DNA from: Verrucomicrobiota bacterium | GTDB taxonomy: Bacteria > Verrucomicrobiota > Verrucomicrobiia > JADLBR01 | NCBI GenBank assembly: GCA_029560585.1 | Contig: JAKQKQ010000008.1 | Coordinates: 1 to 64,000 of the forward strand | Length of the DNA: 64,000 nt | Direction of reading: 5' to 3' | Made by a program: the position numbers and the translations under genes | The notes under the pieces: generated by a model | Databases searched by the model: none | The model's input: the letters and a program-made list of their open reading frames with translations, nothing else | What the model was told of the DNA's origin: nothing | Part shown: positions 1 to 64,000 of the stretch, in pieces | How positions within the stretch are numbered: position 1 is the stretch's first letter | Layout of the letters: each line of letters opens with the position of its first letter

Positions 1-1989
1 GCCCCACATCCGGAACAGGTGGAGTTCACATGTCTCGGTATGGAGACAGACGTGGTGTGCGAGCAAAGGGTCGAGGGGCCGGCGATTCCGATTGTGCACA
101 CGCGGATCGATCGACCGGATGCCGAGATTCACCTCACGGCATTCGCGAGCACGAGTCCCTCGGAGGGGCGCGTCGATAACGTGATCATGGAGATTGTGCC
201 CAGGGGCGATGCTCCGATCCGCGTGGTCCCTGTGTTGGTCATTAGGACTGCGGCGAAGGTCAACACGCGCAAGGCGAAGCAGGGGCATCTCGAGGTCGTG
301 ATCGAGCGCGAGGGCAAGGCCGTGCCATTCCTCGTCTGCGACCATGGCCCGGCCGACGCGTGGCAGCGCCAGGGCCGGGAAAGCACGGGATTGGCAATCC
401 ATCAGGCGACCCGATCGGGCGAGGCGACCAAAGCGAAACCGATGCGCGTCCTGTTTCGCCTGCCGAAGGAGGGCCAGCCATTCGACCGATTGACCGCAGG
501 ACTGGGGGAACCGGACTCGCTGCTGGAAGGAGCGAGGGCTTTTTGGCGGGGCTGGAAGCAAACGAGCGATCCCGTGCGATGGTCGGCACCGGGGCGGCAC
601 GGCGAATTCCTGGGCGCTTGCTCGCGCAACATCCTACAGGCGCGCGAGGAGAAAGAGGGCAGGCTGACCTTTCAAGTGGGGCCCACATGCTATCGAGGTT
701 TGTGGATCGTGGATGGCAACTTCCTGCTGGAGGCGGCGCGCTACCTCGGATTCGACCGCGAGGCGCAGCAGGGGCTCGAGGCGACGTGGGCCTGCCAGCA
801 GGAGGATGGCGCGGTCGTGGCCGCGGTGAAGCAGGGCCATTGGAAGGACACGGGCATTGCGATCTTCAGCCTTGTCCGGCAGGCGGAACTCTCGGGGGAC
901 TGGGACTATTTCCGCAAGATGCACCCGAACGTGCTGCGCGCGGTGCGCTACCTCGATGGGCTGCGACAGCGGGCGCGCGATGAGGGCAGTGCCAATGGGA
1001 AGTACGGGTTGCTGGCGCGCGGTTTCTGCGATGGCGGTGTGGCCAGCTGGCGATCGGAGTTCACCAACACGCTCTGGGTGCTCGCGGGACTCAAGGCATT
1101 CGTGGGTGCGGCGAAACGCCTCGGAATGGAAGGCGTTGATGAGGCGTCGAAACTGTACGCGGAGTTGGGCGAGGCATCGGTGGTGGCGATGCGCGCCGAG
1201 ATGAGGCGGCACCCCGGCGGTTTCGATTATCTGCCCATGGTGATGCGGGAGGATCCGCAGTGGGAAGACCCCGACCCATGGGAGCGCTTCCAGCCGCAGG
1301 CCGCGCAATGGGCGCTATCGCACGCCATATATCCTGGGCTCGTGTTCGATCGGGATGACCCCGTGGTCAAGGGCCACATTGCGCTGATGCGGGCCGTGAC
1401 GCGGGAGGACATCCCCGCCGAGACGGGGTGGATCCCGCACGAGGGCGTGTGGACCTACAACGCGGCGTTCGTGGCACACGTCTACTTGTGGGCGGGCATG
1501 CCCGATCTTGCGCGGCGGACATTCGTTGGGTTCCTGAATCATGCTTCGCCGCTGTACTGCTGGAGAGAGGAGCAACCGTTGCGGGGATCGATGGTCTCGA
1601 GATACGTGGGCGACATGCCACACAATTGGGCGAGCGCGATGTGCGTCCTCTACCTCAGGCACATGTTGGCGTTCGAGGCCGGCGACGAACTCCGCCTCCT
1701 GGCCGGCATCGGCGAACCGGAACTGGCGGTCCGCGAGCCGTGGATGGTCGAGGCCTCGCCGACGCGGTTCGGGCGCGTGAGCATCGCGCTGGAGCCGGAT
1801 GGCAAGCGCGGGTGGCGGTTGCGGTTTCGGCGCGGCGAGGGACCGGCGCCCGCGCGCGTGACCTTGCCCTCGCGGCTCGGGCGCCTGCCATTTGCGTCGG
1901 CGGACGGGGCCGAGACCCGCGCGACCGCCGGGGAAGTGGAGATCACATCGGAATCGAAGCAATGGACGGCCAGCTGGGAGATCAAATGA
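1..1989 (+). CDS. Six-hairpin (alpha/alpha)6 glycosidase-like protein, 5' partial
   Basis: The reading frame is open from base 1, so the true start lies upstream of the window; the first possible start inside it is a GTG at 19. The visible 662 residues have a beta-rich N-terminal part, then a helical repeat region of the alpha-toroid type (rough residues 190-560) with motifs such as YRGLWIVDGNFLLEAARYLG, GHWKDTGIAIF and TGWIPHEGVWTYNAAF. A small beta domain closes the protein. This order is known from GH63/GH78-like six-hairpin glycosidases, which cleave glycans by acid catalysis. The substrate is unknown. Its TGA overlaps the next gene's ATG (ATGA), so the two are probably co-translated. I am sure of the fold class but not of the family number. 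Confidence 0.7.
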   Translation, partial: APHPEQVEFTCLGMETDVVCEQRVEGPAIPIVHTRIDRPDAEIHLTAFASTSPSEGRVDNVIMEIVPRGDAPIRVVPVLVIRTAAKVNTRKAKQGHLEVVIEREGKAVPFLVCDHGPADAWQRQGRESTGLAIHQATRSGEATKAKPMRVLFRLPKEGQPFDRLTAGLGEPDSLLEGARAFWRGWKQTSDPVRWSAPGRHGEFLGACSRNILQAREEKEGRLTFQVGPTCYRGLWIVDGNFLLEAARYLGFDREAQQGLEATWACQQEDGAVVAAVKQGHWKDTGIAIFSLVRQAELSGDWDYFRKMHPNVLRAVRYLDGLRQRARDEGSANGKYGLLARGFCDGGVASWRSEFTNTLWVLAGLKAFVGAAKRLGMEGVDEASKLYAELGEASVVAMRAEMRRHPGGFDYLPMVMREDPQWEDPDPWERFQPQAAQWALSHAIYPGLVFDRDDPVVKGHIALMRAVTREDIPAETGWIPHEGVWTYNAAFVAHVYLWAGMPDLARRTFVGFLNHASPLYCWREEQPLRGSMVSRYVGDMPHNWASAMCVLYLRHMLAFEAGDELRLLAGIGEPELAVREPWMVEASPTRFGRVSIALEPDGKRGWRLRFRRGEGPAPARVTLPSRLGRLPFASADGAETRATAGEVEITSESKQWTASWEIK

Positions 1990-4112
1990 AAAGAAACACC
2001 ATCCGTGGAGCAATTGTTCGCAACGTGGCGCTCGCCTGCATTTGCCTGTGCGCGCCGGGGGCGAGGGCGGAACGCGCCATCGTGACCCTTGACGGGGCAT
2101 GGGACATCGCGCAGGGGACCGATGAGGCGCCCCCCGCGAAATATGCTGCCAGCGCGCCGGTGCCCGGCCTCGCGGACATGGCGAAACCGCGCTTCGAGGA
2201 CGTCGGCAGGAAGAGCGAGAAGAGGCGGTTCTTCTGGTATCGCCGCACCTTTGTTGCGCCCGAAGCCTTGCCGGAATTCGCATCGCTGAAGATCCACAAG
2301 GCGCGGTTTGGCACCGCCGTGTGGATCAATGGCAAGGCGCTGGGTGAACAGCTGTCGGGCTTCACGCCCTCATACTGGGATATCCGTCCCCACCTGAAGG
2401 CCGGGGCATCGAACGAACTGGTGGTGAGGGTCGGTGCCGATCGGGAATACCTGCCGAAGGGGATGCCCAGCGGCTGGGACTTCGAGAAATACCTCTTCAT
2501 CCCGGGCATCTACGATTCGGTGGAACTCATCCTGTGTGGGCCGCCGCACATTTCCAACGTGCAGTGTGTTCCGGATGTCGGGGGGAAACGGGTGCGGCTA
2601 TTGGCGGAGTTGCGAGGCGGCGCGGAGGCCGGCCCGTGCCGTGTCGAGGCCGAGATAGCGGAGGCGGCGGGAGGGAAGACCGTGGCCAGGGGCGCGGCGC
2701 AGGCCCTCGAACTCGCGCCCGGCGAAACGCGGGTGCTGGACGTGACGCTGCCGATCCACGGGTGCCGCCTCTGGTGGCCCGAGGACCCATTTCTGTACGA
2801 GGCGCGGCTGAAGACAGCCGGCGATTCGCTAACCGCGCGATTCGGGATGCGGGAATTTCGATTCGATCCCTCAACCAAGTGCGCCGTCATCAATGGGCAG
2901 CAGCGCTATCTCGTGGGGTCGAACGTGACGATCTACCGTTTCTTTGAGGACGCCCTGCGCGGGAACAAACCGTGGGACCGCGAGTGGGTCAGGAAACTGC
3001 ACAGGCAATACAAGACGATGCACTGGGACACGCTGCGCTACTGCATAGGGTTCCCGCCGGATTTCTGGTACGATATCGCCGATGAAGAAGGGTTCCTGAT
3101 CCAGGATGAATTCCCGATATGGACCCTCAAGGAGGATCCCGAGAAGATTCAGGCCGCGAAGATAATTCCGGAATACATCGCCTGGATGCGCGAGCGCTGG
3201 AACCACCCGAGCGTGACGATCTGGGACGCGCAGAACGAGAGCAACACCAGGGAGACGGGATTGGCGCTCCAAACCGTCCGGCATCTGGATTACTCGAATC
3301 GCCCGTGGGAAAATGGCTGGGCCGAGCCACAGGGTGCCTGCGACTGCGTCGAATCGCACCCGTATCTTTTCAGCCGGGGCTGGGTCGGGAAGAAGGACGT
3401 GGCCCCATTCCGTCTCTCCGAGATGCCGAAGGTCGATATCAAACCGAGACTCAACAAGGAGCAGCAGGCGCTCGACGTCCCGATCATCATCAACGAGTAC
3501 GATTGGCTTTGGCTCACGCGGGATGGCGATCCCACTTGTCTCACGAAACACAACTACGACGCGCACGTGGGTGCTGGCGCGACCGCCGAACAGCGGCGCA
3601 TGTTCCACGCGCGCGGCGTGGCGGCGCTGACGGAATTCTGGCGGTGCCACCGGCAGGCGGCGGCCGTGCTCCACTTCTGCGGGCTGGGCTATTCGCGCCC
3701 CGGCGACAAGCCGCGGCCGGAGGGCGGCGCCACCAGCGATGACTTCGCCGATATCGCCACGCTCGAGTTCGAGCCGACGTTCAAGAAATACGTGCGCATG
3801 GCCTTCAATCCAGTGGGTCTGATGCTGGATTTCTGGGAGGAGAAGGTCGCGCCCGGGTCCGAGCGCGAGATCAAGGTATTCGTCATCAACGATCGCCAGA
3901 CGGCGTGGCGCGGCGAGGTTCGGCTCCGGATCGAGGGAGACGAGGGCGCCCTGGCGAAGATGGAATGCGACGTGGCTCCGCTGGGCCAGCGGATCATGGG
4001 CCTGCAATTCCGGGTGCCAGAGAAACTGGGCAAGTATACCATCGCGGCCGAATTGACCGACGGGCGGGAAACCATCCAGAGCCTGAGGGATTTCGAGGTC
4101 GCCGGACCCTGA
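1986..4112 (+). CDS. Secreted glycoside hydrolase family 2-like protein
   Basis: A 708-residue protein. It begins with a classic signal peptide (MKRNTIRGAIVRN, a hydrophobic stretch, then APGARA) and should be exported. A GH2 sugar-binding jelly roll follows at about residues 35-190 (FFWYRRTF, then SYWDIRPHL), an immunoglobulin-like domain at 190-300, and a TIM barrel. In the barrel WNHPSVTIWDAQNES carries the NE pair expected for the acid/base near residue 418, and IIINEYDWLW near residue 504 is the likely nucleophile. GH2 enzymes include beta-galactosidases, glucuronidases and mannosidases; the sequence does not let me choose. I chose the ATG at 1986 because it overlaps the upstream stop and starts the signal peptide. 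The frame itself is open further upstream. Confidence 0.85.
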   Translation: MKRNTIRGAIVRNVALACICLCAPGARAERAIVTLDGAWDIAQGTDEAPPAKYAASAPVPGLADMAKPRFEDVGRKSEKRRFFWYRRTFVAPEALPEFASLKIHKARFGTAVWINGKALGEQLSGFTPSYWDIRPHLKAGASNELVVRVGADREYLPKGMPSGWDFEKYLFIPGIYDSVELILCGPPHISNVQCVPDVGGKRVRLLAELRGGAEAGPCRVEAEIAEAAGGKTVARGAAQALELAPGETRVLDVTLPIHGCRLWWPEDPFLYEARLKTAGDSLTARFGMREFRFDPSTKCAVINGQQRYLVGSNVTIYRFFEDALRGNKPWDREWVRKLHRQYKTMHWDTLRYCIGFPPDFWYDIADEEGFLIQDEFPIWTLKEDPEKIQAAKIIPEYIAWMRERWNHPSVTIWDAQNESNTRETGLALQTVRHLDYSNRPWENGWAEPQGACDCVESHPYLFSRGWVGKKDVAPFRLSEMPKVDIKPRLNKEQQALDVPIIINEYDWLWLTRDGDPTCLTKHNYDAHVGAGATAEQRRMFHARGVAALTEFWRCHRQAAAVLHFCGLGYSRPGDKPRPEGGATSDDFADIATLEFEPTFKKYVRMAFNPVGLMLDFWEEKVAPGSEREIKVFVINDRQTAWRGEVRLRIEGDEGALAKMECDVAPLGQRIMGLQFRVPEKLGKYTIAAELTDGRETIQSLRDFEVAGP

Positions 4113-4164
4113 GCGGAGGGGGTGCGGATCGCGCGCTAGCATCGACCCCGGCGCGGGGCTCTCG

Positions 4165-4184
4165 GGGGTCACGCCCATGACCCC
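4165..4184. terminator. Possible stem-loop after the GH2 gene
   Basis: GGGGTCA and TGACCCC form a perfect 7-bp inverted repeat around a 6-base loop, 53 bases after the GH2 stop. There is no T-tract, so a role in termination is only suggested by position. Confidence 0.3.
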
Positions 4185-4220
4185 GGGCGCGGGGCCATGC
4201 CATGTGGGCAACAAGGGGCT

Positions 4221-4249
4221 TTACTCGAGGCCCGTCCAGCACCTATTAT
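4221..4249 (+). promoter_or_regulatory. Candidate sigma-70-type promoter for the DUF4838 gene
   Basis: TTACTC (4221-4226) and TATTAT (4244-4249) are 17 bases apart, in the only AT-rich patch of this gap. Transcription would start near 4256. That lies downstream of the ATG at 4202 and supports the later start chosen for the next gene. Confidence 0.4.
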
Positions 4250-4291
4250 TTTGAAATCGAAATTATTCTCAGACCCACGGGTGCGAGCCCG

Positions 4292-6529
4292 TTGAGAAAC
4301 CTGCTGCTCTCGGCGATGTGCTGGGCCGGGGTGGCGGTGCCGTGCGTTGCGTCGGGACCGACCCCGATTGTGGAGGACGGGGAGGCGCGCGCGACGATCA
4401 TCTTGCCCGCCGATGCGGGGCCGACCGTGCGGGAGGCGGCCCGGCAGTTGTCTGGCTATTTGGAAAAGATGTCGGGCTCGAAGCTTCCCATCGTTGCGGA
4501 TGGCGGGGCCGTGACGGGCACTCGGATTGATCTGGGACCAACCGAGGTGGCGCGGAGGCGGTTGCCAGACGGTTTCCTGGGCGACACCGAGCGCGTTTGG
4601 ATCGAGGCTGGGCCGGAGGGCGTGACGGTATGCGGCGGGGGCGAGCGGGGAACGTTGTTTGCCGTCTATCGGTTTCTGGAGACGCTCGGTTGCCGGTGGC
4701 TGACGCCGGAACCCGAGAACGAATTGGTGCCGCTCCGGAAGACGATCTCGCTGGGGCCCATCAGGCTCGATGCGCGCCCGGTGTTCTCGTGGAGGCTTTT
4801 TTCGGCGGGAAAACCGGAGCGGGAGCGCTGGGGACTAAAGATGGGCATGAACGGGTTCTACTCGGCGGACACGGCTGCGACAAACGGGGCATGCATCTAC
4901 TGGCCGCGGGGCATTCAGGGTGTCCACGCATACTACCAAATCGTACCCGCCAAACGATACTTCGCGGCGCATCCCGAATGGGGCGCGCTTCTGGGTGGGA
5001 AACGGGTGCCGACGGATGTTCACCGCAGCCAGCTCTGCGTGACCGCGCCGGGGCTGGCGGATGAGTTTGCCGCAAACGTCATCCGGGCGCTCGACCTGAG
5101 CCCGGACGCTCCGATGGTGTCCGTCAGTCCCAACGATGGCTCGGCGTGGTGCGAGTGCGACGCGTGCCTGGCCCTCGACCGCAAGCTTTGCGGCGGGCGC
5201 ACGACAGAGCAGGGCCTGGCGAGGGCGAAGCCTTTCGTGGGCGACCGGGTGTTCTGGTTCGCCAACGAGGTGGCGGACCGCGTCGCGCTCAAGCATCCGG
5301 ATAAGAAACTGCTCGTGCTGGCCTACATCAATTATGCCGAACCCCCCGACACGATCCGGCCGCGGCCGAGCGTGGTGCCATTTCTCTGCCATTATGCTCC
5401 AGCCGACTACAGCCGCGCGATCAACGACCCGACCTCCGAGGCCAACCGCCAGTTCGACGACCTGTTGAAACGGTGGCTGAAGATATCGCCCGACCTGATG
5501 ATCTACAGCTATGTGAGCAAGTCCATGTGGTGGCGGCTGCCCAGGCCGGTGCTGCACACCTTTGCCGCGGACGTGAAATACCTGCACGAGCTGGGCGTGC
5601 GGCGGTATTACAGCCAGAGTTCACTTAGCGACTGGCCGCTCGACGGGCCACTCTACTACGTGATCGCGAAGCTGCTCTGGGATCCATCCGCCGACCCGGA
5701 CGCCATTGCGGGCGAGTGGATGGACGGAATGTTCGGTGTGGCCGCGCCGGCGATGAGGGAATTCTACGCGGAGGTCGAGACCGCGGTCCGCAAGACCGGC
5801 AAGTCCTATAGCGACGACCCGCGCACGCAGGCCGCCGGCCTTTACGACCGCGCGAGGCTCGACCGGGCGATGGCGGCGATTGATCGGGCCGAGAATGCGG
5901 CGCGCGGCGACGGGGCGGTGGCGCGGCGCGTGGCCGACGTGGCGCGGACTTTCCGCTACGGCTACTGGATGATCGAATGCCTCGAGCAACACGCGAGGAT
6001 GTTGGAGACTGGCGATCCCGCGCGAATGGAGGATGCCCGCGAGGCGGGTCGGAAGGCGCTTGGGTACTGCGGGGTCCGGGAGGCGGCGGATTTCCTGAAA
6101 GGCTGGAAGACGGGGGCACGGCTGGGCGTAATGAACAACGGTTTCGGCAAAGAGGAACTCAAGGGCGACAGGCGGTGCTGGAACTCGGACGAAACGGGGC
6201 CTGGTGACAATGCCTGCGGGTGGGCGACCTTCACGATCCCAGTCTCGGACCGCGGCAAGGCCCTCCTGGTCGAAATGGATGTGTGGGGCGAGTCGCGGCT
6301 GACGGGTATCTCCGTCAATACGCGCAAGGGCGTCTGGACCCCGCTTCGCCCGCTGCAACGGCTCTCGCGCAAGCCGCAATGGGACACGCTGCAATTCCGC
6401 GTGCCGGGCGAGGCCCTCGACCACGACCGCGTTGCGCAGCAGTTCGGTTTTGGCGGTGCCGACAGCCAGATCTGGGTCGCCGCCATCCGCGCGCGGGAGG
6501 ACAAGATCGGCGCCGCCAAGGAAAGGTAG
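4292..6529 (+). CDS. Secreted DUF4838 / alpha-glucuronidase-N-like protein
   Basis: The protein is 745 residues from a TTG at 4292. That start gives a clean signal peptide (LRNLLLSAMCWAGVAVPCVASG) and lies just after a candidate promoter. An in-frame ATG at 4202 would add 30 residues that do not look like a secretion signal. After export, an alpha-glucuronidase N-like domain (about residues 30-150) shows GTLFAVYRFLETLGCRWLTPE. A DUF4838 barrel follows (about 195-480; DAPMVSVSPNDGSAWCECDAC). Helices and a C-terminal beta domain complete it. DUF4838 proteins are linked to polysaccharide breakdown, but their chemistry is mostly unknown. It may be transcribed apart from the GH2 pair. Confidence 0.8.
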   Translation: MRNLLLSAMCWAGVAVPCVASGPTPIVEDGEARATIILPADAGPTVREAARQLSGYLEKMSGSKLPIVADGGAVTGTRIDLGPTEVARRRLPDGFLGDTERVWIEAGPEGVTVCGGGERGTLFAVYRFLETLGCRWLTPEPENELVPLRKTISLGPIRLDARPVFSWRLFSAGKPERERWGLKMGMNGFYSADTAATNGACIYWPRGIQGVHAYYQIVPAKRYFAAHPEWGALLGGKRVPTDVHRSQLCVTAPGLADEFAANVIRALDLSPDAPMVSVSPNDGSAWCECDACLALDRKLCGGRTTEQGLARAKPFVGDRVFWFANEVADRVALKHPDKKLLVLAYINYAEPPDTIRPRPSVVPFLCHYAPADYSRAINDPTSEANRQFDDLLKRWLKISPDLMIYSYVSKSMWWRLPRPVLHTFAADVKYLHELGVRRYYSQSSLSDWPLDGPLYYVIAKLLWDPSADPDAIAGEWMDGMFGVAAPAMREFYAEVETAVRKTGKSYSDDPRTQAAGLYDRARLDRAMAAIDRAENAARGDGAVARRVADVARTFRYGYWMIECLEQHARMLETGDPARMEDAREAGRKALGYCGVREAADFLKGWKTGARLGVMNNGFGKEELKGDRRCWNSDETGPGDNACGWATFTIPVSDRGKALLVEMDVWGESRLTGISVNTRKGVWTPLRPLQRLSRKPQWDTLQFRVPGEALDHDRVAQQFGFGGADSQIWVAAIRAREDKIGAAKER

Positions 6530-6685
6530 GAGGGCGAGACAGGCGGGATGCCAACATTCCTGGCGGCACAAGTCGGCCTCGTTGTCTCGTCCGGCCAATG
6601 ACGAGTCCCTCACCGAGGCACCGACACGCAGAGACGGACTAAGGCGCGATGGTGGATGGCTGCGCCGATCGGCCGCACCGGGCCC
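6530..6685. other. Convergent gap without a gene
   Basis: This is the 156-base space between two converging genes. CGAGACA near 6535 and TGTCTCG near 6589 are inverted but far apart. I see no convincing terminator or coding sequence. Confidence 0.3.
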
Positions 6686-8482
6686 TCATTTGAATAGCGC
6701 GTACCGCATCGATGGGACCGATTTCCCTTTGTAGGGGAATGCGCTGGCGCCGTAGTTAGTGATGATCTCCGATCCATCGGAGAAGGCGGTTCGGAACACG
6801 TCGGCTGCGACCTGCTCGTGCTGCTCCATGAACTCGAGCTGCAGTGGCGCCAGCGCCTCAAATTCATCGTAACCCTTCTTCAGGCACCCGGTCGCCTCGG
6901 TCAACTCCTCCTCCGTCGCGCACCTCAAGTCGGTGCTCCCCATCCAGTTCTTGTTGTCGGCTTTGAACTGCGAATAGAAGTAAAAGATGGGTCGGCCATT
7001 GAACTCCGCGAGCTTCAGCTGGGTCATCGCGTCTTTGGTTGTCGGATTCACGGTCTCGGTGAAGGGATTGCTCAGGATGATGCCATTGTAGACGAGCTGC
7101 CAGATCGGGATCACGCGGTCGTGCAGAGGATTCCGTTTTCCAGAAAGCCCATTGAAATAGACGTAGAGCACGTAGTCCAGATTCCCGCAGGCGAAATCGA
7201 ACGCGCCCTCTGATGCGACTCCGCCAATGTGATCTTTGCACGCCTGCAGGATCCGGTCGAACCAGATGGCGCTGTCCTTGGAGGAGCAGGGGTGAAGCGG
7301 GTCGTGGCATCGGGGTGGCTGCAGGATGGTGATGACGTCGATGTAGTGCAGGCCGCGGAAACCCAGGTCCGCGACCTTCTGGATGTCCCTGGGATAGAAC
7401 CGCTCGAATGATCGCTGCGGGCAGAGCGCGTACGTCTTGCCCCCGCTCCAGACCGCGTTGGAGAAGGGCGTTCCGTCTGCCCTCTTGACCGCGAGGTCCG
7501 GGTCCCAGCAATCCGCGATGCTGTATCCGTCCGAGCTGTTGGTGTGGCCCACGATCTGGTAGCCCATGCGGCGGGCCTTCTTGATGAGCGGGCGGAGCCT
7601 CGCCTCGCCGCCGAGGGTCTCCTCGACGGGGAAGATCTGCGGCCAGCGGCCGTCGTGCCCCTTCTGGTTCCAGCCGACGAGGCAGATCTCGGCGCGCCTG
7701 ACGCCCGCCTTTTCGAACGCGTCCAGGATGTCGCCGACGCGGTCGAACGTGACGGCCACCTTCATCGTTGGTTCGGTCTCCGGGGTCTGTTCCAGCACCG
7801 GGCTGGGCGCGGGTTTCCAGCCCTGACGGATGCGGACCTCCATGCTTTTCGCGGCATAGGCCAGTTCCGCGTGAGTCTTCATGCGCTCCTTGATTGGTTT
7901 GCAGACACCCCGCGCAAGCTGGTGGTTCCTGTAGGTGCGCGCCATGCCCGCATAATCCGCGTCCTTGCCGGAAAGCAGATGATAGTGGACGGTGATGTCA
8001 TCAGGGGGGACGAAACCCGACACGAGGAAACGGGGGGCGATGCTGTAGGCGCCATCCTTCGCCCGCACCATCAGGTCGTACTCGAACCGCATCGTGGCCA
8101 CGATTGCGACGAACGTCGCGCGAGGGTTCTTCATGCCAAAGATCGGCATGAAGTTCCTTCCGTAGAACCCGCTTGGCCCTGGAACCGTGTACGAGCCTTT
8201 CTGCAGACGGAATGTCCCGAGGAAACCGTCGGGAGTGATGTAGTAACCTTCCTCGCCAATCGCCGCGCGCGCGAAGTCTGGCTGGATCGTGACATACTCA
8301 ACGCCTGGGGGGAGTTCGGCCCGCCTGACCGTCACTGTCACGACGCCCCTCGCGTCTGGCTCGGCCGCGACGGTCGCCTTTTCTTCGTGCTTGTCCTTGA
8401 ACGTGTAGGTGAGCTCCACCTGCGCGGCGACCGCCCCGCACGCCCAGGCAAATAGTGGTGCCAGCGCCCACAGCTTCTTCAT
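6686..8482 (-). CDS. Secreted GH101/DUF5696-like glycosidase-type protein
   Basis: A 598-residue minus-strand protein. The start at 8482 follows a GGAGG four bases upstream and opens a signal peptide (MKKLWALAPLFAWACGAVAA). The N-terminal half is beta-rich. It then has the DYAGMARTYRNHQLARG signature, a spacer and a TIM-barrel-like part from about residue 245. That part includes RRAEICLVGWNQKGHDGRWP, YQIVGHTNSSDGYS and GFRGLHYIDVITILQPPRC. This order resembles DUF5696 proteins, distant relatives of GH101 enzymes that act on glycan chains. The family call is from memory of motifs, not a search. It stands alone as a single transcription unit and faces away from the IclR gene. Confidence 0.65.
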   Translation of the reverse strand: MKKLWALAPLFAWACGAVAAQVELTYTFKDKHEEKATVAAEPDARGVVTVTVRRAELPPGVEYVTIQPDFARAAIGEEGYYITPDGFLGTFRLQKGSYTVPGPSGFYGRNFMPIFGMKNPRATFVAIVATMRFEYDLMVRAKDGAYSIAPRFLVSGFVPPDDITVHYHLLSGKDADYAGMARTYRNHQLARGVCKPIKERMKTHAELAYAAKSMEVRIRQGWKPAPSPVLEQTPETEPTMKVAVTFDRVGDILDAFEKAGVRRAEICLVGWNQKGHDGRWPQIFPVEETLGGEARLRPLIKKARRMGYQIVGHTNSSDGYSIADCWDPDLAVKRADGTPFSNAVWSGGKTYALCPQRSFERFYPRDIQKVADLGFRGLHYIDVITILQPPRCHDPLHPCSSKDSAIWFDRILQACKDHIGGVASEGAFDFACGNLDYVLYVYFNGLSGKRNPLHDRVIPIWQLVYNGIILSNPFTETVNPTTKDAMTQLKLAEFNGRPIFYFYSQFKADNKNWMGSTDLRCATEEELTEATGCLKKGYDEFEALAPLQLEFMEQHEQVAADVFRTAFSDGSEIITNYGASAFPYKGKSVPSMRYALFK

Positions 8483-8676
8483 GGTGCCTCCATCTCTTCT
8501 CCCCGCGGGACCGCGCGACACGGGATATTGGCCTCGGAAGGCACAAATTGCCCATGGCGACGAGCGCGCAAGGATGATACGACCGGCGCACGATGGCAAG
8601 CCAGGCGAAAGAGGGAGGGTGCGTGGCGCCAGGGTTGCGTGTGTCGCAGGCTGGCGGCGCGCCCGCTTGCCGTGGC

Positions 8677-8694
8677 GCAGGCAATCTTGCCTGC
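8677..8694. repeat. Short perfect palindrome
   Basis: GCAGGCAA and TTGCCTGC form a perfect 8-bp stem with a 2-base loop. It lies mid-gap, far from either gene, so it is more likely a dispersed palindromic repeat than a regulatory site. Confidence 0.4.
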
Positions 8695-8846
8695 GGCAGC
8701 GGCCCTGCGCCGGTGGTGGTGGCAGACAGGATTGTTGCCCCACGGCGCCCGGGGATCCGCAGGGGGCTGGGGTGATCTTGGCGTCATGCACCCGAAAAGG
8801 GGGCCCGGAGACGCAATTCGATTGACGGCGCCGGAGGGAACGCATA

Positions 8847-8881
8847 TTGTAAAAAGCGCAACAAGATTGCATATAATACAA
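8847..8881 (+). promoter_or_regulatory. Nested dyad operator and promoter of the IclR gene
   Basis: Two inverted repeats share one exact centre at 8864. The outer pair is TTGTA (8847-8851) with TACAA (8877-8881); the inner pair is GCAA (8858-8861) with TTGC (8867-8870). A consensus TATAAT (8872-8877) lies inside, with TTGTAA 19 bases before it as the -35 box. The dyad ends one base before the IclR start codon. IclR proteins bind palindromes near their own promoters, so autoregulation is the simplest reading. The -10 box is so close to the ATG that the transcript must be leaderless or start elsewhere. Confidence 0.6.
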
Positions 8882-8882
8882 C

Positions 8883-9731
8883 ATGTCCCAGAACCGATCA
8901 ACCCGCCCCATACAGAGCCTCGAGCGTGGCCTTGTGCTGCTGGAGGCCGTGGCCGACGCGGGGCGGCCGGTGTCGCTGGCCGATTTGACACCCGTTCTGG
9001 GATTGGACCGCAGCAGCGTCTTTCGGCTGGCGAACACCCTCAGGCTACGAGGATTCCTGATTCAGTTGCCGGAGAGCAAACAGTATGCCCTCGGTTCGAC
9101 GATCTGGCGGCTCGCCAACCGCCTAGCCTTCGGCAATGCGCTGGTGGAGTTGGCGCGCGAGCCAGTCAACTCGCTGGCGGGTCAGACGGGGGAAACCACC
9201 CATCTGGCGATCCGCGTGAACCGGGAGGCGGTGTTGATCGACCACCGGCTGACAAAGCGGGCGGTGGGCGTGGCGGGCGGGGCCGGCAGGAGCGTGCCGC
9301 TGCATTGCACCGGGGTGGGCAGGGCGCTGCTCGCGGACTGCGACCACGAGCACTTGATCGGGCTTCTTGGCGACGCCCCTCTCGCTCGTTTTACGAGGCG
9401 GACGATAACTCGGTTAGACGATCTGGCGGACGAGTGCCGGCGGGTTCGGGAGCGGGGGTTTGCGATCGACGATGAGGAACATGATGACGGCGTGAGATGC
9501 GTGGCGGCCCCGGTCCGCGATGCGGGCGGGCAGATCGTGGCGGCGATGGGGATCTCCGCGCCGGTCGCGCGGTTGGCGCGTGACAGGCTGCCCGCGGTCG
9601 GCAAGACAGTCATGGCGGCCGCGGCGGACCTGGGCGAGAGGCTGGGGTATGCCGCGCCTCGGCGAGGGAAGAGAACCGCGCCCAAGGCATTGGCACCCAG
9701 GCGATCGTCCCGGAGGCGGAGGTGCCGGTGA
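8883..9731 (+). CDS. IclR-family transcriptional regulator
   Basis: A 282-residue regulator. The N-terminal winged helix-turn-helix (about residues 8-70) shows QSLERGLVLLEAVA and DRSSVFRLANTLRLRGFL. The IclR effector domain (about 80-250) follows, with ETTHLAIRVNREAVLIDH, RSVPLHCTGVGRALLAD and a conserved FAIDDEEHDDGVRCVAAPV segment. The last 30 residues are a basic tail that looks unstructured. It probably senses a small carbon source. The next two genes, an isomerase and a Gfo/Idh oxidoreductase, follow at 55 and 27 bases and are its likely targets, along with the divergent glycosidase. A nested dyad overlaps its promoter. Confidence 0.9.
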   Translation: MSQNRSTRPIQSLERGLVLLEAVADAGRPVSLADLTPVLGLDRSSVFRLANTLRLRGFLIQLPESKQYALGSTIWRLANRLAFGNALVELAREPVNSLAGQTGETTHLAIRVNREAVLIDHRLTKRAVGVAGGAGRSVPLHCTGVGRALLADCDHEHLIGLLGDAPLARFTRRTITRLDDLADECRRVRERGFAIDDEEHDDGVRCVAAPVRDAGGQIVAAMGISAPVARLARDRLPAVGKTVMAAAADLGERLGYAAPRRGKRTAPKALAPRRSSRRRRCR

Positions 9732-9786
9732 TCGTCGAGGAGATGGTGCGGGCGGAGAGCAGACGGGAGATCGAAAGGAGCGGAGT

Positions 9787-10743
9787 ATGATGGCGAGCAC
9801 AAGGGTGATGACTCGGCGGCAGGCATTGCTGGCCGCGTGCGGGGTGGGCGGGCTCGCGCTGACGCGGGCCCATGGGGCAGAGGCTACGTCCGAGCGGACG
9901 GGCAAGAAGGAGGTGAGGATCGGCTGCGGCACGGTCACGTTTCGGAAGCTATCGCTGGATGATGCGCTGCAACGGATCGCGCGCGCCGGGTACGAGTATT
10001 GCGAGACGCAGGCAACCGGGCCGTGGTGCCCGCACGTGGATGCGTGGAAGGACGATCCGGAGAAATTCAAGCGGCGCGTTCAAGATTATGGCTTCAAGGG
10101 CGTCACGGGACTCTGGTCGCCACATGGCGCGATCATCGCAAATCCGAAAAGCGTGGAGGGCATCACGCAGGCGATCCGCTGGGCGGCGGCGGCGGGCATC
10201 CCGGTCGTTCACGCCGGCGACGGCAAAAAGCCCGAAGGCATGTCGGATGACGATGCGCTCAAACTGATGCGAGGGCGTCTCGCGGAGATTCTGGAGGTGG
10301 CGGAGAAGTGTCGGGTGTATCTGGGCATCGAGCCACACGGTTCGTTCTCTCTGACGACCGAAGGCCTGAGACGAATCATGGGCCTGTCATCCTCCCCGTG
10401 GCTCGGGATCAATTATGACACGGCGAACGTCCACAGGGTCACGTACGCAGAAAAGGCGGAGGGCGCGTACGCTTTTCAACCCTATGGCGAGCGCCAAGAT
10501 GAGGTCGCCACGCTGGCGGCCGTGGCGGACCGGGTGGTGCACCTGCACCTGAAAGATGTCGTGGGCGCCAAGTGTGTCGCGCTGGGGGAGGGGGGCGTGA
10601 ACCTCGCGGGCTGCCTGGATGTGCTGAGGCAACGGCATTATGCGGGCGCGTTTTCGTTGGAAACAGAGGGCGATATGGACCCTCAGCTAGGACAGCAGAT
10701 GATCGAGCGGAGCCGCGCATGGCTGGTGAAGGCGCTGGCCTGA
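9787..10743 (+). CDS. Tat-exported xylose isomerase-like TIM-barrel protein
   Basis: A 318-residue member of the sugar phosphate isomerase/epimerase family (COG1082). GAAAGGAG lies six bases before the start. The N-terminus reads as a twin-arginine signal (MTRRQALLAACGVGGLAL), so the protein is probably exported folded. The TIM barrel keeps the usual metal-ligand positions: an acidic residue in LGIEPHGSF, Asp in NYDTANV, His in VHLHLKD and Glu in FSLETEGD. Family members epimerise or isomerise sugars and inositols, and some eliminate 3-keto-glycosides. Pairing with the adjacent Tat-signal Gfo/Idh gene suggests a periplasmic oxidise-then-cleave route, which is an inference. Confidence 0.8.
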   Translation: MMASTRVMTRRQALLAACGVGGLALTRAHGAEATSERTGKKEVRIGCGTVTFRKLSLDDALQRIARAGYEYCETQATGPWCPHVDAWKDDPEKFKRRVQDYGFKGVTGLWSPHGAIIANPKSVEGITQAIRWAAAAGIPVVHAGDGKKPEGMSDDDALKLMRGRLAEILEVAEKCRVYLGIEPHGSFSLTTEGLRRIMGLSSSPWLGINYDTANVHRVTYAEKAEGAYAFQPYGERQDEVATLAAVADRVVHLHLKDVVGAKCVALGEGGVNLAGCLDVLRQRHYAGAFSLETEGDMDPQLGQQMIERSRAWLVKALA

Positions 10744-10770
10744 TCGCTCGCGCGCAGGAGGTCAGACGAT

Positions 10771-12198
10771 ATGGGAACGAGAAGGACAGGGATGCCGATC
10801 ACCCGTCGGCGATTCGTGGGTTCGCTGGCGCCCGCGGCGGCCGCATTCACGATCATCCCGCGCCATGTGTTGGGGGGACCGGGCTTCGTTCCACCCAGCG
10901 AGAAGGTGAACATAGCGATCATCGGTGCAGGCGGCATGGGGCGGACAAACGTGCGCCATCTATTCAACGAGAAGGACGCGCAGATCATCGCCGTCTGTGA
11001 TGTGGCGGAGACGACGGATTTGAGCCCCTTCTATTACAAGGGCCTTGGCGGCCGCAAGGCCGTTCGCGCGGAAGTGGAAACACACTATTCGAAGGCGAGC
11101 CCCGGTTTCCGGTGCGCGGAGTACGAGGATTTCCGGGTCATGCTGGAGAAGGAGAAGGCCATAGACGCCGTCCTCTGCGCTACGCCGGACCATGCCCACG
11201 CCATCGTGTCCATCACCGCCATGAAAATGGGCAAGCACGTCTATTGCGAGAAGCCGTTGGCCCACAACGTCTGGGAGGTCCGGCAAGTCGCGAGGGTTGC
11301 AAAGGAGACTGGCGTGGCCACGCAGATGGGCAACCAGGGTCACTCGGGCGAGGGTATCCGCCAGACGTGCGAGTGGCTCTGGGATGGGGCGATCGGAAAA
11401 GTCAGCGAGGTCCATGGTTGGAGCGACGTCGGCCGCTGGGTCACGGAGCCAGGGCGGCCGTCGGCGACGCCCCCTGTGCCAGCGGGGTGGAATTGGGATC
11501 TGTGGCTGGGACCGCGGGAATATCGGCCGTATCACCCCTCTTATGCGCCATACAATTGGAGGGGGTGGTGGGCCTTTGGGACCGGGGGCATCGGTGACAT
11601 GGCATGCCACAACATCGATCCGGCCGTGTGGGCACTGCGACTTGAGAACCCCACGCGCGTCGAGGCCACGACGACCGGCCTGGATCAAGAGGTGGCGTCG
11701 ATGAGCGGTGGGATTTACACGTTTCATTTCGGTGCCCGCGGTGATCTGCCGCCGGTGAGGCTGACGTGGTACGATGGCGGGCTCCGCTCCCCGACGCCCG
11801 AGGGTCTGGATCCGAGTGATCCGAGACAGAATCTGGGCGAGGGCGGCAACGGGCTGCTGTTCGTCGGCGACAAGGGGCTTCTGACCTGCGGCGGATGGGC
11901 AAAGATGCCGCGGCTGCTGCCCCTGTCGCTGCACCGCGACTACAAGCGGCCCGAAAAGACGCTGCCGCGCGGCAATGGCCATCACGCGGATTGGCTCGCC
12001 GCCTGCAAAGGTGGGCCGCCGGCGAGCGGCAACTTCGAATATAGCGCCCGCCTGACCGAGCTGACGTTGCTCGGGAACGTCGCCCTGCGAACGAAGAAAC
12101 TGCTGCTCTGGGATGGGCCGAACATGAGGGCATCGAATGCGCCGGAGGCAGACCCATTCATCCGCGAGGAGTATCGCAAGGGGTGGGAGATCTCCTGA
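10771..12198 (+). CDS. Tat-exported Gfo/Idh/MocA oxidoreductase
   Basis: A 475-residue NAD(P)-binding sugar oxidoreductase. AGGAGG ends nine bases before the ATG. A twin-arginine signal (TRRRFVGSLAPAAAAF) is followed by a Rossmann domain with IAIIGAGGMGRTNV and the catalytic-type lysine motif YCEKPLAHN. The C-terminal dehydrogenase domain shows PAGWNWDLWLGP and WWAFGTGGIGDMACHNIDP, typical of the secreted subgroup in planctomycete-like bacteria. Such enzymes are thought to oxidise sugar hydroxyls with tightly bound NAD. It lies 27 bases after the isomerase-like gene and ends this short IclR-led operon. A second ATG at 10792 would also keep the Tat motif. Confidence 0.88.
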   Translation: MGTRRTGMPITRRRFVGSLAPAAAAFTIIPRHVLGGPGFVPPSEKVNIAIIGAGGMGRTNVRHLFNEKDAQIIAVCDVAETTDLSPFYYKGLGGRKAVRAEVETHYSKASPGFRCAEYEDFRVMLEKEKAIDAVLCATPDHAHAIVSITAMKMGKHVYCEKPLAHNVWEVRQVARVAKETGVATQMGNQGHSGEGIRQTCEWLWDGAIGKVSEVHGWSDVGRWVTEPGRPSATPPVPAGWNWDLWLGPREYRPYHPSYAPYNWRGWWAFGTGGIGDMACHNIDPAVWALRLENPTRVEATTTGLDQEVASMSGGIYTFHFGARGDLPPVRLTWYDGGLRSPTPEGLDPSDPRQNLGEGGNGLLFVGDKGLLTCGGWAKMPRLLPLSLHRDYKRPEKTLPRGNGHHADWLAACKGGPPASGNFEYSARLTELTLLGNVALRTKKLLLWDGPNMRASNAPEADPFIREEYRKGWEIS

Positions 12199-12351
12199 CG
12201 GGATCGCGGCCCAAGAGGCTTGCGAGCCGTATGTCATCCGCGCCATGAATGATGGTCGCTGACCAGAAACATCCGCGCGCCGGATTATTCAGGATGAAAC
12301 TTCTGGGGGTGGGGCCGAGGACGATGGCCCCGGCTCGCGCTTCGCGCGCTG

Positions 12352-12387
12352 CCAAAGCGGTGCCGGCCTACGGCGGCACCGCACTCC
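12352..12387 (-). repeat. Dispersed hairpin, family 2, copy 1
   Basis: GCGGTGCCG and CGGCACCGC form a perfect 9-bp stem with an 8-base loop, bordered by CCAAA on the left and ACTCC on the right. On the minus strand it reads GGAGTGCGG...CCGCTTTGG. The same borders enclose a related hairpin at 24034-24061, so this is one of at least two copies. Confidence 0.55.
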
Positions 12388-12458
12388 AAAACGCGAGGCG
12401 CGCCAGGTTTTGGTGCGGCGCGCGACCCATGGATGGCCGCAAATCGAGAGGACTGGCC

Positions 12459-12487
12459 TTGGCCGCGGGCTAAAGTTCCGCTATATG
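12459..12487 (+). promoter_or_regulatory. Candidate promoter of the GHL10 gene
   Basis: TTGGCC (12459-12464) and TATATG (12482-12487) are 17 bases apart in a locally AT-richer patch. The predicted start leaves a leader of about ten bases before the ATG at 12504. Confidence 0.4.
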
Positions 12488-12503
12488 AATATCCAATCGC
12501 TTT

Positions 12504-14222
12504 ATGAGAAAAACGTTATTGCTGATTGGCGCGGTGGTTTTCGCGTCATGCTGCTTTGGGGAGATGGTCCAACACCGCGGGATCTGGCTGCACCCGGAGC
12601 AGTTCAAGACGCGGGAGCTGGCGGATGAATGGATTGGCAGGGTCGCGGCGGCGCGGCTGAACGCCATCTATCCGCTGGTCTGGTGCAAAGGGGGGACGGG
12701 CTGGTACAGGAGCGACCTGTGTCCGATGGGGGAAGGCGTGCCAGAGGGATTCGATCCGCTGGGTTATCTGATAGAGGCCGCCCACGCGCGGCACATCGAC
12801 GTGCACGCGTGGTTTGTCAACGGCCACTATGGTGAGGCAAAGCCGGGTTTCGTGTTCTCACGGCACCCGGACTGGGAGCTCCAAGGCGGCGGCCGTGGCG
12901 CAGATTCGACGTGGTATGACCTCGGCAAGCCGGAGGTGCGCGACTTCGAGCGCGATGTGATGCTGGGTTGCCTGAAGGACTACAATCTGGATGGCATCCA
13001 TTTTGACTACATTCGGTACTCGGGTCAGGTCGTCTGCCGCTGTGGGCATTGCCAGAACGAGTTCTCGGAGAAGTACGGATTTGCCCCCAGGCCGAAGGGG
13101 GAGGACACATTCCCGGTATTGCTGGCGGTGGGATCAAATCCCCTGGGCAAGCCGACGACCGCCAAGGTGCTGGCCACGTTCGATAGCGGCGTGCCCGCGA
13201 TCACGATAAACCAGATGGGGCGGGGCGAGGCGGTCTTGATCAACTGGGGTGCCGCGATGGCGACGTGTCCGGCGGTGGACGGCTTCGTGCGGCAGATGCT
13301 GGCGCGATTCGGCGCCGGCGCGAAGAACACGTATCAACTCAATACGACGGAGACGGCGGCAAAGTACCGGCCTGAGGTGCAGCGCGCCGCACATGATTGG
13401 CTGGCGGGAATGGGATCCGGGACGAAGATCATCGATGAGACATCGCTTCAGAAAATTCCCGCCGATGGGACCGTCGTGCTTGTCGGCCAGTATCTGATGG
13501 GCGAGGAAACGGCACGGTGGCTCGAGGGTTTCGTGGGCGGGGGCGGGCATTGCCTTTTCATCGACGGGCCGGTGTTTGCGATCAAACACGATTCGCTCAA
13601 GAGGGTGGTCGGCCTGCAGCAGCAGGCCCGGTATTTCCACGGCAGCACCGTGATCCAGCCCGCGCCGGACCAGGACGTCATCAAGCCGGGCCCACCGCTG
13701 GACGTCGAAAAGGAGAGGCAGAGGATGGCCAAATGGGTGGAGTATCGCACGTGGACGGTGACGGAGCTTGTCCGATCCGTCTATCGCGGCGCGAAAAAGA
13801 TCAAACCCGGCGCCCAGGTGAGCGCAGCGGTATTCTATAAGAAGGCGTCGGCGGACGGCGTGTGCCAGGACTGGTACGGATGGCTGAGGGAGGGATGCAT
13901 CGATTACGTGTTGCCAATGGCCTACACGGAGGACAACGAGGAGTTGGCCAAGGCTTTCGCGGAGTGGAAGGCCGCCGATCCGAAGATGGACAGGATCATT
14001 CCGGGGTTCAGCATCTATTCGCGGGCGGGCAAGGGGGCGGTGACGCGCGATATCAAACTGGTCGACTCTCAGATGGCGATGGGTGCGTCCAATGGCGCGC
14101 GCGGCAACCTGTTCTTCTGTCTCAGGTACCTGAACGATGACCTCATCGGGTTTCTGGCGGGTGGGCGGTTCGCTGGGGCCGCGAAACCCTACTATCCCGC
14201 GAAGACTGCTTATGATAACTGA
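12504..14222 (+). CDS. Secreted GHL10-type glycosidase-like protein with an inserted domain
   Basis: A 572-residue protein with a signal peptide ending near residue 19 (MRKTLLLIGAVVFASCCFG). Residues 24-190 match the first half of a glycosyl hydrolase-like 10 barrel: HRGIWLHPEQF, AARLNAIYPLVWCKGG and DGIHFDYIRYSG. The second half appears only from about residue 408, with VTELVRSVYRGAKKIKPGAQ and CIDYVLPMAYTEDNEEL. In between, about 200 residues with GRGEAVLINWGAAM and FVGGGGHCLFIDG look like an amidotransferase/ThuA-like alpha/beta domain. GHL10 proteins are linked to amidated glycan or glucosaminide cleavage. The gene overlaps the ceramidase-like gene by 11 bases. Confidence 0.8.
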   Translation: MRKTLLLIGAVVFASCCFGEMVQHRGIWLHPEQFKTRELADEWIGRVAAARLNAIYPLVWCKGGTGWYRSDLCPMGEGVPEGFDPLGYLIEAAHARHIDVHAWFVNGHYGEAKPGFVFSRHPDWELQGGGRGADSTWYDLGKPEVRDFERDVMLGCLKDYNLDGIHFDYIRYSGQVVCRCGHCQNEFSEKYGFAPRPKGEDTFPVLLAVGSNPLGKPTTAKVLATFDSGVPAITINQMGRGEAVLINWGAAMATCPAVDGFVRQMLARFGAGAKNTYQLNTTETAAKYRPEVQRAAHDWLAGMGSGTKIIDETSLQKIPADGTVVLVGQYLMGEETARWLEGFVGGGGHCLFIDGPVFAIKHDSLKRVVGLQQQARYFHGSTVIQPAPDQDVIKPGPPLDVEKERQRMAKWVEYRTWTVTELVRSVYRGAKKIKPGAQVSAAVFYKKASADGVCQDWYGWLREGCIDYVLPMAYTEDNEELAKAFAEWKAADPKMDRIIPGFSIYSRAGKGAVTRDIKLVDSQMAMGASNGARGNLFFCLRYLNDDLIGFLAGGRFAGAAKPYYPAKTAYDN

Positions 14223-15696
14223 CGAACTGTATCTGCCGCGGGCCGAGGGAGGTCGCGCCCCATCGAGAGTCAGGGTCGGCTTTGCGGAGGCCGACATCAC
14301 CCCGTCGCCGGGCATGGAGATCCCGGGCGGCTATGTGAAGGCGTTCGCGGACACCGTGCACGATCTTTGCAAGGTGCGCGCTGCGGTTTTTGACGGTGGC
14401 CGGAACCGCGTGGCAGTGGTCGGCCTGGACACTCTGGTGGCGCCGCGTCCTCTGGTGGATGCCGCGCGGGCGGCGATCCAGCAGCGGTGCGGCATCGAAC
14501 CGGGCGCCGTCATGATCGCAGCCTCACACACTCACTCCGGGGGGCCCGTGGGGATGGTTTTGCCCGGTGAGTTCGATCATGCCACGCCACTGGTGCAGAA
14601 GTTGGCCTATGAGGTTTCCTCTTGCGCCAACGCCGCGTACCTGCGGCGGGTGGGGGAGCAGATCGTCGATACCGTCACGCGGGCTATGGAGAAAAGGCAG
14701 GAGGCGTGGCTCAGTTTTGGCAAGGGGCACGAGGGCGAAGTGGCCTTCAACCGCCGGTTCAAGATGAAGAACGGCTTGACCTATACGCATCCGGGGCGGG
14801 GGCACCCCGACATCGTCGCTCCCGCGGGGCCGATCGATCCGGAGGTGGGCGTGACTGGCGCCTGGGACGCGAACGGCAAATTGTTGGGATGTCTGGTCAA
14901 CTACGCCTGCCACGCAACGACAAATCCCGAGGGGATATCCGCGAATTGGATCTACTACCTCGAGAGGACCATCCAGGGCTCGCTGGGGCCAGAGGCCGCG
15001 GTCGTTTTTCTTCAGGGCGCGAGCGGAGACATCACGCAGGTGAACAATCTCAGCCCCTATGTCGAACCCTCCGGCGAAGAATCCGCACGCAGGGTGGGGG
15101 GGTGCGTCGGCGCAGAGGCCGTGAGAGCCCTGCTGCTGGCGGAACAGGGCGGGAACATCTCGGTGAATGCGCTCTCCGAGACATGGGAAATCAACCGCAG
15201 GCGCCCCTCGCCCGAGCGCGTCAGGCGATGTCTAGAAATGGTGCAGAAGACGGAGCGGGAGATCGGCCACACGGAATGGGTGTTCGCCAAGGAGATCGTA
15301 CTGCTGGACGCCCTCTTGGCCAAAGGCGGCGCGACCACGGTGGAGGCGCAGGCCATCCAGCTTGGTCCGGCGGTGTACCTGACCACCCCGGCGGAGCTAT
15401 TTGTAGAATTGGGGTTGGAGATCAAACGCCGCAGCCCATTTAGCTTCACCTGGCCGGTGGAACTGGCCAATGGTTGCGTCGGCTATGTTCCCACCGAAGC
15501 GGCCTTCGGTCCAGGCGGAGGCGGCTACGAGACGAGGCTCACCTGCTACAGCAACCTCGAGCACTCGGCCGGGCGACAGATGGTCGACACTGCCGTGGAG
15601 CTGGCGAGGCGACTCACGCCGGATGCGCCCCCGGAGCCGCAACGGGCCAAACCCGCCGAGGCGACGTGGAGCTATGGCAGCGTTCCCCCGGAATAG
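14212..15696 (+). CDS. Neutral ceramidase-like alkaline hydrolase
   Basis: A 494-residue protein. The ATG at 14212 overlaps the end of the GHL10 gene, which fits translational coupling. The N-terminal part has RVGFAEADITPSPG, which is the usual opening of the neutral/alkaline non-lysosomal ceramidase family. Zinc-ligand candidates are in IAASHTHSGG and VNYACHATTNP. The segment VVFLQGASGDITQVNN matches the family's nucleophile region. Ceramidases hydrolyse the amide of ceramide. Bacterial relatives with this short length may act on other amides or glycolipids. I see no signal peptide, so the site of action is unclear. No dedicated C-terminal immunoglobulin domain is obvious. Confidence 0.75.
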   Translation: MITDELYLPRAEGGRAPSRVRVGFAEADITPSPGMEIPGGYVKAFADTVHDLCKVRAAVFDGGRNRVAVVGLDTLVAPRPLVDAARAAIQQRCGIEPGAVMIAASHTHSGGPVGMVLPGEFDHATPLVQKLAYEVSSCANAAYLRRVGEQIVDTVTRAMEKRQEAWLSFGKGHEGEVAFNRRFKMKNGLTYTHPGRGHPDIVAPAGPIDPEVGVTGAWDANGKLLGCLVNYACHATTNPEGISANWIYYLERTIQGSLGPEAAVVFLQGASGDITQVNNLSPYVEPSGEESARRVGGCVGAEAVRALLLAEQGGNISVNALSETWEINRRRPSPERVRRCLEMVQKTEREIGHTEWVFAKEIVLLDALLAKGGATTVEAQAIQLGPAVYLTTPAELFVELGLEIKRRSPFSFTWPVELANGCVGYVPTEAAFGPGGGGYETRLTCYSNLEHSAGRQMVDTAVELARRLTPDAPPEPQRAKPAEATWSYGSVPPE

Positions 15697-15700
15697 GGGT

Positions 15701-15822
15701 GGGCCCGCGGCCTCGCGGGCCGCGCATGTCAGGTGCCTTTCGCTACCCCGCGGGGCGCGGACGCCGGGGCCGGCGTCCCTCCCGCGCACGGCGCGACTGG
15801 TGTGCGGGTTCTTCAACGGGCT
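15701..15822 (+). repeat. Dispersed intergenic repeat, family 1, copy A (5' truncated)
   Basis: This 122-base segment aligns with 42345-42460. Shared blocks include CAGGTGCCTTTCG, the palindrome GACGCCGGGGCCGGCGTC and the following CCTCCC, and a T-rich end. Its right end is TTCAACGGGCT, the inverted form of the AGCCC...CGTTGAA seen at the left ends of copies B and C. It looks like a non-coding mobile repeat with terminal inverted repeats. Confidence 0.65.
15702..15721 (+). terminator. Strong GC hairpin after the ceramidase-like gene
   Basis: GGCCCGCG and CGCGGGCC form a perfect 8-bp stem with a 4-base loop, starting five bases after the stop codon. It lacks a T-tract. It also forms the left end of repeat copy A, so termination may be a side effect of the repeat. 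Confidence 0.4.
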
Positions 15823-15865
15823 ATAATGTTCCCGCTCGCCGCCACAGGCCTCGGCTCTTTGCGGG

Positions 15866-16960
15866 TCAGACGGTTTCGCCTGCGATGAACCTCGGCATCA
15901 GCCTGAACGCTTGCGCGGGCAGCGTGCGTGTCGCGGCAAGTTCACAGACCGCGCCGCACACCTTGCGGGCGAACTGATCGATGTTGATTGCGTACCGGCT
16001 CAGGGCGGGACTCGTGTGCTGGAGATATGCGTCATCGTCGCGCGACAAGACGGCCGCGTCCTGGGGCAGGCGGCGCTCGCGCCGCATCAGGTGCATCGCG
16101 ACGGTCAAGGCATGCACCGCCCGGACGACGAGATAGCCGGTGGGCGGGCCCGATGTCCGCAGGATCTTGTCCAGCAGTGAGCACAGATGAGCCGCGGCTC
16201 CGTCGTGCCGCAGCACCCGGAGTTGGGCGCCCGGATGTCTGTCCACGGCCTCGCGAAACCCGCGCTCACTTTCCAAGTCGCCGTCGTAGACATCCTGCTG
16301 CAGCACGAGGGCGAGTCGCGTGTGGCCCCTCCTCAACAGGACATCGCCCGCGTGGCGGCAGGTCGCTCGAAAATCCACGTCCACAGATGGGAGGGGAATG
16401 CCGGGCCCGCATGATCCGATCACGAGCAGAGGCAGATGGCGCGCGAGAAACCAGCGCTGCATGGGCTCCTTGGATCCCCATGCCACCCAGATGGTGGCAG
16501 GGTTGTTCTGGACGAGCTTTTCCAACGCGCGCGCGGGTTTGGGGGAGAAGCAGGCGGGGTCCACGTGGAACTGGACCGCATGGCCCACGCCGGCGAGATG
16601 ATCCCGCAGGGTGTCGAGCATGAATAGCGTGGCGGGCGGCATCGACTGAAGGGGCAAGGGCGCAAGCAGGGTGACAAGACGCGATGATGACCGGGGCGGG
16701 ATGCGCCCGCGCCGTGGCCCGATGAGCCGTCGCGTGCGCCCCGCGAGCCCGATGAGACCCTCGCGCTCCAGCTCGCTCAGTGCGGCGCGCAACGTGGGTC
16801 GGCTAACTTGCAGGTGCCGGCACAGTGGGCGCTCGGCGGGCAAGCGTTCCGCCCAATGCCCGGCACGCAGGTGAGCGCGGATCGAGGCCGCCGTCTGCGA
16901 GATTAGCGAAACGCGCTGCGGCAGGGAGACCACCGCCAGATTGGGGCACGATGAGGGCAT
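15866..16960 (-). CDS. GntR-type HTH / LacI-type sensor transcriptional regulator
   Basis: A 364-residue regulator. The N-terminal winged helix (about residues 12-75) has RLPAERPLCRHLQVSRPTLRAALSELEREG, a typical GntR recognition region. The rest is a periplasmic-binding-protein-like sensor of the LacI/XylR kind, with MLDTLRDHLAGVGHAVQFHV, DVLLRRGHTRLALVLQQD and a late AINIDQFARKVCGAV. This domain pair usually senses a sugar. The start at 16960 is one base from an operator dyad and gives the full winged helix; the frame runs further upstream without domain support. It is divergent from an SDR gene. Two copies of the dyad suggest it controls 17049-23999 and itself. Confidence 0.85.
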   Translation of the reverse strand: MPSSCPNLAVVSLPQRVSLISQTAASIRAHLRAGHWAERLPAERPLCRHLQVSRPTLRAALSELEREGLIGLAGRTRRLIGPRRGRIPPRSSSRLVTLLAPLPLQSMPPATLFMLDTLRDHLAGVGHAVQFHVDPACFSPKPARALEKLVQNNPATIWVAWGSKEPMQRWFLARHLPLLVIGSCGPGIPLPSVDVDFRATCRHAGDVLLRRGHTRLALVLQQDVYDGDLESERGFREAVDRHPGAQLRVLRHDGAAAHLCSLLDKILRTSGPPTGYLVVRAVHALTVAMHLMRRERRLPQDAAVLSRDDDAYLQHTSPALSRYAINIDQFARKVCGAVCELAATRTLPAQAFRLMPRFIAGETV

Positions 16961-16999
16961 TTGGTCTGGTAAACTGACCAACAGGCTACGCTTGTCCGC
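16961..16999. promoter_or_regulatory. Operator module copy 1 (TTGGTC-N9-GACCAA)
   Basis: TTGGTC (16961-16966) and GACCAA (16976-16981) are a dyad centred at 16971, directly next to the regulator's start codon. CGCTTGTCCGC follows at 16989-16999. The same two elements with identical spacing recur at 17925-17963. The site probably binds the adjacent GntR-type regulator and controls both divergent genes. Confidence 0.6.
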
Positions 17000-17048
17000 C
17001 GGGGTCCAGCAAGACCAAGATCGACTATCCTTAGGAGGTATCCGTCCG

Positions 17049-17849
17049 ATGAATGGAGAAATCGAAGCCCCCGCGAATCCGTTCGGCCTCACCGGCCAAG
17101 ACCATTGGGTGGTGGGGGGCGCGGGCTATCTGGGGCGGGCGGTGGTCGAGTTGCTGGCTCGCATGGGCGCGCGCGTCCTCTGCGTGGATCTCGAGGACAA
17201 GGCGCGCGCATTTGTGGAGGGCGCGGGCCTGGGGGCGCGCGTGACCGCCAGCCGCATGGACGCGGACGATGCCGCCGCCGTGGGGGGATACATTGCCGCG
17301 CAGATCGCCGAGCGAGGGATTCCGCATGGTCTGGTGATGATGAACTGTTCCTCCACCTCGAAGGGCCTGGAGGAGTTGGGCGCGGAGGACTTCGACCGTG
17401 TCAATCACGGCAACCTGACGGCGACGTTTGTGTTCGCGCGCGAGGCGGCGATCGCGATGCGCGCGGCGGGCCGTGGCAGTGTCGTCCTCTTCTCGAGCAT
17501 GTACGGATCGGTCTCGCCCGATCCTTCGGCGTATGAGTCGCCGATGAATCCCAACCCCATCGAGTACGGAGTGGACAAGGCCGGGATCCAGCAGATGGCG
17601 CGTTATCTCGCGGTGCATTTCGGCAAGGATGGCGTCCGGTGCAACTCGATATCCCCCGGGCCATTCCCGAATCCGGAGGTGCGGCGGCTTCATCCGGAGT
17701 TCGTCGCACGCCTGGCGAAGAAGGTGCCACTGGGTCGGGTGGGTTGCTCCGGGGAGATCGCGGGAGCGGTTGCTTTTCTGCTGAGCGACGCCGCCTCTTA
17801 CATCAACGGCGTCAACCTGCCCGTAGACGGCGGATGGACGGCGTGGTGA
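17049..17849 (+). CDS. Short-chain dehydrogenase/reductase
   Basis: A 266-residue SDR. A strong TTAGGAGGT sits ten bases before the ATG. The cofactor motif is slightly atypical (VVGGAGYLGRAVVELLARMG). The Ser of FSSMYGSVSP, then YGVDKAG with Tyr and Lys, give the catalytic set, and SPGPFPNPEVRRLHPEF follows. The C-terminus YINGVNLPVDGGWTAW is the standard SDR ending. It should oxidise or reduce a sugar, polyol or keto-acid with NAD(P). The insertion DPSAYESPMNPNPIEYG before the catalytic Tyr resembles the gluconate-5-dehydrogenase-like group. It is divergent from the GntR regulator and preceded by operator copy 1. Confidence 0.88.
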   Translation: MNGEIEAPANPFGLTGQDHWVVGGAGYLGRAVVELLARMGARVLCVDLEDKARAFVEGAGLGARVTASRMDADDAAAVGGYIAAQIAERGIPHGLVMMNCSSTSKGLEELGAEDFDRVNHGNLTATFVFAREAAIAMRAAGRGSVVLFSSMYGSVSPDPSAYESPMNPNPIEYGVDKAGIQQMARYLAVHFGKDGVRCNSISPGPFPNPEVRRLHPEFVARLAKKVPLGRVGCSGEIAGAVAFLLSDAASYINGVNLPVDGGWTAW

Positions 17850-17865
17850 GCCCCGACGCCGGGGC
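17850..17865 (+). terminator. GC hairpin right after the SDR stop
   Basis: GCCCCG and CGGGGC make a 6-bp stem with a 4-base loop immediately after the stop codon. There is no T-tract. It may end the SDR transcript before operator copy 2. Confidence 0.35.
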
Positions 17866-17924
17866 CGACGCCCATTGCGGTGATTCGGCCACGGGGGCCG
17901 GACGGGCTCGGGCGGGCTTCAGGT

Positions 17925-17963
17925 TTGGTCAAGCAATATGACCAGGATCTTGCGCTTGTCCGC
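17925..17963 (+). promoter_or_regulatory. Operator module copy 2 (TTGGTC-N9-GACCAG)
   Basis: TTGGTC (17925-17930) and GACCA (17940-17944) are again nine bases apart, and CGCTTGTCCGC follows at 17953-17963 with the same 8-base gap as in copy 1. By my count 28 of 39 positions are identical to copy 1. It sits just upstream of the M14-like gene and so probably governs the five-gene run up to 23999. Confidence 0.6.
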
Positions 17964-17991
17964 GAACGCCCTCTCATCCGAGGATGTGCCC

Positions 17992-19680
17992 ATGTTGATC
18001 GGGGTCGCGCCGGCCGGCGCCGCACGCAGATACCGTCCATCGGTGCGGGTGGGCTTGATTGTCGCCGCGCTCATTGCGTGGTGGTCGCTCCCGGCCGTGG
18101 CCGCGCACTCGGACCACGTCGAGGCGCTGTCGCGGATGCCGAGGCCGTGGCTGGAGAAACCAAACACGTTCACATTCGAGGAATATGACGCCACGCTGCG
18201 TCACTGGGCGGAGAAGCGCGCCGATGTTGTTTCGCTGTCGAAGCGCGGCGAGAGCGGGGACGGATTCCCTCTCTATCTCGTCGATCTCACGGCCAAGTCG
18301 ATTCCCGATGACGACAAGCAGCGGATCCTGATCACGGGTTTGCACGTGGGACCGGAGCGCAGCGGTGGAACGACCATCCTGCGTCTCATCGAATGGCTCT
18401 TGGGCGGTGACGCGGAGGCGCGCGAGGTGTTGCGCAAGCAGCGAGTCCTGGCCATGCCCGTGATGAACCCGCACGGCATGTTTGCCGCCGAGGGCAACGG
18501 CAATGCGGCCGGCCTGCCGGTGTATGACGGCAGACGCGGCAAGATGTGGGACATCGCGGCGATGAGGTTGCTGGAGCCCGAGAAGACACCGGAGCTGGGC
18601 GCCTTTGTGGGCGTGGCGGATGAGTTCCAGCCGGAGGTCCACGCGGATGTCCACGGCGTGACGCTCAGCTTCAACGGCCAGTTGGTCTCGGAGTCCGTGG
18701 GATCGGCCGGCTCCAATCACGCGCTGCGGCCGTGGGATTCGCGCGTGACCGAGGCGATGATAGCCGCCGGCCGGGAGGCGGGGTATCCGAGCGATCGGTG
18801 GGAGGCGGACGCGCAAAGGATGCTGTGGGGGCCCGAATTGGAACCGCATGCGCCCAAGCTGTGGATGGGGCGCGTGTTTTTCTATCCCGGCAGCTACCCC
18901 TACATGAAATATCACACGCTGCCGGTGCTCACCGAGAATGGTTGGGAGGAAGGAGGGGTGGCGCGGTTGAAGGGTCTGCTGCGGGTCGGGAATACGGGGT
19001 CCGATTTTCAGCCTCACCCGGGCTATGCCGTGGATCGCGTGAAGAGCCTCGGCGGCCACTATCTGGCCGCGTATGGTCGCACGGCGGCCGAGCGCCGCGC
19101 CAGCCGCGTCGAATTGTGGAGCCGCCAGGGCGCGATCACGCTGGCCATGCTCTATCCGCAGTGCGACTGCCGCGCGCTCGTGGCGTGCGCCGTGACTCCG
19201 GCGGGGCGCAGTGCCCTGGTCCCACGTGACCCGAAGACCCAGGCGCTCACCGCGCAAGGTTTCATCGAGAGCATGAGGGCCCTGCCCGAGGTCGACGCCG
19301 ACGCCATCGAGACCTTCGTCAAGGCCGGTCCCGAGGTGAGGCTGTACGCGGACCCGACATTGCAGCCCGCGGAAGACCGTGGCCTAGAGCATGGCCTGGC
19401 GTTCCTCCTCCGCCTATCGTACGCGAAGCCCGAATTGCTCGACCTGCGCCTCAATGGGCACCTCATCAAGGAGAGCGCAGCAGACGGTTTTCAAACGTGG
19501 TTCGCCGACGGTTTCACGAATGTCCAGATCAACGTGCCGCCGGAGAAGACGCGCGGGGCCGATGTCTTCGTCGTCTCCTGCGCCTACAGGCCGGACGTCC
19601 AGCGGACCTATGGATGGCGCCCGCCCGCGGAGGTACTGTCGAAAATCAAGGCGGCGCAGGAGGGCGACCGCGGCCCATGA
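17992..19680 (+). CDS. Secreted M14-like zinc carboxypeptidase-type protein
   Basis: A 562-residue protein. The ATG at 17992 has GAGG seven bases before it and leads into a basic segment plus a hydrophobic stretch (VGLIVAALIAWWSLPAVAA), a signal peptide or anchor. An upstream in-frame ATG at 17938 lies inside operator copy 2 and is unlikely. The M14 fold is suggested by ILITGLHVGPERSGG, then VMNPHGMF and FQPEVHADVHG. The first zinc motif reads His-x3-Glu instead of the usual His-x2-Glu, so activity is uncertain. A C-terminal beta domain follows. It heads the operon with the sialidase-like and Gfo/Idh genes and may process peptides of glycoproteins. Confidence 0.65.
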   Translation: MLIGVAPAGAARRYRPSVRVGLIVAALIAWWSLPAVAAHSDHVEALSRMPRPWLEKPNTFTFEEYDATLRHWAEKRADVVSLSKRGESGDGFPLYLVDLTAKSIPDDDKQRILITGLHVGPERSGGTTILRLIEWLLGGDAEAREVLRKQRVLAMPVMNPHGMFAAEGNGNAAGLPVYDGRRGKMWDIAAMRLLEPEKTPELGAFVGVADEFQPEVHADVHGVTLSFNGQLVSESVGSAGSNHALRPWDSRVTEAMIAAGREAGYPSDRWEADAQRMLWGPELEPHAPKLWMGRVFFYPGSYPYMKYHTLPVLTENGWEEGGVARLKGLLRVGNTGSDFQPHPGYAVDRVKSLGGHYLAAYGRTAAERRASRVELWSRQGAITLAMLYPQCDCRALVACAVTPAGRSALVPRDPKTQALTAQGFIESMRALPEVDADAIETFVKAGPEVRLYADPTLQPAEDRGLEHGLAFLLRLSYAKPELLDLRLNGHLIKESAADGFQTWFADGFTNVQINVPPEKTRGADVFVVSCAYRPDVQRTYGWRPPAEVLSKIKAAQEGDRGP

Positions 19681-19714
19681 GCCCCGTTTGTCGTCCCAGG
19701 ATTCGGACCACGCG

Positions 19715-20950
19715 ATGCGATCTATGAAAGCGAAAAGACCGACACCCCTTATCCGGTTCGCCCATCGTTGGCCGATGGGCATCCTCGCCACTCTCACGGC
19801 CATGGGTCTTCCGCACGGTGCGGTGGCCGCTCCGATGGCAAGGGTCATCGAAACGGGAATCATCAGCCATCAGCCGGAGTATTATCACGGCTGGCCGACC
19901 GTCGCGCGCCAGGCGAACGGGGAACTGTGGGTGACGTGGTCCGGAGGGCGCGAGGCGCATGTCTGTCCGTTCGGGCAAGTCCATGCCATGACCTCGCGGG
20001 ATGATGGGATGACGTGGACATGGCCGCGTGTGTTGCTCGACAGCGCTACCGATGATCGTGATTCGGGCGTGATCGAGACGGCCAAGGGCACGCTCCTGGT
20101 CACGACCTTCACTTCGCTGGCCTATGAGCCTTATCTCAAGAAGAAGACCATATTCTCCGAGCTGACATCGAAGGGATGGGCGACGGTGGCGATGACGCCG
20201 GCGGAATTTGCCCGCTGGAACGCATGTCACTTGCGGTTGGGGGACGCCGATCGGGAAGCCGACGTCGGGCAATGGCTCATTCGCTCGACCGATGGCGGCA
20301 AGACATGGTCGGTGCGGTCGCCGACCATCGTCGGCAGCCCGCACGGCCCCATACAGCTTCGCGACGGTCGCCTGCTCTACGCCGGAAAGGAACTGTGGAC
20401 CAAAGAGAAGAAGATCGGCGTGTGCGAGTCTACCGATGACGGGCAGACTTGGCATTGGCTCGCCGGGATCCCCACTCGGGCGGGCGATGACGCGACGAAG
20501 GGCTATCACGAACTTCACGCTGTGGAAACCGGGGATGGGCGCCTGCTCGTCCATATCCGAAACCACAGCAAAGCCAATGCTGGCGAGACCCTGCAGTCCG
20601 AGTCGGACGACGGGGGCAAGACGTGGGGCGAGCCACACCCCATTGGCGTGTGGGGTCTGCCGTCACATCTGCTCAGACTGCGCGATGGGCGCCTGCTGAT
20701 GACCTATGGCCATCGGCGCCCGCCATTCGGCAACCAGGCGCGCGTGAGTGCCGACAATGGCAAGACGTGGGGCGAGGCCCTTCTCATATCTGGCGATGGC
20801 ATGAATGGCGACCTGGGTTATCCCAGCACCGTTGAACTGTCGGATGGCTCACTGCTGACGATCTGGTACGAGCAGATGAAGCCACCCGCGAGGGCGGTCC
20901 TCCGACAGGCGCGGTGGACGCTGGTCGAGAGTGGTGGGGGCAAACCATGA
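19715..20950 (+). CDS. Secreted sialidase-like beta-propeller protein
   Basis: A 411-residue protein with a long basic N-region and hydrophobic stretch ending near AVAAP, which looks like a signal peptide. Five Asp-box motifs are visible: SRDDGMTWTW, STDGGKTWSV, STDDGQTWHW, SDDGGKTWGE and SADNGKTWGE. They mark a six-bladed BNR propeller as in exo-alpha-sialidases. I cannot place the full arginine triad, so it may cleave another terminal acidic sugar or only bind glycan. A second in-frame ATG at 19724 is possible. Its stop overlaps the next gene's ATG. Confidence 0.78.
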   Translation: MRSMKAKRPTPLIRFAHRWPMGILATLTAMGLPHGAVAAPMARVIETGIISHQPEYYHGWPTVARQANGELWVTWSGGREAHVCPFGQVHAMTSRDDGMTWTWPRVLLDSATDDRDSGVIETAKGTLLVTTFTSLAYEPYLKKKTIFSELTSKGWATVAMTPAEFARWNACHLRLGDADREADVGQWLIRSTDGGKTWSVRSPTIVGSPHGPIQLRDGRLLYAGKELWTKEKKIGVCESTDDGQTWHWLAGIPTRAGDDATKGYHELHAVETGDGRLLVHIRNHSKANAGETLQSESDDGGKTWGEPHPIGVWGLPSHLLRLRDGRLLMTYGHRRPPFGNQARVSADNGKTWGEALLISGDGMNGDLGYPSTVELSDGSLLTIWYEQMKPPARAVLRQARWTLVESGGGKP

Positions 20951-21939
20951 GCGAGGCCATCCTGATCGTCGGTTGCGGCAGCATCGGCGAACGGCACTTG
21001 CGCTGCTTCCAGCGCGCGGGCCAGGTCGAGGTGACTGCGTGCGATGCCAACCCGGCGCTGCTGGGCCGCGTGGCGGCGCAATACGGCGTCGCCGGTTTCG
21101 GCGATTTTCATTCGGCGCTGGCCGCTCGGCGGTATGACGGCGTCGTCATCTGCACGCCGGCCCACACGCACATGGACCTCGCCATTGCGGCGCTGGGGCA
21201 CGGGGCGGGCGTGTTCGTCGAGAAACCGCTGGGCACCAGTCTCGCGAAGGTGAACGAACTGCGCGAGGCGGCGGCCAAGTCCGGCCGTTTCACGGCTGTC
21301 GCGTACGTCTATCACCTGATGCCGTGGATCCGCGGGGCGCGGGACTTCCTGCGCGGAGGCGAGATGGGAAGGCCGTTGCACGCCAGCGTCGTGGCCGGAC
21401 AGCATTTCCCGACCTTTCGTCCGGCCTACCGCGAGATCTACTACGCCCGGCATGAATCGGGCGGCGGGGCGATACAGGATGCGTTGACGCACGTCGCCAA
21501 TGCGGTCGAGTGGCTCATCGGGCCAACGAGTCGCGTGTTTTGCGATGCCGGCCATCAGTCCCTCGAGGGCGTGACGGTCGAGGACACCGTTAACGTCACG
21601 GCACGCAACGGCGGCGCGCTGGTGAGTTACGCCCTTAACCAGTTCCAGGCGCCCAATGAAATGACGCTGCAGATCCATTGCGAGGGCGGCAGCGTGCGCG
21701 TTGAGGGGCACGAGCAGCGCTGGAGCGCATTCCGCCGCGGTGCTGACGGATGGGAGCACCACAAGGCCGCGCCGCTGGAGCGCGACGACCTGTTCATCGC
21801 GCAAGCCAGGGCATTCCTCGATGGCCTGGGCGGGCAACCGACCGCCCTCAGCACTATCGACGAGGCAGCGCAGACCCTGAGATTCAACCTCGCCGCGCTC
21901 GAATCGGCGCGCACCGGAAAGGCGGTGGAGATTCCATGA
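20947..21939 (+). CDS. Gfo/Idh/MocA oxidoreductase (cytoplasmic)
   Basis: A 330-residue enzyme without a signal peptide. The Rossmann motif ILIVGCGSIGERHLRC starts at residue 5. VVICTPAHTHMDLAIAAL and the lysine motif FVEKPLGTS follow. The C-terminal domain has ESGGGAIQDALTHVANAVEWL, where the His is the usual catalytic or metal-near residue. It should oxidise a sugar or inositol hydroxyl with NAD(P). It overlaps both neighbours by ATGA junctions, so it is co-translated with the sialidase-like gene and a second Gfo/Idh gene. That supports stepwise processing of a sugar released outside the cell. Confidence 0.87.
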   Translation: MSEAILIVGCGSIGERHLRCFQRAGQVEVTACDANPALLGRVAAQYGVAGFGDFHSALAARRYDGVVICTPAHTHMDLAIAALGHGAGVFVEKPLGTSLAKVNELREAAAKSGRFTAVAYVYHLMPWIRGARDFLRGGEMGRPLHASVVAGQHFPTFRPAYREIYYARHESGGGAIQDALTHVANAVEWLIGPTSRVFCDAGHQSLEGVTVEDTVNVTARNGGALVSYALNQFQAPNEMTLQIHCEGGSVRVEGHEQRWSAFRRGADGWEHHKAAPLERDDLFIAQARAFLDGLGGQPTALSTIDEAAQTLRFNLAALESARTGKAVEIP

Positions 21940-22904
21940 GCAGGGAAATCCGCCTGGCGATGCTCGGCATGATCGAGGGCAATGGGCACCCCTATTCGTG
22001 GTCGGCCATCATCAACGGCTACGACCCAGCCGAGATGGAGAAGTGCCCCTACGCGGCCATCCCAGGATATCTCGGCAGGCAGCCTGTCGAGGGGGTCCGC
22101 ATTCCGGGAGCCAGGGTGACGCACGTCTGGACGGATGATCCGACCGACGCCCCCAAAGTGGCCGCCGCCTCGTTGATCGAACATGTGGTGTCGAGGCCGG
22201 AGGATGTCATTGGTCAGGTGGACGCCGCGGTGATCGCGACCGATGACGGCACTGACCACGTGCGCCGCGCGCGGCCGTTCGTCGAGGCGGGACTCCCGGT
22301 GTTTGTGGACAAGCCGATGGCGATCAATATGCGGGAACTGTGCCAGTTTGTGCGCTGGCACCGCGACGGGGCCCGGATCCTCTCCAACAGCGGCATGCGC
22401 TATGCGCCCGAAATCCGCGAGGCGGTCGCCCGATGCGACGAGCTTGGCGATTTGCGCTGGATCACGAGCTTCACCTGCAAGACGTGGGAACGGTATGGTA
22501 TCCACGCGCTCGAGGCGGCACAGCCGCTGGTGGGGCCTGGGTTTGATGCTGTGCGGACCGCGCATCGCGATGGATCCGACATCGTGCACGTGACGCACCG
22601 CGACGGCGTCCAGCTCACCCTCGCCGCGATTCACGATGCCTACGGCAGTTTTGGGGGCGTCCACCTTTATGGCACCAAGGGCCAGACGGCCCTGACTTTG
22701 CGCGATACCTACGGCGCGTTTCGCGGTCAGCTAGTCGCATTCATCGAATTTCTGCGAACGGGGCGGCGGCCTTATCCGTTCGATGAGACCATCGAGCTTA
22801 TGGCGGTGATCATCGCCGGTATCCAAAGCCGCGAGCAGGGCGGTCGCCCGGTGAAGCTGGCCGAGGTTCGCGGCCGCCTAGAGGAGACGATATCCGAGAA
22901 ATGA
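21936..22904 (+). CDS. Divergent Gfo/Idh/MocA-like oxidoreductase
   Basis: A 322-residue protein of the Gfo/Idh group, clearly different from its upstream neighbour. It opens with LAMLGMIEGNGHPYSWSAI rather than the classic GxGxxG, so NAD binding is altered or lost. It keeps AAVIATDDGTDHVRRARPFVEAG and the lysine motif FVDKPMAINM, with Asp replacing Glu of the usual EKP. The C-terminal domain is short. The ATG overlaps the stop of the previous gene. It may be a partner subunit or act on a different carbon of the same sugar. Confidence 0.8.
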   Translation: MSREIRLAMLGMIEGNGHPYSWSAIINGYDPAEMEKCPYAAIPGYLGRQPVEGVRIPGARVTHVWTDDPTDAPKVAAASLIEHVVSRPEDVIGQVDAAVIATDDGTDHVRRARPFVEAGLPVFVDKPMAINMRELCQFVRWHRDGARILSNSGMRYAPEIREAVARCDELGDLRWITSFTCKTWERYGIHALEAAQPLVGPGFDAVRTAHRDGSDIVHVTHRDGVQLTLAAIHDAYGSFGGVHLYGTKGQTALTLRDTYGAFRGQLVAFIEFLRTGRRPYPFDETIELMAVIIAGIQSREQGGRPVKLAEVRGRLEETISEK

Positions 22905-22910
22905 GGTCCC

Positions 22911-23999
22911 ATGATGCGCGCGATCATATTCGTCACCGCTGCCGCCGCCATCGCGCGTCACGTTGATGCCGCGGACACGCCCGAGCCCACTTCCATCTCC
23001 CGTTATGTTGCCATCGACAACGTGTGCGCGTGGCCCCAGCTCACTGCGCTCCGCGATGGCACCATCGCCGCGATCCTCCACAATCAGCCCTCGCACGGCC
23101 AGCGCGAAGGCGATGTCGAGTGCTGGACAAGCGCCACTGGAGAGTTCTGGGTGAGGGTCGGCACGCCCGCGCGGCACGAACCGAACACCATTCGCATGAA
23201 TCACGCCGCGGGGCTCGCCAAGAACGGTGACCTGATCGTGCTCTGTTCCGGCTGGTCCGACGAGAAGCAGCCCGAGCGGCCCAAGCAGCCGCCTTTTCGC
23301 GATGCGATACTCTCAGCATGGGTCTGCCGTTCATCGGACGACGGTCGCACATGGAACCAAGCCAGGGAATTCCCCGCGCCAGAGAAGGGATGGACGGAAT
23401 ACATCCCGTTTGGCCCGATCGTGATCGGCGAGGACGGGGCACTGCACGCGTCGTGCTACGGCGGGCAATTCGCCGACCCGACGAAGAGCTACAAGACGAA
23501 GGGTGGTCGGGCGTGGCATTTCCGCAGCGACGATGATGGTGTTTCCTGGCGGCCGACATCGGTGATTGGCGAAAAGAACAATGAGACCTCGCTTTTGCAT
23601 CTCGGCGGCAAGCGCTGGCTGGCGGCCGCGCGCACCGACGCGATGGAGCTATTTCGTTCCGAAGACGATGGCGCGACCTGGCAGGGTCCCCGGCGAGTGA
23701 CCGGGCGCAACGAGATCAACGCTCACCTGGCGCGCCTGAGGGACGGCCGCCTGTTGTTGAGCTATGGGAATCGTGTGAAAGGCGAGTTCGGCGTTCTGGC
23801 GAAGCTCAGCGGAGACGAGGGGGAAACCTGGGGAGGGCCGATCCGGATCGCGGATAGCCTCGAGGCGGACTGCGGTTACCCGAGCAGTGTCCAGCGCCCC
23901 GATGGGAAGATCGTAACCGCATATTATGCGAAGCGCGTCGTGAATCATGATCGCTATCACATGGGGGTGGCGATCTGGGATTCGCCGACAGTGAAGTGA
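22911..23999 (+). CDS. Sialidase-like beta-propeller protein
   Basis: A 362-residue protein with a short signal peptide (MMRAIIFVTAAAAIARHVDAAD). Four Asp boxes are visible: SSDDGRTWNQ, SDDDGVSWRP, SEDDGATWQG and SGDEGETWGG. They suggest a BNR propeller of the exo-sialidase superfamily. NTIRMNHAAGLAKNGDLIV and NEINAHLARLRDGRLLLSYG are typical family blades. GAGGT precedes the start. The gene ends the operon begun at 17992 and shares its putative GntR-type control. It differs enough from the 19715 gene to have another substrate. Confidence 0.78.
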   Translation: MMRAIIFVTAAAAIARHVDAADTPEPTSISRYVAIDNVCAWPQLTALRDGTIAAILHNQPSHGQREGDVECWTSATGEFWVRVGTPARHEPNTIRMNHAAGLAKNGDLIVLCSGWSDEKQPERPKQPPFRDAILSAWVCRSSDDGRTWNQAREFPAPEKGWTEYIPFGPIVIGEDGALHASCYGGQFADPTKSYKTKGGRAWHFRSDDDGVSWRPTSVIGEKNNETSLLHLGGKRWLAAARTDAMELFRSEDDGATWQGPRRVTGRNEINAHLARLRDGRLLLSYGNRVKGEFGVLAKLSGDEGETWGGPIRIADSLEADCGYPSSVQRPDGKIVTAYYAKRVVNHDRYHMGVAIWDSPTVK

Positions 24000-24033
24000 G
24001 GGGCATGGCGCTTTGATGGATGCGCCAGCTCGT

Positions 24034-24061
24034 GGAGTGCGGCGACACGCCGCCGCTTTGG
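24034..24061 (+). repeat. Dispersed hairpin, family 2, copy 2
   Basis: GCGGCG and CGCCGC form a 6-bp stem around a 6-base loop, bordered by GGAGT on the left and TTTGG on the right. These borders match copy 1 at 12352-12387 in inverted orientation. It sits in an 83-base convergent gap and could also slow transcription from both sides. Confidence 0.55.
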
Positions 24062-24082
24062 GCATGGCGAAGCTCGTTAGGG

Positions 24083-25243
24083 CTATCTTCCTCGGCCGCG
24101 CGCGCGGAACTGGCGCGGCGTCGTGCCGGTGGCGCGCTTGAATGCGTAGGCGAGATACTCGCGCGATTGGAATCCGGATGCCTCGGCAACGTCTGGGATG
24201 GGCATGTCGGTGTCGGCGAGCAATTCCTTGGCGCGCTCCAGATGCATGCGGCGAATCTCCGCGGCCGGGCTCCGTCCAAGTGTCTCCATGAAGCGACGCT
24301 CGAGCCTGCTGCGGGACATGGGCACGGCGCGGAGGACGTCGTTGACCTGGATTGGTTCGGAGGCATGGCCGCGGATGAAGGCCACCGCTTGCGCCAGCCG
24401 CCGATCCTCGATCGCGAGCGTGTTGGTGGATTGGCGGACGACCACGTGGGTGGGCTCGATGAGCACCGGGTGGGCGGGCGGTCGTCGACCCTTCCACAGG
24501 CGATCGAGCAACGCGGCGGCCTCGTAACCGATGCGCTCAGACGTGAGGGTGACGGCCGAGAGGGGGGGGTAAGAGGTCTCGCACAGGAGGATATCTTCGT
24601 CGGCGCTGAGGACGGCGACCTGTTCGGGCACGAGGAGGCCCAGCGCGCGGCAGGCGTAGAGCGTCTCGCGCCCGCGGTCACTGGTCCAGGTCAGGACCGC
24701 GACCGGTTTGGGAAGCGACTTGAGCCAGGCGCGCAGGTCTCGCTGGCGCTGGCGCCACGGGACAGCACCCGCGCCGCGCCGTGCCACGAGCACGGAACAG
24801 GGGTGGCCGGCATCGGAGAGCGTCCGAATGAAACTGTCGTGATGCACGTCCACGAATGAGATGCCCAGGGGCGCGAAGTAGCCGAAGTTCTTGAAGCCTT
24901 GATCGAGGAGGTGCGCCACGGCCAACCGGGCCGCGACGCGCAGGTCGGCGGCGACGGTTGGGAAATTCACGCCTGGGATGCTGGCGGCGGAGACGTTCAC
25001 GACGATGCCCGGCGCGGAGGAGAGATGCCGCGCGAGCGAGCGATCGGCCACGCGGGCGATGACGCCATCGCCGCGCCATCCGGGCGGGAGTCGCCCGGGG
25101 GCATGCTGGCACCGTTGCTCCAGCCAGAGATCCCAGCCGCCCTGTTGCTGGGCGTAGCGCGCGATGCCGCGGATGATCCTCCGGCCCCAGCCGGTTGCGG
25201 TGTCGATGAGCAGGGCGACCTGCGGGCATTTGCGCGTGAGCAT
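24083..25243 (-). CDS. XylR-type AraC-family regulator
   Basis: A 386-residue regulator. The first 270 residues are a LacI/PBP-like sensor: VALLIDTATGWGRRIIRGIARYA, DGVIARVADRSLARHL, DQGFKNFGYFAP, and PEQVAVLSADEDILLCETSYPPLSAV. The last 105 residues are an AraC HTH with SRSRLERRFMETLGRSPAAEIRRM and IPDVAEASGFQSREYLAYAFKRATGTTPRQF. This architecture is that of XylR of enteric bacteria, which activates sugar catabolic operons when ligand binds. It is divergent from the 15-gene operon at 25401 and is its likely regulator. The start at 25243 fits the sensor domain and lies under a good promoter. Confidence 0.9.
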   Translation of the reverse strand: MLTRKCPQVALLIDTATGWGRRIIRGIARYAQQQGGWDLWLEQRCQHAPGRLPPGWRGDGVIARVADRSLARHLSSAPGIVVNVSAASIPGVNFPTVAADLRVAARLAVAHLLDQGFKNFGYFAPLGISFVDVHHDSFIRTLSDAGHPCSVLVARRGAGAVPWRQRQRDLRAWLKSLPKPVAVLTWTSDRGRETLYACRALGLLVPEQVAVLSADEDILLCETSYPPLSAVTLTSERIGYEAAALLDRLWKGRRPPAHPVLIEPTHVVVRQSTNTLAIEDRRLAQAVAFIRGHASEPIQVNDVLRAVPMSRSRLERRFMETLGRSPAAEIRRMHLERAKELLADTDMPIPDVAEASGFQSREYLAYAFKRATGTTPRQFRARGRGR

Positions 25244-25295
25244 CGGTAGTCTCGATGGGATCCCGTGGAGTGGGATATGACAAAAAATCTTACAT

Positions 25296-25323
25296 ATTAT
25301 ACGTGTCCTTGCATTTACGGCAA
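25296..25323 (-). promoter_or_regulatory. Promoter of the XylR-type regulator
   Basis: On the minus strand TTGCCG (25323-25318) and TATAAT (25301-25296) are 16 bases apart, a near-consensus promoter about 50 bases before the regulator start. The same 157-base gap must hold the promoter of the operon at 25401. I see no equally good plus-strand promoter, which would fit activation by an AraC-type protein. Confidence 0.55.
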
Positions 25324-25400
25324 GGGGGCCAATGGGGCAAGATCCGAGTTCATGGACCGGTCCTCCGGCGATTGGGACCGGACCGGATGGAGGTGCGAGT

Positions 25401-26561
25401 ATGGACAAGGTTGTGGCTCTACTCTGCGTTGCGTGCCTGGGCACGTGCTTCTCGTTGTTGGGCGCGATCAGCGTCAAGCTCATGCCGCGGCTGGGCATAG
25501 ACAAAGGGGGATTTGGCACGCTGATCTCGATCTTCATGTCCGTGTGCCTGGCCGTCTCGCTTGTGGCGGGGATGGTGCTGGACAGTGTGGGTTTCGGGCC
25601 CGTGGCCATGGCGGGATTTGGGCTGACGGCGTGCGCGCTATTGCTCTGGTCGCGCGCGGCCACCTTCCCGATGGCGATCGTGGCGTGCGTGGTGCTCGGG
25701 TTTGGCGCGATGGCGTTGAACACGGCCGGGAACACGCTGATTCCAGAGGTGCTGTTCGGCGGGAAGAACCCGGCTGCGGCGAGCAATCTAGGGAACGTGT
25801 TTTTCGGGCTTGGCCTTCTGCTGACGCCGCTGTCGGCCAGCTGGCTATTCCGCCGCACCACGTATGAGCGGGCGCTGCTCGTGCTTGGGGTGGCGCTGCT
25901 CTTGCCGCTCCCGCTGGCGATGCTGGCGACCTATCCCCCGAGCCACGCCAGCCTGGATTTTTCGCGCGTGGCGGGATTGTTGGGCGACGCGGTGGTGCCG
26001 GTCGCCGGGCTGGTGCTGTTCTGCTATTTCGGGATGGAGGCGTCGTTCGCGCACTGGCTGCCGACGCTGGGCAAGGAGGTGATCGGGCGAGACCGCCCGG
26101 AGCTCGAGGGCCGGGTCGTCGATGGGCTCGCGCAGCGCCTGCTCTCGTGGTTCGCGCTGGGGATGATGGCCGGGCGTTTCACCGTGAGCCAGATTCCGGT
26201 CATCACCCGATACGGGCCGTGGTTCATCGCGGGGGCGGCGGTGGTGGCCGCCGCGGTGGTTTTTGCGATCACGGTCGCGAGGGGGACGGTGCAGGTGAGG
26301 TCGCTGGCGATCGGCTCTGGTCTGGTATTCGGGCTGGTGTTTCCGACGACGATCGGCGTGACGTTCGCGCATTTTCCGAAGGACGTCCGCGGGACGGTGT
26401 TCGGGATCATTTTCGCCATTGGCCTGGCTGGATGCGTGATTGTGCCGAAGGCGATCGGCAACGTGGCCCGCCGGACCTCGGTCCAGCATGGGATGCGGCT
26501 CCTGTTGCCCCTGTGCATCGCATTGTTCGTGTTGGCGGTTGCCTTTGGGTGGATCCGATGA
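25401..26561 (+). CDS. MFS transporter
   Basis: A 386-residue membrane protein with about twelve hydrophobic segments. I chose the ATG at 25401 because GGAGG lies seven bases upstream and the first membrane helix (VVALLCVACLGTCFSLLGAI) begins at once; the frame extends upstream without membrane character. The overall pattern resembles FucP/GlcP-like sugar permeases, but the substrate cannot be read. It is the first gene of the 15-gene operon and probably brings in the compound the operon degrades. Its stop overlaps the next ATG. Confidence 0.82.
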   Translation: MDKVVALLCVACLGTCFSLLGAISVKLMPRLGIDKGGFGTLISIFMSVCLAVSLVAGMVLDSVGFGPVAMAGFGLTACALLLWSRAATFPMAIVACVVLGFGAMALNTAGNTLIPEVLFGGKNPAAASNLGNVFFGLGLLLTPLSASWLFRRTTYERALLVLGVALLLPLPLAMLATYPPSHASLDFSRVAGLLGDAVVPVAGLVLFCYFGMEASFAHWLPTLGKEVIGRDRPELEGRVVDGLAQRLLSWFALGMMAGRFTVSQIPVITRYGPWFIAGAAVVAAAVVFAITVARGTVQVRSLAIGSGLVFGLVFPTTIGVTFAHFPKDVRGTVFGIIFAIGLAGCVIVPKAIGNVARRTSVQHGMRLLLPLCIALFVLAVAFGWIR

Positions 26562-27580
26562 ACAGGCCGATAACACTGGTCACCGGTCAATGGACCGATC
26601 TGCCGCTTGAAGAGTTGGCGGCGAAGGCCGCCGCCTGGGGCTACGACGGCCTGGAGCTGGTCTGCCGGAGCGGTTACCTCGATGCCGCGCGGGCGGCGCA
26701 CTCCCGGGAGTATTGCCAGGAGCGGTTGGGGGTGCTGGCAGGGCATGGGCTGAAGGTCTTTGCCATCAGCAATCATGCCGCCGGTCACCTCGTGTGCGAC
26801 CCGAACGACGACAGTCGCACCGACGTGTTTGCGCCGGCGGACTGCGCGGGCGATTCGGAGAAGAAGCGCGAATGGGCGATCGCCGCGATGAAGGACACGG
26901 CCCGGGCGGCGCGGAATCTCGGGGTCGGGGTGGTGACCGGTTTCACCGGATCGCCGATCTGGCACATGCTCTACAGGTTTCCGCCGGTGCCCGAGGCGTG
27001 GATCGAGGATGGCTATGCGGAATTCGCGCGGCGGTGGAATCCGATACTGGATGTTTTCGACGAGTGCGGCGTGAGGTTTGCGATGGAGGTCCATCCGGCG
27101 CAGATCGCATTCGACCTGATAACGGCCCGGCGCGCCGTGGATGCGCTGGGGGGCCGGCCCGCGTTCGGCTTCAACTTCGATCCGAGCCACCTCGTGTGGC
27201 AGATGGTGGAGCCGACGCGGTTCTTGGAAGCATTTGCGGATCGCATCTACCACGTCCACATCAAGGACGTCATGCTGAAGCTTGATGGGGAGACGGGGAT
27301 CCTCGGCTCCCACCTGCCCTTTGGGCACCGTCTGCGGGGCTGGGATTTTCGTTCGCCGGGCCACGGATGCGTGAGATTCGGAGAGATCGTGAGGACGCTG
27401 AACCAGATCGGTTACCGCGGGCCACTTTCGGTGGAATGGGAGGACCCCGGGATGAACCGCGAGCACGGCGCGCGGGACGCGCTGGCCCACGTGCGGCGAT
27501 TGGATTTCGAGCCATCGGCGCGGGCGTTTGACGCCGCCTTTCAGAAGGATCTCGGGGGCAAGGATTCTCCCCGATCATGA
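26558..27580 (+). CDS. Sugar phosphate isomerase/epimerase (IolE-like TIM barrel)
   Basis: A 340-residue cytoplasmic TIM-barrel protein of the COG1082 group. Metal-ligand motifs are in order: FAMEVHPAQIA, NFDPSHLVWQ, HVHIKDV and LSVEWEDPG. An insertion around LPFGHRLRGWDFRSPGHGCV precedes the last strand. Family members include inosose dehydratase (IolE), hydroxypyruvate isomerase and tagatose epimerases. It starts inside the stop of the transporter gene. The IolB-like gene four places downstream makes an inosose or keto-sugar substrate plausible, but this is inference. Confidence 0.82.
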   Translation: MNRPITLVTGQWTDLPLEELAAKAAAWGYDGLELVCRSGYLDAARAAHSREYCQERLGVLAGHGLKVFAISNHAAGHLVCDPNDDSRTDVFAPADCAGDSEKKREWAIAAMKDTARAARNLGVGVVTGFTGSPIWHMLYRFPPVPEAWIEDGYAEFARRWNPILDVFDECGVRFAMEVHPAQIAFDLITARRAVDALGGRPAFGFNFDPSHLVWQMVEPTRFLEAFADRIYHVHIKDVMLKLDGETGILGSHLPFGHRLRGWDFRSPGHGCVRFGEIVRTLNQIGYRGPLSVEWEDPGMNREHGARDALAHVRRLDFEPSARAFDAAFQKDLGGKDSPRS

Positions 27581-27620
27581 CCAACCGCAATGAGCATTAA
27601 CCCAAAAGGAGTTGACATAG

Positions 27621-28289
27621 ATGAAACTGTTTCTTGATACCGCCGACTTAGACCAGATTCGGGAGGCGGTCCGCTGGGGGATCATCGATGGCGTGACGAC
27701 CAATCCGGCGCTCGTCGCAAAGACCGGCCGCGAGTCGGGCGAACTGTATGCGGAGATCTGTGCCACGGTGCCGGGGCCGGTGAGCCTCGAGTGCGTCGCC
27801 ATGGACGTCGATGGCATCGTCGTCGAGGCGCGGCGGTTGGCAGCAATCGCAAAGAACGCGGTCATCAAGGTGCCCGTGATGCGCGAGGGCCTGATCGCGG
27901 TCCGGCGCCTTTCGGAGGAGGGGATCAAGACGAACGTGACCCTGGTCTGTTCCACGATGCAGGCCATGCTGGCGGCGAAGCAGGGGGCCACCTATGTCAG
28001 CCCATTTGTCGGCCGGCTGGACCTGATGGGCCAGGATGGCATGGAGTCGATCCGGCAGATGAAGACGATCTTTGACAACTACGGTTTCGCGACGCAGATC
28101 CTCGTCGCCTCGGCCCGACACCCGAGGCACGTGCTGGAGGCTGCGCTCGCGGGCGCGCACGTCTGCACCATTCCAATGGATGTCTTGGAATTGCTCTATC
28201 AGCATCCGATGACCGATGTGGGCATCCAGCAGTTCTTGGCCGCATGGGCGAAGGTGCCCCAGAAAGCCGGCGCCTCTCGGGCGGCCTGA
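27621..28289 (+). CDS. FSA/TalC-type transaldolase-like aldolase
   Basis: A 222-residue protein, the length of fructose-6-phosphate aldolase and short transaldolases. MKLFLDTADLDQIREAV and GVTTNPALVAK open the barrel. Lys83 in VIKVPVM is the Schiff-base lysine. NVTLVCSTMQAMLAA and YVSPFVGRLD are standard motifs. It cleaves or transfers a three-carbon dihydroxyacetone unit from a ketose phosphate. AAAAGGAGT precedes the start. In this operon it likely does the carbon-splitting step after the FucI-like isomerase and FGGY kinase. Sulfo-transaldolases share this size, so the substrate stays open. Confidence 0.9.
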   Translation: MKLFLDTADLDQIREAVRWGIIDGVTTNPALVAKTGRESGELYAEICATVPGPVSLECVAMDVDGIVVEARRLAAIAKNAVIKVPVMREGLIAVRRLSEEGIKTNVTLVCSTMQAMLAAKQGATYVSPFVGRLDLMGQDGMESIRQMKTIFDNYGFATQILVASARHPRHVLEAALAGAHVCTIPMDVLELLYQHPMTDVGIQQFLAAWAKVPQKAGASRAA

Positions 28290-28313
28290 ACCCGGAGAAG
28301 AAAGGACAATCAC

Positions 28314-29705
28314 ATGGGCAAATTTCGTGTTGGCTATGCGTGCCTCGCGCGGCTGAGTTTCGACGGCGCGTATGCCAAGGAACTCTTCGATCGCTCGCTG
28401 AAGAGCCTGTCGCGGCTCGACGTCGAGGTGATCCACCCCCCGGATCTGACGGTGACGGAGGAGGACGCCGAGGCGCTGGCGGAACGATTCCACGCGGAGC
28501 GGGTGGACGTGGTGCTGGTGCAGTACGGGACGTTTGCGCTGGGGACGCTGATCCCAATCCTGGCCGATCGGCTGAGCACGCCCTTCATCCTGTGGGGCGT
28601 GCCCGAGCCATCGCTCGGCGGGCCTAAGCTGCGCTCGAATTCCCTCTGCGGCGTCAACATGAACGCCCACACCCTGATGCGGCTGGGCAGGAAGTACGAA
28701 TACATCTTCTGTGAGCCCGAAGAGGCGCCGGAGCTGTTGCGCCCATCTTTTCGCGCACTGGAGTGCCTGAAGAGGCTGCGGCGCGTGCGGTTGGGCCTGG
28801 TCGGCTATCGCGCGCCCGGATTCTACACCTCCACGTTCGATGAGATGGGGCTGCGGCGATTGCTGGGTGTGGAAGTGCACCACGTTACGCTGGCCGAGCT
28901 TGCCGACGAGGCGAAGCGGTTCGAACCGGCGCGCGTCAAGCAAGAGATTGAGGCGATCCGGGCCACGGCGCCGACCTGCGACGCGGCCGTGACGTCGGAT
29001 GAGTTGGATAAGGCCGCGGCCCTGTCGCTGGCATTTCGCGAGGTGGCGGCGAAGAATCGGCTCAGCGCCTACGCGGTCAAGTGCTGGCCGGAATTCTCCG
29101 CGCACTACGGGATCATGCCCTGCTCGACCATGAGCCACCTGACCGACCTCGGGATGCTAAGCGCATGCGAGGGCGACGTCTACGGGGCCGTGACCATGCT
29201 GATGGAGCACTATCTCAGCGGCAAGACGCCCATGTTCGCCGATTTCATCGCGATCGACGAGAAGCGGAATGTCGGTCTCGCGTGGCACTGCGGCTCGGCG
29301 CCGACGTGCCTGGCGGCGAAGACCGCGCGCGTCAGATTGGGGAAACACCCGACCGCAGAGGGCGGCAACAAGCGGGGGGTCACCGTGAATTTTCCGGTCG
29401 AGGGAAGCGGTCCGGTGACGATGGCGCGCTTGGGTGTCGGGCCGAACGGGCTGCGGATGTTCTTCGCCGGTGGAGAGGCCGTTGAGCCCGAGGCGACCCT
29501 GGCTGGCAACTGCTGGGCCGTGCGTTTCGAGGCGCCGGTCCGCCGACTGCTCGACATCATCCTTGGCGAAGGCCTCGAGCATCATACCGCCCTGGTCCAG
29601 GCCGATGTCCGGGCTGACCTGCGGCGCATCGCGCGGTGGCTGGGGCTGGAAATGCTCGACGTGGATGGTGATGGGTCGTCGCTCTCATTAAAAAGAAAGG
29701 CGTAG
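28314..29705 (+). CDS. L-fucose/L-arabinose isomerase-like protein
   Basis: A 463-residue protein with the FucI/AraA N-terminal fold (VDVVLVQYGTFALGTLIPILADRL; TPFILWGVPEPS) and the C-terminal signature CWPEFSAHYGIMPCSTMSHL followed by ACEGDVYGAVTMLMEHYL, where Glu and Asp bind the metal. LVGYRAPGFYTSTFDE marks the central domain. Such enzymes interconvert aldoses and ketoses. The exact aldose is unknown. It ends one base before the IolB-like gene and follows the aldolase, fitting an isomerase-kinase-aldolase order. Confidence 0.83.
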   Translation: MGKFRVGYACLARLSFDGAYAKELFDRSLKSLSRLDVEVIHPPDLTVTEEDAEALAERFHAERVDVVLVQYGTFALGTLIPILADRLSTPFILWGVPEPSLGGPKLRSNSLCGVNMNAHTLMRLGRKYEYIFCEPEEAPELLRPSFRALECLKRLRRVRLGLVGYRAPGFYTSTFDEMGLRRLLGVEVHHVTLAELADEAKRFEPARVKQEIEAIRATAPTCDAAVTSDELDKAAALSLAFREVAAKNRLSAYAVKCWPEFSAHYGIMPCSTMSHLTDLGMLSACEGDVYGAVTMLMEHYLSGKTPMFADFIAIDEKRNVGLAWHCGSAPTCLAAKTARVRLGKHPTAEGGNKRGVTVNFPVEGSGPVTMARLGVGPNGLRMFFAGGEAVEPEATLAGNCWAVRFEAPVRRLLDIILGEGLEHHTALVQADVRADLRRIARWLGLEMLDVDGDGSSLSLKRKA

Positions 29706-29706
29706 C

Positions 29707-30498
29707 ATGAAATATCAAGTTAGGTGGACACCGCGGCCTGGATTCTCTTCCCTCGCGCAGCCTGGGGACGCGGGCCTGAAGCATCTCGGTTTCGGACTGC
29801 TCTCGCTGGCGCAGGGTGAGAAACATGCGTTGATCCCGGGGGCCAGAGAGACGGCGCTCGTGCTGCTGAAGGGCACGGTGGCCATCTCGGGCGGCGGCCT
29901 TTCCCGCCAGGTGATTGGCCCGCGCAAAGACCTGTTCGGCGACAGGCCGTGGACGGTGATGCTTCCCGCACAAAGCGGATGCGACATTGAGGCGATCGAC
30001 GATGCGGAGGTGGCCGTCTGCCAGGCGCCCTCCAGCCTTCGTGGCGAGGCGCGCGTCATTCCTCCTGATAAAGTCAAAGAGGTGACGCTCGGCAAGGCCA
30101 ACTGGACGCGCCGCGCCCTGATGATGGTGGACGAAAACGTTCCGGCCGAACTCCTTTTCATCGGCGAGGCCATCGTCCCGTCCGGGAACTGGGCGAGTTT
30201 TCCGCCGCACCGCCACGAGCGCGACGCGCTGCCCAGCGAGGTCGAGATGGAAGAGATCTACCACTTCCGGTTCGATCGCCCAAAAGGCTTTGGCATACAG
30301 AAGATCTACACTGATGACGGTTCGATCGATGAGACGATCACCGTCCGGGAGCGCGACACGATCCTGATACCCCGGGGCTATCATCCGGTCGTCACGGCAC
30401 CGGGTTACTCGATGTATTATCTCTGGATCATGGCCGGCCAAAACCGGCGATTCCTTTCCAGCATCGACCCGGACCATCGCTGGATCCTTCAGGCCTGA
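29707..30498 (+). CDS. iolB: IolB-like 5-deoxy-glucuronate isomerase
   Basis: A 263-residue bicupin protein. MMVDENVPAELLFIGEAIVPSGNW is followed by SFPPHRHERDALPSEVEMEEIYHFRFDRPKGFG, with His, His and Glu metal ligands in the order seen in IolB. IPRGYHPVVTAPGYSMYYLWIMAG closes the second cupin. IolB converts 5-deoxy-D-glucuronate to 5-dehydro-2-deoxy-gluconate in inositol breakdown. No IolC, IolD or typical IolJ is visible here, so the protein may act on a related uronate. It lies one base after the FucI-like gene. The symbol reflects family only. Confidence 0.75.
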   Translation: MKYQVRWTPRPGFSSLAQPGDAGLKHLGFGLLSLAQGEKHALIPGARETALVLLKGTVAISGGGLSRQVIGPRKDLFGDRPWTVMLPAQSGCDIEAIDDAEVAVCQAPSSLRGEARVIPPDKVKEVTLGKANWTRRALMMVDENVPAELLFIGEAIVPSGNWASFPPHRHERDALPSEVEMEEIYHFRFDRPKGFGIQKIYTDDGSIDETITVRERDTILIPRGYHPVVTAPGYSMYYLWIMAGQNRRFLSSIDPDHRWILQA

Positions 30499-30513
30499 GT
30501 CCAGGCGCGCGCG

Positions 30514-32058
30514 ATGAAAGATCTGCTGCTGGGGATCGATATCGGGACGAGCGGTTGCAAGATCACCGTCATCGATTTCGGGGGGGAGACGATCGACACG
30601 GCGCTCGCCGAGCTTCGCACCTCCCGCCGTCACCCCGGCTGGTCGGAGCAGGATCCGGATGACTGGTTTCGCGTCGCGTGCGACCTGCTGCGGGAAGTGT
30701 TCGGGCGGGGCAGATGCCGGGCCGATCAGATTGCGGCGCTGAGCCTGGACGGATCGACGCACAACGCGGTGCTGGCGGATCGGGATTTTCGCCCGCTGCG
30801 GCCCGCGATCATGTGGACGGACCAGCGGAGCGTGCGGGAGGCCGCGCGGCTGGAGGCGGAGGCCGGGGCGCTGATACTTCGAACGGCATACCAGAGGCCG
30901 TCACCGACATGGACGCTGCCGCAGTTGCTCTGGCTGGCGGCGCACGAGCCAGAGGCGGTGCGCCGTGTCTCGCACGTCCTTTTCACAAAGGACTACGTGC
31001 GCCACCTGCTGACGGGCACGTGGGAGACGGATCATATCGAGGCGCAGGGCAGCCTGCTCTACGACATGGCGAAGAGGGGATGGTCGGATGAGCTGTGCCG
31101 GCTCGCGGGCTTGCCTGTCGGGGTGCTGCCGCCGCTGGTCCAGCCCACGACTGTCGTTGGCGCGGTGACGGAGACCGCTGCGAATGCAACCGGGTTGCGG
31201 GCAGGGACGCCCGTGATCGCTGGGTGTTCGGACTCGGCCGTCGAGGGTTATGCTGCCGGGGCGATCCGGCCCGGGCAGATGATCTTGAAACTGGCGACGG
31301 CGGGGAACGTCAACGTCATGACGGCGGAACCGCACCCGCATCCGCGCACGCTGACCTATGGCCACGTGATCCCCGGCCTGTGGTATACCGTGGTTGCGAC
31401 CAATACCGCGGCTTCGGCCGAGCGATGGTTTCGCGACGTATTTTGCGGGCACGAGGTCGCTCTGGCCGAAAAGGCCGGGCGCAGCGTTTACGATCTGTTG
31501 CACGAGATGGCGCGCGAGATCCCGGCGGGTGCCGAGGGCCTGTTCTTCCACCCGTATCTCTTGGGCGAGCGCGCGCCGTATTGGGACGTGAATTTGCGGG
31601 GCAGTTTCGTGGGCGCTACGATGCGGCACGGGAAGGCCCATTTCGTTCGCGCGCTGCTTGAGGGAGTTGTTTTTTCCCTGCGGGACTGCTTCAGGACGAT
31701 CCAGGAGATGGGCCTGCCGGTCGACGAGATCCGGCTCATCGGCGGCGGGGCCAAGAGCGATCTCTGCGCCCAGATCGCCAGCGACGTGTTCAATCGGCCC
31801 ATCCTTCGGCCAGCGGGCTGCGACGCGAGCTTCGGTGCGGCTCTGTTGGCGGGCGTGGGCGCCGGCGTATTTCGTGACGAAGCGGAAGCGGTGCGACTGT
31901 GCACGAAGGTGCGGGATACGGTCGATCCGAATCCTGCGACGGCCGAGGTGTATGAGAGGATGTTTCCGTTCTATTGTCGGATCCATGACGACCTTGCCGG
32001 GACGTATGCCGAACTGGCGAAGGTGACGGAATCGCTTCGGAGAGGGGGCCGGGGATGA
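30514..32058 (+). CDS. FGGY-family carbohydrate kinase (xylulokinase-like)
   Basis: A 514-residue kinase. The ATP-grasping motif LLGIDIGTSGCKITVIDF opens it. WSEQDPDDWF and IAALSLDGSTHNAVLAD are typical of xylulokinases, as are IMWTDQRS and GCSDSAVEGYAAGAI. The C-terminal FGGY domain has LIGGGAKSDLCAQIASDVFNRPI and ASFGAALLAGVG. It phosphorylates a ketose or polyol, most likely the product of the FucI-like isomerase, and so prepares it for the aldolase. The start follows the previous gene by 15 bases. Its stop overlaps the next ATG. Confidence 0.9.
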   Translation: MKDLLLGIDIGTSGCKITVIDFGGETIDTALAELRTSRRHPGWSEQDPDDWFRVACDLLREVFGRGRCRADQIAALSLDGSTHNAVLADRDFRPLRPAIMWTDQRSVREAARLEAEAGALILRTAYQRPSPTWTLPQLLWLAAHEPEAVRRVSHVLFTKDYVRHLLTGTWETDHIEAQGSLLYDMAKRGWSDELCRLAGLPVGVLPPLVQPTTVVGAVTETAANATGLRAGTPVIAGCSDSAVEGYAAGAIRPGQMILKLATAGNVNVMTAEPHPHPRTLTYGHVIPGLWYTVVATNTAASAERWFRDVFCGHEVALAEKAGRSVYDLLHEMAREIPAGAEGLFFHPYLLGERAPYWDVNLRGSFVGATMRHGKAHFVRALLEGVVFSLRDCFRTIQEMGLPVDEIRLIGGGAKSDLCAQIASDVFNRPILRPAGCDASFGAALLAGVGAGVFRDEAEAVRLCTKVRDTVDPNPATAEVYERMFPFYCRIHDDLAGTYAELAKVTESLRRGGRG

Positions 32059-33071
32059 GGGTGGGAATCGTCGGATTCGGATTCATGGGCCGAATGCACT
32101 ATCGGTGCTGGAGGGCGATGGAGGGTGTTGATGTCGTCGGCATCTGCGAGACCGACCCGGGGGCGATGGCAGGCTCTGCGAAGGGACGGGGCAACATCGC
32201 CGGGGCGGAGGGCGAGGTGGACCTGCGGGGCGTTGGCATCTATTCGGACATCGGCGAGATGTTTGCCCGCGGTCGGCTCGACGCCGTTTCGATCACCGTG
32301 CCGACCCATCTGCACGCCCCCTGGACCATCGCGGCGCTGGAAGCGGGGCTCCACGTCCTTTGCGAAAAGCCGATGGCGCTGAACTTGGCCGATGGGGAGC
32401 GGATGATTGAGGCCGCCGACCGAAGTGGGAAAATCCTGCAGATCGGCCACTGCATCCGGTTCTGGCCCGAGTACGCGAAGGCCAAAGAGATCATCGATGG
32501 TGGTGCCCACGGGCGCGTCATCGCCGCGACATTCCAGCGCCTGGCGGCGACCGCCCATGCGAAGACCGGGAGTTGGTTCACCCACGAGGACCAGAGCGGC
32601 GGAATGGCGCTCGATCTCCATATCCACGACACGGATTTCGTCCAACATCTCTTCGGGTTGCCGCGCGCCGTGCGCAGTCACGGCGCGCCGACTCCGGGCG
32701 GTGGCCTCGCCCACATGGTCACCCACTACCGCTACGACGACGACAGGCTGGTGACGGCCGAGGGCGGCTGGGCGATGACGCGTTCTTTCGGTTTTGAGAT
32801 GCGATTCCTCATCGTTCTGGAGAGGGCGACCATCGCCTTTGATCACGCTCGCCGGCCGACGCTCAGACTCTGTCCCGCTGATGGAGACGTGATTGCGCCG
32901 CCGTTGGCGGAAGGCGACGGTTACTCCAGGCAGATCGAGCACTTCGTCCGGAGAATCAGGGGCGAATCCGTTCCTCCGGTGATCACGCCGCGGCAGGCGT
33001 GGGATTCGCTCCGCATCGTAGAGGCAGAACGCGAGTCCGCACGAAAAGGAACCGAGGTTTCCGTCGGTTAG
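32055..33071 (+). CDS. Gfo/Idh/MocA oxidoreductase (IolG-like)
   Basis: A 338-residue cytoplasmic enzyme. VGIVGFGFMGRMHYRCW is a clean Rossmann motif at residue 2. VSITVPTHLHAPWTIAALEAG and the catalytic-type CEKPMALNL follow. DQSGGMALDLHIHDTDFVQHL carries the conserved Asp-His pair of the C-terminal domain. It resembles inositol and sugar 2- or 3-dehydrogenases. Together with the IolB-like and IolE-like genes it gives the operon an inositol-type flavour. The ATG overlaps the kinase stop. Confidence 0.88.
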   Translation: MRVGIVGFGFMGRMHYRCWRAMEGVDVVGICETDPGAMAGSAKGRGNIAGAEGEVDLRGVGIYSDIGEMFARGRLDAVSITVPTHLHAPWTIAALEAGLHVLCEKPMALNLADGERMIEAADRSGKILQIGHCIRFWPEYAKAKEIIDGGAHGRVIAATFQRLAATAHAKTGSWFTHEDQSGGMALDLHIHDTDFVQHLFGLPRAVRSHGAPTPGGGLAHMVTHYRYDDDRLVTAEGGWAMTRSFGFEMRFLIVLERATIAFDHARRPTLRLCPADGDVIAPPLAEGDGYSRQIEHFVRRIRGESVPPVITPRQAWDSLRIVEAERESARKGTEVSVG

Positions 33072-33077
33072 ACCGCC

Positions 33078-33962
33078 ATGAAGGGCAGCTACGAGGGACA
33101 TGGCGCGGGGTTGCCCGGCAAGGGGCGGTTGCAGCATGGTGTGGGGCGCGGTGATTGGCCGCTGGCCGTTTGCAGCTGGTCGCTCCGCGCCGATGTCGGC
33201 GGGGTCGCCCGGGCGATGCGGGATCTGGGGGTCGGCCTTGTCAATCTGGCGCTGAAGCCGGTTTTTCGCGAGGGCGGGGAGTCATATCTGGAGGCGGTCC
33301 GGCGGCAGGCCTGGGCGATCAGCGCAACGACGATCGGTTTCCCGCAGGAGGACTACAGGTCGCTGGAGAGCATCCGGGCAACAGGTGGGATTCTGCCAGA
33401 CGAGCATTGGCCCCAGAACCGAAAAATGTTCCAGCGGTGTGCGACGATCACCGCGGAACTCGATGTCCAGTTCTTGACCATGCACGCGGGATTTATCGCG
33501 GACGATGACGCCGTGGCGGGGGGGAAGATCCGGGAGCGCCTGGTCAGCCTCGCGGATGTGGCGGGAGAGCGCGGCATCGTGCTTCTGATGGAGACCGGCC
33601 AGGAGACGGCCGCGTGCCTGCGAGAACTCTTGGAGAAACTGGATCACCCGGCGCTCGGGGTGAATTTCGATCCGGCGAACATGATCCTCTATGACAAGGG
33701 CGATCCTGTCGCGGCCGTCCGAACACTCGGGAGGTGGATCAAGCACGCACACATCAAGGATGCCGTGCGGACAGACATGCCGGGCACGTGGGGCACGGAG
33801 GTTCCCTGGGGCGAAGGCGAGGTTGGCAGCGAACGGTTCTTGCGCGCGCTGAAGGAGGTCGGATTCGCGGGGGTTCTGGCGATCGAGCGCGAGGGGGGCG
33901 ACGATAGGCTGGGCGATATCCGTTTGGCGGTGGAGAGGCTTCGCCAGGGAGGGGAGCGATGA
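33078..33962 (+). CDS. Sugar phosphate isomerase/epimerase, second operon copy
   Basis: A 294-residue TIM-barrel protein of the COG1082 group. The first 25 residues are glycine-rich and look like a linker before the barrel begins at LAVCSWSLRADVGGVARAM. Metal-ligand motifs are VLLMETGQE, VNFDPANMI, KHAHIKDAV and LAIEREGGD. It is six bases after the Gfo/Idh gene, a pairing repeated elsewhere in the window. No clear ribosome-binding site is visible, so a start a little downstream is possible. Its stop overlaps the next ATG. Confidence 0.82.
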   Translation: MKGSYEGHGAGLPGKGRLQHGVGRGDWPLAVCSWSLRADVGGVARAMRDLGVGLVNLALKPVFREGGESYLEAVRRQAWAISATTIGFPQEDYRSLESIRATGGILPDEHWPQNRKMFQRCATITAELDVQFLTMHAGFIADDDAVAGGKIRERLVSLADVAGERGIVLLMETGQETAACLRELLEKLDHPALGVNFDPANMILYDKGDPVAAVRTLGRWIKHAHIKDAVRTDMPGTWGTEVPWGEGEVGSERFLRALKEVGFAGVLAIEREGGDDRLGDIRLAVERLRQGGER

Positions 33963-35134
33963 GCTGGGAACTGTACTTCAGCCTCAGCGCGATGATGTTT
34001 CTCCAGTTCACGATCTGGGGAGCTTGGGGACCCGTGTTGTCGGCCTATTTGCTGGGCCCGCTCCGCATGAGCGCGAAACAGACCGCCTGGGTCTATGCCA
34101 CGCTGCCGCTGGCGTGCATAGTCTCGCCGCTCATCGCGGGGCAGATCGTTGATCGCTGGCTGGCCACCGAATGGTTTTTGGCAGCCGCCCACCTCATCGG
34201 TGCCGGTGTGCTGCTCCTGGCGGCGAGGAGGAACTCGTTCCCCGGCATGTTCGCGGCGCTGGGCCTCCATGCCCTGCTGTACGCGCCGACACTCGCGCTC
34301 GTGAACTCGCTTGCGTTCCATCATCTGCCGCACCCGGACACCGACTACTTTTGGGTCCGGGTGTGGGGCAGCGTGGCGTGGGTGCTCATCGGCTGGGCGC
34401 TGGCGGGATGGCGTCGCTGGGGCCGGCGCGATATCAAGGGCAGCGACGCGCTGATGCTGGCGGCCGCGTGCTCGTGCGCCATGGGCCTATTCTGTTTCAC
34501 GCTGCCCCACACGCCGCCCCAGGGCGCCCCCGACACGGTCCTGCCCGCCATCAAGGCGCTCGGGATGCTGAAGAATCACGACTTTGCCATTTTCCTGGCG
34601 ATCTCGTTCGTCGTGGGCACCCAACTGCAGTTCTACTTCGTTGGCACGTCGCGGTTTCTCGAGGACATCGGGGTCGCGCCGAGGAATATTCCCGCCGCGA
34701 TGACGGTCGCCCAAATTGTTCAGGCGATTTCGATGGGGGGGATCGTGCCGTTCATCCTGCCGCAGATCGGATATGGAAAGACGCTGGCGTTGGGGATTCT
34801 TGCCTGGGCGCTCATGTATCTCGCCTATGCCAGGGGGCGGCCGCGGTCGCTGGTGGTCGCGTCGATGATGCTGCATGGGTTCGCGTTCGCGTGCTTCTTC
34901 GACACGGCTTTCATCTACGTCAACCGCGTGTCGCCTGCCGATATCCGCGGCTCCGCGCAATCGCTCTATTTCGTAGTCTATGGCCTGGGCCTATTCTGCG
35001 GAACGCAGTTTGCGGGCGCGATCATGGACGCCCTGCGCCGCGGGGGGACGTTCCGCTGGGGCCCGATTTTCTCGATCCCTTGCGCGCTGCTGATGCTGTG
35101 CGCGCTGGGCTGCCTGACGGTTTTCAAGGGGTGA
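33959..35134 (+). CDS. NupG-type MFS transporter
   Basis: A 391-residue membrane protein with about twelve segments. FLQFTIWGAWGPVLSAYLLG and PLACIVSPLIAGQIVDRWLATEWF match the nucleoside:proton symporter (NupG/XapB) family. A cytoplasmic middle loop has GWRRWGRRDIKG, then KNHDFAIFLAISFVVGTQLQFYFV. The family is known for nucleosides, but members in sugar clusters carry other solutes. It is the second transporter of the operon, so the route may take two substrates or export a product. Confidence 0.82.
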   Translation: MSWELYFSLSAMMFLQFTIWGAWGPVLSAYLLGPLRMSAKQTAWVYATLPLACIVSPLIAGQIVDRWLATEWFLAAAHLIGAGVLLLAARRNSFPGMFAALGLHALLYAPTLALVNSLAFHHLPHPDTDYFWVRVWGSVAWVLIGWALAGWRRWGRRDIKGSDALMLAAACSCAMGLFCFTLPHTPPQGAPDTVLPAIKALGMLKNHDFAIFLAISFVVGTQLQFYFVGTSRFLEDIGVAPRNIPAAMTVAQIVQAISMGGIVPFILPQIGYGKTLALGILAWALMYLAYARGRPRSLVVASMMLHGFAFACFFDTAFIYVNRVSPADIRGSAQSLYFVVYGLGLFCGTQFAGAIMDALRRGGTFRWGPIFSIPCALLMLCALGCLTVFKG

Positions 35135-35139
35135 ATGAC

Positions 35140-35985
35140 ATGACGCCGCGCTGGATCTGGGCCGAGGACTACGAGGCGATGAGTCTCGCCGGGGCGGAGC
35201 GGGCATTCTCGGCCATTCGGCGACGGTTGCGGGAGCGGCGTCCGATGCTGCTGGGCCTGGCGACGGGCAACACGATGCTCCGGTTTTACGAGTGCCTCGC
35301 GACTGTGCTGAACCAGAGCGAACTGGATCTGTCGTGTCTTCGCACGGTCAACCTCGATGAGTATGTGGGGGCGGATGGCAGATGGATTCCGGAAGGCCAC
35401 CCCCTCAGTTATCGGGGCTACATGCAGAAGCATTTCTTCGGCCGACTGGATCCGCGGCTCAAGATGGACCGAGGGAATATCCATTTCCCTGACCCGGAGC
35501 GGCCGGCGGCCATCGATGAGTGGATCCGCGACGTCGGCGGGTTGGATTTCCAACTGCTGGGCATCGGTTTCAATGGCCACATTGGATTCAATGAGCCGAT
35601 GGGGGAGGCGACGATTTCAGCCGAGGCCTTCGCCAAGTTGCCCAGCCGTGTAGTCGGCCTGGAGGCACTCACGATCGAGACGAACGCTCGCCTGACCGCG
35701 GGCGGAGATCGCTCGGGCGTGCCGCGGCGGGCGGCGACGCTCGGGATGGGGACAATCCTCGCGGCCAGGGAGATCGTGCTGCTGGCGTGCTTCCCGCAGC
35801 AGCGTGATCCGCTTCGCCGGGTCTGGGGGGGACGCGTGACCCCTGAACTCCCGGCCAGCTATCTCACCGGGCACGCCGATGCCACGATTATCTGCGCGGA
35901 CGATCAGGTGCGGCTGAGGGATGAAGTGCAAGCGTCGCAGGTCGCGCGGGATTCCCTCGCGGCGACTGGAAGGGAGGCCCCATGA
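35140..35985 (+). CDS. nagB: Glucosamine-6-phosphate deaminase-like isomerase
   Basis: A 281-residue protein of the NagB group. LLGLATGNTM is the phosphate-binding loop, TVNLDEYVG holds the Asp-Glu pair (residues 73-74), and LLGIGFNGHIGFNEP (139-153) is the family signature with catalytic His and Glu. Family enzymes turn glucosamine-6-phosphate into fructose-6-phosphate and ammonia. The usual length is about 240-270 residues. A GTG at 35131 is an alternative start. With the deacetylase gene overlapping its end, it suggests an N-acetylated amino sugar or amino-inositol among the substrates. Confidence 0.85.
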   Translation: MTPRWIWAEDYEAMSLAGAERAFSAIRRRLRERRPMLLGLATGNTMLRFYECLATVLNQSELDLSCLRTVNLDEYVGADGRWIPEGHPLSYRGYMQKHFFGRLDPRLKMDRGNIHFPDPERPAAIDEWIRDVGGLDFQLLGIGFNGHIGFNEPMGEATISAEAFAKLPSRVVGLEALTIETNARLTAGGDRSGVPRRAATLGMGTILAAREIVLLACFPQQRDPLRRVWGGRVTPELPASYLTGHADATIICADDQVRLRDEVQASQVARDSLAATGREAP

Positions 35986-36842
35986 GCGCGACCCTCCTGA
36001 TTGGCTACGACGTCGAGCGGATTCCCGGCCGTGTGCCTGGGGAGAAATGGGTGGGCGAGCCCGTTCCCGAGAATGCGACTGATCTGTTCCTCGACAACGT
36101 GCTGAGGATCCACCGCGAGGTGGGCGTGCCCGCCACGATATTTATCCTGGGATGCAAGATCGAACGGCATCTGGCGCAGCTGGAGGCGTGCCTTGCGTCG
36201 GGTCTTTTCGAGATCGCCCAGCACACGCAGGACCATTTCCCGCTGAAGACGGTCCTCGAGGAGAGCCCGTACAACGTCTATCTGCCGGGCCTGCCGTTTG
36301 GCCGGATCGAAGAGCAACTGGCCAGGCCCGTGGAATTGCTGGGGCGCCATCTGGGCGTCCGGTGCCGTGGGGTCACAACGCCGTATTCCTACTACCGGGG
36401 GCTGGCGGACAGGCCCGATATCCTGGAGATCGTCGCCCGTCACGGGATGTCCTATGTCCGCTCCTACGGCAGGAACAGCCGCGACTACTTTCCTTTGGGC
36501 TGGGACGTGAAGCCCTCGTGGTACGCGCGGCAGGGTTTCCCCGAGATGCTCGAGATCCCCATGCAGGGATGGATCGATGCCCAGTGGCGGCGGGAGCACG
36601 GTTGGCGGAACTGGGCTCCCTATCACGAGTACTTGGAGGGGCAGGTGGAGGCAGTGGCCGGTGGCGGGTGGTGCTGGTCGCACTGCCAGCACGACTGGAC
36701 GAGTGTCTTTTACGACGAGCGGCTGACGTGGACGCGGAAGTTTTTGGAATACGCCGCGAATCGGCTGAGCGTCATGACCCACTACGATTTTTATCAACAG
36801 ATGCATGGCTCGCGCGAGCGGGCCGTCGCGAACCAACCATGA
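35982..36842 (+). CDS. NodB-fold polysaccharide deacetylase
   Basis: A 286-residue protein with the CE4/NodB fold. LLIGYDVER gives the catalytic Asp and EIAQHTQDHFP the two metal-binding His residues. TTPYSYYRGLADRPDILEIVARHGMSYVRSY is the usual middle motif, and HYDFYQQM closes. The second Asp of the TFDD motif is Val here, as in several DVE-type members. No signal peptide is visible, so it should act inside the cell on a small N-acyl sugar rather than on polymer. The ATG overlaps the nagB-like stop. Confidence 0.83.
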   Translation: MSATLLIGYDVERIPGRVPGEKWVGEPVPENATDLFLDNVLRIHREVGVPATIFILGCKIERHLAQLEACLASGLFEIAQHTQDHFPLKTVLEESPYNVYLPGLPFGRIEEQLARPVELLGRHLGVRCRGVTTPYSYYRGLADRPDILEIVARHGMSYVRSYGRNSRDYFPLGWDVKPSWYARQGFPEMLEIPMQGWIDAQWRREHGWRNWAPYHEYLEGQVEAVAGGGWCWSHCQHDWTSVFYDERLTWTRKFLEYAANRLSVMTHYDFYQQMHGSRERAVANQP

Positions 36843-36856
36843 AGGGGCACCGGCGC

Positions 36857-38302
36857 ATGAGTGCGACAACACGAAGTTATCTCCACGAATTCCTGCACAC
36901 CGAATTGGCCGATGTCGTTGGCGAGGAGAATGTCTCGACCAGCGAGTCCGACAAGATCGCGTACAGCTGCGACTACTTCTGGATACCGGAGCTTTGGGCG
37001 GACCGCGGGTGCCGCAGCCCACAGCCGGATTTCGTCGTGCATCCCCGCACGGCCGAGGAGGTGGCGCGGATCTGCCGCATCGCGAACAGCTACAAGATTC
37101 CGCTGACGGCATGGGGGGGTGGGTCAGGCTCGCAGGGGGGCGCGCTGCCAATCCACGGGGGCATCGTGCTCGACACCAAGAAGCTGAACCGAGTCCTCGC
37201 GATCGACAAGGCATCACTCACGGTGACGGCGGAGACGGGCATCATCATGCAGCACCTGGAGTGGGCGCTGGAGCAGGAGGGTTTCTCGACCATGCACATA
37301 CCGGCCTCGATCGGGTGCGCGACGCTCGGCGGTTTTCTGGCGCACCGGGGGACGGGCGTGCTCTCGACGAAGTATGGCAAGATCGAGGACATGATCATGT
37401 CGCTGGAGGCGGTGCTTCCCGACGGCACGATCATCGAGACGCTCCCGGTGCCCCGCCACGCCTCGGGCCCGGACCTGAATCAGCTCTTTCTCGGTTCGGA
37501 GGGCACGCTGGGCGTCATGACCAAGGCCACGCTCAAGATCCATCCCCTGCCCGAGGTGCGGCGATTTCACGCGTTCGTATTTCCGGATCTGCACAGCGGC
37601 CTGGAGGCCGGCCGGCAGATCATGGCGAGGCGGTTGCGGCCGTCGGTGATACGGCTCTACGACGAGGCAGAGACGCGGCGGCTGATTCGCCGCGTGCTGG
37701 GGATCGAGAAGGAGGGGGCATACCTGGTGTTCGGTTTCGACGGAGACAGCGACATGGTGGACCTCGAGTTGGGCAAGGCCCTCGCGATCTGCCGCGCCCT
37801 TCCGCACGAGGATCTTGGCCCCAAACTCGGGGAGGACTGGTGGGAGCACCGCTACGATTTCTTCTTTCCCAACCACATGTTTCATCTGCCCCAGGCGTTT
37901 GGGACGCTCGATACGGTGGCGACATTCGCCAATATCGAGAAGGTCTATCGCGCCATGAAAGGCGTGATCGAAGATCAGTTTCCGATGGCCCGCTACATCG
38001 GTCACTTTTCCCATTGGTATGAGTGGGGCTGCATGCTGTACGCGCGCTTCATCGTGGATGCGCCGCCCGAGGACCCTCACGAGGCCGCGCAGCTCTACAA
38101 CCGGATCTGGGACACCTGCCTGCGCGCCGCGATGAGGGAAGGCGGCTTGCTCAACGAGCACCATGGCATCGGGCTAAAGCTCGGCCGGCTGATGCGAGAG
38201 CTATACGGACCGGCGTACGGAATCCTGGAGAAAATCAAGAGGTCGCTCGATCCGAACAACCTGATGAATCCCGGAAAGATGGGGTTTGAAACATACCGCT
38301 GA
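36857..38302 (+). CDS. FAD-linked oxidase, GlcD-like (first pair)
   Basis: A 481-residue flavoprotein of the VAO/PCMH family. The FAD domain (about residues 45-225) shows PDFVVHPRTAEEVARICRIAN, LTAWGGGSGSQGGALPIHGG and SIGCATLGGFLAHRGTGVLSTKYG. The C-terminal oxidase domain ends with GGLLNEHHGIGLKLGRLM and LDPNNLMNPGKMGF. Such subunits oxidise 2-hydroxy acids such as glycolate or lactate. AAGGGG lies nine bases before the ATG at 36857; another ATG at 36839 overlaps the previous stop. The next gene supplies the Fe-S partner. Confidence 0.88.
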   Translation: MSATTRSYLHEFLHTELADVVGEENVSTSESDKIAYSCDYFWIPELWADRGCRSPQPDFVVHPRTAEEVARICRIANSYKIPLTAWGGGSGSQGGALPIHGGIVLDTKKLNRVLAIDKASLTVTAETGIIMQHLEWALEQEGFSTMHIPASIGCATLGGFLAHRGTGVLSTKYGKIEDMIMSLEAVLPDGTIIETLPVPRHASGPDLNQLFLGSEGTLGVMTKATLKIHPLPEVRRFHAFVFPDLHSGLEAGRQIMARRLRPSVIRLYDEAETRRLIRRVLGIEKEGAYLVFGFDGDSDMVDLELGKALAICRALPHEDLGPKLGEDWWEHRYDFFFPNHMFHLPQAFGTLDTVATFANIEKVYRAMKGVIEDQFPMARYIGHFSHWYEWGCMLYARFIVDAPPEDPHEAAQLYNRIWDTCLRAAMREGGLLNEHHGIGLKLGRLMRELYGPAYGILEKIKRSLDPNNLMNPGKMGFETYR

Positions 38303-38330
38303 TCAGAAATTTCCGACACGGAGTCCCGCC

Positions 38331-39446
38331 ATGCATATCAACGATCACACATCAACCATCGAGGCCTGCCGATTTTGTTTCATGTGCCGCCACGTGTGCA
38401 CGGTCGGCATCGTCAGCGGCAGGGAATCAGACACGCCGCGCGGCCGGGGCCTGATCCTGTCCAAGATACAGAAGGGCTATATCGCGTACGACGAAGACCT
38501 GGTCGAAACGGTGTACCGTTGTTGCCTGTGTGGCATGTGCGAGACCTGGTGCAAGGCGGGCTGCACGCCGCCCACGGCCGCGCTGGCGGCCCGTGCGGAC
38601 ATTGTGGCGAAGGGCATGGCGCCCGAGCGAGTCCGGCGGATCCGGGAGAATCTGGTGGGGACCGGTAACCCGTTTGGTCTGCCCCCTCGGGATCGTTTCA
38701 AGGCGATCGCCGGTGGCAACGGCCTCCCCGAACGGGCGGATGTGCTCTATTACGTCGGCTGCGACGCCGCCTATCGGCAGCCGGAGGTCGCCGGCGCGTT
38801 CATCAAGATCCTTCGCGCCGCGGGGATCGAGTTCTCGCTGCTTGCCGATGAGCGCTCGACGGGCAAGGCGCTTTCGATCCTGGGATATCGCGACGACGCC
38901 CGGGCCGCGGCTGAGTCGCTGGTGAAGAAGATACGGGCCAGCGCATGCAAGGTGCTGGTGACGACATGCCCCAGCAGCTACGATGCTTTCAAGAGCGACT
39001 ATCCGGCGATGGGGCTGGATCTTTCCGGGATCGAGATCCTCCACGCGTCCCAATATCTCGACCGGCTTCTCTCGGAGAAACGCATCGCGCCACGGAGGCA
39101 TCTGGCGGCGGGCGCGACGCTGCTGGATGGCACGTATCTCGGCCGCCATCACGGGATCTTTGAGGAGCCCCGCCGGGTATTGGCAACCGTGTTGGGATCG
39201 GAGCACAGCGAGATGATCTGGTCGCGGGAGATGGCCCACGCTGCCGGCGAAGCGGGGGGCGTGTTTCAACTGCTGCATCCCGAACTCAGCCTGGGGTTGG
39301 CCGCACGGGTACTCGATCAGGCGGCGCAAGCCGGGGCCAGCGTGCTGGCGGTCACGTGTCCGGCAACGAAGGCGGCACTCTTGGCGGCGGATCGCGACGG
39401 CATGCAGGTGCGAGACATCGTGGAGCTGGTGGCCGATGGCCTCTGA
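38331..39446 (+). CDS. Heterodisulfide-reductase/GlcF-like Fe-S protein (first pair)
   Basis: A 371-residue protein. Two ferredoxin-type cysteine clusters are visible: CRFCFMCRHVC near residue 12 and CCLCGMCETWC near residue 63. Each can bind a 4Fe-4S cluster. The rest has two CCG-like parts, with TTCPSSYDAFKSDYP and VTCPATKAALL, that are degenerate compared with GlcF. GGAG lies about nine bases before the ATG. With the flavoprotein just upstream it should form a 2-hydroxy-acid dehydrogenase that feeds electrons to the membrane. Confidence 0.85.
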   Translation: MHINDHTSTIEACRFCFMCRHVCTVGIVSGRESDTPRGRGLILSKIQKGYIAYDEDLVETVYRCCLCGMCETWCKAGCTPPTAALAARADIVAKGMAPERVRRIRENLVGTGNPFGLPPRDRFKAIAGGNGLPERADVLYYVGCDAAYRQPEVAGAFIKILRAAGIEFSLLADERSTGKALSILGYRDDARAAAESLVKKIRASACKVLVTTCPSSYDAFKSDYPAMGLDLSGIEILHASQYLDRLLSEKRIAPRRHLAAGATLLDGTYLGRHHGIFEEPRRVLATVLGSEHSEMIWSREMAHAAGEAGGVFQLLHPELSLGLAARVLDQAAQAGASVLAVTCPATKAALLAADRDGMQVRDIVELVADGL

Positions 39447-39478
39447 GTTTTAGGCGAGGAATTAGAAGGAGAGATGAC

Positions 39479-40747
39479 ATGCAAAACCGCAGGGAGTTCA
39501 TAAGAGGGGCGACGGCGCTTTCGGCCATGATGGCCGCGGCCCCGTCACTCGTGCGAGGGCAGGGTGCGCCGCGCGTGTTCAAGGTTGGGTTGATCGGGTC
39601 CGGGCGCAGGGCCTGCGCCGCCTTCGAGAACATGAAAGCGGCGGCGCGGACCGTCGGCGCGGACATCCGGCTGGTGGCGGCGCACGACTACTTCCTGGAT
39701 CAGGCGCGGGCCGCGGCGAAGAAGCTCGGATGCGAAGAGAGATTCACTTTTGGGGGCGGGGCTGGATACAGGCAATTGTTGGACACCGAGTGCGAGATCG
39801 TGATCCTCGCGGCCCCACCGACATTCCGACCCGTTCACGTGGCGGCGGCGGTCGCTGCGGGAAAGCACGTTTTCGCCGAGAAGCCGGTGGCCGTGGACCC
39901 GCCTGGGGTACGGCAATTCCTGTCGGCGGCGGCGGCGGCCAAGACGAAGGGACTTTCGCTGGTGGCGGGCACGCAGCGGCGGCACCAGGCGGCGTATCTC
40001 CAGCAGGCCCTGGCGATTCAGAAGGGAGAGTTGGGGAGGATCTTGGGGGGCACCATCTATTGGTGCCAGGCCCGCGGCAGCATTCGGCCGAGGCGTCCCG
40101 CCGACACAAACGCGGGTTACATGGCCAACAACTGGATGAATTGGGCCGAGATGTCCGGCGACCATATCGTCGAGCAGCACGTGCACAACATCGATGTGGC
40201 GAATTGGTTTGTGGGCCGACCCCCGCTTGCCGCCGTGGGTGTGGGCGCGCGCCTGCGGCGCCCGACCGGCAACCAGTATGACTTTTTCAGCGTCGATCTT
40301 GATTATGGCGAGGGGCTCCACATCCACAGCCTGAGCCGCCAGATCCCGGGGTGCTATAATCGCATGGGAGAGTGCCTGGCCACGGACGTTGCCGAGATCC
40401 TGGGCGGGGGCAAGGTGCGCCGCTACGACGGGAAAGAGGTGGCCCTTGAGCCCGTCGGCCATGAGGGCGATCCATATGTCATGGAGCACGTCGATTTGCT
40501 GAAGGGCATTCTCGAGGGCAACGTGCTCAACGAGGGCGAGAACGTGGCGATGGCCACCGCGACGGCGATCATGGGTCGCATCTCCGCCTACACGGGGCAG
40601 GTGGTGCGAATGACGGATCTGCTCGCGAGCGCCGAATCGCCATTCTACAACATGGCATTTAAACCGTCCCCGTTGGATTTCGAGGGGCCCGAGGACATCG
40701 TGTTGCCCACGGAAAATAGCGCGCCCATGGCCGGGAAAGATGCATAG
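39479..40747 (+). CDS. Tat-exported Gfo/Idh/MocA oxidoreductase
   Basis: A 422-residue enzyme. AAGGAGAG precedes the ATG. MQNRREFIRGATALSAMMAA is a twin-arginine-like signal. The Rossmann motif VGLIGSGRRACAAFENMK is slightly altered, and FAEKPVAVDPPG holds the catalytic-type Lys. The C-terminal domain has NNWMNWAEMSGDHIVEQHVHNIDVANWF. Being exported, it probably works on a sugar or glycoside in the periplasm before uptake. It is the second-last gene of the operon. Confidence 0.87.
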   Translation: MQNRREFIRGATALSAMMAAAPSLVRGQGAPRVFKVGLIGSGRRACAAFENMKAAARTVGADIRLVAAHDYFLDQARAAAKKLGCEERFTFGGGAGYRQLLDTECEIVILAAPPTFRPVHVAAAVAAGKHVFAEKPVAVDPPGVRQFLSAAAAAKTKGLSLVAGTQRRHQAAYLQQALAIQKGELGRILGGTIYWCQARGSIRPRRPADTNAGYMANNWMNWAEMSGDHIVEQHVHNIDVANWFVGRPPLAAVGVGARLRRPTGNQYDFFSVDLDYGEGLHIHSLSRQIPGCYNRMGECLATDVAEILGGGKVRRYDGKEVALEPVGHEGDPYVMEHVDLLKGILEGNVLNEGENVAMATATAIMGRISAYTGQVVRMTDLLASAESPFYNMAFKPSPLDFEGPEDIVLPTENSAPMAGKDA

Positions 40748-40781
40748 GCTTCCGACGTTGATGGCGGACCGAAAAGGAGAC

Positions 40782-42065
40782 ATGAGATTGGGCGGGGTGG
40801 GGCTGGTCCTGTTCTTGGGGCTCGTGGCACAGGTCGGGTTCTCGGCCGGAAGCGATCATGGTCGGACGGGGCCGGCCGACATCCAGCAAATGTCATGGGT
40901 CTCGCCCGAGAAACTGCTGGGGAATGTGACCCAGGCCTGGGCTGTCACCTGGAGGCGTTTCTATCGGCCCGAGACCGACTTGTTTTATGACTACCTGAGC
41001 AGTTATGAGGCCGGTCGGGAATTGGCGCATCTGCCGACGGCCGACGAAGTCTCCCGAGGGTATCCTAACCCGTACGGGTATGGGACTGGCATGGAGGACT
41101 GCATGATCTCCGGCGGCGTCATGCTTTCCATGATCATCGATCGATATGAGGTCACCCACGACGGTTCGTTGAAGGCGTCCGCCCGCTCTGTGTTCGACGG
41201 GATCAGGCGCTGCGCCACCGTGCACGGGGTGCCCGGTTTCATCGCCCGCGGCGTCTGTCCCGAGGACCGTTCCGGCATCTACGTCACCTCCTCCCGCGAC
41301 CAGTATACGCATTGCGTACACGGACTGCGGCAATACTTTCACAGCGCACTCTGTGATGGTGGCACCAAGGCGGAGATCGTGAGAATCTTGGGCGGCATCG
41401 CCGACCGCATGACGCGCAATGTGACGCCAGAGAACAACTACGATTTCCTGCGGGCCGACGGGAAACCCGACCCTCGAGGCATATGTCGCATGTTCAACGT
41501 TCAGGCCCATGAGGCGGCGCGGTTGCCCATGTTTTATGCCGCCGCGTGGGATGTGGGGAAGAAAGAGGAATACTATCGCCTGTATCGCCAGTATGTGTCG
41601 GCCGCCATCCGCCAATCGTTCGACCTCCAGCCGAAGACCATGACCTACGCCCTGCTGCAGATGCAGGCTTCGATCGAACTGCTCGAAGAACTTGAAACCG
41701 ATTCCGCCCTCAAGGGGCAGATGCGGGAAGTCGCACTACTGGTCGCGCGAGAGGCCGAGAATCGGTCCATCAATGCGGGGAACAACGCCGGGCATTTGGA
41801 CCTGACCATGGTCGGCCCCGACTGGAGAAAAACCGGGGGACTGGGGGGAGAGTATCGCAAGGTCTGGTACTGCATCCGGGAAAGCGGCGAGTCCGCCTTG
41901 ACCCAGTTGATGGCCAAAGGGCGCGAGTTTCCGGAACAGCAGAGGCACCTGTTGGCGAAGGCGATCAGTCGGCTGGACTACGAGCGCGTCTCCAGCAGCG
42001 GCATCTTCTATCTCCAGGCGGCCTACTGGAAAGCGCGGAGGCTTGGTGTTCTGGGGCACCCGTGA
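40782..42065 (+). CDS. Secreted all-helical protein of unknown function
   Basis: A 427-residue protein. AAAAGGAGAC lies just before the ATG at 40782, which opens a signal peptide (MRLGGVGLVLFLGLVAQVGFSAG). The mature part is helical with repeated alpha-hairpin character, as in alpha-toroid proteins: GYGTGMEDCMISGGVMLSMI, GVCPEDRSGIYVTSSRDQYTHC and AGNNAGHLDLTMVGPDW. The acidic and His residues in these motifs could be a catalytic site of a lyase or hydrolase. I do not recognise the family. It is the last gene of the operon. Confidence 0.7.
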   Translation: MRLGGVGLVLFLGLVAQVGFSAGSDHGRTGPADIQQMSWVSPEKLLGNVTQAWAVTWRRFYRPETDLFYDYLSSYEAGRELAHLPTADEVSRGYPNPYGYGTGMEDCMISGGVMLSMIIDRYEVTHDGSLKASARSVFDGIRRCATVHGVPGFIARGVCPEDRSGIYVTSSRDQYTHCVHGLRQYFHSALCDGGTKAEIVRILGGIADRMTRNVTPENNYDFLRADGKPDPRGICRMFNVQAHEAARLPMFYAAAWDVGKKEEYYRLYRQYVSAAIRQSFDLQPKTMTYALLQMQASIELLEELETDSALKGQMREVALLVAREAENRSINAGNNAGHLDLTMVGPDWRKTGGLGGEYRKVWYCIRESGESALTQLMAKGREFPEQQRHLLAKAISRLDYERVSSSGIFYLQAAYWKARRLGVLGHP

Positions 42066-42124
42066 GGCTTGAATCGGGCGTCATCTTCGCCGTGGTGGAT
42101 CGCCTGCCCGGGGCCATGACGGAC

Positions 42125-42176
42125 TCCCACCATCGTCAGTGGGATTCGAGCTAGATCCCATCCGGCGGCTGCCGGA
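42125..42176 (+). terminator. Tandem hairpins after the 15-gene operon
   Basis: TCCCAC/GTGGGA (42125-42144) and TCCGGC/GCCGGA (42161-42176) are two perfect 6-bp stems 60-110 bases after the last stop. Neither has a T-tract, so this is a weak terminator call. Confidence 0.3.
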
Positions 42177-42198
42177 CGACCGGGGCAGAAAATAGGAC

Positions 42199-42248
42199 GT
42201 GGAAGCGAGCTTGCGCGCGATTCGAGTCGCCTGCAAGCAGGCTTCCAC
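42199..42248 (+). repeat. Dispersed palindromic repeat, family 3, copy 1
   Basis: The outer arms GTGGAAGC and GCTTCCAC enclose GCGCGATTCG and the inner palindrome GCCTGCAAGCAGGC. The same layout recurs at 59106-59167. Confidence 0.55.
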
Positions 42249-42272
42249 TGCCCGGCATATGAGTTTTCCTTG

Positions 42273-42460
42273 AGCCCCGCCCGTTGAAAGACGTCATAGA
42301 TTCCCCCCTGATGGCGTGCGTGGCCCGATTCCGCCGGGAGGGCCCGCGGGCTGGCGGACCGCGAAGGACAGGTGCCTTTCGTTTCTCGGTGGGATGCGGA
42401 CGCCGGGGCCGGCGTCCCTCCCATGCCCGGCGCGGCTGTTGTGTGGGTTTTCAGCGGGCG
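42273..42460 (+). repeat. Dispersed intergenic repeat, family 1, copy B (longest)
   Basis: This 188-base element starts with AGCCCCGCCCGTTGAAA and ends with TTTTCAGCGGGCG, which are near inverted. It shares its left 50 bases (CGTTGAAA, then CCCCTGATGGCGTGCGT) with 51575-51670 and its right 115 bases with 15701-15822. It is the most complete of three copies. Confidence 0.65.
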
Positions 42461-42610
42461 AGTGCGACAGGGCACTGGCCCGGGGATTCGCCAGCATACG
42501 GCGGAGCGGTCCTTCTGCCGGTCTTCGCCACCGAGAACCCAAAGCCAGTCGCGCGTTTTGGCGATGCGGTGCGCCCGGTTCGTTTGGGGACATGGGGGGT
42601 TGACGCATTT

Positions 42611-42628
42611 AGTCATTCCTGATTGACT
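42611..42628. promoter_or_regulatory. Dyad just before the MFS gene
   Basis: AGTCA and TGACT are 8 bases apart, six bases before the chosen ATG, in an AT-richer patch. It could be an operator for the transporter-GlcD-GlcF operon. Confidence 0.3.
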
Positions 42629-42634
42629 TTTTCG

Positions 42635-43873
42635 ATGTCTGGCCCCGCTGCAACGGAATGCGATGCCGCCGACACGCGACCGTTGCCAAGGGCGTGGCTG
42701 ATCGTGGGGCTGCTTTGGGGGGTGGGTTGTCTCAACTACCTCGATCGCATCATGCTCACCACGATGCGCGACTCCATCAAGGAGGCGATCCCGATGGGCG
42801 ACGATGATTTCGGGGCGCTGACCATGGTCTTCCTGTGGGTCTATGGCGTGCTGAGCCCGATAGGCGGGTGGCTGGCGGACCGGTTCAGCCGGAGCCGGGT
42901 TGTCCTCGCGAGCCTTGCCGTGTGGTCCCTGGTGACGTGGGCCACGTCTTTCGCGCAGACGTACAATCAGCTGCTTGTGACGCGCGCGTTGATGGGGATC
43001 AGCGAGGCGTGCTACATCCCCGCGGCCCTGGCGCTGATCGCCGACTACCACCGGGGCAGCACGCGCTCGCTGGCGACCGGTATCCACATGAGCGGGATCT
43101 ATGCGGGCATGGCGATGGGTGGCATGGGCGGCTGGATGGCGGAGCATCACGGTTGGTCGTCGGGCTTTTTCACATTCGGCTTGGTCGGGGTTGTCTATTC
43201 GGTCGTGCTGATGCTGTTGTTGCGCGATGCGCCGCGCGCCATCCGTTCGGGCAAGGAGATGGCGTATCCGATGACGGCGATCCGCGCGCTCGGGGGCAAT
43301 AGATCGTTCTGGATCATCGCGGCGCATTGGGGGTTGCTGGGTTTTGCGGGGTGGGCCTTCGTGACCTGGATGCCGACTTTCTTGCGGGAGCAATTCCTGC
43401 TGTCACAGACTGCGGCGGGGTTCACGGCCACGGCCTATATGCAGGTCGCGGCATTCTGCGGCGTGCTGGTGGGGGGGGCGTGGGCGGACCGCTGGAGCCG
43501 GACCCAGCTCCGAGGCCGGGTGCGGGTTCCGATGATAGCGCTGGCGCTGGCGTCGCCTTTTGTTTTCATGACATCGTACACGGGCGCGCTGTGGTTCGCG
43601 GTGGTGTGCCTCATCGCGTTCGGCTTTGCGCGGGGCTGTTCGGACGCGAACATGATGCCCATCCTCTGTCAGGTTGCCGAGCCACGGCATCGGGCGACTG
43701 GCTATGGCATGTTGAATTTCTTCAGCTGTTGCATCGGTGGCGTGGCGTCGTATCTCGGTGGCTGGATGAAGGAGCAGGACGTGGGGCTGCATGTCCTTCT
43801 GATGGGATCTGGCATCGGCGTGCTCGTGTCCGCGCTGCTCCTGCACTTTGTCAGGCCCGTGCGACGCGAGTAG
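42635..43873 (+). CDS. MFS transporter of the anion:cation symporter type
   Basis: A 412-residue membrane protein with about twelve segments. LLWGVGCLNYLDRIMLTTMRDSI is the first helix, and GWLADRFSRSRVVLASLAVWS is the loop 2-3 motif of MFS carriers. GISEACYIPAALALIADYHRG resembles hexuronate, glucarate and other sugar-acid symporters. The ATG at 42635 has no clear ribosome-binding site. A TTG at 42623 is in frame. It is followed by a GlcD/GlcF pair, so it probably imports a hydroxy acid or sugar acid. Confidence 0.83.
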   Translation: MSGPAATECDAADTRPLPRAWLIVGLLWGVGCLNYLDRIMLTTMRDSIKEAIPMGDDDFGALTMVFLWVYGVLSPIGGWLADRFSRSRVVLASLAVWSLVTWATSFAQTYNQLLVTRALMGISEACYIPAALALIADYHRGSTRSLATGIHMSGIYAGMAMGGMGGWMAEHHGWSSGFFTFGLVGVVYSVVLMLLLRDAPRAIRSGKEMAYPMTAIRALGGNRSFWIIAAHWGLLGFAGWAFVTWMPTFLREQFLLSQTAAGFTATAYMQVAAFCGVLVGGAWADRWSRTQLRGRVRVPMIALALASPFVFMTSYTGALWFAVVCLIAFGFARGCSDANMMPILCQVAEPRHRATGYGMLNFFSCCIGGVASYLGGWMKEQDVGLHVLLMGSGIGVLVSALLLHFVRPVRRE

Positions 43874-43956
43874 GCCACGGGAGCGTTGCGCCATTTCTGG
43901 TCCCGGGTCCCCCCGCGCTGGCAATTCGCGGCGCGTGCGGCTACACTGACCGCCAC

Positions 43957-45339
43957 ATGGTTGCTCAGGAAATCATCCGAAGACTATCTGGCATCGTGGG
44001 CAAGGATAACGTGCGGGCCTCGGAAGAGGACCGGAGGGTCTATTCCTACGATGGGACATCGACCTGGATGCACATGCCGGACCTGGTGGTTTTCCCCACG
44101 GAGACGGCGCACGTCGAGGCCGTCCTGAAGGTCGCGAACGAGGCGAAGATACCCGTGACGCCGCGCGGCGGCGGCACGAACGTGAGCGGCGGTTCGGTGC
44201 CGATACGGGGTGGGATCGCCCTCGTGATGACCAAGATGAACCGGATCTTGGGCATCGATCCGGGGAACCTCTCCGCCACGGTGCAGGCGGGTGTGGTGCT
44301 GATGGATTTGCAGAAGGCGCTCGCGGCGAAAAACCTGTTTTTCCCGCCGGATCCCCAGAGCTTTCTTGGCGCCACGATGGGCGGGATCATCTCGGAGAAC
44401 GCCGGTGGGCCGGTCTGCCTGAAGTACGGGGTGACCAAGCAGTACATACTCGGGATCAAGGCGGTGTTGCCGACCGGCCGGACGATACAGTTTGGTGGCA
44501 TCACCCTCAAGAATGTGGTGGGCTACGACCTCGTGTCGCTGCTCACCGGTTCCGAGGGCACCCTCGCGGTGATCACGGAGGCGGTGCTGCGCCTCATGCC
44601 GATGCCTCCGGCGCGCAAGACGATCATTGCGCTTTTCGACGATCTGCCGCGATCGGGCGAGACGGTGAGCGCGATCTTGGATGCGGGGACGGTGCCCGCC
44701 AAAATTGAACTCTTGGATAATTGGGTGGTCAGGAACATCAACCGGATCACGGGCATGGGATTGCCCGAGGAGGCCGCGGCGATGCTGATGTTCGAATGCG
44801 ATGGCGCCGAGGAGATGGTCGCGCACGACTCGGAGAAGGTCATCGGCGTGTGCAGGGCGATGGGCGCAACGGGGGTCATCATCGCCAAGGACGCGCAGCA
44901 GGCGCAGGCCTATTGGAAGGCGCGGAGCGCGGGATTCGCCGCGGTATTCAGCGCGGCGCCCACGGTCCTCGCCGAAGATGTGACGGTGCCCCGGACACGG
45001 ATGGCGGAGTTCATCAGGAGGGTCACGGACATCTGCAAGAGGGCCGATCTCGAGGTGACCGTGATCGGGCACGCGGGCGATGGCAATCTTCACCCCAGCG
45101 TGATGACCGACCAGCGCGATCCGGCCCATTTCGAGAGAGCGAAGAGGGCCATCGATGAGATCATCGAAGCCGCGATCGAGTTCGGCGGCGTACTTTCGGG
45201 CGAACACGGCATTGGATTGGAGAAGCAGAAGTTCATGCGGCGCACGCAGGACCCCACCTTCATCGAGATAATGAAGCAGATTAAGCGCATCTTCGATCCA
45301 AACGGTATTTTGAACCCCGGCAAGATATGGGAAGATTGA
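43957..45339 (+). CDS. glcD: Glycolate oxidase GlcD-like FAD subunit (second pair)
   Basis: A 460-residue flavoprotein, very close to the usual GlcD layout. The FAD domain has PDLVVFPTETAHVEAVLKVAN, VTPRGGGTNVSGGSVPIRGG and GATMGGIISENAGGP. FGGITLKNVVGYDLVSLLTGSEGTLAVITEA is typical of GlcD. The oxidase C-domain has VIGHAGDGNLHP and GGVLSGEHGIGLEKQKFM, ending IFDPNGILNPGKIW. It oxidises glycolate or D-lactate-type hydroxy acids. The ATG at 43957 matches the usual first residues. GlcF follows after 13 bases. Confidence 0.9.
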   Translation: MVAQEIIRRLSGIVGKDNVRASEEDRRVYSYDGTSTWMHMPDLVVFPTETAHVEAVLKVANEAKIPVTPRGGGTNVSGGSVPIRGGIALVMTKMNRILGIDPGNLSATVQAGVVLMDLQKALAAKNLFFPPDPQSFLGATMGGIISENAGGPVCLKYGVTKQYILGIKAVLPTGRTIQFGGITLKNVVGYDLVSLLTGSEGTLAVITEAVLRLMPMPPARKTIIALFDDLPRSGETVSAILDAGTVPAKIELLDNWVVRNINRITGMGLPEEAAAMLMFECDGAEEMVAHDSEKVIGVCRAMGATGVIIAKDAQQAQAYWKARSAGFAAVFSAAPTVLAEDVTVPRTRMAEFIRRVTDICKRADLEVTVIGHAGDGNLHPSVMTDQRDPAHFERAKRAIDEIIEAAIEFGGVLSGEHGIGLEKQKFMRRTQDPTFIEIMKQIKRIFDPNGILNPGKIWED

Positions 45340-45352
45340 GCGGAGCCGCCCG

Positions 45353-46660
45353 GTGACCGAGAGCCTCAGGAACACGCGCAAGTTTGCCTCCGATGTCGAG
45401 CAGTGCATGAAGTGCGGGTTCTGCTCGTATTTCTGCCCGGTGTACCGCGAGGAGAAGGACGAGAAGGGTCTGGCCCGCGGCAAGAATCAGCTGATCCGTT
45501 TCCTGCTGAAGGGCGAACAGGCCCTGACGGCCGGCTTTTATCAGGCGATTGACAACTGCCTTCTGTGCAAGACCTGCGTGCAGTACTGTCCCGCGAAGAC
45601 GCGGATCGATCACGCGATCGTCGCCGCGCGCGGTGACTTCGCGGCCGAGAAAGGGCTGCCGTTTTCCAAGAGCATCGTGTTTCGGCACATCCTTCCGCGC
45701 CGTGGTCTGTTCGGGTTGGCGCTGCGGATCGCGTCCTGGTTCCAATTCCTGCTGCCTCGCGGCGAGGGGAGATTTCGGCATCTCCCGCAGTTCTTGACGG
45801 CGCTTGGCGCGGGGCGAGCGGTGCCCGAGGTCGCCCCGAGATTCCTGAGACAGATGCTCCCGGAGCGCAATGCGCCGCGGGGCAGACCGCTATATCGCGT
45901 CGGTTTCTTCTCGGGATGTGCCACGGAATACATGTTTCCGGAGGTGGGGCGCATGATCGTTGACGTCCTCACGGCACTCGATTGCGAGGTCGTGTTCGAC
46001 AGGCGCCAGGGATGCTGCGGCGCGCCGGTGTTCCTTTCCGGCGACCTTGAGACGGGGAAGAAGATGGCGATGCGGAACATCGCGGCGTTCGATGGCTGCG
46101 ATTATATCGTAACCGGGTGCGCCACGTGCAGTTCGGGCCTGAGCGAATACCCCGTGTACCTTGCGGACACGGGGGAGGAGAAGGGGCGCCTGGAGACATT
46201 TTCGGCGAAGGTGCGGGATTTCAATGAATTCGTCATCGATGTGCTCCAGGCGGACGCCGGCCGTTTTGAATTGAGGCCCGAGTTTAGGGGCAAGACCGTG
46301 ACGTGGCATGACCCATGCCACCTGCTCAGGCACCAGCAGGTGGCAGCACAGCCGCGGAAGATACTGAACGCCCTCGATGGCCTCCGATTTGTGGAGATGC
46401 CCGACGCGGACCGATGCTGCGGCCTGGGCGGGTCATTCAGCATCACGCACTACGATGTGTCCAAGCGGATCGCGGACCACAAGGTGGCGGGATTCGTGGT
46501 CTCGGGTGCCGACGCCGTGGTCACCGCGTGCCCCGGCTGCATGATCCAGCTCCGCGACGCGCTCTCTCGGCATGGCAAGGCGGCCGAGGTCCTGCATATC
46601 GGCGAACTGTTTCGAATTCGCGATGACGGATCCCCAAGGGGGGACGAGACTCGCGCGTGA
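45353..46660 (+). CDS. glcF: Glycolate oxidase GlcF-like Fe-S subunit (second pair)
   Basis: A 435-residue protein from a GTG start, with GGAG eight bases before it. Two ferredoxin clusters lie near the N-terminus (CMKCGFCSYFCPV and CLLCKTCVQYCP). Two CCG domains follow: RQGCCGAPVF with CATCSSGLSEYP, and DPCHLLRHQ with DRCCGLGGSF and CPGCMIQL. This is the full GlcF/LldE-type order. It passes electrons from the GlcD flavin to the respiratory chain. Together with the transporter it makes a compact hydroxy-acid uptake and oxidation operon. Confidence 0.9.
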   Translation: MTESLRNTRKFASDVEQCMKCGFCSYFCPVYREEKDEKGLARGKNQLIRFLLKGEQALTAGFYQAIDNCLLCKTCVQYCPAKTRIDHAIVAARGDFAAEKGLPFSKSIVFRHILPRRGLFGLALRIASWFQFLLPRGEGRFRHLPQFLTALGAGRAVPEVAPRFLRQMLPERNAPRGRPLYRVGFFSGCATEYMFPEVGRMIVDVLTALDCEVVFDRRQGCCGAPVFLSGDLETGKKMAMRNIAAFDGCDYIVTGCATCSSGLSEYPVYLADTGEEKGRLETFSAKVRDFNEFVIDVLQADAGRFELRPEFRGKTVTWHDPCHLLRHQQVAAQPRKILNALDGLRFVEMPDADRCCGLGGSFSITHYDVSKRIADHKVAGFVVSGADAVVTACPGCMIQLRDALSRHGKAAEVLHIGELFRIRDDGSPRGDETRA

Positions 46661-46723
46661 CCGCGGCGATCCGGATGGATTGTGTGGGCGCGCTTGCGGG
46701 CGAGCGGGATCCCCCGCCGGTCG

Positions 46724-46762
46724 GTTCGTGCGATACACGAACTCAAATCCTCGGTCAGGATT
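46724..46762. terminator. Two adjacent hairpins between convergent genes
   Basis: GTTCGTG/CACGAAC (46724-46742, loop CGATA) and AATCCT/AGGATT (46746-46762, loop CGGTC) are perfect stems in the 129-base convergent gap. They may terminate both the glcF-like and the HEAT-repeat transcripts. Confidence 0.5.
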
Positions 46763-46789
46763 CGAATACCAGAGGCCGGCGCTATCCGC

Positions 46790-48838
46790 TCACTTCAATT
46801 TCTTGAGCAGTTCGCTCGCCTCGCGCTGTTGGGCCGGGTCCTTCGCGATGGCGGCGGCCTTGGGCAGGATGGCCTTGGCCTGCTCGCGGTCGGCCGCGGG
46901 GTTGGCCTTGACGATTCGCACGATGGCGTGGGCGGCGTCGGCTTGGAGCGCGGCGTCGTCGAGCAATGGCGCGACGATGCCCAACGAGCCGGGGAGGGGG
47001 GTGGCGGCCAGAGCGGCGATCACCATGCGTTTCTCTTCGGGGCGCGTCGCGAGCCGAAGCGCGGTCGCGTAGTCTGCCAACATTTCGTTTTTTGGGCGAT
47101 CACCGGGGAGTCCCAGGAGGCGGATGCAGCCGCGGAGCAGGAGTATCCTGGAGGTCGTATCTGGGGCGGAGTCCGCCTTGGCGAGGATGCGTGGTGTCGC
47201 GGAGGGATCGGACCAGTTGGCGAGCGCCCGGGTGGCGGCATCGCGGATCTTCTGATCCCGGTCCTCGGTGGCCGCCAACGCGGCGTCGAGCGCCTGGGGA
47301 CCGGCGGTTTCGGCCAGCGCGCCAAGCATGGCGCAGCGCGCCGTGGCAGCGTCAGTCTTCCGATAGGCCACAAGGATCTCGTCAGATCGCCTTGCCGGAT
47401 CCGCGATTCTTCGCGCCACTTGAACGACTGCCCCGCAGGCGTCCTTTTCAATCTCTGGCCGCCTGAGGTTGGCGAGCATCTCGACCAGTGCGGGGAGTTG
47501 CTTTGGTTCCGAAAGTTTGCCGAGCCCCCTGAATGCGGCGGCGGCAACCTTGGCGTCCTCGTGGCTCGCCTGTTCGATGAGGAAGGGAACGGCCTGCGTC
47601 GTTTGGCGGGCAAGCAGCACGCCCATGAGGCGGACTCTTGCTTCCGGCGGCGCTTCTTTCGCCGCGGCCAGGATGGCCTCGCTTGCGGCGGTGCCCTTGA
47701 GTTGCTGGAGGCTCGCCAGCGCGGCGCCGGTCAGTTCGGATTCCTCGCGGCGGGTGGCGACCTTGGCCAGGGCGGGGACGGATGTCGCGTCGCCCAGCGC
47801 GCCCAGCGCACGGATCGCCGCCATCGCGACGCTCTGATTGGCGTTCTGCACCTCCGAGGTGATTGCCCGGCGCGCACCGTCGTCTCCGCGCGCGGCCATT
47901 GCGCCGATCATGAGGACCTGCATGACCGGGTCCAGGTTCACTATCTCGGCGGCGAATTTCTCCGAGGTGCCCCCCGATTTCAGCGACGCGACGCCCGCGA
48001 TGGCGATCGGTTTCAGCGTTGCGTCTTGGCCGTGGATCGCGGCGAGGATGCGCTTTTCTCCGCCATCGGCGTCAGTGCGCAGCAACGCCGCAAATGCGGC
48101 GCGCCGGAGGTGGGTGGGCTGCGATGGTTGGCAGAACTCTTCGTAGGCCGTCGCGGCGGCCGCGCGATCGCCGGTCGCGGCGATCTGGTCTGCGATCCGG
48201 AGCGATGCCTCCGTGAACGCGCTGGCCAGCGCGGGCGCGTTTTCGCGACGGAGGGAGGCGATGGCCGCGCGGGCCGGCGCGTCGCCGATCTTCGCGAGCG
48301 CGGCGACTGCCGCTTCCGCGACCGCGGGGTCGGCGTCGTGCGAGAGGCCGGCCAGGAGTTCCACCGACGAGGCATCGCGTCGATCACCGAGCGTGTTGAT
48401 GATCTGCGCGCGGGCGGTGCCCTTGCGGGTGGCCAGGGCATCGCGCAACGCCGAGTTGGCCTTCGCGGAGGGGTAAGAGCCGAGCGCCAGGCAGGCGATG
48501 CCGACTGTTTCGTCTCTTGCCAGCAATCCGGCAAGTGCGGGAAGCGATTCCTCGGATCCGATTATCCCGAGATTCTGGCAGGCAAAGCGCTTCCCCTCGA
48601 ACGTGGAGTCGCCCTTGAGGACTGACGCCAGCGCGCTCTCGAGCGGCTTTCGCAAGTCGGGCATATCGCGTGTGGCGCGGACGAGGTCGTCGATCGCGCG
48701 CAGCGGCTCCATGTCTCCGCCCGATTCGTACCGGGCGACATCGGCCGCGATCTTGGCGAGGTCGGGCTGGGCCAACGCCGATTGCGCCGTCGCCATGAGC
48801 GGCAGCATCCAGAGGATTCCGAACGTGTGGATTTTCAT
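46790..48838 (-). CDS. Secreted HEAT-repeat protein
   Basis: A 682-residue protein. AAGGAGGAG precedes the start at 48838, which opens a signal peptide (MKIHTFGILWMLPLMATAQSALAQ). Nearly all the rest is helical repeats of the HEAT/PBS-lyase kind. Examples are SLPALAGLLARDETVGIACLALGSY, DPAVAEAAVAALAKIGD and DATSVPALAKVATRREESELTGAALASL. Such solenoids bind proteins and are common beside secreted enzymes in planctomycete-like bacteria. It follows the Tat-signal Gfo/Idh gene by 17 bases and is the second gene of that operon. No catalytic motif is seen. Confidence 0.85.
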   Translation of the reverse strand: MKIHTFGILWMLPLMATAQSALAQPDLAKIAADVARYESGGDMEPLRAIDDLVRATRDMPDLRKPLESALASVLKGDSTFEGKRFACQNLGIIGSEESLPALAGLLARDETVGIACLALGSYPSAKANSALRDALATRKGTARAQIINTLGDRRDASSVELLAGLSHDADPAVAEAAVAALAKIGDAPARAAIASLRRENAPALASAFTEASLRIADQIAATGDRAAAATAYEEFCQPSQPTHLRRAAFAALLRTDADGGEKRILAAIHGQDATLKPIAIAGVASLKSGGTSEKFAAEIVNLDPVMQVLMIGAMAARGDDGARRAITSEVQNANQSVAMAAIRALGALGDATSVPALAKVATRREESELTGAALASLQQLKGTAASEAILAAAKEAPPEARVRLMGVLLARQTTQAVPFLIEQASHEDAKVAAAAFRGLGKLSEPKQLPALVEMLANLRRPEIEKDACGAVVQVARRIADPARRSDEILVAYRKTDAATARCAMLGALAETAGPQALDAALAATEDRDQKIRDAATRALANWSDPSATPRILAKADSAPDTTSRILLLRGCIRLLGLPGDRPKNEMLADYATALRLATRPEEKRMVIAALAATPLPGSLGIVAPLLDDAALQADAAHAIVRIVKANPAADREQAKAILPKAAAIAKDPAQQREASELLKKLK

Positions 48839-48855
48839 GATGGCTCCTCCTTGGA

Positions 48856-50160
48856 TTAAACGCGCCAGGGCGCGCGCGCCTCGCGCCACATCATGCGGTT
48901 GGCCTCGTCGCAATCGAAGCGCTCTGCCACGGGATCCCAGCGCAGCTTGCGTCCCAGGCGGAGGCCGATGTTCATCGCCTGGCAGATGGTCTGGGCGCGA
49001 TGGGCCGCCTCCGGGTGGCAGATCGTCGGACGGCGGCTGCGGATGGAGTCCAACAGGTTGCGGACGTGATCGCCCGCGTTATCCCAGCTCACGCCTGCGG
49101 TTGCCCGGAGACCCAGGATGGATTTCGGCTCGGCGGTGACCGCATTGGTCTCGTCGTCGACCTGGATCCAACCTTCGTCGCCGATGTACCTGATGTAGCG
49201 CTCCTTGAAGGTCCCTCGAGAATACATGACTCCGGTGATGCCATCCGCGTAGCGGCAGCGGACCTCGGCTGCCACCGGCGTTTCGCTCATGAACTTGACC
49301 GGATCGGGCCATTCGCACTTGCCATCGAATTCGGTCGGGCCGGTGTGATCGCGCTCGAGCGTCCACTGCATCTGGTCGGTGTAATGGCAGCCCATGCCGA
49401 TGATGGGGCCCTCACCGGTATCCCAGAAGTAATTCCAGTTCCCGCCGCTGACGCGTCCAGGCACGAACGGCCGCCACTGCACGGGGCCGAGCCAGGTGTC
49501 ATAGTCCCAGCCCGCGGGAACCGGGGCCGGCTTGTCGTGCGGGATGGTTGGTCCGGTCCACACCTGCATTTCGACGGTGTGAAGGCGGCCAATTCTTCCC
49601 TGGCGCACCATCTCCAGGGCGAATCGATACGATGCCGTCGATCGGCGCTGCGTGCCGCCCTGGTAGATCGTCCCGTAGCGGCGGCAGGTCTCGACGAGCG
49701 CGCGGCCCTCGCCGATGTACAGGGAGATGGGCTTTTCGCTGTAGATGTCCTTGCCAGCGCGCGCGGCGTGGATGGACGCCGTCGTGTGCCAGCGATCGCC
49801 GGTCGCGATGAACACGGCATCGATATCCTTCTGGGCCAGCAAATCGCGGAAATCCGGATACGTGCGGCAATCCTTGTTGCCGTAGTGGGCGTCCATCAGT
49901 TCCTTTGCGGATTTCAGGCGGTCCTCGCGGCAATCGCTGACGGCCGTGAACACGATATCGGGTTGAGCGAGGAAGCTGGGCATGACGTGGCGCGCGCGGT
50001 TGCCGACGCCGATGCAGCCGAACGCGATGCGATTGCTTGGCGCGGTCGCGCCGTTCAGCCCGAGGGTCGAGGCGGGCACGATCATCGGTGCGACAATGGT
50101 CGCCGCGGCGCGCTGCAAGAACCGGCGGCGCGAGATGCGATTGGCTGGGCTTGGTGGCAT
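48856..50160 (-). CDS. Tat-exported Gfo/Idh/MocA oxidoreductase
   Basis: A 434-residue enzyme. The start at 50160 is preceded by AAAGGA and opens a twin-arginine signal (SRRRFLQRAAATIVAPMIV). IAFGCIGVGNRARHVMPSF is the cofactor loop and YSEKPISLYIG holds the catalytic-type Lys. VPAGWDYDTWLGPVQWRPF and GPIIGMGCHYTDQMQWTL match the secreted subgroup also seen at 10771. It leads a two-gene operon with the HEAT-repeat protein. The frame extends upstream but only the chosen start has both a ribosome site and the Tat motif. Confidence 0.88.
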   Translation of the reverse strand: MPPSPANRISRRRFLQRAAATIVAPMIVPASTLGLNGATAPSNRIAFGCIGVGNRARHVMPSFLAQPDIVFTAVSDCREDRLKSAKELMDAHYGNKDCRTYPDFRDLLAQKDIDAVFIATGDRWHTTASIHAARAGKDIYSEKPISLYIGEGRALVETCRRYGTIYQGGTQRRSTASYRFALEMVRQGRIGRLHTVEMQVWTGPTIPHDKPAPVPAGWDYDTWLGPVQWRPFVPGRVSGGNWNYFWDTGEGPIIGMGCHYTDQMQWTLERDHTGPTEFDGKCEWPDPVKFMSETPVAAEVRCRYADGITGVMYSRGTFKERYIRYIGDEGWIQVDDETNAVTAEPKSILGLRATAGVSWDNAGDHVRNLLDSIRSRRPTICHPEAAHRAQTICQAMNIGLRLGRKLRWDPVAERFDCDEANRMMWREARAPWRV

Positions 50161-50580
50161 GGCGTGCGGTCCTTTCTCTGGGACAGTTGGGGCGTTGGCT
50201 CCAGCCCTGTCGGTGGCGGCGGCTGCCGCGGGCTGGATCCTGAGGGCCGGGGTGAGCGACGGAGTCGTTCCGACCATGTGAAACGGATAGCGGATTGGGA
50301 AGGGGAACACGAGGAGTTTGTCGGGTCCGACAGAGCACGTGAGCGCTCGACCCACCCGCCAACCGCCAATCGCCGCGAACGCTCGGTCGTGGTCTTGGGG
50401 CATTCTCAAGCGAGATTCTATGCCCACCGCATTGGGGGTCACGGGGTGTGAGGATTCGGACCGCGTAAACGCGGCACTACCAACGACCGATTTTGAATCA
50501 CTAAAAAGCGCTCGTGGTACCGCCTTCAGGCGGAGTTGGCAGGTCAAGGCCTGTATTCTCGAGCCCTCGGCGCGTCAGGT
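50161..50580. other. 420-base intergenic region with small hairpins
   Basis: Hairpins are CCGCG-TAAA-CGCGG (50461-50474) and CCGCC-TTCA-GGCGG (50520-50533). They lie 50 bases apart around an AT-rich patch. The promoter of the 50160 gene should be in this gap but I cannot point to it. I see no gene. Confidence 0.45.
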
Positions 50581-51456
50581 CTACAGCGCCCTCCACTCCT
50601 CGGGCCGCAGCGCGCCGGGGCCCTGATCGAGGGCCCTGTCCAGCGCCGCCAGCAAACGGGCCTTGTCGCGGGATAGTGTGCCAGCGAGCGGAAGATAGTT
50701 GGAGGCGTGGTTCGTCCTGAAGATGCAGCGTGAGAGTCCCTCGGTGTGGGTGATGATCGCGCGCATTTCGGCGAGGAGCTCCTCGGGGCGCATCAATTCA
50801 AACGCGCGTGCCTGATGTTGGCGGTGCAATTCCGTGCCGGGGACCAGCATGAGGGTCAGCAGCGACAGGTATTCGGGATCCATCGCGCTCACGAGGCGCC
50901 CAGTTTCCTCGGCGTGCTGGGCCGAGAGAGCTGTCCCCCCGATGCCGAGGAGGGCGATGACAGACACGCGGATGCCGGCGCGCCTCGCCTTTTGGACGGC
51001 CTCGAGCATTTCGGCGGGCGTGCAGTCTTTCTGGATTCGCCGGAGCACCTCCGCGCTCCCGCTCTCCAGCCCCAGATAGAGGATCTCCAACCTCTTCAGT
51101 CTGAGGAGCGCGAGATCGGCATCGCTTTTCCTCAGGATGTCGCGCGCGTTGGCGTAGATGCCCACGCGCCGCAGGAGCGGGAAGCCGGAGGCGAGCGAAT
51201 CGAGGATATCCGTCAGTTTCTCCGTGCCCAGGATCAGCGCATTGCCGTCGGCGAGGAACACGCGGCGCGTCTCGGGCATGAGCCGCTGGGCCAACGCGAT
51301 ATCCTCCCGTATCTCCTCCATCGGCCGAACCCGGAACGGTTTGTCCAGATAAGTGCCGCAGAAGGTGCAACGATTGTGCGAGCAGCCATAGGTGACCTGG
51401 AGGATGTAGCTGTCCGCCTCGCTGGGTGGACGGATCACCGTGCCATGGTACCGCAT
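50581..51456 (-). CDS. Radical SAM protein
   Basis: A 291-residue protein. The cluster motif is LQVTYGCSHNRCTFCGTYLDK, giving Cys-x4-Cys-x2-Cys, the form used by one radical SAM group near COG1032. VFLADGNALILGTEKL, EILYLGLESGSAEVLRRIQKD and SVIALLGIGG are the usual barrel motifs. It should bind a 4Fe-4S cluster and S-adenosylmethionine. The reaction is unknown for this group. The ATG at 51456 is the first start that keeps the barrel intact; the frame runs far upstream through repeat sequence. It appears to be a single gene. Confidence 0.83.
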   Translation of the reverse strand: MRYHGTVIRPPSEADSYILQVTYGCSHNRCTFCGTYLDKPFRVRPMEEIREDIALAQRLMPETRRVFLADGNALILGTEKLTDILDSLASGFPLLRRVGIYANARDILRKSDADLALLRLKRLEILYLGLESGSAEVLRRIQKDCTPAEMLEAVQKARRAGIRVSVIALLGIGGTALSAQHAEETGRLVSAMDPEYLSLLTLMLVPGTELHRQHQARAFELMRPEELLAEMRAIITHTEGLSRCIFRTNHASNYLPLAGTLSRDKARLLAALDRALDQGPGALRPEEWRAL

Positions 51457-51574
51457 GGGCCGAGATTGCCATGTCGTCGTGGGCGGGGCAATCGCGACTC
51501 GTGTTGCCGCGCCCGGCCCACGCCGGAGGGCGCAAGTCATTCGCCACTGGGTCGTTACGCCCTGTTTTTGGGCT

Positions 51575-51670
51575 AGCCCCGCCCGTTGAAAAGCGTCATC
51601 GGTTCCCCCTGATGGCGTGCGTCGCCCTCCCATGCCCAGGGCGGCTGTTGTGTGGGTTTTTCGACGGGCT
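51575..51670 (+). repeat. Dispersed intergenic repeat, family 1, copy C (internal deletion)
   Basis: It begins AGCCCCGCCCGTTGAAAAGCG and ends TTCGACGGGCT, a nearly perfect terminal inverted repeat. Its left and right thirds match copy B at 42273-42460, but about 90 bases of the middle are missing. It ends one base before the stop codon of the neighbouring Gfo/Idh gene. Confidence 0.65.
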
Positions 51671-51671
51671 G

Positions 51672-53048
51672 CTAGCCCGCGGCACCCGGTTGTTTCAGTA
51701 CATGGGTGATGCCGGGCATGGCGACGGGATATTTTCCGTTGGCGTCCGGTTTGATCGGCGGCTCGGATTCGACGGTGAGGTTTTCGAGTCCTGGTGCCAG
51801 TTCGAGGTTGGAGGCCATCGCCTGTTCCCAGGTGATCGTCTGGCCGCTCTCGGCCGCCATCCGGCCGAGGATGCCGACGATGGTGGCGCGGGCGCACCGC
51901 TCGGTTTCGTTGTAGGGCTTGTCTTGTCGGATGGCCTCGAAAAGGAGGTCGTGCTCGTGCTGGTAATGGTTGAACGGTCGTCCCTTGTACTGCCAGATCA
52001 CGTTTTCCGGGGTCTGAAGGTAGCCCTTGTAGATTCTCGGCTGGTTGATCCCTTCGCCGAGCACGGCCGAGCCCTTCGATCCATGGATGACGTCGCCAAA
52101 GAAGCCCCAGGTATTCTCCTGGTGTCGGCCTTGCGCGAAGAGTCGCGTGCCATCGGGGAACGTGTATTCGACCGCGTAGTGATCGAACAGCTGGTCGGGC
52201 TGGGTGCGGACCTGCCGTCCGCCTTGGCCCTGCGCGGAGATGGGCCACGCATTTTTCACCCAGCAGCAGACGTCGAGATTGTGGATGAGCCAATCGAGCA
52301 GGAAGGTTCCGTTGAGCCAGGTGAAGCAGTGGTAGTTGCGGATCTGGTGGCCGAGTTCGGTGACGTCTGGGGTTCGGGGGTTGAAGGGGACGGGGCCGTG
52401 CATCCGGTAGGCCCAGCAGGTGATGACCTCGCCGATGTCTCCGGCGTGGATCCGATTGATGGCGTCCTCCAGCGGTTGGCTGTGGCGGCTCATGAGCCCG
52501 CCCGCGATCTTCAGGTTCTTCCTTTGCGCCTCCTCGCCAGCCTTCATTATTCGACGCACCCCTGGCGCGTCCACCCCGAAGGATTTCTCCATGAACACAT
52601 GGCAGCCCTTGGACACGGCGTACTCCACGTGGATGGGCCGGAACGCGGGAGGAGTGGTCAGGATGGCGACCCCGCCTGGGGCGATGGCGTCGATCGCCTT
52701 CCGGTAGGCGTCGAGCCCGACAAACCGCGAATCCTCGGGCACGTTCACCTTCTCGGCGAACTTCTCGGAGAGATTCTTAAGGCTGCCCTGCAAGCGGGAG
52801 CCGAAGAAGTCCGCCATCGCGACGAGTTGGGTGGGGCCCGGGGTCGAGAGCGCGTTTCCGGCGGCGCCGGTGCCGCGCCCGCCGCAGCCGACCAATGCGA
52901 TCTTGATGGTGTTCTCTTCGGCCGCGTGGACGGCTGCGGGAATCACGCTGGCGAGCGATGCCCCGGCAGCGGCAGCCGAGGCTCGTTTCAAGAATGTGCG
53001 ACGCGATGGGGCGGATGGCTTGTTCGTGGGATCCGTGGCGGTGTTCAT
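51672..53048 (-). CDS. Tat-exported Gfo/Idh/MocA oxidoreductase (paralogue 1)
   Basis: A 458-residue enzyme. AAGGAT precedes the start. SRRTFLKRASAAAAGASLASV is a twin-arginine signal. IALVGCGGRGTGAAGNAL is the cofactor loop. The catalytic-type motif reads FMEKSFGVDAPG, with Ser in place of the usual Pro of EKP. GTFLLDWLIHNLDVCCWVKNAW carries the His-Asp pair. It is clearly paralogous to the protein at 54984, with the same signal, loop and EKS motif. Function is likely periplasmic sugar oxidation. Confidence 0.88.
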   Translation of the reverse strand: MNTATDPTNKPSAPSRRTFLKRASAAAAGASLASVIPAAVHAAEENTIKIALVGCGGRGTGAAGNALSTPGPTQLVAMADFFGSRLQGSLKNLSEKFAEKVNVPEDSRFVGLDAYRKAIDAIAPGGVAILTTPPAFRPIHVEYAVSKGCHVFMEKSFGVDAPGVRRIMKAGEEAQRKNLKIAGGLMSRHSQPLEDAINRIHAGDIGEVITCWAYRMHGPVPFNPRTPDVTELGHQIRNYHCFTWLNGTFLLDWLIHNLDVCCWVKNAWPISAQGQGGRQVRTQPDQLFDHYAVEYTFPDGTRLFAQGRHQENTWGFFGDVIHGSKGSAVLGEGINQPRIYKGYLQTPENVIWQYKGRPFNHYQHEHDLLFEAIRQDKPYNETERCARATIVGILGRMAAESGQTITWEQAMASNLELAPGLENLTVESEPPIKPDANGKYPVAMPGITHVLKQPGAAG

Positions 53049-53126
53049 CGGGATATCCTTTCGACCGAAGGTTAGGCCGAGGATGGGGGCGGGCCCGCAC
53101 GCGTCAAGCCGGCACCGCCGCTTGTC

Positions 53127-54119
53127 TCACTCCACGGTTCGGGCGACGCGGAAGCCGATGATATCCATCTGGGGAAGCCACCATTTGCTCTTGGGGATCT
53201 GCGGATCGTTCATCCGCCACCAATCCTCCTCGAAGCCCCTGGCCGCGCTCCGCAATTCGGCCTCGGGGCTGTCGTAGCAGCCGCCGCGAGCGACATGGAC
53301 TTTGCCCTCTTTGGGGCCGACCGGGTTGATGATCTCTTTTTCCGAGGTCGCTTGTTCGTAGGCCTTGGGGCTGTAGAGATCCTGGACCCATTCCCAGACG
53401 TTGCCCCGCATATCATAGAGGCCGTGCGCATTGGGTTTCTTCGCGCCCACGGCGTGCGGCTGACGGTCGGAGTTGGTCTCGAGCCAGGCGTAGTCCGGCA
53501 AGGTCTCTGGGTTAGCACATTCCCCGAACGGTTTCGTGGTCCCGGCCCGGGCCGCCCATTCCCACTCGGCCTCGGTCGGCAGGCGGTACTTCTTGCCAGT
53601 TTTCTTGGATAGCCATTCGCAGAACGTGGTTGCGTTGTGCCAGGTCATGCCGATGGCGGGGTGAGCCTTGTCAAAACCCATCGACAGGTCCCCGTAGACG
53701 GGCGTCGGTCCGGTGACGGCGTCCACGCCCGCCGGCAGCGGTGGGGCGCTTGCCTGGGGCATCTCGCCTTCGGCCACATCTTTCTTGCCCGTCCCGGTTT
53801 CGGCGTAGTAGGCGAGAAACAGCTCCATGGTGGTTTCGGTCGTGCAGAGATAGAAGGGATCAAGGCGCACCTTCAGCTGCGGTCCCTCATGGGGCTTTCG
53901 GCCCACCTCGTCATCCGGGCTCCCCAGCATGAACGTGCCGCCCGGGACCAGGACCATCTCGAACGCGATCTTTGAGCCATTCTTCGCGACGATGGTCTCG
54001 GTGAATTTCGCGGGGAGACCGCCCGGATCCGCGCACCGGCACGGGATGGTCGCCTGGCAGAGGGCGGTCGCCGCGCCAAGCCATCGGGTTCCTGTCTTGA
54101 GCCGGTCAAGCATCCTCAT
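53127..54119 (-). CDS. Formylglycine-generating-enzyme-fold (SUMF1) protein, catalytic Cys absent
   Basis: A 330-residue protein with a likely signal peptide (to about residue 29). The fold is recognised by FEMVLVPGGTFMLGSPDDE, HPAIGMTWHNATTFCEWLSKKTGKKYRLPTEAEWEWAAR, GLYDMRGNVWEWVQD and the ending DIIGFRVAR. In true formylglycine-generating enzymes a Cys pair follows the RGGSW-type motif. Here that segment is ARGGCYDSPEAELRSAARG, with one Cys in a different place. It is therefore more likely a binding or structural relative than a sulfatase activator. No sulfatase gene lies in the window. Confidence 0.85.
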   Translation of the reverse strand: MRMLDRLKTGTRWLGAATALCQATIPCRCADPGGLPAKFTETIVAKNGSKIAFEMVLVPGGTFMLGSPDDEVGRKPHEGPQLKVRLDPFYLCTTETTMELFLAYYAETGTGKKDVAEGEMPQASAPPLPAGVDAVTGPTPVYGDLSMGFDKAHPAIGMTWHNATTFCEWLSKKTGKKYRLPTEAEWEWAARAGTTKPFGECANPETLPDYAWLETNSDRQPHAVGAKKPNAHGLYDMRGNVWEWVQDLYSPKAYEQATSEKEIINPVGPKEGKVHVARGGCYDSPEAELRSAARGFEEDWWRMNDPQIPKSKWWLPQMDIIGFRVARTVE

Positions 54120-54331
54120 CTCGGAATCAAATGGTGGGGATCGTCGCCGCCGCCGTCAATGGGGCGATGACGAGTGCCATCTTGCCGGTGTGACGGGCGC
54201 CATGTTAGCCTTTGGGTGTGAATGTGGCCCTCAGGGTCCTCCTTTTAACCGACTTTGCGGCCGAGGTTGTTTTTCGATGGTCCTGCGGGGGAGGGGATCG
54301 GCCACGGGGGCGATAGGCCGGGGAAGCAGGT
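54120..54331. other. Divergent gap without a clear promoter
   Basis: This 212-base space divides the divergent SUMF1-like and adenylate-kinase-like genes. A TTGCCG box lies at 54183-54188, but I find no matching -10. No gene is visible. Confidence 0.3.
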
Positions 54332-54961
54332 ATGGGCAAGATCATCATCGTGGCCGGTGTGCCGGGTGCCGGAAAGTCCACTCTCCTGATCGAGGCCTGG
54401 AAACGAGTCGAGAAGGAATTGAACTACTCGATCGTTTCGTTTGGGACCGAGATGCTGAATCTCTGCAAGGAGGCCGGCCTGGTCAGCGATCGCGACGAGA
54501 TGCGCGACCTTGGCCCCGACGTGCAGGAGGAGATGCAGTGGCGGACGGCCAAGCGCATCGCCGAACGGCCCGAGAACGTGCTGCTGGACACGCACTGCGC
54601 CATCAAGACCGGGTCGGGCAGCTACCTGCCCGGCTTCACGCCCCGGATGCTGGAACGCATGTCGCCGAGCGCCATTATCCTGGTCGATGCCCACGAGGCC
54701 GAGATCCGCGGCCGCCGCAGGCTCGACAAGTCTCGCCCCTATCGCACGATCGAGTCGTACGAGGACATCCTCGAGCACAAGTTGATCAATCGCGCCTACG
54801 CCGCGGCCTTCTCTGCGCGGAGCGGCTGCTTGCTGCGCATCATCCAGAACAACACCGGCGAATTCGAGACCGCCGTGGAGGAGTTCGTGGGCACGATGCG
54901 CTTCATCGGCGTCGACAGCGGTGGCTCATCCGGCCGTCAAGGGCCGGGCAGATCGGGATGA
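54332..54961 (+). CDS. Archaeal-type adenylate kinase (AdkA-like)
   Basis: A 209-residue P-loop kinase. IIIVAGVPGAGKSTLL is the Walker A motif at residue 4. SFGTEMLNLCKEAGLVSDRDEMRDLG and ENVLLDTHCAIKTGSGSYLPGF are the hallmarks of the archaeal adenylate kinase family, distinct from bacterial Adk with its zinc or short lid. RGRRRLDKSRPYRTIESYEDI is the lid-like basic part. It should convert AMP and ATP to two ADP. It is the only plus-strand gene among minus-strand neighbours, which fits an insertion. The last 15 residues are low complexity. Confidence 0.82.
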   Translation: MGKIIIVAGVPGAGKSTLLIEAWKRVEKELNYSIVSFGTEMLNLCKEAGLVSDRDEMRDLGPDVQEEMQWRTAKRIAERPENVLLDTHCAIKTGSGSYLPGFTPRMLERMSPSAIILVDAHEAEIRGRRRLDKSRPYRTIESYEDILEHKLINRAYAAAFSARSGCLLRIIQNNTGEFETAVEEFVGTMRFIGVDSGGSSGRQGPGRSG

Positions 54962-54983
54962 TCGTCGGCGGCGAAGCCGAGGC

Positions 54984-56354
54984 TCAGATTTCCGTCCATT
55001 GTCCGGGCACGGGCGCGGGGTAGCGGCCCTGGGCGTCGGGCATGATGGGGGGCTGGCTCTTTGGCGTGAGGGCGTCGACGTCGCAGAACCGGAAATCCGA
55101 GGCCATCGCCTCCTCCCAGGTGATGATCCGCGCGCAGTGCACCGCGGCGCGGCCCATGATCGCGGCGAGGTTGGCGAGGGCCGAGCGCTCGACCTCGTTG
55201 TGCGGGCGGTCCTTGCGGATGGACTCGAGGAAGTTGTCCCATTCGGCCTGCCAGGGGCTGGCCTTTTCCTTGTCCGCGCGCCAGGCGATATGTTCGGGTC
55301 CGATGCGCTGGTCCTTGTAGATCTGGACGGTGGCGGCGTGGGTCTCTCCGGAGAACTGGCCGGCACACTTGGCGCCATGGACGTATGTGGCGAATTCGTT
55401 GTAGCACTTGGGCGAGAATCGTCCGTTGACCAGCGCCTTCGTGCCGTCGGCGAAGGTGTACTCGATCGAGTAATCGTCGACATTCTGGCTGCAGTCGGTG
55501 CTCTGGGGCACGCGGCCGCCGAGCCCATGGGCCGCGACCGGCCACGAGTCCTTCAGCCAGCAGCACTCGTCCACCTGGTGGATCATGTTCTCCATCCATT
55601 TTCCGCCTGACGACCAGAGCACCGCCACGGGCTGGCGGATTTGCCAGAGCAACTCGTCCGCGTCGGGCTTGCGCGGTCCCATCATGGCACCGGTCATCAT
55701 CCGGTAGGCGCGGATCAGGATGAGGTCGCCCATGGCGCCATCGCGGATCTTTGCGATCATGGCCTGCCGGGCGGGGGAGTGCCGGCACTGGAGGCCGCAG
55801 GCTACCTTCAGGTTCTTTGCGGCGGCCGCCTTGCCGGCCTTCAGGACGCGCTTGATGCCGCCGGGGTCGGCGGCGAAGGATTTTTCCATGAAGATATTCA
55901 CGCCCTTGGCGACGGCGTGGTCGAGGTGCGTGGACCGGAACGCCGCGCGGGTGGTCAGGAGCGCCACGTCGCCGGGCCGGAGGCAGTCCATGGCCTTCTT
56001 GTAGGCATCGAAGCCGAGGAAGCGGCGCTCGGGGGGAACATCGATCTTGTCGGCGAACTCAGTCGATAGCGCCTGGTGGGCCTTGTTGAGTTTCTCCTCG
56101 AAGAGGTCGGCCATCGCGATGAGTTTGCAGGGTCCGTTGGGCGAGGAGAGGGCGTTGCCGACCGCGCCGGTGCCGCGCGGCCCGCAGCCAATGATGGCGA
56201 GCCGGATGGTGTTGTCTTCCGCGGCGTGGACATGTGGAAGCGCCACTCCGGCGAGCGCGGACGCTGCCATTGCCCCGCCGCCGAGCCCGATGAACTGGCG
56301 GCGGGTGGGGGCGGGAGATGCGGGGGAGGGGGGAGGATTGGGGGTCTTCGCCAT
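54984..56354 (-). CDS. Tat-exported Gfo/Idh/MocA oxidoreductase (paralogue 2)
   Basis: A 456-residue enzyme. TRRQFIGLGGGAMAASALAG is a twin-arginine signal after a proline-rich start. IRLAIIGCGPRGTGAVGNAL is the cofactor loop, and FMEKSFAADPGG again has Ser for Pro. KWMENMIHQVDECCWLKDSWP gives the His-Asp pair. It shares motifs along the whole length with the protein at 51672, so the two come from a duplication. The start at 56354 is preferred over 56390 because it leads directly into the signal, but no strong ribosome site is seen. Confidence 0.87.
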   Translation of the reverse strand: MAKTPNPPPSPASPAPTRRQFIGLGGGAMAASALAGVALPHVHAAEDNTIRLAIIGCGPRGTGAVGNALSSPNGPCKLIAMADLFEEKLNKAHQALSTEFADKIDVPPERRFLGFDAYKKAMDCLRPGDVALLTTRAAFRSTHLDHAVAKGVNIFMEKSFAADPGGIKRVLKAGKAAAAKNLKVACGLQCRHSPARQAMIAKIRDGAMGDLILIRAYRMMTGAMMGPRKPDADELLWQIRQPVAVLWSSGGKWMENMIHQVDECCWLKDSWPVAAHGLGGRVPQSTDCSQNVDDYSIEYTFADGTKALVNGRFSPKCYNEFATYVHGAKCAGQFSGETHAATVQIYKDQRIGPEHIAWRADKEKASPWQAEWDNFLESIRKDRPHNEVERSALANLAAIMGRAAVHCARIITWEEAMASDFRFCDVDALTPKSQPPIMPDAQGRYPAPVPGQWTEI

Positions 56355-56537
56355 CCCGCTAAAATCTCTCTCCGGCGCCGTTCGTGTCAACCGTTTTGTG
56401 CAGATGCAGTTTCATTTTCAAACAGGGGGCCGTTGACGTTCCCGCGCGCCGACGGTGGCGCGTGGGCCGGTAACTTTGAACCTTGAACTTTGGATTTCGA
56501 GCTTGGAACATGGCATCGCGAAAGAGGGAAGCCCACG

Positions 56538-57878
56538 ATGAACTCCGCCAGCATTGCCGTCTCGGATAGCCAGGCCCCATTCTATCCGGCAAGCAGTCTC
56601 GACTACGTCCCGATCAAGCAGCTGCGGGCGCTGCAGTCGCATCGGTTGAGGCACGTGGTGAGCCATGTCTATGAGAATGTATCGCTGTACCGGCAGCGGA
56701 TGCACAAGGGGGGCGTGACACCGGTGGACATCCGTGGCGTGGAGGACATCGAGAGGCTGCCGTTCACGACGAAGGCCGATCTTCGGGACACGTATCCCTC
56801 GGGGATGTTCGCGGTGCCGTCGGCGCAGATCGCGAGCCTGCACACGTCCAGCGGTGCGACGGGGGAGCCCATCGTGGTGGCGTACACGAGGCGCGACATG
56901 GAAGTCTGGACTGAGGTGATCGTGCGATGCCTGGTCGCGTGCGAGTTTCACCAGCGCGACATCGTTCAGAACGCGTGCGGCCACCACCTCTTTGCGGACG
57001 GGCTGGGCCTGCAGGCGGGGGTGGAGGCCCTGGGTGCGACGGTCATCCCCGTTTCCGGCGGCGACGCGGATCATCAGGTGATGGTGATGCGGGACTTCAA
57101 CGTCTCGGCCGTCTGCTCCACGCCGAGCTATTTTTTATATCTGGTGGAGCGGGCGGAGAAGCTCGGGATCGATTTGTGCAAGCTGCCCCTGCGGGTGGGG
57201 GCTTTCGTGGGTGGGCCGTGGAGCGAGTCCATCCGCCGCAGGATCGAGGCGTCCGCCGGCATCAAGGCGTATTTCATATTTGGTCTGGCGGAGTTGATCG
57301 GGCCGGGGGTGGGGACCGAGGGATGCCACCAGAACGGGTTGCATATTTTCGAGGATCATTTTTACCCCGAGATTGTCGATCCCGAGACCGGCGCGATCCT
57401 GCCGCCCGACAAGGAGGGGGAACTCGTGCTCACCACGCTGAGCAAAGAGGCGATGCCACTGATCCGTTATCGGACGGAAGAGCTTGCGGCGATCCGTGCG
57501 GAGCCCTGTCCCTGCGGGCGGACGCTCCGGCAGATCCGGCGCGTGGGGCGGCGGGGCGAGGACATGTGCGTCATCCAGGGCGTCAGCGTGTATCCCTCGC
57601 AGATCGAGGCCGCGCTGCTGGCCGTCGAGGGGAACCTGCCCCATTATCAGATCGTGCTGACGCAGGACAAGGGGTTGGATCAGGTTGAGGTGCAGATCGA
57701 GATCACGCCGGAGATCTTCAGCGATCGGGTGAGCGCGATGGAGACGCTCGAGATGCAGCTCGCCCGAAAAATCGGCGACGCCCTGAGCATCCCGGTGGCC
57801 GTGCGCCTAGTCGAACCCCGCAGCATCGAGCGCTCGGGCGACAGGGCCAGGCGGGTCATCGACCGGCGCGGCATCTAG
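56538..57878 (+). CDS. paaK: Phenylacetate-CoA ligase-like enzyme
   Basis: A 446-residue adenylate-forming enzyme of the PaaK group. LHTSSGATGEPIVVAYT is the phosphate loop, SAVCSTPSYFLYLVERA and FGLAELIGPGVGTEGCHQNGLHIFEDHFYPEIVDP are core motifs, and LPPDKEGELVLTTLSKEAMPLIRYRTEEL is typical. VGRRGEDMCVIQGVSVYPSQIE starts the mobile C-domain. It activates an aryl acid (phenylacetate, indoleacetate or a related acid) to its CoA thioester using ATP. The tandem-ACT gene follows by 24 bases, a pair common in anaerobes. The symbol is by family. Confidence 0.85.
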   Translation: MNSASIAVSDSQAPFYPASSLDYVPIKQLRALQSHRLRHVVSHVYENVSLYRQRMHKGGVTPVDIRGVEDIERLPFTTKADLRDTYPSGMFAVPSAQIASLHTSSGATGEPIVVAYTRRDMEVWTEVIVRCLVACEFHQRDIVQNACGHHLFADGLGLQAGVEALGATVIPVSGGDADHQVMVMRDFNVSAVCSTPSYFLYLVERAEKLGIDLCKLPLRVGAFVGGPWSESIRRRIEASAGIKAYFIFGLAELIGPGVGTEGCHQNGLHIFEDHFYPEIVDPETGAILPPDKEGELVLTTLSKEAMPLIRYRTEELAAIRAEPCPCGRTLRQIRRVGRRGEDMCVIQGVSVYPSQIEAALLAVEGNLPHYQIVLTQDKGLDQVEVQIEITPEIFSDRVSAMETLEMQLARKIGDALSIPVAVRLVEPRSIERSGDRARRVIDRRGI

Positions 57879-57902
57879 GAGGCAACCAGGAGGAATGGCA
57901 CG

Positions 57903-58340
57903 ATGAGGATTCCCCAGATATCGTTGTTCGTCGAAAACAAGCCCGGGCACCTGGTTCGCCCCTGCAAGGTGCTGGCCGACGCGGACGTCAACATCGTCAC
58001 GCTGTCCTTGGCCGACGCCACGCGCTTCGGCATCCTGCGCCTGATCGTCGATGATCCCGGGCGCGCCCGCCAGGCGCTCGAGGCGGACGGGTGGGCCGTC
58101 GCGGTGACCGAGGTGCTGGCGATCGAGGTCTCCGACCGCCCCGGTGGCCTGGCCGAGCTGTTGAAGATCTTCGAGGACGCCGATATCGGGATCGAGTACA
58201 TGTACGCGTTCACGTGCCGCATGGGCAACAGCGCGGTCCTGGTGTTCCGTTTCAGCGACATCGATGCCGCGATCTCGGCCCTGACGCGCAACGGGATCAA
58301 TCCCGTCACGCCGATCAACCTGTATTCACGCGTCGAGTGA
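57903..58340 (+). CDS. Tandem ACT-domain protein
   Basis: A 145-residue protein made of two ACT domains (about residues 3-70 and 73-143). The first begins ISLFVENKPGHLVRPCKVLADADVNI and the second VLAIEVSDRPGGLAELLKIFEDADIGIEYMYAF. ACT domains bind amino acids or related acids. AGGAGGAA lies seven bases before the start. Beside the CoA ligase it may sense the aryl acid or the amino acid it comes from and regulate the ligase. Confidence 0.88.
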   Translation: MRIPQISLFVENKPGHLVRPCKVLADADVNIVTLSLADATRFGILRLIVDDPGRARQALEADGWAVAVTEVLAIEVSDRPGGLAELLKIFEDADIGIEYMYAFTCRMGNSAVLVFRFSDIDAAISALTRNGINPVTPINLYSRVE

Positions 58341-58359
58341 TGCCGGCCCCCGCCGGATT

Positions 58360-58402
58360 AGCCCGGATATTTCACAGCCTGCCGGCTGTGAAATTCCGGG
58401 CT
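58360..58402. repeat. Long hairpin H1 of the composite palindrome
   Basis: AGCCCGGATATTTCACAGCC pairs with GGCTGTGAAATTCCGGGCT across a TGCC tetraloop: 19 base pairs with one bulged T. It starts 19 bases after the ACT gene stop, so it could also act as a terminator. Confidence 0.7.
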
Positions 58403-58405
58403 CTG

Positions 58406-58540
58406 GGAAAACCGCGCCATGAAAGCCATTTATTGGGAAGGGTCAGGCAAAGACTGGGTTTTTTCGCGGTTGCGGAGTGTGTTTCGCGGACTGGTGGCCC
58501 CAGACCCTTCAAAGTCGCGTTCTTCGGAGCGCGGTTTTCC
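58406..58540. repeat. Nested inverted repeats between H1 and H2
   Basis: GGAAAACCGCGC (58406-58417) and GCGCGGTTTTCC (58529-58540) are perfect 12-base inverted arms. Inside them GAAGGGTC (58437-58444) and GACCCTTC (58503-58510) are also inverted. The four arms are nested, so the whole could fold as one long branched stem. Confidence 0.65.
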
Positions 58541-58544
58541 TTTG

Positions 58545-58584
58545 AGCCTGCATATTTCACGCGGAAGCGTGAAATATGCAGGCT
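58545..58584. repeat. Long hairpin H2 of the composite palindrome
   Basis: AGCCTGCATATTTCACGC pairs perfectly with GCGTGAAATATGCAGGCT over 18 base pairs with a GGAA (GNRA-type) tetraloop. It shares AGCC-x-G-x-ATATTTCAC with H1, so H1 and H2 are related palindromes. Confidence 0.7.
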
Positions 58585-58776
58585 AGGGCGACATCACCGG
58601 AAAATCAGGTTGAAGGGCGCTCACGGGCAGAGAGCCGCGGAGAACCCGCTCCCCCTCCGTGCCTTTGCGCCACTGTGAGGGACCTTGCGCTGGCCCCGCG
58701 CCCGGTGCGGTCTGCCTTCCTGAGTCCCGGATCGTAAAGAGCGCGCCGTCCCGGAGACCAGAGCGGGTTTGAAGTT

Positions 58777-58869
58777 GAGGAGCCACCGGACCTCGTGCCG
58801 GTCCAGGAGGGCCATGAACTCCCGGATGTCTTCGGAGAAAAGGGCCGGATCTATTTTTTCCTGTGCCAT
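58777..58869 (-). pseudogene. Nucleotidyltransferase (toxin-like) gene remnant
   Basis: Minus-strand reading from the ATG at 58869 gives MAQEKIDPALFSEDIREFMA and then LLDRHEVRWLL. This matches the first 31 residues of small nucleotidyltransferases of the MNT/AbiEii-like kind, which continue with a glycine-rich sugar-phosphate loop. Here the match stops at 58777 and unrelated sequence follows, so the catalytic part is gone. The start overlaps the end of the antitoxin-like gene, as expected for a two-gene module. The call rests on motif memory. Confidence 0.55.
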
Positions 58870-59021
58870 GCCCGGACGTCCGGATGGTCGTTGCCGAAAA
58901 CCCGTCGGCGAAGCTCCGCGGCCGCCGAAGTCCGCTCCAGGACGCTCATCGCCAGGCGCTGTCGCCTGTCCCATGCCTCGGCCTCCGCGTGGGAGCGGGC
59001 CTTGTTGGCCACCCTTTCCAT
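58851..59021 (-). CDS. Small antitoxin-like protein beside the nucleotidyltransferase remnant
   Basis: A 56-residue minus-strand protein starting at 59021. Its middle reads AEAEAWDRRQRLAMSVLER, and the end RRRVFGNDHPDVRAWHRKK. Short proteins with this WDRRQRLAMSxxER and VFGxDxPDVR pattern commonly precede nucleotidyltransferase-like toxin genes. It is intact, although its partner is truncated. The two overlap by 19 bases. Whether it is still expressed is unknown; I see only a weak ribosome site. Confidence 0.55.
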   Translation of the reverse strand: MERVANKARSHAEAEAWDRRQRLAMSVLERTSAAAELRRRVFGNDHPDVRAWHRKK

Positions 59022-59105
59022 GAATCAAATCTTACCTGAACTCGGACAATTTGGCCAGCCGCGTGACTGGCGGTGTGTGAGGGACTTCGCGTAGAGACGG
59101 GCGGC

Positions 59106-59167
59106 GCAGGAGAGAGCTCGGGCGCGATTCGCGGGGTCTCGGTCATCGCCCGCAAGCGGGCTCCTGC
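59106..59167 (+). repeat. Dispersed palindromic repeat, family 3, copy 2
   Basis: The outer arms GCAGGAG and CTCCTGC enclose GCGCGATTCG and the inner palindrome GCCCGCAAGCGGGC. The layout matches 42199-42248, with compensating changes that keep both stems. Confidence 0.55.
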
Positions 59168-59226
59168 ATCCGGGACTCCGCAGGCAGGATCGTTGATGCG
59201 CATTGCCGGTCTGGGCTGGTCATGGG

Positions 59227-59255
59227 TTGATCCTCGCTGGTCCGCCTGATAGAGT
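59227..59255 (+). promoter_or_regulatory. Candidate promoter of the FadB-like operon
   Basis: TTGATC (59227-59232) and TAGAGT (59250-59255) are 17 bases apart. Transcription would begin near 59262, leaving a leader of under ten bases. No ribosome-binding site is visible before the ATG at 59271, which fits a near-leaderless message. Confidence 0.4.
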
Positions 59256-59270
59256 CGCCGCCCAATCCGA

Positions 59271-61337
59271 ATGATTATCCGCGAGCTTTCAGAGGGCGTC
59301 TGCGTTTTGCGCCTGGATTTGCCACCCGTGAATACGCTCACGTTCCAGGCGCTGGATGAACTGGTGCAGGCGGTCCGAGAGGCCAACGGCGACCCATCGA
59401 TTGGATCGATCGTCATCACCGGGAGGCCCGATCATTTCAGCTCCGGGGCGGACATCGGGCTTTTCGAGAAGATCGGAGGCGCCGCTGACGCCGTGCGCAT
59501 CTCCCGGATTTTTCAGGAGGCGTTTGGGGAGATCGAAGGGTCGGCCAAGCCGGTTGCCGCGGCGGTGGCGGGCGCGATGATGGGAGGGGCGCTGGAGCTG
59601 GCGCTGGCGTGCCACGTTCGGGTCTGCACGGACTCGACGCGCTTCAGCATGCCAGAGGTCAATCTGGGCTTCAACCCGGGCGCGGGGGGCACACAGCGCC
59701 TTCCGCGCCTCGTTGGCCCTCACCCGGCCCTGCGGATGTTGCTCGCGGGTGAACCCATCAATGCCGGGGAGGCATTGGACATCGGGCTGGTGGATGCAGT
59801 GGTCGCGCCGGAGGCCCTCGTCGAAAAGGCCCGCTCCTTGGTCCGTTCGGTTGGCGTACCGGTGAGGACCGGGTCGCGCGCCGACAGGATTGCGGATCCA
59901 GAGGCCAATGCCACCGCATTCGCATGGGCCGAGAAGCACCTGAAGGGCGTGCGATCAGAACTCATCGCACCGCGCGAGATCGCCAGCGCGGTCCGCATCG
60001 GCATGGGTGAGGGTCTTGAGGCGGGGCTGAGGGCGGAGCAGGGGGCCTTTGCCCGGTGCATGGAGACCGCTGCCACCCGTAACAAGATCTATCTTTTCTT
60101 CGCGACTCGCCAGACGGCGAAGATCCCCGAATTGGATGGCATCAAGTCCGGGAAGATCGCGCGCGCGGCGGTCGTCGGCATGGGCTCGATGGGCACGGGT
60201 ATCGCGCACGCACTGATCATCGGAGGGGTGCCTGTCACCGTGCTGGACGAGAATGGGGCGGCGATCACCCGGGGGATCGACCGGATCACGAAGTCCATCG
60301 AGGGACGCGTCGAGAAGGGGAAACTGGCCGCCGGTCGTGCGGCGGGGATGCTGGGGTTGCTCAACGCCGGCGGCGGATGGCAGGACCTCGCCGGGGCCGA
60401 CATCGTGATCGAGGCCGTCTTCGAGGATCCTTCCGCGAAGCGCGCGGTGTATCGGCGGCTCGAGGAGGTGTGCGGCGGGGATGCGATCCTTGCGACCAAC
60501 ACGTCCACCATCTCGCTGGATGTCTTGGCCGGCGAGATGCGTCGCCCGGAACGATTGGTGGGCATGCATTTCTTCAATCCGGCCCATCGAATGCCGCTCG
60601 TCGAAGTGATTCGTCACGGGGGCACCGCGCCGCGGGTGATCGCCACCACCATCGCCCTGGCCAGGGCAATCCGAAAAACCCCGGTGCTGGTCAACAACCG
60701 GGAGGGCTTCATCGTTAACCGGCTCTTCATTCCCTACCTGAAGGAGGCGTTCTGGCTGCTGGAAGATGGCGCGGAGGCTGAAGCGATTGACCGGGCCATG
60801 GTCGAGTTCGGTTTTCCGATGGGACCCCTCGCGTTAATTGATATGGCGGGGATCGACATCCTCGTCGCGACCGATAGGGTCATGAGCCGGGCGTTCCCTC
60901 ACCACGGGGAACTCTCCCCCATTGCGGTGCGCCTGGTCGAGGGCGGGCACCTCGGGCAGAAGACCGGGGCGGGCGTTTACAAGTACGAGAAAGGCGCATA
61001 CACTGCCAGGTCCAGTGAGATCACGCGGCGACTGATCGCCGACGTGAGGGAAGAATTGAAACGCATGCCACGCCATGTGGACGACGTTGAGATCCGCGAG
61101 CGACTCGTGCTGCGCATGGTCGCGGAGGCCTCCCACGTCCTTGACGAGGGCGTCGCCCGCGGCGAGGCCGACCTCGATGTCGCCACCGTGCTCGGGATCG
61201 GTTTCCCCGACTTTTGCGGGGGCGTCATGCGGCATGCCCGCGACCTGGGCATCGGCGCGGTGAGGCGGCGGCTGAAGGAACTCGAGTCACGATTTGGCGC
61301 GCGGTTCGCGCCGGGCAATTTCTTGAACCAGAATTAA
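59271..61337 (+). CDS. FadB/FadJ-like enoyl-CoA hydratase / 3-hydroxyacyl-CoA dehydrogenase
   Basis: A 688-residue two-enzyme protein. The crotonase domain (about residues 5-190) has AGAMMGGALELALACHVRVC and FSMPEVNLGFNPGAGGTQRLPR, so both catalytic Glu residues are present. The NAD domain starts near residue 298 with AAVVGMGSMGTGIAHALIIGG. GMHFFNPAHRMPLVEVIRHGG near residue 430 holds the catalytic His and Glu. NREGFIVNRLFIPYLKEAFWLLEDG begins the C-terminal domain. It hydrates an enoyl-CoA and oxidises the hydroxyacyl-CoA. In this cluster it may treat products of the aryl-CoA route. Confidence 0.92.
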   Translation: MIIRELSEGVCVLRLDLPPVNTLTFQALDELVQAVREANGDPSIGSIVITGRPDHFSSGADIGLFEKIGGAADAVRISRIFQEAFGEIEGSAKPVAAAVAGAMMGGALELALACHVRVCTDSTRFSMPEVNLGFNPGAGGTQRLPRLVGPHPALRMLLAGEPINAGEALDIGLVDAVVAPEALVEKARSLVRSVGVPVRTGSRADRIADPEANATAFAWAEKHLKGVRSELIAPREIASAVRIGMGEGLEAGLRAEQGAFARCMETAATRNKIYLFFATRQTAKIPELDGIKSGKIARAAVVGMGSMGTGIAHALIIGGVPVTVLDENGAAITRGIDRITKSIEGRVEKGKLAAGRAAGMLGLLNAGGGWQDLAGADIVIEAVFEDPSAKRAVYRRLEEVCGGDAILATNTSTISLDVLAGEMRRPERLVGMHFFNPAHRMPLVEVIRHGGTAPRVIATTIALARAIRKTPVLVNNREGFIVNRLFIPYLKEAFWLLEDGAEAEAIDRAMVEFGFPMGPLALIDMAGIDILVATDRVMSRAFPHHGELSPIAVRLVEGGHLGQKTGAGVYKYEKGAYTARSSEITRRLIADVREELKRMPRHVDDVEIRERLVLRMVAEASHVLDEGVARGEADLDVATVLGIGFPDFCGGVMRHARDLGIGAVRRRLKELESRFGARFAPGNFLNQN

Positions 61338-61346
61338 GGAGAACAT

Positions 61347-62570
61347 ATGGCGGCCGAGCGAAAAGATTTTGAGTCCAACCAGGCCATGAGGCAGGTGATG
61401 AACAACTACTTCGTCGAGCTGACGAAGGGGGCCGAGAATGGGAAGAAGACGGCATGGTGCACCAGCGTGGGCCCCGCCGAGCTGCTGCTGTCGCTCGGTT
61501 TCAACGTATACTTCCCCGAGAATCACGGCGCGATGCTGGGCGCGAGCCGGATGGCGACCGATCTCATCCCCCTGGCCAACGCGCAGGGGTATTCGCCGGA
61601 CATCTGCTCTTATCTGACGGCCGACATCGGGTCGTACCTCGCGAAGCAGAGCCCGTTCCACAAGATGAAGCTGTCCGGTCCGCCGAGGGCCGACGTGCTG
61701 GTCTTCAACACCAACCAGTGCCGCGACGTGAAGGACTGGTTCCAGTTCTACGCCAGAGAGTGGGATGTCCCGTGCATCGGGATCCACTCCCCGCGCGCCC
61801 CGGGTGAACTGGACGGGGCCATGATCAAGGGTGTCGCCAGGCAGATCGAGCAGCTGGTCGAGCCGCTCGAGAAGGTCGCCGGACAGAAGTTCGACATCGA
61901 CCGATTGCGCGAGGTGATCGGGTCCTCGCGGCGGTGCACGGAGCTCTGGCGGGAGGTGCTGGAGACGGCCTCGAATGTGCCCTCGCCCATCAGCTTCTTC
62001 GACGAGACGATCCAGATGGGCCCGGCGGTGGTGCTGCGCGGCACGCAACCGGCCATCGATTATTACAGCCTCCTGTTGAAAGAGCTGAAGCAGCGGGTCG
62101 CCGACGGGGTCGCGGCCGTCGATGGCGAGTCGTTCCGCATATACTGGGAGGGCATGCCGATCTGGGGCAAACTCAAGGATCTCTCCACGCAGTTCATGCA
62201 CCTCAAGGCGTGCGTGGTCGCATCGACCTACTGCAACAGCTGGATCTTTGACGCACTCGATCCGCGGGATCCTTTCGAGAGCATGGCCCGCGCCTACTCG
62301 AGCATCTTCATCTGCCGCAGCGACGATCCGAAAGAGCGCTACATCGAGGAGATGGTCGAGAAGTACAAGGTCAACGGCATCCTCTATCACGATGCCAAGA
62401 CGTGCCCGAACAATTCCAATTGCCGCTATCAGATGCCGCAGCGGCTCCAGGCGAGGCTCGGCATCCCGTACATGATCGTCAACGGGGACCTCAACGACCT
62501 GCGCCTGTATTCGGACGAGCAGACCCGGACGAACATCGAGGCGTTCGTCGAACAGCTCGCGGAGGCCTGA
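61347..62570 (+). CDS. Benzoyl-CoA reductase / 2-hydroxyacyl-CoA dehydratase (HgdB/BcrC) family subunit
   Basis: A 407-residue Fe-S protein; AAGGAG precedes the start. WCTSVGPAELLLSLGFNVYFPENHGAML is the family opening with Cys38. DICSYLTADIGSYLA holds Cys87, NTNQCRDVKDW Cys125, and DAKTCPNNSNCRYQMPQRL Cys353 and Cys359. NGDLNDLRLYSDEQTRTNIEAFVEQL ends it as in benzoyl-CoA reductase B/C subunits. Such proteins do low-potential reductions or dehydrations driven by an ATPase activator. Known enzymes need two such subunits; only one is in the window. Double-cubane proteins, which are single-subunit relatives, are another possibility. Confidence 0.85.
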   Translation: MAAERKDFESNQAMRQVMNNYFVELTKGAENGKKTAWCTSVGPAELLLSLGFNVYFPENHGAMLGASRMATDLIPLANAQGYSPDICSYLTADIGSYLAKQSPFHKMKLSGPPRADVLVFNTNQCRDVKDWFQFYAREWDVPCIGIHSPRAPGELDGAMIKGVARQIEQLVEPLEKVAGQKFDIDRLREVIGSSRRCTELWREVLETASNVPSPISFFDETIQMGPAVVLRGTQPAIDYYSLLLKELKQRVADGVAAVDGESFRIYWEGMPIWGKLKDLSTQFMHLKACVVASTYCNSWIFDALDPRDPFESMARAYSSIFICRSDDPKERYIEEMVEKYKVNGILYHDAKTCPNNSNCRYQMPQRLQARLGIPYMIVNGDLNDLRLYSDEQTRTNIEAFVEQLAEA

Positions 62571-62655
62571 TCCGGGGGCCCGGTCCTGGAATGGCGAGAG
62601 ATGCCGGGAGGCCCGATGCCGCAGCGGAACGAACAGTCGCCCCCGTGATTCGAAC

Positions 62656-63444
62656 ATGAGCCACTACTGCGGCATAGACGTGGGCGCCTCCGCGGCCAAG
62701 CTGGTGCTTATCGATGGCGACGGGAAGATCGTGGCGCGCGCGCTCCGTCGCTCCGGCGTCGCCTATGCCGAGACCGCCGAGGCCTGCCTGACCGAGGCCC
62801 TCGCGAGCGCGGGACTGCGGAAAGAGGACGTGGCGCACGCGGTTTCCACCGGATACGGCCGCCACAACGTGCCGTGGGCCGGCGATTCCAGCACGGAGAT
62901 CGCCTGCCACGGGAAGGGCATCTTCCACTACTATCAGAAGGCGGTGTCGGTCATCGACATCGGCGCGCAGGATAACAAGGTCATCCATTTGGATGGCTCC
63001 GGGCGGCGCACGAACTTCAAGATGAACCGGAAGTGCGCGGCCGGCACCGGCGCCTTTCTGGAGGAGATCGCGTACCGGATGAACCTCGATGTCGGGGAAT
63101 TGGACCGGCTCGCGGAGAAGTCGACCAAGGATCTCTCCCTCGGCAGTTTCTGCACGGTTTTTGCGGCCACGGAGATCCTGGCGAGGATCCGGGATGGCGA
63201 GAGGGTCGAGGACATCGTCAAGGGGGCGTTCCGTTCGGTCGTGAAGAGGGTCATGGAGATGGACGTCATCGAGGGGGATCTGGCGGTGAGCGGCGGGGTG
63301 GTGGCACACAATCCCCTCCTCGTCACGCTCATCGGGGAGTCCTTTGGCCGCAGGCCGTTCGTGCCTCCGGAGCCACAGTTCGTGGGCGCGTTTGGCGCCG
63401 CTCTGTTTGCCAGGGAGAGAACAAGGAAGGAAGCGACGCCATGA
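62656..63444 (+). CDS. BadF/BcrD/HgdC-type activator ATPase
   Basis: A 262-residue ASKHA-fold ATPase. GIDVGASAAKLVLIDGDGKI is the first phosphate loop. CAAGTGAFLEEIA has Cys127, and LGSFCTVFAATEIL has Cys166. In homodimeric activators these two Cys hold one 4Fe-4S cluster between subunits. VSGGVVAHNPLLVTLIGE and FVGAFGAALFA are the C-terminal motifs. It should hydrolyse ATP to push single electrons into the HgdB/BcrC-type protein encoded just before it. The 85-base gap carries no obvious signal. Its stop overlaps the next ATG. Confidence 0.9.
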   Translation: MSHYCGIDVGASAAKLVLIDGDGKIVARALRRSGVAYAETAEACLTEALASAGLRKEDVAHAVSTGYGRHNVPWAGDSSTEIACHGKGIFHYYQKAVSVIDIGAQDNKVIHLDGSGRRTNFKMNRKCAAGTGAFLEEIAYRMNLDVGELDRLAEKSTKDLSLGSFCTVFAATEILARIRDGERVEDIVKGAFRSVVKRVMEMDVIEGDLAVSGGVVAHNPLLVTLIGESFGRRPFVPPEPQFVGAFGAALFARERTRKEATP

Positions 63445-64000
63445 TGATCGAGAACCCGCCGGCCGAGGTCTCCGGGGATGTCCTGATGCTCGGGACGAGC
63501 CCGTACCCCGTCTATTTGCTCAAAGGGGAGGGCGCGGGCGTGCTTGTCGAGGGCACGATCGGCGCGATGGGACCGATGGTCGCGGAGCAGTTGGAAAAAT
63601 TTGGCGTGCCCCTCGGCTACGTGAGGCGCGTGCTCGTGACCCACGCTCATCCCGACCACGTGATGGCCCTGCCGATGTTCCGGAACCTCTTCCCCGGGGC
63701 GATTTTCACGGCGTCGGAGCTGGCCGCGAAGACCCTGCAGGTTGAGAAGGCCGTCGGCTTTTTCGCGAAGATCGACGGGATGCTGACGGAGTCCTTGCTG
63801 AAGAGCGGGGTGATCGGGGAGCGCCACCGGCCCACCGCGTCGGTGGGGGCCACGATACCCATCGACGAGACTGTCGTGGAAGGCGACACGATCGAGACCG
63901 CGGGGCTCTCGCTGAAGGTCATGGCCACGCCGGGGCACAGCGACTGCAGCACGAGCTTCTTCGAGCCGGGCAGGCGCATCCTCGTGAGCGCCGACGTCAC
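63441..64000 (+). CDS. Metallo-beta-lactamase-fold hydrolase, 3' partial
   Basis: The frame opens at the ATG at 63441 (overlapping the ATPase stop) and runs off the window end, so 186 residues are visible. VLVTHAHPDHVMALPMF is the HxHxDH zinc motif, TPGHSDCSTSFFEPG adds the third metal His, and SADV at the edge would supply the bridging Asp. The fold covers thioesterases, lactonases and glyoxalase II enzymes. In an acyl-CoA cluster a thioesterase or ring-opening hydrolase role is plausible but unproven. Confidence 0.85.
   Translation, partial: MMIENPPAEVSGDVLMLGTSPYPVYLLKGEGAGVLVEGTIGAMGPMVAEQLEKFGVPLGYVRRVLVTHAHPDHVMALPMFRNLFPGAIFTASELAAKTLQVEKAVGFFAKIDGMLTESLLKSGVIGERHRPTASVGATIPIDETVVEGDTIETAGLSLKVMATPGHSDCSTSFFEPGRRILVSADV

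Follow-up and report, generated by a model that had tools for sequence, protein, structure and literature searches.

The window analysed here is a 64,000-nucleotide stretch of a Verrucomicrobiota genome (contig JAKQKQ010000008.1, positions 1 to 64,000). It contained a gene for a GntR-type regulator on the minus strand, and genes for a short-chain dehydrogenase and an M14-type zinc carboxypeptidase-like protein on the plus strand (Table 1). A module composed of a palindrome and an 11-base tail, TTGGTC-N9-GACCA-N8-CGCTTGTCCGC, was found as an exact match with the same spacing at 16961-16999 (+) and 17925-17963 (+). The two sites are 964 bp apart and identical at 28 of 39 bases. No third copy was detected in the window at up to three mismatches, and 100 dinucleotide shuffles gave 0. 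A sequence-only reading of this DNA had reported a 39-bp module occurring twice with fixed spacing and this level of agreement, which was confirmed by the exact matches and the empty shuffles. The same reading placed the two copies around the regulator. Two copies were indeed present, with copy 1 between the regulator and the dehydrogenase genes and copy 2 upstream of the carboxypeptidase-like gene, so that the gene flanked by them is the dehydrogenase and not the regulator. Allowing two mismatches, the bare palindrome does not stand out in a window this rich in GC (25 matches vs a mean of 14.9), and the strength of the observation therefore rests on the whole module.

Table 1. Features of the two module copies and adjacent genes in the window.
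Feature	Coordinates	Strand	Basis or remark
Regulator, GntR winged helix plus Peripla_BP_3 (LacI-type) domain	15866..16960	-	Pfam, NCBIfam, PDB sequence search; likely ATG 16960 abuts palindrome
Site 1 palindrome, 21 bp, TTGGTCTG-N5-CTGACCAA, predicted regulator operator	16961..16981	.	Exact match; conserved beside orthologous regulators
Site 1 tail, CGCTTGTCCGC	16989..16999	+	Contains predicted -35 hexamer TTGTCC (16992-16997)
Site 1 predicted -10, CAAGAT	17016..17021	+	18 bp past -35
Short-chain dehydrogenase, predicted site 1 target	17049..17849	+	Pfam adh_short_C2, 1.4e-40
Site 2 palindrome, 21 bp, TTGGTCA-N7-TGACCAG	17925..17945	.	Pattern search
Site 2 tail, CGCTTGTCCGC	17953..17963	+	Contains predicted -35 TTGTCC (17956-17961)
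Site 2 predicted -10, GAGGAT	17980..17985	+	18 bp past -35, 6 bases ahead of ATG 17992
M14-type zinc carboxypeptidase-like gene, predicted leaderless site 2 target	17992..19680	+	Pfam Peptidase_M14, 3.7e-07

The regulator (364 aa) harbored an N-terminal GntR winged helix (PF00392, 6.8e-11; 42.1 bits vs a cut-off of 27) and a C-terminal LacI-type ligand domain (PF13377, 1.9e-16; PDB LacI-family chains, 2.6e-07). Its best solved relatives by sequence were LacI-family ligand domains, and its named relatives were from Verrucomicrobia MAGs. No named GntR or LacI equivalog in NCBIfam scored above its cut-off; 12 models matched, all far below.

The full palindrome comprises 21 bp, YTGGTCA-N7-TGACCAR. 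The nine bases between its half-sites were not random, and in relatives the palindrome extends to CTGGTCAG-N5-CTGACCAG. Among 17 modules compared, an A just past the palindrome centre was nearly invariant (16 of 17), and the half-sites contained the GT...AC of the GntR-family operator form (NyGTNxACNy). The distance from GT to AC was 11 in all 17, compared with about 3-4 for FadR/HutC-type sites.

The genome to which the window belongs (7.06 Mb, 336 contigs, 95.7% complete) was searched for further copies. With up to three mismatches, the module was found four times and the reversed-pattern control was not found, and all four copies shared the order palindrome, tail, gene. The other two copies were located 1721 bp apart on contig C254, and the gene downstream of each encodes a secreted-looking protein with no Pfam match. 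The sequence-only reading had held that many random matches away from promoters would count against the module; the genome contained four copies, each directly upstream of an ORF. The C254 copies reside in a cluster with secreted proteins (L016, C254:106000-125000, at 3510-10229), which also includes a gene run resembling thiolase, CoA-transferase, and short-chain dehydrogenase, as judged from translations.

The module was also present beside the same regulator in other uncultured Verrucomicrobiota MAGs. A homologue of the regulator at E<=1e-60 was identified in 35 of 384 genomes of the class. The core pattern (palindrome plus TACGNTTG) gave 18 matches with at most one mismatch across these 384 genomes, distributed over 16 of them. 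All six exact matches (five genomes) adjoined a regulator homologue. Five of the 12 one-mismatch matches adjoined the regulator or were located in its cluster (G007, G015, G001, G000 site 2, and G231), and the remaining seven, which lacked such a link, equalled the number of matches obtained with the reversed control (7). In 15 genomes that were picked for having the regulator, a search for YTGGTCA-N7-TGACCAR that was free of any downstream spacing found 16 exact places vs 2 for the control. The occurrence of two copies within 1 kb might suggest chance resemblance or a recent local duplication, but the shuffles yielded none, the variable positions of the two copies differ, and their flanks are unrelated. 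This explanation is already contradicted by the copies found at further loci and, next to the same regulator, in different genera, and we regard its probability as negligible.

These co-occurrences tie the palindrome to the regulator. It had been proposed from the sequence that the palindrome half fits a dimeric regulator, and this proposal gained good support from the six exact core matches, all of which adjoin a regulator homologue. The neighbouring GntR/LacI-hybrid regulator very probably binds the palindrome, as judged from this conservation. In eight of the 13 regulator-adjacent modules compared, the palindrome was followed directly by ATG on the regulator strand; this abutment was absent in G015, G016_C73, G039, and the second copies in G023 and G047. 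Since the palindrome touches the regulator's own ATG on the other strand, autorepression of the regulator gene is suggested. Inside the palindrome, where a -10 for a leaderless transcript of the regulator was looked for, the centre was A/T-rich and no clear hexamer was shared. In G267, G382, and G151 (L229, L230, L231, L234, and L235), the same palindrome was present but lacked the promoter at the constant spacing; paralogous regulators whose arrangement differs may use these sites.

The invariant core of the 11-base tail was TTG, with nAnnnT 17-18 bp later and often ATG after 6-7 more bases. With the pattern YTGGTC-N9-GACCAR-N8-GSTTG, the 15 genomes yielded 42 matches at up to one mismatch (12 exact and 30 one-mismatch), and the reversed-pattern controls gave 14 matches in total. 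When N8 before GSTTG was replaced by N7, 0 exact and 11 one-mismatch matches were obtained, vs 12 and 30. The TTG was followed by nAnnnT at 17-18 bp in all 12 exact matches, within the sigma70 type of arrangement (-35 and -10 16-18 bp apart), and ATG was exactly 36 bases from TTG in five of them. One exact match, G382:C11, had no visible regulator link and may be due to chance. Among the one-mismatch matches, 6 of 30 had nAnnnT at 17-18 bp, several of these being real regulator-linked modules.

TTG is built into this pattern, and only the spacing-free palindrome test is free of such bias. In the 32 flanks of the 16 palindromes found by that test, TTG with nAnnnT occurred at t=10 in nine flanks and at none of the other 39 positions (10 flanks if a spacer of 16 was also allowed), although several of the sites are orthologous and the counts are thus not fully independent. 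In 2000 shuffles, the total over all 40 positions averaged 1.3 and no single position exceeded 2. The promoter was missing at six of the 16 palindromes (one in G001_C522, one in G267, two in G382, and two in G151). The tail does not look like a half-site. A promoter is consistent with where the tail lies, with the -10-like hexamer downstream of it, and with the start codon. We are thus confident that the tail is a -35 box, as predicted from sequence. For the tail, it had been suggested that it binds a second factor or sets promoter strength; the latter is supported because the tail contains the predicted -35 box, and a second factor is not needed.

Two other readings were considered and rejected. 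In one, the palindrome's TTGGTC would serve as the -35 in a classical pair, but by eye the hexamer at that distance was not conserved between copies. The other was a known type of structured RNA or riboswitch, for which no Rfam match up to E=1 was obtained in 16800-18200.

Some conserved bases lie outside the -35 and -10 elements. AG-N3-TACG between the palindrome and TTG was kept mainly in regulator-adjacent copies and is not explained by a -35 box alone. Further, a GCAARCC-like block just ahead of the -10 was conserved in many regulator-adjacent modules (L062, L092, L093-L097, L109, and L112). Neither block was conserved at window site 2 or at the C254 sites. In G001, the tail and a downstream block form a perfect inverted repeat, GCTTGTC/GACAAGC.

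Alternatively, the tail might serve the same regulator as an accessory half-site or be recognized by a second DNA-binding protein. In PMC4494728, the FadR, HutC, and YtrA groups are described as having weaker additional half-sites at 7-12 nt from the centre; AG-N3-TACGC just ahead of TTG is also conserved, and the G001 tail pairs with an inverted GACAAGC downstream. The core of the tail, however, is 21-23 bp from the centre and not 7-12, the tail does not resemble CTGGTCAG, and the invariant part is TTG, which has nAnnnT, and often also ATG, spaced as in a promoter. A second-factor or accessory site was thus rejected on position and sequence, and we consider it very improbable. The promoter could also be read by an alternative sigma factor and not by the housekeeping one. 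The -10 hexamers are poor (GAGGAT, CAAGAT, GACGAT, and GATACT), and GCAARCC ahead of the -10 is conserved in several regulator-adjacent copies, but TTG plus nAnnnT at 17-18 bp is the sigma70 pattern, and other genes of the genome are enriched for this geometry, which leaves an alternative sigma factor improbable.

Because the -10 usually lies 6-7 bases ahead of the start codon, the geometry implies that many transcripts from the modules are probably leaderless. In 11 of the 19 modules given, the start codon of an ORF with a minimum length of 100 aa lies at +35 to +39 from the TTG. The start was exactly at +36 in six (site 2, C254b, G023, G047, the MAG of L095, and G231), and at +35, +35, +37, +38, and +39 in the other five. 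Two of the 19 modules had no ORF in their short locus. Later starts were found in six of the 17 modules with an ORF (window site 1, +57; G001, +59; G016_C63, +64; G015_C101, +89; G151, +93; G039, +43). Window site 1 thus has a leader, with the Shine-Dalgarno sequence AGGAGG at 17033-17038 and ATG at 17049. The ATG at +39 of C254a may not be the true start, given a signal-peptide-like start inside the ORF. In G016:C63 (L096), the codon about 35-36 bases past the module TTG was ACG, and the downstream gene started at +64; this possibly represents a lost leaderless start.

Start geometry was also surveyed in a sample of the genome (about 480 kb and 253 genes, 223 of which had a usable first ATG). 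TANNNT peaked at exactly -12 (8 of 223 first ATGs, vs 0-5 at each of the remaining offsets between -45 and -4), and TTG was highest at -36 (9 of 223). A clear peak of Shine-Dalgarno words was detected at -14 to -9 in the same 223 genes, and leaderless genes are therefore not the majority; the peaks at -12 and -36 suggest that a minority of the organism's genes are probably leaderless and share the module geometry. TTG/nAnnnT/ATG sets with the module geometry numbered 6 in 283 called genes, site 2 included, with about 2 expected by a rough estimate. A candidate leaderless promoter with a consensus -35, TTGACA-18-GATTTT-6-ATG, was observed on the minus strand of the window (ATG at about 56354). 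Some Verrucomicrobia are described as poor in Shine-Dalgarno sites (PMC10783764). The literature searched gave no account of the module, nor of leaderless genes in this phylum, a weak negative since subscription papers were little covered.

In the proposed explanation, each 39-bp block would be an operator rigidly coupled to a promoter. A regulator homodimer would bind the 21-bp palindrome YTGGTCA-N7-TGACCAR, and the tail would supply the -35 (TTGTCC) of a weak promoter of the sigma70 type, followed by a spacer of 17-18 bp and a -10 of nAnnnT, usually with 6-7 bases to the start codon. The regulator, gated by a sugar-type ligand, would recruit RNA polymerase as an activator of the dehydrogenase, the peptidase-like gene, and the two secreted-protein genes on C254. 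Binding to the same palindrome would shut off the regulator gene on the opposite strand. We consider this explanation, taken as a whole, reasonably likely on the sequence comparisons above.

The direction of regulation was judged from geometry and promoter quality. Counted from the first T of the -35, the palindrome centre is 21 bp upstream, which places it at about -57 relative to the predicted start; neither the side nor the distance varies. In the promoter-bearing copies the palindrome edge is 10 bp from the -35, and the promoter core is therefore not covered. A constant distance across loci and genera is expected if the regulator touches polymerase. A strict sigma70 consensus scan of 16800-18150 found no promoter, and since the -10s are also poor, the promoters were judged weak. 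Among the 12 exact matches only the doubtful G382 had a -10 beginning with T; the one-mismatch module G015_C29 had such a -10 with a spacer of 16. The centre at about -57 differs from the class I activator position of -61.5. AraR, the best-studied GntR/LacI hybrid, is a repressor, as are most GntR regulators, which counts against activation and for repression. Cre boxes of CcpA (LacI family) upstream of the -35 are described as generally meaning activation (PMC3463425). Given this precedent, the constant distance to the promoter, and the weakness of the promoters, activation of the plus-strand genes is moderately favoured over repression.

The same operator and promoter would also be compatible with a repressor bound immediately ahead of the -35, perhaps with looping between the paired sites, and released by the sugar ligand. 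The sites are paired at both loci (964 bp apart in the window and 1721 bp on C254), and NagR is counted among GntR repressors in PMC4333415. The 10-bp gap to the -35, however, leaves the promoter core uncovered, a repressor does not need a fixed distance, and the promoters are weak. Repression of the plus-strand genes thus appears rather unlikely.

Genes next to the modules encoded short-chain dehydrogenase (window, G001, and G151, all of the same Pfam family and downstream of the module), RraA-like aldolase (G007 and G015), secreted proteins without a Pfam match (C254, G023, and G047), Kelch/NanM-like protein (L095), URO-D-like enzyme (G016), ceramidase-like protein (G015_C101), D-serine-dehydratase-like enzyme (G231), and sulfatase (G159). 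The window cluster also contained Gfo/Idh/MocA, BNR, and GHL10 proteins. Such neighbours would be consistent with the degradation of a complex glycan and with a ligand of the sugar type. More tentatively, activation may be extended to a Verrucomicrobiota lineage of GntR/LacI-hybrid, sugar-sensing activators that use a rigid operator-promoter cassette at leaderless genes, with one palindrome activating catabolic genes from about -57 in one direction and, by its contact with the regulator's ATG, giving self-repression in the other. The cassette would have been retained with the regulator during exchange of the neighbour gene. The exchanged neighbours would be dehydrogenase, RraA-like aldolase, secreted hydrolase-like protein, Kelch/NanM-like protein, and URO-D-like enzyme. 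This broader view is conceivable, and we hold it with less than even confidence.

To our knowledge, regulation in uncultured Verrucomicrobiota is almost unmapped. The module supplies a specific operator together with predictions of a regulon and of transcript starts. It also suggests that the lineage has a minority of leaderless genes, some with regulated promoters, and that a GntR/LacI hybrid may be a position-dependent activator with unusually wide half-site spacing.

Among known systems, AraR of Bacillus subtilis has the same domain pair (Pfam GntR plus Peripla_BP_3) and a palindromic operator near sugar-catabolic genes, and autoregulation is plausible in the present case. The operator of AraR itself is compact, whereas the half-sites here, CTGGTC/GACCAG, are 9 bases apart, and a constant spacing separates the site from the promoter downstream of it, with activation more likely than repression. 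With FadR and HutC (NagR and DasR), the module shares half-sites of the GntR-family form GT...AC. The window regulator, aligned by eye, keeps Arg 28, 38, and 42 and Thr 40 in the numbering of Table 1 of PMC4494728, in which these Arg and Thr positions are listed for FadR and AraR. The GT to AC distance given there is 4 in most HutC sites and similarly compact for FadR, in contrast to 11 here, and the regulator has no FadR or HutC effector domain. CcpA resembles the regulator in its LacI-type ligand domain and in an operator upstream of the -35, a position linked with activation (PMC3463425), but it has a LacI headpiece and acts globally with HPr-Ser-P, whereas the present regulator has a GntR DNA-binding domain and an apparently small regulon. 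Several modules resemble leaderless promoters in having TTG at -36, nAnnnT at -12, and ATG at +1, a geometry with a minor genome-wide signal, although in this case the promoters are predicted from sequence only. What is new here is an AraR-like regulator whose predicted half-sites are unusually far apart and which is coupled to a predicted leaderless promoter.

Follow-up and report, generated by a model that had tools for sequence, protein, structure and literature searches.

A putative compound miniature transposon with IS1380-family ends, dispersed behind genes in a Verrucomicrobiota genome

The locus described here is a palindrome-rich segment near the right end of the 64-kb window (the whole stretch of DNA that was analysed). 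Hairpin H1 pairs 58360-58367 and 58369-58379 with 58384-58394 and 58395-58402 (8 + 11 = 19 pairs, with one bulged T), and hairpin H2 has an 18-bp perfect stem (58545-58562/58567-58584) closed by a GGAA loop. They are the top perfect short-loop hairpins of the window, with the inner 11 bp of H1 tying with one other site, and they have AGCC-x-G-x-ATATTTCAC in common as a direct repeat, 185 bp apart. The 12-base arms between them (58406-58417/58529-58540) form a perfect inverted match, and the inner arms (58437-58447/58500-58510; 11 nt, 91%) contain the 8-base perfect GAAGGGTC/GACCCTTC. Folded as DNA, the element reaches -70.6 kcal/mol compared with -35.2 ± 3.9 for 200 dinucleotide shuffles (z = -9.0). 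The initial annotation had described these two hairpins with their 12-base and nested inner arms, and all of them are present where it placed them; its 225-bp unit (58360-58584) holds as a structure, while its boundaries shift slightly. The element proper covers 58362-58582 (221 bp), lies between target copies at 58358-58361 and 58583-58586, and is bounded by the terminal inverted repeats CCCGGATATTTCAC (left) and CCTGCATATTTCAC (right). Its features are as follows:

58358-58361, + strand: left target-site copy TTAG (YTAR), recognized by its place beside the terminal repeat and by left/right covariation over 45 copies
58362-58375, + strand: left terminal inverted repeat CCCGGATATTTCAC, identical to autonomous IS1380 ends, e.g. 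in L223, L239 and L240
58360-58402, + strand: hairpin H1 (terminal repeat, loop, inverted repeat copy; 19 pairs, one bulge)
58388-58400, - strand: within H1, the left terminal repeat again in inverted orientation and lacking one base
58406-58417, + strand: subterminal arm GGAAAACCGCGC, the most conserved block within and between species
58418-58528, no strand: core, with an unrelated-looking replacement in the sister species and no codon periodicity
58437-58447, + strand: inner arm pairing with 58500-58510, a pairing that the copies retain only weakly (75% of cells paired)
58500-58510, + strand: inner arm, partner of 58437-58447
58529-58540, + strand: subterminal arm GCGCGGTTTTCC, partner of 58406-58417
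58545-58584, + strand: hairpin H2 (inner copy, loop, right terminal repeat; 18 pairs, GGAA loop)
58547-58560, + strand: inner copy CCTGCATATTTCAC of the right terminal repeat
58569-58582, - strand: right terminal inverted repeat CCTGCATATTTCAC
58583-58586, + strand: right target-site copy CTAG, one mismatch relative to the left copy

The genome of origin is a metagenome-assembled genome (MAG) of 7.06 Mb in 336 contigs, 95.7% complete; all copy counts are lower bounds. A search of this genome returned at least 40 scored places at 91-98% identity and at least 223 first-look candidates, and among the loci read there were at least 52 near-full-length copies with identical sharp ends and about 30 partial ones. 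The hairpin pattern TATTTCAC-N(2-20)-GTGAAAT matched 96 times forward and 92 times in reverse (reversed control: 0 and 1), so that the genome search proposed in the initial annotation finds the H1/H2 hairpins to be multicopy, and the single-copy, unconserved sequence that it had named as counting against its reading is not what the genome holds, the element being multicopy and having relatives elsewhere. Many partial copies end at contig ends near element position 139-144. Seven contigs (L061, L064, L069, L089 and L096-L098) break within the element near 139-144, probably at a k-mer limit, and chimeric copies are therefore possible. A 55-codon open reading frame in the core (MKAIYWE...) is open in most copies, but its substitutions fall 44/52/51 over the codon positions, without periodicity, and it is missing from the sister species; it was rejected as a gene. 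The element is thus short and gene-less, with terminal inverted repeats, many dispersed copies with defined ends and a target-site duplication (TSD), as expected of a miniature inverted-repeat element (MITE). Other palindrome-rich dispersed repeats lie in the window at 15703-15770 and 42161-42423 and, more weakly, at 8671-8747 and 12313-12376 (e.g. GGGAGGGCCCGCGG..., TCCGGCGGCTGCCGGA...); they are common to up to 7-11 other fetched loci of the same genome, and the MITE is inserted in them elsewhere.

The bases just outside both ends read YTAR, and the left and right 4-mers are the same in 35 of 45 copies (permutation p < 5e-5; CTAG in 26, CTAA in 6 and TTAG in 3), with the last target base (G or A) agreeing in 42 of 45 against 31 expected. 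A perfect duplication is missing in about 10 of the 45, including the window copy with its TTAG/CTAG flanks (one mismatch), and these cases could be put down to old mutations, to copies recombining with one another or to chimeric assembly. Some copies sit inside other dispersed repeats that also exist uninterrupted (for L005 in L102, L056 and L085; for L004 in L102 and L074), and these paralogues cross the insertion site with a single tetranucleotide, CTGG or CCAG, which is one base off YTAR. Because the direct flanking repeat differs between insertions, it is derived from the target, and the left/right match together with the uninterrupted paralogous sites indicates insertion by transposition with target-site duplication.

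The genomic setting of the copies is strongly biased. With gene positions from a simple codon-model gene caller, none of 41 insertions lies inside a gene, compared with 155 of 266 other YTAR sites (p ~ 1e-14), and none of 40 lies between divergent genes, compared with a background of 42 of 133 (p ~ 4e-6); 16 lie between convergent genes. Many insertions are at most 60 bp from a stop codon, and 16 gene 3' ends fall within 4 bases of an insertion. Since YTAR includes the stop codons TAA and TAG, the duplication can regenerate the stop of a gene. The location behind genes needs no cause beyond selection against harmful insertions; an additional effect on transcript ends is possible, and a terminator scan gave it no support.

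The terminal repeats lead to a transposase family. The IS1380-family gene (PF13701) L181 is bounded by CCCGGATATTTCAC and CCCGGATATTTCAT, L180 has TTAG abutting CCCGGATATTTCAT at one end (both from members of the element's class), and a decayed IS1380 copy in the sister species (G001) has an end that reads CTAA followed by TCCGGACATTTCATCG. A scan of named genomes with the L180 and L181 transposases returned 80 loci, from many phyla, and the 34 with readable ends carry CCCGGATATTTCAC or close variants as terminal repeats, with matching YTAR-type flanks in 25; in Singulisphaera acidiphila DSM 18658 the YTAR duplications are exact in 14 of 14 copies. Representative transposases score far above the NCBIfam NF033539 (IS1380) cutoff. 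Identity to the MITE end extends over 17 bases (TAGCCCGGATATTTCAC) in L239 and L240 and over 18 bases in L223, and no similarity of the MITE arms or core to IS1380 interiors was found past the ends. As terminal repeats and YTAR target are those of autonomous IS1380 elements, the element belongs with the MITEs of the IS1380 family and would be mobilized in trans. The initial annotation had called it a MITE-like unit of no nameable family; the first part stands on the dispersed copies, terminal inverted repeats and duplications, and the second gives way to the name IS1380. The subterminal arms (58406-58417/58529-58540), which show the highest conservation and recur in the sister species, are absent from every IS1380 element examined. 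In two loci (L228 at 1378/1383, L284 at 2223/2228) a pair of IS1380-type ends meet head to head at a single shared CTAG, as if one element had inserted into another's target duplication.

An intact IS1380 transposase of the matching subclade was not found in the incomplete, fragmented MAG of origin, whose sole IS1380 gene (L133) belongs to another subclade, lies at a contig end with unreadable ends and was rejected as the partner. The DDE_Tnp_1 genes of the same genome (L127-L132) were set aside for their different terminal repeats, and a hairpin near L128 proved to be a separate insertion, a lone unit (CCGAATATTTCAC...GTGAAATATTCAGGCTAA) at 2900-2950 of that locus, beside an unrelated transposase gene. 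L130 (about 1291-2903; terminal repeat CAGCSTGTCGGACTTTG, CTAG duplication) and L131 (about 1286-2726; terminal repeat CAGCCCGTTGAARAACG), each with a transposase gene, are a second, unrelated element group of this genome that also lands at CTAG-like sites.

Relatives occur in other members of the class. The sister species holds over 30 copies, in which H1, the arms and H2 are the same and the core is different; at the site orthologous to the window insertion its contig stops at the neighbouring gene. Two genomes of other families in the class carry related elements: G045 has many with the same end-hairpin type, and G092, assembled as one contig, contains a relative of 124-147 bp in about 35 copies, which likewise have CCCGGATATTTCA[C/T] as their terminal repeat and YTAR on the flanks. 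A search of G092 for an autonomous copy by terminal-repeat scan gave nothing but single repeats and pairs spaced by about 130 bp, with no PF13701 gene. Among its loci L150-L179 some copies have a short TTTCATGAAA palindrome and some a longer loop, so that the end hairpin varies in size. The strict hairpin was found in 7 of 286 genomes in a class-wide scan.

Several other readings of the hairpins and flanks were weighed. Two inverse-oriented hairpins at fixed spacing around a spacer, in high copy number and intergenic, recall the REPINs suggested in the initial annotation, which consist of two REP hairpins spread by a TnpA-REP (RAYT) single-strand transposase, and six Y1_Tnp genes are indeed present in the genome of origin. 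REPINs depend on an HUH (Y1) enzyme for their movement and do not duplicate the target, whereas the flanks here are direct, covarying YTAR repeats (CTAA..CTAA, TTAG..TTAG) of DDE type and not inverse GTAG/CTAC, and identical ends border IS1380 transposases. A check for a nearby TnpA-REP-type transposase, also proposed there, came back empty, as none of the six Y1/TnpA-type genes has H1/H2 hairpins within 1.5 kb. With direct repeats as flanks and no linked TnpA-REP gene, the element does not qualify as a REPIN, and we give that reading hardly any credence. Only slightly more credible, and still very improbable, is a MITE of another YTAR-targeting family, such as IS5 or the other transposase group of this genome. 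YTAR by itself is unspecific: L130 has a CTAG duplication with other terminal repeats, and IS5-family elements use it, as does the IS5-like MITEPsy1, which duplicates CTAG or YTAA (PMC3189936). The terminal repeats nevertheless differ (CAGCSTGTCGGACTTTG in L130, GGAAGGTCTGAAAAAGCC in MITEPsy1), the 14-base CCCGGATATTTCAC occurs exactly at IS1380 ends, and an IS701-type (IS701/DDE_5, PF13546) partner was rejected after none of the four genomes checked showed such a gene.

A structured non-coding RNA, or a cis-acting terminator or mRNA stabilizer recruited behind genes, would account for the strong fold (z = -9) and for the location close to stop codons, with no copy within genes or between divergent ones. 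It would also fit the base changes across copies, which preserve pairing in H1 and H2 with double changes at 8 pairs compared with 0 in 500 shuffles. Such changes would also be seen, with no RNA role, if the ends have to match or if palindromes are corrected, and selection against harmful insertions accounts just as well for the location. Against a functional RNA, there is no Rfam match at the gathering threshold and only chance-level matches at E <= 1, no T-tract follows H1 or H2, and the sister species has another core in its place. The structured RNA of the initial annotation thus finds no support; we consider this reading unlikely, and any RNA or terminator role would come in addition to transposition, as a by-product. 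A simpler history within the IS1380 family, namely an internally deleted IS1380 element whose hairpin ends arose by palindrome formation and not from two short units, deserves more weight and is a real, if minority, possibility. MITEs often arise by internal deletion, and a deletion between the direct arms of H1 and H2 can leave a lone hairpin. However, arms and core lack similarity to IS1380 interiors, an inverted copy of the terminal repeat is present at both ends, and copy L051 keeps CTAG on both sides of H1.

Taken on its sequence features, the element is very probably a non-autonomous 221-bp MITE with a 4-bp TSD, moved in trans by an IS1380-family DDE transposase that would recognize the CCYGSATATTTCAC ends and a YTAR target, most likely by cut and paste. 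What distinguishes it is the build of its ends, where next to every terminal repeat stands the same repeat in inverted orientation (H1 and H2), unlike the autonomous IS1380 ends examined, where a hairpin was found at none of 68 ends (34 elements; longest perfect stem 5 bp). Lone repeat-loop-inverted repeat units of 36-41 bp exist with matching duplications (L081 CTAG, L084 TTAG, L087 CTAA, L092 CTAG), and in L051 H1 is flanked by CTAG on either side with both arms intact; because of these lone units the element reads as a compound MITE. We infer that the element arose from a core enclosed by two short palindromic units whose inner ends decayed. L092 is exactly what would remain after a deletion from the ATATTTCAC direct repeat of H1 to that of H2, and it may be that every lone unit is such a remnant. 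In the mechanism that we propose, two such units (each a terminal repeat, a loop of 8-13 bases and the repeat inverted) would have come to bracket a core in the manner of a composite transposon, after which the inner ends would have decayed (CTAG to CTCT; TTAG/CTAG to TGAG). The transposase would act in trans on the CCYGSATATTTCAC ends and insert the element into YTAR, insertions would be tolerated mostly directly behind genes, partly because the stop codons TAA/TAG within YTAR are regenerated on duplication, and recombination or slippage between H1 and H2 would release lone 36-41-bp hairpins. More speculatively, and somewhat less plausible to us than the internal deletion, the 36-41-bp palindrome (two 14-base IS1380 ends and an 8-13-base loop) may itself be the real mobile unit, pairs of which mobilize arbitrary DNA as an exchangeable core; the core differs between sister species and the ends stay. 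If so, the palindrome would be among the smallest DNA-transposon units, and H1-core-H2 a composite transposon built from gene-less transposons.

As far as sequence comparison can assign a mechanism class, it is transposition in trans, with a compound MITE as the substrate and an IS1380-type DDE transposase as the enzyme. The insertion sequences of that family (NF033539; PF13701) share the CCYGSATATTTCAC terminal repeats and the 4-bp YTAR duplication (34 loci), but are 1.5-1.9 kb long, carry a transposase gene and lack end hairpins (0 of 34). MITEPsy1 of Pseudomonas syringae, a gene-less 100-bp mini-transposon that is experimentally mobile, likewise moves in trans with a 4-bp duplication; it differs in its IS5-like terminal repeats, related to ISPsy2, and doubled terminal repeats are not described for it (PMC3189936). 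TIMEs, the Tn3-derived inverted-repeat miniature elements, are non-autonomous miniatures that are reported to generate mosaic non-autonomous transposons, a process akin to the compound origin proposed here, and differ in having 38-bp Tn3-family repeats and 5-6-bp duplications (PMC4133298).

A previously unannotated high-copy repeat can now be named, and it accounts for many contig breaks of the assembly and for the build-up of hairpins behind genes. The element is tied to a transposase family for which a limited literature search found no MITE. As IS1380 serves as the prokaryotic outgroup of piggyBac (PMC10813416), a natural minimal IS1380 substrate would also concern the piggyBac field. The doubled palindromic ends and the lone 36-41-bp units offer a testable case for the minimal substrate of a DDE transposon and for the origin of compound MITEs.
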